Assembly (NCBI GenBank): GCA_021775795.1 | Contig: JAJFHB010000048.1 | Location: forward strand, 1-14,848 | Length of the DNA: 14,848 nucleotides | Source: Hyphomicrobiales bacterium | Lineage (GTDB): Bacteria > Pseudomonadota > Alphaproteobacteria > Rhizobiales > JAJFHB01 | Reading direction: 5' to 3' | Shown: positions 1-14,848 of the stretch, piece by piece | Numbering within the stretch: the first letter of the stretch is position 1 | Layout: the number at the start of each line of letters is the position of its first letter | The notes under the pieces: model-generated | What the model saw: only the letters and a program-made list of their open reading frames with translations | What the model was told of the DNA's origin: nothing | Database searches by the model: none | Position numbers and translations under genes: made by a program

Positions 1-562
1 CAACGGCAATGGCCGGCATGATGAGGTGATGAAGCTGATCAAGAATGTCACCTCTATCGCCCAGACCAATGGCGGGGAGCCATCGCAGATGCACCGCGAA
101 CAGTATCATGCCGTAAATGGCAATGATCAGCGACGGCACGGCGATCACGCTCACCGAGAGGATGCCGACAAGCCGGTCGGCAAACGAGTTGCGATAAATT
201 GCAGAAAAGCAGCCCAGCGGAATTCCGAGACCGGCGGCAAGCAAGACCGATGCAAGAATCAGATTGAGGGTATGGGGAAGCTGCTCGAGAACCTCGTCGG
301 CTACGAGCCGCCTGGTCTTGATGTCGACGCCAAGATCGCCCTGAAACACGCCGATGAGGAAATTGAACACCTGCACCGGCATCGCCTGGTCGAGCCCCAG
401 ACGGGCTTCAAGTGCGGCGACCATTTCCGGCGTGGCGCGCGGGCCCAGCATTACCGTGATCGGGTCGCCGGGAGCTGCCTGTACCAGGATATAGATCGTC
501 GAGATTGCGAGAACGATGATCACGAAACCAATCGCGATCCGCCTCAGACAGAACCTCAACAT
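1..562 (-). CDS. ABC transporter permease, DppB/OppB type (3' end cut by window)
   Basis: Membrane permease of a peptide/nickel-type ABC importer, of which 187 residues are visible and the C-terminus lies beyond base 1. The start is ATG at 560-562, giving a protein that begins MLRFCLRRIAIGFVIIVLA. The first membrane helix (about residues 9-28) is followed by QAAPGDPITVMLGP, the usual start of the first periplasmic segment in DppB-like proteins. A later helix (about 98-118) and the stretch around 132-155, with GILSVSVIAVPSLIIAIYG, belong to the conserved BPD_transp_1 core. The ribosome binding site is weak (GGAAA about 12 bases upstream). It follows the binding-protein gene on the same strand after 90 bases, the normal dppA-dppB order. 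Substrate is probably a peptide or similar small solute, but cannot be read from the permease. Confidence 0.9.
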   Translation of the reverse strand, partial: MLRFCLRRIAIGFVIIVLAISTIYILVQAAPGDPITVMLGPRATPEMVAALEARLGLDQAMPVQVFNFLIGVFQGDLGVDIKTRRLVADEVLEQLPHTLNLILASVLLAAGLGIPLGCFSAIYRNSFADRLVGILSVSVIAVPSLIIAIYGMILFAVHLRWLPAIGLGDRGDILDQLHHLIMPAIAV

Positions 563-596
563 TCTTTGGTTTCCATGTTGCCAGTGGAACGCGGAC

Positions 597-635
597 CCCG
601 GAGAGCGGCCCAGTGGAACTGAGCTGTTCTCCGGG
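597..635. repeat. Intercistronic inverted repeat between binding protein and permease genes
   Basis: CCCGGAGA at 597-604 is the exact reverse complement of TCTCCGGG at 628-635. Inside the loop a second small hairpin can form (CAGT 611-614 with ACTG 618-621). It lies wholly between the binding-protein stop and the permease start. Hairpins in this place commonly stabilise the upstream message or reduce downstream transcription, so that binding protein exceeds permease. No T-run follows it in the direction of transcription, so a full terminator is unlikely. Confidence 0.5.
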
Positions 636-652
636 AGTTAGATGTTAAGGCC

Positions 653-2203
653 CTACTTCTTTGTGAAGGCGTAGAACATAGGCCGGCCGTCCGGCAGCAT
701 GCCCGGAACGATATCGCTGCTGTACATGATCACGCCGGGCGCATTGTCAACAAACAGGAATGTTCCTGATTGCTCCATGAGGTCCTGCATCTCGATGTAC
801 ATGGCGCCGCGTTCAGTGTCATCAGCGACTTCCCATGCTGCGTTCATGAGCTCCGTGTAGCGCGGATCATCAAAGCCTTCCCAGTTCCAGCCTTCGAATT
901 CAGCTTCCGTGAAATACTGCAGGCCGTACATGGCTTCCGGGTTTCCAAACCAGCCCTTGAGCGTCAACTGGCGGTCTGCGGTCTTGACTGCCGTCACATC
1001 CCAGAAGGTCGCCTCGTCCATGGCGTTGAGCTCAATGTTGAGCCCAATTTCGGCCAGGTTAGCCTGGATGACCTGGGCCTGGGTCGAGCGGCTGCCAAAG
1101 TTGGCATAGCTGAGTTCGATGGTTGCCCCTTCAGCACCAGCTTCCGCAATCAGCGCACGGGCAGCATCAGGATCATAGTTGATCATGCTTGCCGGCCTGT
1201 AGCCGACCATTCCGGGCGCGGCAAAGCCTGTCGCGCGCTGAACGCCCATGCCTTCGAAGGAGGCGTCAAGAAGCGTATCGAGATCCACACCCATCTGGAT
1301 TGCCTGGCGGACTTTCTCGTCGGCAAGACTTGGATGCTGTGCATTGATGCCCAGCCAGGTAAAATCGACTGAGCTCAGAACCTGAACTTCCGCAATGTCG
1401 CCATGTTGGGCACGAAGGTGTTCCGGACCGGTTGCGGTTGATGTGAGGAAATCCAGCTCACCAGCGGCAAAGGCCACCTCTGCTGCGAAAGCATCTGCAA
1501 TGGGGATCAGGATAACTTCATCATAGTAAGGCGCAGGCCCATACCAGTTAGGGTCGGCCCTCAGCACCATGCGTTCGCCGGGAAGAAATTCGTCGAACGT
1601 GTAGGCGCCCATCGTGGCCTTAGCCTGGATCGGGATCGTGCCATCGTTTTCCATCGCCTCTTTTTTGGAGATGATGGTGCCGCCGTACCAGCCAAGTGTC
1701 GATTGCCACATGGGCACTGCTGCGTATTTCAGATGAATGATACCACTGTGGGTGCCGGTCACTTCAACGCTTTCGAGAGCATCAAACTCACCCGCAATAT
1801 AGGAACCGACATCTTCGTCCAGGTGACGTTCGAACGAATATTTGACGTCCTCTGCCGTCAATTCGCCGTAGCCGTTCGCCCATTGCAGACCCTGTTTGAG
1901 GGTGAAAACAATGTTCGTCGGGTCAGAGAAATCGACGGATTCGGCAACATCCAACTCGAGTTTCCATTCATTGCCGGGTGCCGGCGTCGCCAGGCGCGGC
2001 AGAATGTTGAACATCAGGTAGCCATCAACCGATGTTCCCCAATATGCGGGGTCGATGCTGGCCGGGTCGCTCGGCACATAGACGCGAAGTGTTTCGGCAC
2101 TTGCCGGTGTGGCGAGAGTGCCCAGAGCAATAAAAGCGCTGGTCAGGGCACAGGCGGCACCGTTCAAGGCGGATCGCATGAATCTGGATAGATTGGTTTT
2201 CAT
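653..2203 (-). CDS. Periplasmic substrate-binding protein of peptide ABC transporter (SBP_bac_5 family)
   Basis: Extracytoplasmic solute receptor that delivers its ligand to the permease encoded downstream; 516 residues, normal for DppA/OppA-type proteins. I chose ATG at 2203 rather than the GTG at 2227: it has GGAG 11 bases upstream and gives a clean Sec signal peptide (basic MKTNLSRFMR, hydrophobic core 11-30, cleavage after ATPASA at residue 36). The mature part starts ETLRVYVPSDPASIDPAYWG, as in this family. Other family landmarks are the FTLKQGLQWANGYGELTAEDVKYS stretch (split here as FTLKQGLQWANG and LTAEDVKYSFERHL), and later GAYTFDEFLPGERMVLRADP followed by NWYGPAPYYDEV. The ligand could be a peptide, opine, nickel complex or glycoside; the sequence alone does not decide. 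Confidence 0.93.
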   Translation of the reverse strand: MKTNLSRFMRSALNGAACALTSAFIALGTLATPASAETLRVYVPSDPASIDPAYWGTSVDGYLMFNILPRLATPAPGNEWKLELDVAESVDFSDPTNIVFTLKQGLQWANGYGELTAEDVKYSFERHLDEDVGSYIAGEFDALESVEVTGTHSGIIHLKYAAVPMWQSTLGWYGGTIISKKEAMENDGTIPIQAKATMGAYTFDEFLPGERMVLRADPNWYGPAPYYDEVILIPIADAFAAEVAFAAGELDFLTSTATGPEHLRAQHGDIAEVQVLSSVDFTWLGINAQHPSLADEKVRQAIQMGVDLDTLLDASFEGMGVQRATGFAAPGMVGYRPASMINYDPDAARALIAEAGAEGATIELSYANFGSRSTQAQVIQANLAEIGLNIELNAMDEATFWDVTAVKTADRQLTLKGWFGNPEAMYGLQYFTEAEFEGWNWEGFDDPRYTELMNAAWEVADDTERGAMYIEMQDLMEQSGTFLFVDNAPGVIMYSSDIVPGMLPDGRPMFYAFTKK

Positions 2204-2475
2204 CTGAATGTTGTCTCCACTAGACACTTTTGGTCTCTCCCGGTCAGCCGGCGATGCGGCAACCTGGAAAACATTTTGAGCTTTGCTGCTTTTTAGTCTT
2301 GTGCCGGATTGTCCGTCTTCGGACCTGCGGGCACAACTGGAATCGAATGATGCCTCTGATGCTAGTTTACCCTATAATAGCTTCAACTAGCGTCAAAATC
2401 TGCTCGCCCTTTGTCGTCAATTGGGATTACTGTTGTCTAACACGGCGCAAACTCGACCATGGGTTGGACAAGGCT
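2204..2475. promoter_or_regulatory. Divergent control region of transporter operon and regulator gene
   Basis: 272 bases between the binding-protein start (minus) and the regulator start (plus). The plus frame is open here from 2230, but the translation is cysteine-rich and has no recognisable domain, so I treat it as non-coding. It contains a perfect TATAAT at 2373-2378 (plus), a TTGACG at 2391-2396 (minus), and an inverted repeat listed separately. No good -35 box lies 16-18 bases upstream of the TATAAT, which fits an activator-dependent or regulated promoter but proves nothing. Confidence 0.45.
2361..2391. promoter_or_regulatory. Candidate operator: 7-bp inverted repeat around TATAAT
   Basis: GCTAGTT at 2361-2367 and AACTAGC at 2385-2391 are exact reverse complements separated by 17 bases, so the half-site centres are about 24 bases apart, more than two helical turns. 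The spacer contains the TATAAT at 2373-2378. Placement in the divergent region next to a helix-turn-helix gene suggests a binding site for that protein, with a bound dimer covering the -10 box. The assignment of protein to site is inference. Confidence 0.45.
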
Positions 2476-3294
2476 ATGGCACTGGAACATCTGGCTCAGA
2501 ACCTGAAACTGCTGTGCAGTTACGGTCGATCCGTCTCGGACATTTGCCGGCGCCTCAAGATAAACCGCCAGCAATTCAACCGTTATCTGGCCGGAAAATC
2601 AAAGCCATCTCTGCACACTGTACGGCGCATCTGCGATTTCTTCGGCATTGAAGACCACGAAATTTTTCTGGACCACAGCGACTTTCTGGAACTCATTCGA
2701 CTGCGCCCGCCTCGCCTGGACCGCTCGCACAATCCACTGCACGGGTTCTTTGAGCGGCTCTGCCAAGCCCCTGAACAGGACCTGAAGGACCGGGAAAAAT
2801 ATCTTGGATATTATTTCTACTATTTTCAGCCCGACCGTCTCAGCGGTGTAATTTATCGAAACCTGATCAGTCTGTATCAGGAAGGCGATGTCATCTTGAG
2901 CAAACAGATAGAACGCTACCCGAAGAGTGAGTTCAGCCTGCCGAGCGTCATGAAACACGAAGGTGTTGTTTATGCGGTGTCGGACCGCCTGGTGATAACC
3001 GAGCGTGAAGAGGAATCGGGCTCGTCAATCTGGCATTCGATCTTCTATGCAACAGACTACAAACGCGCCACATTCCTTTCGGGCATTTCGCTGGGCATCA
3101 GCCCGGAAAGCGCACATGAAATTGTCTGTGCCCGGTCGCTGCTTGAGTTCCTCGGCCGGGACATCGACGTCAGAGACGCGCTTGCACAGTGCGGTGCGCA
3201 TAATTGCGACGCCCCGGAAATCAGCGATTATGTCCAGTATTGCGTCTCCAACGACGTTCCCGATAGTGCCGCGGCGATGATGCCAAGGTATTGA
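2476..3294 (+). CDS. XRE-like helix-turn-helix transcriptional regulator with unknown C-terminal domain
   Basis: DNA-binding regulator, 272 residues from ATG 2476. I chose this start because the upstream frame does not look like protein and AAGG/GGA lie just before it. Residues 17-58 form an XRE-type helix-turn-helix: RSVSDICRRLKINRQQFNRY, then LAGKSKPSLHTVRRICDFFG. This is followed by about 200 residues without a domain I can name, including a YYFYYF aromatic run near 112-117 and a beta-rich part (HEGVVYAVSDRLVITERE, 161-178) that could sense a ligand. It is divergent from the peptide transporter operon, the usual position for a local regulator of it, and is followed after 8 bases by a glycosyltransferase gene, so both are probably on one transcript. 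Regulation of the transporter and of itself is inferred from position. Confidence 0.75.
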   Translation: MALEHLAQNLKLLCSYGRSVSDICRRLKINRQQFNRYLAGKSKPSLHTVRRICDFFGIEDHEIFLDHSDFLELIRLRPPRLDRSHNPLHGFFERLCQAPEQDLKDREKYLGYYFYYFQPDRLSGVIYRNLISLYQEGDVILSKQIERYPKSEFSLPSVMKHEGVVYAVSDRLVITEREEESGSSIWHSIFYATDYKRATFLSGISLGISPESAHEIVCARSLLEFLGRDIDVRDALAQCGAHNCDAPEISDYVQYCVSNDVPDSAAAMMPRY

Positions 3295-3302
3295 CCCGAA
3301 CG

Positions 3303-4286
3303 ATGAACAATTCAATTCCCCGAATTATCCATCAGACCTGGAAGACAGAAGAACTTCCCCCTGACTATTTGCTCTACCGCGAAAGCGTAAGGACCCATAA
3401 CCCTGACTGGGACCATTGGCTTTGGACCGACACTGACAACCGCCGGCTCATTGACCAGCACTATCCCTGGTTCCTCGAAACTTACGATGGCTACAAACAT
3501 TCAATCGAGCGCGCGGACGCTGTCCGGTACTTCATCCTGCTGCATTATGGAGGTGTCTATATCGACCTCGACATGGAGTGCCTTCAGCCTATTGAGCCGC
3601 TGTTTGAAAAGGAGGATGTGCATTTTACGTTACTTGCCTCGCCCACCATCCATGACACGGTCATTTCCAATGCGCTGATGGCAGCATCCAGGGAGCATGC
3701 CTTTTTCGCCTTTCTGACAAAGCGACTACCGCACGTGGTCAAGAGCGACATCACGTTTGCCGATGTTTTCAACAACACCGGTCCGGATATGCTGACCCGG
3801 CATATTCGTCTGTTTGAAAATGTCATGCCCATCGGTGTCGTTGGACTGGACAAGGTCTGTGACCGAGGCATTCTTGATCAGGTGCCGGCTCTCAGTGGAA
3901 TGAGCATTGATGAGATTCGAACTGGAAAACATCTTTTCTTTATTCACCATCACACCAACATCTGGAATGTTCAGCATCCGCCCCCTCCGGCCACCATCGA
4001 CGGTTTCGTTGTGCTTGAAAATCAAGACATATTCGGCTTCGACATCGACTATGTGGAGTACGGGCCCGGTGAGTATGGCGTGATTGCAGATACTGCCGCT
4101 GCAAATCCAGACGCCGTCGCCTTCAACTACAATGGCTACATCAAGGGCGGCGGCGGTAAGCTTGAGCGTTGCTCAGCCGACAGCGGCTGGATCAAACCGG
4201 GCATTACCCCGTGGGTCTGTGTCAAGCAGGGTGCGATCAAACACCTTACCCAGGCAAACTCAGTTCCAGGAGATCGCCAGGTGTGA
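3303..4286 (+). CDS. GT32-type glycosyltransferase with C-terminal PAN/apple-like region
   Basis: Sugar transferase of the GT32 (Och1-like, Gly_transf_sug) group, 327 residues. Visible landmarks are the N-terminal IPRIIHQTWKT (5-15), HNPDWDHWLWTD (32-43), ERADAVRYFILLHYGGVYID (69-88) and the metal/nucleotide-sugar DXD motif DLD at 88-90, then NNTGPDMLTRHI (157-168). The catalytic part ends near 230. The remaining 90 residues (ENQDIFGFDIDY, 239-250; ANPDAVAFNYNGY, 267-279) resemble a PAN/apple module without its usual cysteines. There is no signal peptide or membrane helix, so it should act in the cytoplasm. ATG 3303 is preferred; TTG 3291, directly after an AAGG, is an alternative adding four residues. 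It starts 8 bases after the regulator and its 3' end overlaps the convergent transferase gene by 41 bases. Confidence 0.85.
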   Translation: MNNSIPRIIHQTWKTEELPPDYLLYRESVRTHNPDWDHWLWTDTDNRRLIDQHYPWFLETYDGYKHSIERADAVRYFILLHYGGVYIDLDMECLQPIEPLFEKEDVHFTLLASPTIHDTVISNALMAASREHAFFAFLTKRLPHVVKSDITFADVFNNTGPDMLTRHIRLFENVMPIGVVGLDKVCDRGILDQVPALSGMSIDEIRTGKHLFFIHHHTNIWNVQHPPPPATIDGFVVLENQDIFGFDIDYVEYGPGEYGVIADTAAANPDAVAFNYNGYIKGGGGKLERCSADSGWIKPGITPWVCVKQGAIKHLTQANSVPGDRQV

Positions 4287-5028
4287 TAACGCGCTGTGCA
4301 AGCAGGCGTTCTATGACGACGTGCGGCGCAACCTTCAACCGCGTGTGGTTGATGATCTGGCGGCCACGCTCTGGCATCCCTTCCGCCAGCACCCCTTCGC
4401 CCAATACCGGCGAATCGTATCGCTTTGAGAGCAGACTGAAGATCGACTGATCATGTCTGTGGGCACTGAAGCCTTCGTAATTTGGCAGGCCGCAGACATT
4501 TGGCTGGTCTGTCAGGATCCTTTCGTCCTCCGCATAGGCCAGATACCGGGCAACGAACTCTTGAGACCATGCCGATTTGCGCAGCATGAAACAGCTGGCG
4601 AAACGATGCGGCGAACCGGCAACTTCTTCTTTGTCCATGTCGATCAGGACAAACGCGTCACGCTTGGTGAACTGTGCCTCAGTAAACGCCTGACCGGCGA
4701 TCAGCAGGTCGGCATGATGCCGATCAAGCCTCTCCACCATCGGGTCGATTGGGTTGACGAAGTGCATGGCGGCGTCTGCGTAGAAAAGAACATCCCCCTC
4801 GTCCAGTTCTGCAAGGGTTTTTGCCACCAGATAAGGTTTCCAAAGCCAATAGCCGGCACCACGTGTTGCTGAAAGGGGTTTTGCGTTACGGCGCCTAAAA
4901 TCGGCATCGATATCCGCCGGCCCATAAAGATGGCAGACGTCAAATCCGAACAACCTGCCAGTGAGGGCATTGATCGACTGGTAGGCCGCAAAGGGTTCAT
5001 CGGCGTATGTAACCAGAACGCTTTTCAC
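4246..5028 (-). CDS. Putative glycosyltransferase, GT-A-like, family not assigned
   Basis: 260 residues, GTG start at 5028 overlapping the stop of the upstream gene (GTGA), so probably translationally coupled. The features point to a GT-A fold enzyme: RGAGYWLWKPYLVAKTL (56-72), a strand ending in an acidic motif, GDVLFYADAAM (78-88), in the place where DXD motifs sit, and HDQSIFSLL (192-200), a pattern common near the C-terminal part of small transferases. I recognise the GYWLWKP signature from uncharacterised bacterial sugar transferases but cannot name a donor or acceptor. No membrane segment. Last gene of a three-gene transferase operon. Confidence 0.65.
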   Translation of the reverse strand: MKSVLVTYADEPFAAYQSINALTGRLFGFDVCHLYGPADIDADFRRRNAKPLSATRGAGYWLWKPYLVAKTLAELDEGDVLFYADAAMHFVNPIDPMVERLDRHHADLLIAGQAFTEAQFTKRDAFVLIDMDKEEVAGSPHRFASCFMLRKSAWSQEFVARYLAYAEDERILTDQPNVCGLPNYEGFSAHRHDQSIFSLLSKRYDSPVLGEGVLAEGMPERGRQIINHTRLKVAPHVVIERLLAQRVITPGDLLELSLPG

Positions 5029-6023
5029 GTCCGCTCGCCCGGTTCGTACAGGCGGCCGCCGCAGCGGCAGGATCGGTCACAACCGTGAGCGAGTTTCACC
5101 GCCAGGCGCTTCTGCGGATCAATTTCTGCAAGATCGAGCAGATCCTTGAACCGCTGCGAGTAACCGTCACGCTTCCAGCTCAAATGTCTCTCATAGGCTT
5201 CATCATCCCCATCCAGAACCTTCAGGTAATCGGCAAGCTCGCGAGGCGAGGAAAAATCTGAGGCGTTGATGAAGGCCTCATCCGCCGGCATGAACTCACC
5301 TACATTGGGAGCGCCGAGGTAGACCGGCACCACGCCACTTGCAAGCGCGTGGTAAACCCTTTCGGTGACGTAGTCCTCTGTGACGGAGTTTTCAAAGGCC
5401 AGGTAGAATTTGTAACGCGGCAACACCGACAGGACGCTGCCCCAGGCACCAGTAGTCCAGCCTCCGCTTACAAAGCCTTCGATATCCGCATTGTGTAAGC
5501 ACTTGCCGGGGCTGTCGACACGCATATGGCACATGAGTTTGGAAGCGAGATCATCTCGATGGGCAACCGGGTTCGAGGCGATGTACACCGCAAGGGCACC
5601 GTCAGATGGCCCGGATCGTTCCGGCACGGGATCCATAAACGTCCCGTACTCCCGCCAGTTGGGATAAATGCAGGGCACATCGGAATCGAGCCGATACGTC
5701 ATGTGAACATCGAACAAGCGCATCGCCTGTTTGTCCCGGAGCAAAGGATAATTGACGTCGCTTTCCATGCTCATGAGGACCCAGGGCTGACGCTTTGAGG
5801 GCGGCAGATCGACAATTGAGGGCCCATGCAGCCAGACAGCATCTGCCTCGTGCAAGCGGCTGCGGTCCGATGTGAAGGTGAGCTCAATGTCCGGACCGTT
5901 GGCATTTTCCACACGTTTGCCGTCAAGGTATTCAGCGCCAAAAAAATGTTTCGTCCAGGCCAGAACCAGAAGTTTCGTCGATTTCAAATCCTTTGGAATC
6001 TGCTGCACTGCGCCGGCTTTCAT
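5025..6023 (-). CDS. GT10-family glycosyltransferase (alpha-1,3/4-fucosyltransferase-like)
   Basis: 332 residues. The C-terminal half carries the GT10 signature in order: YKFYLAFENS (204-213), EDYVTERVYHALASGVVPVY (216-235), LGAPNVGEFMPADEAFINAS (236-255), then a DFSSPRELADYL stretch. Earlier motifs also fit: MSMESDVNYP (84-93) and HMTYRLDSDVPCIYPNW (107-123), equivalent to the YRRDSD segment that lines the GDP-fucose site. The usual TEK is TER here. Characterised members transfer fucose from GDP-fucose to GlcNAc or Glc of lipopolysaccharide, capsule or milk-type glycans; the acceptor here is unknown. The last 20 residues contain CDRSCRCGG, a small cysteine cluster. ATG 6023 overlaps the preceding stop (ATGA), and the stop overlaps the next start. 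Confidence 0.85.
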   Translation of the reverse strand: MKAGAVQQIPKDLKSTKLLVLAWTKHFFGAEYLDGKRVENANGPDIELTFTSDRSRLHEADAVWLHGPSIVDLPPSKRQPWVLMSMESDVNYPLLRDKQAMRLFDVHMTYRLDSDVPCIYPNWREYGTFMDPVPERSGPSDGALAVYIASNPVAHRDDLASKLMCHMRVDSPGKCLHNADIEGFVSGGWTTGAWGSVLSVLPRYKFYLAFENSVTEDYVTERVYHALASGVVPVYLGAPNVGEFMPADEAFINASDFSSPRELADYLKVLDGDDEAYERHLSWKRDGYSQRFKDLLDLAEIDPQKRLAVKLAHGCDRSCRCGGRLYEPGERT

Positions 6024-7216
6024 GATTCGATATCAAAGCTCATGAGACCGGCCAGATGTCGGCACACACGGTCCGCGTTGAAGCGCGTGTGAAGTTGCGG
6101 TGGAAGGTCAAGTGCAATTTTGTGTGCAGAGTTCTGATTCTCATAGACCGTGCGCATCAACTCACCGGCATGGCGCTCATCTGCTGCGGCCCAAAGCGCG
6201 TCCCCGGACGACTGAAAATGCCCGTCCTGTTTCTCTTCCGAAACTCTCACCATGTCGTGGTGAACCAGAAACGGGTAATCCGCGCCCAAATAATCCAGAT
6301 GGCCTCCCCACCCCGTGATGATGACAGGGTTGCCGAACAACGCCGCATCGAAGGACGTAAGACCCCACCCCTCACTGTGTGTCAAACTGACGAAACAATC
6401 GCCACGGCTATGCAGCCGATCAATATCGAGGGCCGGGAGGAATTTCGCGATCAAATGAATTTTGGCAGGATTTGCATACTCCGAAATTATGTTGGCGAGT
6501 GACCACCAGGTGGTGAGCTCGTGAGGCCGCATGGGGGAGTGTTGGTTCTTCTCCGAAGCAAAGTGGGAGATGCTGTTCACCGCGTCGGTCTTGACGATTA
6601 AAGCCACCTTGTCATTGCCATCAAACGCCTCCAGATAGGCACGGATCGTCCTTTCCAGAGCCTTGCGCGTCGTCCAGGTTCCGATGGTGTAGAAGACGTA
6701 ATCATCTTCAGCAACATCGCCCCAGGTAGCGCCGCCGAGAACGGGCTCAACGGCGCGGGCAATATGTGGCACGACTTCGACGGCGGCCGTCACACCGGCT
6801 GACAGGAGGCTCTGGCGGTTAAAGGCTGACGGCACAAACACACACTCATATAGGTTTAATGCCGGCAGCCAGGTTGCTGGTATTTGTTCCAGCTCCCATG
6901 TGACGTAGGTGAATGGCCGCAGATCGGGTTCGGCGTGGCGCCAGTAGAGCTGGGCATCAGGTGGTGGCAGGTCCACCAGTATTGTGTCACACGCGATTTG
7001 CCGCTGCCACAAAGGCAATACATCATCGCGGATCTGCGGGTGAAGATCACGGTGGTTGACCGCTTTTATTGAGGGATCATCGACGTTTGGGAGAAGGGGT
7101 GCCCAGGTTACCGGCACACCGAGTGCATGCAAGCCTGCAATATATTCAGAACCCGCATTACCATACCCACAGCCAGGCTTTAGCGTTACGACCTTGAGAC
7201 CGCGCGTCCGAGCCAT
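6020..7216 (-). CDS. GT4-like glycosyltransferase (GT-B fold)
   Basis: 398 residues, typical length for a GT-B enzyme. The N-terminal domain starts LKVVTLKPGCGYGNAGSEYI (7-26), with the glycine-rich loop expected for the acceptor side. The C-terminal nucleotide-sugar domain has YTIGTWTTRKAL (176-187), VALIVKTD (204-211) and the signature SLTHSEGWGLTSFDAALFGN (277-296). The usual E-x7-E motif is E282-x7-D290, so the second acid is Asp. This is followed by PVIITGWGGHLDYL. The start at 7216 has no Shine-Dalgarno sequence of its own and lies three bases after an in-frame stop that ends a short upstream ORF. First large gene of the minus-strand transferase operon; cytoplasmic or peripheral at the inner membrane. 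Confidence 0.82.
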   Translation of the reverse strand: MARTRGLKVVTLKPGCGYGNAGSEYIAGLHALGVPVTWAPLLPNVDDPSIKAVNHRDLHPQIRDDVLPLWQRQIACDTILVDLPPPDAQLYWRHAEPDLRPFTYVTWELEQIPATWLPALNLYECVFVPSAFNRQSLLSAGVTAAVEVVPHIARAVEPVLGGATWGDVAEDDYVFYTIGTWTTRKALERTIRAYLEAFDGNDKVALIVKTDAVNSISHFASEKNQHSPMRPHELTTWWSLANIISEYANPAKIHLIAKFLPALDIDRLHSRGDCFVSLTHSEGWGLTSFDAALFGNPVIITGWGGHLDYLGADYPFLVHHDMVRVSEEKQDGHFQSSGDALWAAADERHAGELMRTVYENQNSAHKIALDLPPQLHTRFNADRVCRHLAGLMSFDIES

Positions 7217-7219
7217 GTT

Positions 7220-7336
7220 TCAGCAGCCGCGGCCATCGCTGCAGGAACGCTGTGGGCAACCGCTGTTCCGCTGGCCTCGCATTTCTTCCGCAGTATGGCA
7301 TGTAGTTGCAATCGATTTTTCCAGATCTTTGCCCAT
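7220..7336 (-). CDS. Possible small upstream ORF in frame with the GT4 gene
   Basis: 38 codons from ATG at 7334-7336, beginning MGKDLEKSIATTCHTAEEM. AAGAGG lies six bases before this start, a far better ribosome binding site than any in front of the GT4 gene. It ends with TGA at 7220-7222, and AAC-ATG follows at once in the same frame, so reinitiation at the GT4 start, or stop-codon readthrough into it, would be possible. The end of the peptide is cysteine- and arginine-rich and not obviously folded. It may be a regulatory leader, a real small protein, or chance. Confidence 0.3.
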   Translation of the reverse strand: MGKDLEKSIATTCHTAEEMRGQRNSGCPQRSCSDGRGC

Positions 7337-7449
7337 AAGGCACCTCTTCGCCGAACGGCTTCGCTCCCGCGCCTGCATGGCAAGCAGATAACCGCCTCTT
7401 CTCACCGGACGCAACCTCCGACGATGCTGGCGCGGCATCTATGTTGTTA

Positions 7450-7481
7450 TTGAGGGCTTTATTCAACTTGCGTGCCCTCAA
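7450..7481. repeat. 8-bp perfect inverted repeat upstream of yafJ
   Basis: TTGAGGGC at 7450-7457 and GCCCTCAA at 7474-7481 are exact reverse complements with a 16-base AT-richer spacer. It ends 40 bases before the yafJ start, where it could be an operator or a hairpin in the 5' leader. Which protein, if any, binds it is unknown. Confidence 0.5.
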
Positions 7482-7521
7482 CTTACTTGCCTCCCGCGTG
7501 ACAGCGGTTACGATCCAGCCC

Positions 7522-8286
7522 ATGTGCGAATTGCTGGGCATGAACTGCAACGTTCCAACGGATATACGGTTTTCGTTTTCCGGATTGGTGGAGCGTGGCG
7601 GACGCACGGGCGAGCACAGGGACGGCTGGGGTATTTCCTTTTATGAGGGGACGGCATCGCGCACCTTTCATGACCCGCGTGCCAGTGTCGAATCTGAGAT
7701 CGCGGAGCTGGTGCGTGGCCACTCGGTGAAGAGCCTCAACGTCATCTGTCATATTCGCAAGGCCACCAACGGCCGGGTCTGCCTCGCCAACACCCACCCT
7801 TTCACACGCGAACTGTGGGGGCGGAGCTGGACGTTTGCTCACAACGGAAAGCTCAAGGGCGTAAAGAAGCTGCCGCTTACCTTCTATGAGCCGATCGGCA
7901 CAACCGACAGCGAGTACGCATTTTGCTGGATGCTTGGCCATATTCGGGACCGCTTTCCCAAACCACCGCGAACAGAAGGTGGGCTTCGGGGATGCGTGCA
8001 GGGATTGGCAGATGAGCTTAACAAGCTTGGCACGTTCAACATGTTGCTGTGCGATGCGCGGCATCTGTTTTGCTATTGCAGCACCAACCTGACCTGGCTG
8101 ACGCGCCGGGCACCTTTTGGCAAGGCTACCCTGATTGACCGGGAATTGACGGTTGATTTTTCTGAAGAAACTACGCCTCGCGATATTGTGACGGTCATTG
8201 CGACTCAACCTCTGACCCGTCATGAGCCCTGGACTGTCATGGAACCGGGAAGCCTGGTTATTTTCCAGGACGGGGTAACTGTGTGA
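7522..8286 (+). CDS. yafJ: YafJ-like class II glutamine amidotransferase
   Basis: Cytoplasmic Ntn-type glutamine amidotransferase that would hydrolyse glutamine to ammonia and glutamate; the physiological acceptor of the ammonia is not established for YafJ. I chose ATG 7522 because class II enzymes need Cys directly after the initiator Met, and the protein then begins MCELLGMNCNVPTDIRFSFS, almost as in E. coli YafJ, with the same length (254 residues). Other catalytic landmarks are ERGGRTGEHRDGWGISFYEG (24-43), CHIRKATNG (76-84), NTHPFTRELWGR (90-101), FAHNGKL (105-111) and TTDSEYAF (127-134). The C-terminal part includes FNMLLCDARHLFCYCSTNL and VTVIATQPLT, also as in YafJ. There is no second synthase domain. 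The frame is open upstream to 7441 but that part does not match the family. Confidence 0.93.
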   Translation: MCELLGMNCNVPTDIRFSFSGLVERGGRTGEHRDGWGISFYEGTASRTFHDPRASVESEIAELVRGHSVKSLNVICHIRKATNGRVCLANTHPFTRELWGRSWTFAHNGKLKGVKKLPLTFYEPIGTTDSEYAFCWMLGHIRDRFPKPPRTEGGLRGCVQGLADELNKLGTFNMLLCDARHLFCYCSTNLTWLTRRAPFGKATLIDRELTVDFSEETTPRDIVTVIATQPLTRHEPWTVMEPGSLVIFQDGVTV

Positions 8287-8381
8287 AACGCCAGGACCGA
8301 TGAGGCCTGCCTGGTGCGCAGCTGACGCCGATGTAATTTGCACGCACCGATCTTGCAGCGCTATGCTCAGTGTGCTTAGAC

Positions 8382-8415
8382 CCGCGGGGAGCGCCATTTA
8401 AAACTGGCGCTGCGG
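8382..8415. repeat. Hairpin-forming inverted repeat between yafJ and the SLOG gene
   Basis: AGCGCCA (8390-8396) pairs exactly with TGGCGCT (8405-8411) across the loop TTTAAAAC. CCGC (8382-8385) can also pair with GCGG (8412-8415), with four G residues bulged on the left side. There is no T-run after it, so it is not a classical terminator. It could still end or process the yafJ transcript, or be an operator for the next gene. Confidence 0.5.
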
Positions 8416-8462
8416 CAATTCGCGATCAAACGATTCAAAACCAAGTCATGGGCCCCCAGACG

Positions 8463-9116
8463 ATGCCGCCACGGACACTGACATTCGGGATCATTGGTCA
8501 CCGTCCCAACCGATTACCGGCGTCTGCGCGCGCCGCGTTGACGGGCGAAATTGGCCGTGTGCTCGATGTTCTCGGCGAAGCCTTCCCGGGGTCGCAGTTT
8601 TTGCTGGTTAGCGGATTGGCGGAGGGGGCCGACCAGATGACCGCGAAAGCAGCACTTGAGCGAGGCTTTCGTCTGGTCGCACCCTTGCCATTTTCACGCG
8701 GGGAGTTTGCCAAGGATTTTGAGGCGGGCGCTGTTCGCGATGCCTTCCACGACCTGCTTCGCCAAAGCGATGAGGTGGTTGAACTTCCCGGCACACGGGC
8801 CGATGAGGGTGAAGCCTATGAAGCGGTTGGCCACATGGTCATCGCCAGAGCAGATGTCCTTATTGTCGTTTGGGATGGCGGCGCATCGGCTGGGCGCGGC
8901 GGCACCACCGAAATGATCCTGTCGGCTGCACGCCTGGGCAAACCAACCGTACATATTGATGCGCACGCAAAAGCGCCGACGACAATTCTGCGCGCAGCCG
9001 ATGGCATGCATCTCAATAATGATGCTGAAATTGAAAACCTCGATGCGAGCCTGTTTGATGTCAATGTCACCTTGCTTGCCGAGGATGTGGAAGCGATCCG
9101 GACGCGCACCGGGTAG
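8463..9116 (+). CDS. Stand-alone SLOG/LOG-like Rossmann-fold protein
   Basis: 217 residues from ATG 8463; ATG 8448 (222 residues) is equally possible, and the frame is open to 8370. Neither start has a clear ribosome binding site. The fold is indicated by LTFGIIGHRPNRLP (6-19) as the first strand and loop, LLVSGLAEGADQMTAKAALE (47-66), the glycine-rich strand-loop ADVLIVVWDGGASAGRGGTT (130-149) with Glu150, and LGKPTVHID (158-166). The GRGGTTE motif corresponds to PGGxGTxxE of LOG/DprA-type proteins. Relatives either hydrolyse cytokinin-type nucleotides or sense nucleotides; some SLOG domains bind NAD-derived signals in anti-phage systems. No catalytic assignment can be made here. It probably acts in the cytoplasm as a monomer or dimer. 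Confidence 0.7.
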   Translation: MPPRTLTFGIIGHRPNRLPASARAALTGEIGRVLDVLGEAFPGSQFLLVSGLAEGADQMTAKAALERGFRLVAPLPFSRGEFAKDFEAGAVRDAFHDLLRQSDEVVELPGTRADEGEAYEAVGHMVIARADVLIVVWDGGASAGRGGTTEMILSAARLGKPTVHIDAHAKAPTTILRAADGMHLNNDAEIENLDASLFDVNVTLLAEDVEAIRTRTG

Positions 9117-9268
9117 AGCAACTGCCACGACATCGCACCGCACGTCTGCCTCGAACATGACCGAGAATTAACTTGTCCAGCCTGGGTGCTTCTGTTGGAT
9201 AATGGCTGCAGAGATTTCGGAACCGCTAAATTGTGTCGCGTCTTGTGGCGGTGAACGGAGGATTGTGC

Positions 9269-10234
9269 ATGCGTAAGAACGCCCATCTGAAACAACCATC
9301 GAAAACATGGCTTGCCCTTGCGGGCGGCATGATTGCCGCCGCTATTGCCATTACAGCGGATCTCTCGGCCCAGGCAGAGGACATTGCTCTGCAGGAAGAT
9401 GTCATCGAGAGCCGCCCGGGACCCGGCTATTTCAGCGACATGCGGGCCAGTCAGATGATCGTTGGTGGCCAGGATGCGGACACCGGCGAGTGGCCCTGGC
9501 AGGTTTACATCATATCGGGAAACGAAACACGCGATGGCGGCCTTGCCGGGCAGAGCTGCGGCGGTGTTCTGATTGGCGAGGACTGGGTGATAACGGCAGC
9601 CCATTGTGTCCTCTCCGATGATGGCGAACGGTTCGAGGATTTCTATGTGTTTCTCGGCTCGAACGTTGTGGAGAGCGGCGAAATGCTGCAAGCGCGCCGC
9701 GTCCTCGTGCACCCGAGATATGACCCAGTCATGATCGAGAACGATATGGCGCTCATTCAACTTGAGCGCCCCCACACTTCTGATGCGCAAGTAATCGATT
9801 TTGCCGATCCTGCGGACGAAGCGCTATTTGCCGGAAACGGTACAACCGCGATTGCAACCGGATGGGGTGCGTTGCGCGACGGCCAACTGCTCACTTCCGG
9901 CGGCAACCCCAAGCAAGATCTGCAGAGCGTCCCAACTTACTTGCGTGAAGTTGAGCTCGAATTGCTTGATTACTCCACCTGTCGGCGACGGCCATACGGC
10001 AATGAAATCTCCCAGAACATGTTGTGCGCCGTTGCCCCCGATGACGACTGGCGCGGCGTTTGCAGCGGTGACAGCGGCGGGCCCCTGGTGGTCGAAGCCC
10101 GCAACGAGCAGGGCTATATACTGGTTGGGATTGCAAGCTGGGTCCGCATTTGCGGTGACCCGCAGTATTACAGCGTCTTCACCCGCGTTTCTCAATACAC
10201 CGGCTGGATCAAAAAAGTGATGGCCCGCTTCTAG
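9269..10234 (+). CDS. Secreted S1A serine protease zymogen with elastase-like pocket
   Basis: Chymotrypsin-fold protease of 321 residues. ATG 9269 is preceded by GGAGG seven bases upstream, so the longer frame from 9233 is rejected. It has a signal peptide (hydrophobic 14-30, likely cleavage after SAQA at 36), a propeptide of about 27 residues, and the mature N-terminus IVGGQ at 64-68. The catalytic triad is His112 (TAAHC), Asp159 (ENDMALIQL) and Ser269 (GDSGGPL). The six cysteines 97/113, 238/253 and 265/295 match three classical disulphides. Residues at chymotrypsin positions 189, 190 and 216 are Gly263, Val264 and Val292, as in neutrophil elastase, not the Asp189 of trypsin. The residue before IVGG is Met63, so trypsin-type activation is not expected. 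Substrates are unknown. It ends 22 bases from the convergent kinase gene. A weak TTGTCC/GATAAT pair (9173-9203, 19-base spacer) may be its promoter. Confidence 0.92.
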   Translation: MRKNAHLKQPSKTWLALAGGMIAAAIAITADLSAQAEDIALQEDVIESRPGPGYFSDMRASQMIVGGQDADTGEWPWQVYIISGNETRDGGLAGQSCGGVLIGEDWVITAAHCVLSDDGERFEDFYVFLGSNVVESGEMLQARRVLVHPRYDPVMIENDMALIQLERPHTSDAQVIDFADPADEALFAGNGTTAIATGWGALRDGQLLTSGGNPKQDLQSVPTYLREVELELLDYSTCRRRPYGNEISQNMLCAVAPDDDWRGVCSGDSGGPLVVEARNEQGYILVGIASWVRICGDPQYYSVFTRVSQYTGWIKKVMARF

Positions 10235-10256
10235 AGTATTTCGTGATCCCGGGACG

Positions 10257-12260
10257 TCAGCTTGACGGGGTCTCCATCAAACGGCCAATACGGCCGGCAA
10301 ACTCGGCGGCACTCATGTAGCTGCCAAAAAGACGATAGCGGATGGCCGCACGCAACAACTGCTTGATTGCAGCGAGATCGTAGGGCGTTGTTAAATTGAG
10401 CGCATCAACACTTGCAAGCAATGCACGCTGCCTGTTGTAGGCACCGCGGAGCGACACACCCGCTTCGTCCGCCGGCAAGCTGCCGCCCAGCACTTCCAGT
10501 AAAACGACCGCAAGCGCAAAAACATCGGCGCGGCCTCGATCAGACCAACCGATCAGGGCTTCCGGTGGCATGTATGCGCGCGTGCCTGCAATCGGAGCGT
10601 TGGCGCGGTCGCTCACCCGCGTGGCAATTCCGAAATCCACGAGCACCGGCTGGCGGCCGCCGCGCAACAATATATTATCGGGCTTGATGTCACGGTGGTG
10701 CACGCCGACCGCGTGCAACGCTTCAACAGCCAGAGCTGTGTCGCGCATGACCAGCAGGGCCAACTCCGGCTCGATGCCGCCATCTTCCATGAGTTCGCGC
10801 ATATTCCTGCCGGCCACAAACTCCTGCACGACATAATACTCTCCTGAGCTGTCGCGACCGCAGGCAATGGTGCGGGCAATGCCTGGATGGGAAAGCTCGG
10901 CGGTCGCATCAAGCTCGCTCTTGATGCTGGCGATGATGCTCTCGCGCTTTTCATGGGAATACAGATTGGAGAGGCGGAACCGCTTGATCGCCACTTCACG
11001 GTTTCGTTCAACATCAAGCGCCCGGTAGACGGTTCCAAAGCCACCGTCGCCCACCCGCCGAATGAGCACGTAGGCGCCGGCTGAGCCCTCCATGGTTTCA
11101 CTGAAGTGCCGGTCATTTTCTTCCGGAACGGAATCATGGATTCCCAACCGGGTTTGCGCCGTACGCAGCTTTTGTACCTGGGCATTAAGGTCGCGGGTAT
11201 CCGCATACGCGATGCCGCTGGTAAGAACGCTGGTGCTCTTGCCGAATTCATTGAGGCCCGCATGGGCTTCGGCCAGCATCAATCTGACCTCAATGGCTGG
11301 AACCGCATTCTCGGACGTTTCATAGCGCGGCAACATGGTTTGCAGCATCGCCTTGGCCTGTTCATGTTGCCCGGTGGCAAGGAAATACTCAGCCTCGGCC
11401 ATCTGCACTTCATTCTTCTCATAGTCTCCGCCTGATGCTGCGGCGTCGTCTCTGAGGGCCTCCAGCGCCGCTTCTGATTCATCGATGCGGCCGAGCCTTA
11501 TCAACGCGAAGGTGCGGGTACGATGAGCAAGAAATGAAAAGTAGGCGGGGCTCGATGCACCATGATCACTCAGAAAAGCGTCAGATCTGGTCAGAGCTGC
11601 TTCGTGTTCTCCTGCGCCCAGTTCAGCGCGGGCGTGGATCAGATGGATGCGTTTCCAGAAGTAACCGCCGATGTGGTCCTGCTCGTATTGGCGCGCACGC
11701 TCAAGAAACTGCAGGGCGCGCTCATGACGCTGCAGCTCCAGATGCAGGTCGCCGAATTTTGTGAGAACCAGAAAGGTGCGCGGCGCATCGCCGAGCACCG
11801 TAACTTCCGCCATGGCGTCGCTGAGGTGCAGATAGGCATCGTTGCCCCTGCCTGTCCAGATCGCAACAGCCGCGAGTTCCAGCCATACATCGATGAGAAC
11901 ACCGGCATCGCCAAGCGCATCGGCCTCCTGTTTGGCCTGATAGAGAAGGGACAACGCTGTGTCAGGCTCACCGGACCTGTTGGCGAGAACACCTTGCAGC
12001 ATATCGTGGCGGATACGCACGAGACTGTCTGCGTCCTGCAACAGCTTTGCCGGCGGCAACTCCCGCGCCACATCCTGCGGCACAGCGTAACTCAGGGCAC
12101 GGGCCCAGGCGCGCTCAACACACACATCGGGTGCGTCCGCATCCAGACCGCTGAGTATCTTTTCAGCTTCCGCCGGATTGCCGACCAGCAGCAGGGCTCT
12201 TGCCTGATCGACAGCTGATGTCTGCTCGACCACCGGGCCCTGTTCAGATGCGGAACTCAT
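10257..12260 (-). CDS. Cytoplasmic TPR-Ser/Thr protein kinase (Hanks type)
   Basis: 667 residues with no membrane helix. Residues about 15-375 are helical repeats of TPR type (for example RALQFLERARQYEQ at 181-194 and AEAEYFLATGQHEQAKAML at 288-306). The kinase domain follows at about 395-660: glycine loop GDGGFGTVY (404-412), Lys426 in VAIK, Glu449 in helix C, catalytic loop HHRDIKPDNILL (521-532), VDFG (541-544), GTRAYMPPEAL (559-569) and the DVFALAVVLLEVLGG helix (579-593). All catalytic residues are present, so it should be active. TPR before kinase is the reverse of the common kinase-then-sensor order. It lies 49 bases after the FHA-protease gene on the same strand; FHA domains bind phosphothreonine, so that protein is a likely partner or substrate. 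Confidence 0.92.
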   Translation of the reverse strand: MSSASEQGPVVEQTSAVDQARALLLVGNPAEAEKILSGLDADAPDVCVERAWARALSYAVPQDVARELPPAKLLQDADSLVRIRHDMLQGVLANRSGEPDTALSLLYQAKQEADALGDAGVLIDVWLELAAVAIWTGRGNDAYLHLSDAMAEVTVLGDAPRTFLVLTKFGDLHLELQRHERALQFLERARQYEQDHIGGYFWKRIHLIHARAELGAGEHEAALTRSDAFLSDHGASSPAYFSFLAHRTRTFALIRLGRIDESEAALEALRDDAAASGGDYEKNEVQMAEAEYFLATGQHEQAKAMLQTMLPRYETSENAVPAIEVRLMLAEAHAGLNEFGKSTSVLTSGIAYADTRDLNAQVQKLRTAQTRLGIHDSVPEENDRHFSETMEGSAGAYVLIRRVGDGGFGTVYRALDVERNREVAIKRFRLSNLYSHEKRESIIASIKSELDATAELSHPGIARTIACGRDSSGEYYVVQEFVAGRNMRELMEDGGIEPELALLVMRDTALAVEALHAVGVHHRDIKPDNILLRGGRQPVLVDFGIATRVSDRANAPIAGTRAYMPPEALIGWSDRGRADVFALAVVLLEVLGGSLPADEAGVSLRGAYNRQRALLASVDALNLTTPYDLAAIKQLLRAAIRYRLFGSYMSAAEFAGRIGRLMETPSS

Positions 12261-12309
12261 TCACGCTAACACCCCCCGCCCCGAACGCCTCTCAGATCAA
12301 CTCTTCCGA

Positions 12310-14052
12310 TTAACTCTGGTCAACCTGTCCGTAGAGGCGGAATTTGAATTCTTCCTTCAGATCTGTCTCAGAACGCAGGCCCACGTAGATGGTGCTTGCC
12401 TCTGTGAGAACGAAATAGACCAGCGCTATGGCGTTGGTATCTCGGCCATATTCAACACCTGAATTGTTGTCGAAAACAACCATCAAGTTGAGCTGCCCTG
12501 ACGGCGAACCTGCAATGCCGACATACTCGCCGGCCTCCAGCTCCATCAGAAACTCACCCACATGCATTTCGGTGCCGTCGAAGTCCCGAGCCTCGAAGAC
12601 GCCGGACTGTTCCTGGAGAGCCGGGGTATCGCTGCCCTGAACACTGCCACCGAGAGCATCGATCAGTGACGCATAGATGTCGCCATAGGCGTCAAAGGGC
12701 TCAAGCTGATCTGTCCAGACCTGCGGCAGCTCTTCCATGACCTGGTCCATGCGGCCTTCGAGCATGTCACTGACAAGATTTGCGCGCTGGCCGAAGTTGA
12801 TGCCGATACCGCTGTCGATCCACTGGTCGAGATAATTGACCGTGCCGGTGGCATGGCTGACAACCGCTACAGCCTCACCTTTTGAGTTGATGATCGGGCT
12901 ACCGCTGGCGCCGCCCTGAATGGGAAGGTTATGCTGAACCAGATCCGCGAAGTTAGAATCGTCGGGACGGACACCGTAGTAATCCGTTAGAGATGTCACG
13001 CTGCCGCGTTGTACGACCGGCTCCGGCTTGCGGACGATGGCCTGGACAAGCGCATTGCTGTCCATGGGATAGCCGGCATAGCCAATTTCATCACCGGAAC
13101 GAAGGCTGTTCAGAACGTCTTCTTCTGCAATGGGAATGGCCTTCGCATGGCCCTCACCTTCTTCGATGAACAACAGGGCAACGTCATAGCCATCGATCGG
13201 ATAAACCTCAGTTGTTGTCCCATCCTGTTCAACAATGAAGCGCGGATTCTCTGTCACAAACTCCGAAAAGCCGGCGTAACCTTCATGGACCTGGATGCCC
13301 GTTACCAGATGAGTGCGGTTGTCTGCGTGCGAAGACCGCACGAACATTTCCTGGTCACCGGTAAGTTCATTGTAGAGGACGGCAACATGGGCATTGGTTG
13401 CCAGCACGCCATCACCGACAACCCATGCGGTTCCCGCACCGCTTTCACCTATCGCGCTGCGCACACCAACCACGTAAACAGATTCTGATATATCGCGGAG
13501 AGCATCCGACAGGGATTCCCGTTCACCAACCGGTGGCGTTTGGATGCCGCTGATGATTTCCGCGAACCGCGCTTCGTTGCGTTCTTCCTGCCAGAAATAG
13601 AAGCCGCCTGCCCCGATCAGGGCGACAGCAACCAGAGCCACAATAACGCGGTTCAACATCATGTACCTGCCGCCACGCTCGGCCATGGCACCGGGGTGTT
13701 GCTGTGGCGTGAAAAAATCCGTCTCGGGCAGAGTTTCGTCGCGCTCGACCTTGATGGTCAGCGTCGGGCCATCCTCTGTACCAAGAGCGAGTGTGCATTC
13801 GTCCGGCAGTTCAGTGCCATTGTGCAAACGCTCCCCGTCCATGAAGACCGGGTTGTCCGCCTGCATGTAAACACTGTAACGGCCAAGCTTTTCTTCAAGG
13901 CTCAGATGGCTACGCGAAAGCCGTGTGTCCAATGCCGGCAGCACGATGTCTGATTGGGGGTTTCGGCCAACGACAATCTTCTTTTTGCTGTCCGAGAATG
14001 AGAAGTCGGTCTCCTCAACATCAACATTCTGCAGCTCAATTGAAATTTTCAT
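12310..14052 (-). CDS. FHA domain - membrane helix - trypsin-like serine protease
   Basis: 580 residues; ATG 14052 follows GGGAGAG at six bases. Residues 20-100 are an FHA phosphothreonine-binding domain: VVGRNPQSDIVLP (27-39), RLSRSHLSL (44-52) and NPVFMDGERL (67-76) carry the Gly-Arg, Ser-x-x-His and Asn-Gly-like positions. A single membrane helix spans about 136-154, with Arg126, Arg129 and Arg135 before it and acidic residues after it, which predicts FHA inside and protease outside. The protease domain (about 185-430) is HtrA/DegP-like in sequence style, with His222 (ATNAHV), Asp290 (GYDVALLFI) and Ser384 (GGASGSPII). No PDZ domain follows; residues 495-575 look like a beta-sandwich, perhaps a PPC-like domain (FLMELEAGEYVGIAGS and similar). 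First gene of an operon with the TPR kinase. Confidence 0.9.
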   Translation of the reverse strand: MKISIELQNVDVEETDFSFSDSKKKIVVGRNPQSDIVLPALDTRLSRSHLSLEEKLGRYSVYMQADNPVFMDGERLHNGTELPDECTLALGTEDGPTLTIKVERDETLPETDFFTPQQHPGAMAERGGRYMMLNRVIVALVAVALIGAGGFYFWQEERNEARFAEIISGIQTPPVGERESLSDALRDISESVYVVGVRSAIGESGAGTAWVVGDGVLATNAHVAVLYNELTGDQEMFVRSSHADNRTHLVTGIQVHEGYAGFSEFVTENPRFIVEQDGTTTEVYPIDGYDVALLFIEEGEGHAKAIPIAEEDVLNSLRSGDEIGYAGYPMDSNALVQAIVRKPEPVVQRGSVTSLTDYYGVRPDDSNFADLVQHNLPIQGGASGSPIINSKGEAVAVVSHATGTVNYLDQWIDSGIGINFGQRANLVSDMLEGRMDQVMEELPQVWTDQLEPFDAYGDIYASLIDALGGSVQGSDTPALQEQSGVFEARDFDGTEMHVGEFLMELEAGEYVGIAGSPSGQLNLMVVFDNNSGVEYGRDTNAIALVYFVLTEASTIYVGLRSETDLKEEFKFRLYGQVDQS

Positions 14053-14219
14053 TCATGTCTCTCCCTGAAGCGGCCGTTGCGCTTGCGCTGTGCAGACGTG
14101 TTTATCGTGCTGTTTGAACCGCATTATGCTGCAAACTGATCGATTTAAAAGTCCTTACACCATTAAATGAGCATCAGCGCAATTCAAGCGGCACTGCACG
14201 GTCTGCGGGAGGAAGTTTT

Positions 14220-14324
14220 GTGAGCGCCAGCACGAGGAAATTCAGGGGCAGAAATTGCGTTCTTCATCTTCCACGTACCGCAAAAACTCCACCGTCCCGG
14301 ACATCTCTCATTGCGGAATTGTAA
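14220..14324 (+). CDS. Possible small basic ORF (34 codons)
   Basis: GTG at 14220 has GGGAGG seven bases upstream (14207-14212), a near-ideal ribosome binding site. The product starts MSASTRKFRGRNCVLHLP and is basic. The start overlaps the stop of an even shorter ORF from ATG 14167 (18 codons, MSISAIQAALHGLREEVL) in a TTGTGA arrangement. I recognise no family. The site may be real, or the region may be the remains of a larger gene. Confidence 0.2.
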   Translation: MSASTRKFRGRNCVLHLPRTAKTPPSRTSLIAEL

Positions 14325-14363
14325 GTGTCGCCGGCGGGCTTTCCGCCGGTCGCCTGCGATGAT

Positions 14364-14379
14364 CGTGACCTGGATCACG
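14364..14379. promoter_or_regulatory. Palindrome CGTGA-N6-TCACG, CRP/FNR-superfamily-like
   Basis: A perfect 5-base inverted repeat with a 6-base spacer, which has the spacing of CRP-type sites (consensus TGTGA-N6-TCACA) with one outer base changed in each half. It lies about 300 bases from both flanking genes. Binding by a CRP-like protein is a guess from spacing and core bases. Confidence 0.3.
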
Positions 14380-14599
14380 TCAAGCCCGTACGGACGCCCC
14401 ATCTTTGATGCTAAGATACTGCGTAGATTTGCAAATTTGAGAAGCATGCGGAACGTCGAAGTGGTATCAATCATTGTAACTTGAATTAGATTGACGGTCC
14501 CATATGATCGCCTCCCGCCCGAGCGGGTCTGTCGGATAGAGAGGATCGAGCATTGCCTCTGCCTCACATCGCGCGGCAGGATGGCGTAATAGGGCTTTT

Positions 14600-14618
14600 T
14601 GATCGGGAGATCCGATCA
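14600..14618. promoter_or_regulatory. 7-bp perfect palindrome upstream of the TIR gene
   Basis: TGATCGG (14600-14606) and CCGATCA (14612-14618) are exact reverse complements with a 5-base centre, 43 bases before the TIR start. There is a T-run before it and none after it on the plus strand, so it is not a terminator for plus transcription. It is well placed for an operator or a leader hairpin controlling the TIR gene. Confidence 0.45.
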
Positions 14619-14661
14619 TGTGTTTCGTAAAAACAGGACTGTGAGTTAGTTTTAAACCGCC

Positions 14662-14848
14662 ATGGCATACGTCTTTCTCTCATATTCGCACGCCAACGCC
14701 CATGATGCAGAGCGGATCGCGATCTCACTGGAACAGTGGGGTCACGAAGTGTTCTATGATCGTGACAGTTTGCCGGCCGGCGAGGCTTTCGACCCGGCAA
14801 TCAAGCGCAACGTCGAGAAGGCCGATCTGTTCGTCTTCCTGATTTCGC
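14662..14848 (+). CDS. TIR-domain protein (3' part cut by window)
   Basis: Only the first 62 codons are inside the window. The product begins MAYVFLSYSHANAHDAERIA, then has LEQWGHEVFYDRDSLPAGEA and IKRNVEKADLFVFLIS. This is the start of a TIR domain: strand A FLSYSH, box 2-like DRDSLPAGEAF, and strand D LFVFLIS. Bacterial TIR domains often cleave NAD or make cyclic ADP-ribose signals, usually in anti-phage defence, but some are adaptors. The catalytic Glu would lie just past the edge, so activity cannot be judged, nor can any C-terminal effector or sensor domain. There is no clear ribosome binding site. It is divergent from the FHA-protease/kinase operon. Confidence 0.85.
   Translation, partial: MAYVFLSYSHANAHDAERIAISLEQWGHEVFYDRDSLPAGEAFDPAIKRNVEKADLFVFLIS

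Follow-up and report, generated by a model that had tools for sequence, protein, structure and literature searches.

The question raised by this locus is whether a soluble kinase, a membrane-tethered protease and a secreted protease, encoded side by side, form one pathway. The window (the whole stretch of 14,848 nucleotides that was analysed, from a Hyphomicrobiales bacterium) was an entire contig. In the initial annotation, it was proposed that the TPR-kinase acts through an FHA-tethered protease, which matures a secreted zymogen. The three genes and their domains were found as placed there (S1A protease, TPR-kinase and FHA-TM-trypsin), and the Pfam scores and coordinates held. They are listed with their neighbours in Table 1.

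Table 1. Features of the three genes and their neighbours, in window positions.
Feature	Position	Strand	Basis
SLOG-like protein gene	8370..9116	+	weak, sub-threshold Pfam matches to DprA and YAcAr; homology
Secreted S1A protease zymogen P0001; signal peptide, activation site after Met63	9269..10234	+	Pfam, alignment; signal peptide and AQA cleavage site by eye; hydrophobic peak
Met63 codon, P1 residue of activation cleavage; IVGG from 9458	9455..9457	+	alignment
Soluble TPR-Ser/Thr protein kinase P0002, 667 aa, downstream gene of pair	10257..12260	-	Pfam, alignment, model
Protein kinase domain, catalytic residues intact	10281..11072	-	Pfam, alignment, fold search
TPR/alpha-helical repeat region, about residues 16-372	11145..12215	-	Pfam, model
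FHA-TM-trypsin-like protease P0003, 580 aa, upstream gene of pair	12310..14052	-	Pfam, alignment, AlphaFold model
Protease domain, trypsin-like with HtrA fold; catalytic residues H222, D290 and S383; predicted to lie in the periplasm	12862..13434	-	Pfam, alignment, fold search
Single transmembrane segment, residues 136-154	13591..13647	-	hydropathy 2.25
Thr111, candidate phospho-site in FHA-membrane linker (LPET)	13720..13722	-	alignment and shuffle test; phosphorylation inferred
FHA domain, residues 26-91, predicted cytoplasmic	13780..13977	-	Pfam 35.4 bits
Start of TIR-domain gene, cut by contig end, divergent from FHA-protease gene	14662..14848	+	Pfam, PADLOC-DB matches

In the case of P0003, the FHA domain scored 35.4 bits against PF00498 (gathering score 20.7) and the protease part 55.9 bits against Trypsin_2 (Pfam, residues 207-397). 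The relatives of P0003 were recovered by an alignment-based scan; a single-protein pattern scan of genome contigs gave none. The triad was invariant among 16 aligned relatives, and the FHA residues G29, R30 and H49 were kept in at least 90% of the 16 rows. The FHA domain was found by Pfam at E 0.05 in 11 of the 16 relatives, and one relative was cut before the FHA part. The AlphaFold model consisted of the FHA domain, a helix at residues 130-168 and then the HtrA-fold protease. P0003 was the sole FHA match (E up to 0.001) in the window's own draft genome, which was 71% complete. An apparent natural FHA-protease-TPR fusion at locus L029 was rejected, since its open frame spans N runs (residues 580-652 and 778-843).

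The kinase was complete and is predicted to be soluble, as had been claimed. Pkinase (PF00069) scored 130.4 bits at residues 397-600 of P0002, with TPR families N-terminal to it, and the catalytic residues K426, D524, N529 and D542 (Lys, HRD, Asn and DFG intact) were invariant in 10 aligned rows. Two mild hydrophobic peaks were found at residues 116-134 (hydropathy 1.67) and 578-596 (1.78). P0002 was read as soluble because both peaks fall within TPR/kinase helices of the model. In a fold search of this model against the PDB, the best 50 matches listed were protein kinases, and none of them offered a parallel to the TPR arrangement. P0002 was the sole kinase match (E up to 1e-10) in the same draft genome.

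The P0003 and P0002 genes were co-directional and 49 bp apart, with the FHA-protease first. At 15 of 17 Pseudomonadota FHA-protease loci the kinase was found no more than 10 kb away, in one case truncated where the contig stops, and at 14 it was within 3 kb. This compared with 3 of 22 protease-only control loci, which were mostly Planctomycetota and many of which had short flanks (Fisher 3.5e-6). The gene order and strand of the pair varied between loci (same strand in either order, or convergent). In each of the five genomes of the order that have the FHA-protease (G000, G018, G203, G212 and G260), a single Pfam kinase was detected (E up to 1e-10), and this was always the kinase of the pair; four other carrier genomes had 2 to 6 kinases each. 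The adjacency recurred in other genera and so exceeds chance. These results suggested, from sequence comparison, that the kinase and the FHA-protease very probably act together, and this part of the initial annotation stood.

The FHA-protease family was rare and patchy. Among 297 genomes of the order it was found in 5, all of which belong to the 11 with the TPR part, and in a phylum draw of 398 genomes the window's own was the one that had it. Bauldia litoralis, a non-pathogen, is one of the carriers. At L035, where the FHA-protease, TIR and nSTAND were present, no kinase was found in the available stretch (6 kb on one side). L015 had a short kinase-like frame that was not confirmed as a kinase, at L022 the kinase was ended by the contig edge after its first residues, and no TPR part was detected in the kinase of the Shewanella locus L018. 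Relatives were found neither on plasmids (two query proteins) nor on viral contigs. This counts against a mobile defence module, which might show such copies. Among the papers listed in literature searches, none was recognised as describing the pair; an earlier account may exist in work from 2015 on nucleotide-centric conflict systems.

The initial annotation had named homologues of kinase and FHA-protease regularly found apart, and without an S1A gene, as evidence against its relay. Part of this was found: in six genomes of one genus, the TPR-kinase occurred with neither the FHA-protease nor S1A nearby. These lone kinases would also fit an FHA-protease that is a phospho-dependent scaffold or decoy, whose protease domain sends no signal on while the true targets of the kinase lie elsewhere. 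Excerpts of a survey of conflict systems describe the effector-position trypsin domains of some systems as mostly catalytically inactive (PMC7159879). However, the triad of P0003 is invariant, and we consider a scaffold or decoy improbable.

The pairing of the kinase with an FHA protein resembled known Ser/Thr kinase-FHA pairs (GarA, OdhI, Rv1747 and type VI TagH/Fha), in which the kinase stands beside the FHA protein. The FHA domain of P0003 was related in PDB sequence matches to Rv1747, GarA and OdhI. In OdhI and GarA, a phospho-threonine in the linker is read by the FHA domain, and by analogy a linker phospho-threonine might be read in P0003. A threonine was found at nearly the same linker offset as Thr111 in 8 of 9 rows from the half of the FHA-protease tree that holds P0003 (equalled in 24 of 5000 shuffles) and in 5 of 6 rows of the other clade (301 of 5000). 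Over 15 rows, 109 of 5000 shuffles were as high. This modest signal is no more than suggestive of a conserved phospho-site. The linker threonine was present in kinase-less relatives too. Unlike these pairs, the FHA domain of P0003 was joined to a transmembrane protease, and P0003 scored 21.9 bits against the TagH type VI FHA model (TIGR03354), below its cut-off of 120.25.

With the HtrA/DegP/MarP proteases, P0003 shared the fold, the triad and one TM segment before the protease. The closest solved folds were DegP/HtrA/MucD (PDB fold search; DegP and HtrA1 at E about 1e-11), and the PDB sequence search also returned the membrane-associated serine protease 3k6y, which we take to be MarP. P0003 differed from these proteases in having no PDZ match (Pfam, E 0.01), an FHA domain inside the cell and a C-terminal beta-rich region. 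Its score against the MarP model (NF033740) was 23.3 bits, below the cut-off of 250.

The neighbourhood was considered for the purpose of the pair. TIR, nSTAND1, DUF4062, RyR-TrkA or SLOG-like genes stood beside 13 of the 17 FHA-protease loci and beside 1 of the 22 controls, a comparison biased upward by conflict-gene profiles seeded from the same loci. Eleven of the 13 had a Pfam match over the cut-off to TIR, nSTAND1, DUF4062 or RyR, and two had SLOG-like genes alone. In a genome-matched test (Pfam TIR_2), 4 of 8 genomes had a TIR gene no more than 10 kb from the FHA-protease, against an expectation of 0.19 (P 1.5e-5). All four TIR matches of the Shewanella genome were within 17 kb of the FHA-protease. 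Alteromonas arenosi carries a complete island, with TIR-nSTAND, kinase and FHA-protease. In G203 and G260 the nearest TIR was only at 12.4 and 12.7 kb from the pair, and the genomes of L020 and L028 had no TIR gene near it. The SLOG-like protein of the window, labelled from weak Pfam matches and local profiles, was homologous to the SLOG-like neighbours in L018 and L029. The initial annotation had missed these TIR, nSTAND, SLOG and RyR neighbours, and they alter what the pair is likely to be for.

In a different reading, the pair would be an envelope-stress or cell-surface housekeeping switch of the MarP/HtrA kind, in which the kinase tunes periplasmic quality control and TIR and SLOG stand nearby by chance. 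The DegP/HtrA/MucD folds, the 3k6y match and four Pseudomonadota loci without conflict genes (L015, L028, L030 and L062) are consistent with such a switch. It is nevertheless unlikely, given the TIR genes near the pair, the conflict genes at most loci and the rarity of the family. The context suggests instead that the pair is probably an arm of conflict islands.

Excerpts of two surveys list trypsin, kinase and FHA among the effector domains of TIR/nSTAND1/SLOG/EAD conflict networks (PMC7159879, PMC8195603), and a DUF4062 NADase, Swarozyc, is described in part of another report (PMC13174449). The neighbour genes here belong to the families of these networks and of Swarozyc. In the same excerpts (PMC7159879, PMC8195603), the effector domains are separate or fused; the combination found here, a TPR-kinase that partners an FHA-TM-protease, is not among the arrangements described. 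In PADLOC-DB 2.0.0, with matches judged without cut-offs, no full-length match was found among those listed: P0003 matched only the protease part of RT-Protease_XI, and the 25 matches listed for P0002, out of 34, all covered the kinase part only (e.g. PD-T4-6). According to the sections seen of PMC12799240, a trypsin-like protease activates a proenzyme in an immune setting in the nuclease-protease pairs of Hachiman, AVAST, Lamassu and DRT. In those pairs the protease forms a fusion with the immune enzyme, and its partner is a nuclease of the MBL fold. Unlike the pairs in those sections, the protease here is predicted in the envelope and linked to FHA and kinase, and the possible partner is a secreted S1A protease. 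The MBL-fold family was absent from the Pfam tables of the scanned neighbour proteins, which were part of all neighbours.

The S1A gene was convergent with the kinase gene, 22 bp apart. P0001 showed a full-length PF00089 match (Trypsin, 175.6-175.8 bits, profile positions 1-220 of 220), an IVGG-type N-terminus after a prosegment and GDSGGP, as in an S1A zymogen. Its start is 9233 or 9269, and the numbering of Met63 uses 9269. PF00089 matched three proteins in the window's draft genome: P0001 and, at 75 and 51 bits, two others that we take for HtrA-type proteases by their lower scores; the S1A-group profile gave one match. The P1 residues of eight aligned cassette S1As were M, F, Y, F, M, F, M and M (basic in 0 of 8), whereas the other S1A sites compared were mostly basic at P1 (Arg or Lys in 14 of 18; p 0.0003). 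Six of the eight had a trypsin-like pocket (D189) together with a non-basic activation site; by the usual relation between pocket and cleavage preference, these six would not be expected to activate themselves. In the case of P0001, the pocket was elastase-like (G189, V216). The claimed non-basic activation site was borne out by the alignment, and the need for a non-tryptic activator was supported in part.

In all five genomes of the order that bear the FHA-protease, an S1A gene was found on the same contig, at a distance of up to about 9 kb, and one was also present at L032 and L035. Overall it was at 7 of the 17 loci. None was found near the other 10, some with short flanks, and none of the other FHA-proteases that group with P0003 in the tree had one. 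Seven S1As from six FHA-protease loci formed one clade (support 100/100). P0001 was a long branch of uncertain place in the tree, with an AU p of 0.49 for one clade with the cassette S1As. The window S1A is divergent, and its sequence leaves its descent ambiguous between the cassette clade and elsewhere. In the S1A-gene regions of three same-family genomes, only P0001 of 12 window query proteins was matched.

These results bear on whether the three genes are one dedicated pathway in the window's organism, from kinase through FHA-protease to the secreted zymogen. The S1A genes near every FHA-protease of the order, their common clade and the six that should not self-activate speak for it. The 10 loci without S1A, the long branch and pocket of P0001 and its position on the opposite side of the kinase from most cassette S1As speak against it, as do the S1A genes more than 8 kb away in L007/L023 and L035 and the fact that S1A matches are fairly common among genomes of the order (present in 47 of 294). 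We regard such a pathway as rather doubtful. As a general relay it did not hold, and of the co-occurrence that had been expected, only the kinase with the FHA-protease was retained. The secreted zymogen is a partner in some lineages and not a core part. That the FHA-protease matures it is a tentative suggestion from the sequences.

The sequences show the parts, the intact catalytic residues and the conservation of the pairing, the context and the non-basic activation site. All phosphorylation, binding and cleavage steps are inferred, as are the biological purpose and whatever in the topology goes further than hydropathy. A cue received by the TPR part would make the kinase active. The kinase would then phosphorylate a threonine, located either in the kinase itself or in the linker between FHA domain and membrane, and the FHA domain would bind the phospho-threonine. 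Docking or clustering may turn on, or aim, the periplasmic HtrA-fold protease domain. The pair would be the output arm of predicted conflict or stress islands with TIR, nSTAND1, DUF4062, SLOG-like and RyR as cytoplasmic sensors. In a Hyphomicrobiales sub-clade, and possibly in the window, the S1A zymogen would extend the switch by a further protease downstream, which would mature through cleavage at a Met/Phe/Tyr site. We lean slightly towards this reading, in which the kinase and FHA-TM-protease are one membrane-crossing phospho-switch serving such islands with S1A as an add-on. The complete chain, from TIR/STAND sensing through kinase, phospho-threonine, FHA and protease across the inner membrane to S1A maturation in some lineages, is speculative and rather unlikely as a whole.

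To our knowledge, the outputs of known STAND and TIR systems have their targets in the cytoplasm or at the membrane. The model makes concrete predictions, namely one threonine and one cleavage site. If it is true, FHA domains would gain a new type of client, a protease across the membrane, and, should the complete chain hold, the envelope would in some lineages have a two-step protease cascade with a logic comparable to the complement or prophenoloxidase cascades of animals. A kinase-gated protease facing the periplasm would offer a route by which the alarm could leave the cytoplasm and reach the envelope or neighbours.

The initial annotation had placed an S1A zymogen, a TPR-Ser/Thr kinase and an FHA-TM-trypsin protein side by side, and the positions of the three genes were borne out in the window, which is a complete contig from a draft genome (71% complete, 705 contigs). 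The S1A protease was full-length, and in the kinase protein a TPR region preceded the protein kinase domain. The FHA-protease carried an FHA domain (26-91), a single hydrophobic segment (136-154) and a trypsin-like domain (207-397). Catalytic residues of the window proteins were intact and did not vary across aligned relatives. The FHA part matched the solved Rv1747, GarA and OdhI in sequence. An AlphaFold model of the FHA-protease (mean pLDDT 74, built from 16 sequences) showed an FHA sandwich, a low-confidence helix (130-168), a protease domain grouped with DegP/HtrA by Foldseek and an additional beta-rich region at the C-terminus (~480-575).

Features in the window and in loci around relatives (L-numbers)
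Locus	Position	Strand	Feature
Window	4246-7216		Gene block including the fucosyltransferase
Window	5025-6023	-	Family 10 fucosyltransferase
Window	6020-7216	-	Group 1 glycosyltransferase-like protein, under Pfam cut-off
Window	9269-10234	+	S1A zymogen (P0001)
Window	10257-12260	-	TPR-Ser/Thr kinase (P0002)
Window	12310-14052	-	FHA-protease (P0003)
L009	4628-9317		Adjacent genes for a patatin phospholipase, a TPR-S-nucleotide cyclase (SLOG-like part) and a TrkA_N-RyR protein, beside FHA-protease
L009	7473-9317		TrkA_N-RyR
L010	7505-11159		Kinase and FHA-protease genes interrupted, three S1A frames open
L017	15786-17492		TrkA_N-RyR
L018, Shewanella ulleungensis contig 1	428836-450412		Region around the locus with all TIR_2 matches of the genome
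L019	11842-14304		TrkA_N-RyR, RyR match below cut-off
L020	1314-3248		TrkA_N-RyR
L026	10001-13801		Phycisphaerales FHA-protease, several hundred additional C-terminal residues without Pfam match
L119	9329-12636		Three tandem S1A protease genes, same-family genome

The FHA-protease family was scarce. A 13-row profile found it in 5/297 genomes of the order; a class draw gave matches in 4/385 genomes, two of them proteases without a detected FHA, and a phylum draw gave 1/398, namely the window's own genome. A collection scan gave 47 loci, where L023, L024, L025 and L050, judged by place and length of the contig, were contigs already counted, and L059 and L060 were left out because they had no match to the protease profile. 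The FHA-protease set was 17 Pseudomonadota loci with one count each (the window, L007, L008, L009, L010, L015, L017, L018, L019, L020, L022, L028, L029, L030, L032, L035 and L062). The FHA part of L030 fell past the contig end, and the L010 gene was broken across two frames; the interruptions at L010 may reflect decay or assembly error.

A kinase was located within 3 kb at 14 of the 17 loci, with a TPR part detected in each except L018 from Shewanella. At L022, the TPR part and the initial residues of the kinase domain were 8.7 kb off at the contig end, which gave 15/17 within 10 kb. No kinase was found in the available stretch of L035, and a short kinase-like frame at L015 was not confirmed by tblastn. 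Among ten FHA-proteases from other phyla (nine Planctomycetota, one unplaced), only one had a kinase nearby; none was found in the neighbourhood of L026. Of 23 protease-only loci listed, 22 were distinct, with a kinase within 3 kb in two and within 10 kb in three (Fisher p 3.5e-6 for 15/17 vs 3/22), although these controls were poorly matched because they were mostly Planctomycetota and several had short flanks. A better argument was that the five FHA-protease genomes of the order each had exactly one kinase, the paired one (Pfam kinase search, E 1e-10). Four further carriers had more: Alteromonas 3, Shewanella 6, Rhizobium terricola 2 and the L028 MAG 3. Orientation varied among loci (either gene leading, or the two convergent), and therefore the neighbourhood was kept through rearrangement. 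However, lone TPR-kinases spoke against strict pairing. A profile of the TPR part alone matched 11/297 genomes, which were the five FHA-protease carriers and six from one Methyloceanibacter-like genus (L078-L083). In these six, profiles found no FHA-protease, S1A or conflict gene in the 14-20 kb around. The lone kinases occupied the same chromosomal place (gene lists of four of the six genomes in full, a fifth in part), and two neighboured the Methyloceanibacter cassette kinase in the tree. The L078 and L079 copies were spread across two frames.

The domain layout suggested an inside-to-outside switch, in which the kinase and FHA domain would be in the cytoplasm and one TM segment would join the FHA domain to a protease with an HtrA-like fold. 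In the short FHA-TM linker, a Thr was found at a nearly constant offset, and it would be a candidate phospho-site. The window has the motif LPET, several of its relatives have an LPxT-like form, and some members of the other clade carry a D/NRT-Q-like one. The Thr fell within three residues in 8/9 rows on the window's side of the tree (24 of 5000 shuffles equally high), in 5/6 rows of the other clade (301 of 5000) and in 10/15 of all rows (109 of 5000). This signal was suggestive only, because relatives without the kinase have it too.

An S1A gene was alongside the FHA-protease at the window, L007, L008, L009, L010, L032 and L035, and none was found at the remaining 10/17 loci. Seven of these cassette S1As from six loci formed a single clade (support 100/100; the tree left out a third S1A frame at L010). 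The window S1A was a long branch, and the one-clade test (p 0.49) spoke neither for membership nor for exclusion. In the FHA-protease tree, the window was on the Shewanella/Rhizobium terricola side (100/99 branch), apart from the other S1A-bearing loci, and its S1A was at the opposite end of the kinase gene compared with L008, L009, L010 and L032. Its pocket residues were G189/V216, an elastase-like set, and those of six other cassette S1As were D189/G216, a trypsin pocket. The residue preceding the mature N-terminus was M, F, Y, F, M, F, M and M in eight aligned cassette S1As. Thus a predicted non-basic activation site is a trait common to the window S1A and the others. Other S1As of the order had Arg/Lys at 14/18 places (p 0.0003, which overstates independence because seven sister sequences are related); these places were readable by a simple motif in 16/25 loci, and one count per locus gave 13/16. 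In the six S1As with a trypsin pocket, a Met/Phe/Tyr site would disfavour self-activation, and another protease would be needed. The FHA-protease is the nearest candidate activator. No FHA-protease was found in the L119 genome, which has tandem S1A genes.

The conflict-gene setting of the pair was missed in the initial annotation. Beyond the window FHA-protease gene, the initial 62 residues of a TIR protein were found (TIR_2, 47.9 bits) before the contig end cuts the gene. Upstream of the S1A gene was a SLOG-like protein whose DprA and YAcAr matches were weak and fell short of the cut-off; it matched a SLOG-like neighbour at the Shewanella locus (tblastn E 1e-21). Conflict-type genes were present at 13/17 loci: TIR or TIR-nSTAND1, frequently carrying WD40 or TPR repeats (L007, L010, L017, L018, L019, L022, L029, L035), DUF4062-nSTAND1 (L020), TPR-S-nucleotide cyclase and patatin (L009), TrkA_N-RyR at four pair loci, which look like nucleotide-gated channel parts, and SLOG-like proteins at several. 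L020 also had a phage-integrase match, under cut-off, ~9 kb off. The control values were 1/22 for protease-only loci and 0/10 for other-phylum FHA-proteases, a comparison that tilts toward FHA-protease loci because the profiles were seeded from them. Without SLOG-like proteins, 11/17 loci still had Pfam-supported conflict genes. A linkage test free of this bias used Pfam TIR_2 over eight carrier genomes (1 to 10 matches each). In 4/8, a TIR match and the FHA-protease were no more than 10 kb apart (265 bp, 5.0, 3.6 and 2.3 kb) vs 0.19 expected (P 1.5e-5); the genomes had been picked beforehand for kinase count, with TIR neighbours of some already known. The closest TIR was 12.4 kb away in G203 and 12.7 kb in G260, and the TIR_2 search found none near the FHA-protease in Rhizobium terricola or the L028 MAG. 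In Shewanella ulleungensis, all four matches were within 17 kb, one interrupted by a stop. The neighbour families belong to conflict systems that have been predicted or tested: nSTAND1 and related effectors (PMC8195603), trypsin, kinase and FHA effectors (PMC7159879), and DUF4062, a TIR-like NADase that acts against phage (PMC13174449).

A literature search found no account of the kinase/FHA-protease pair, though older work might contain one. The initial annotation had proposed a three-gene relay from kinase to tethered protease to secreted zymogen; the kinase/FHA-protease pairing held, and the S1A did not hold as a general third member (7/17 loci). Judged from sequence, the most fitting description would be a membrane protease that bears an FHA domain, is paired with a kinase and belongs to TIR/nSTAND/SLOG islands, plus a lineage-restricted secreted protease.
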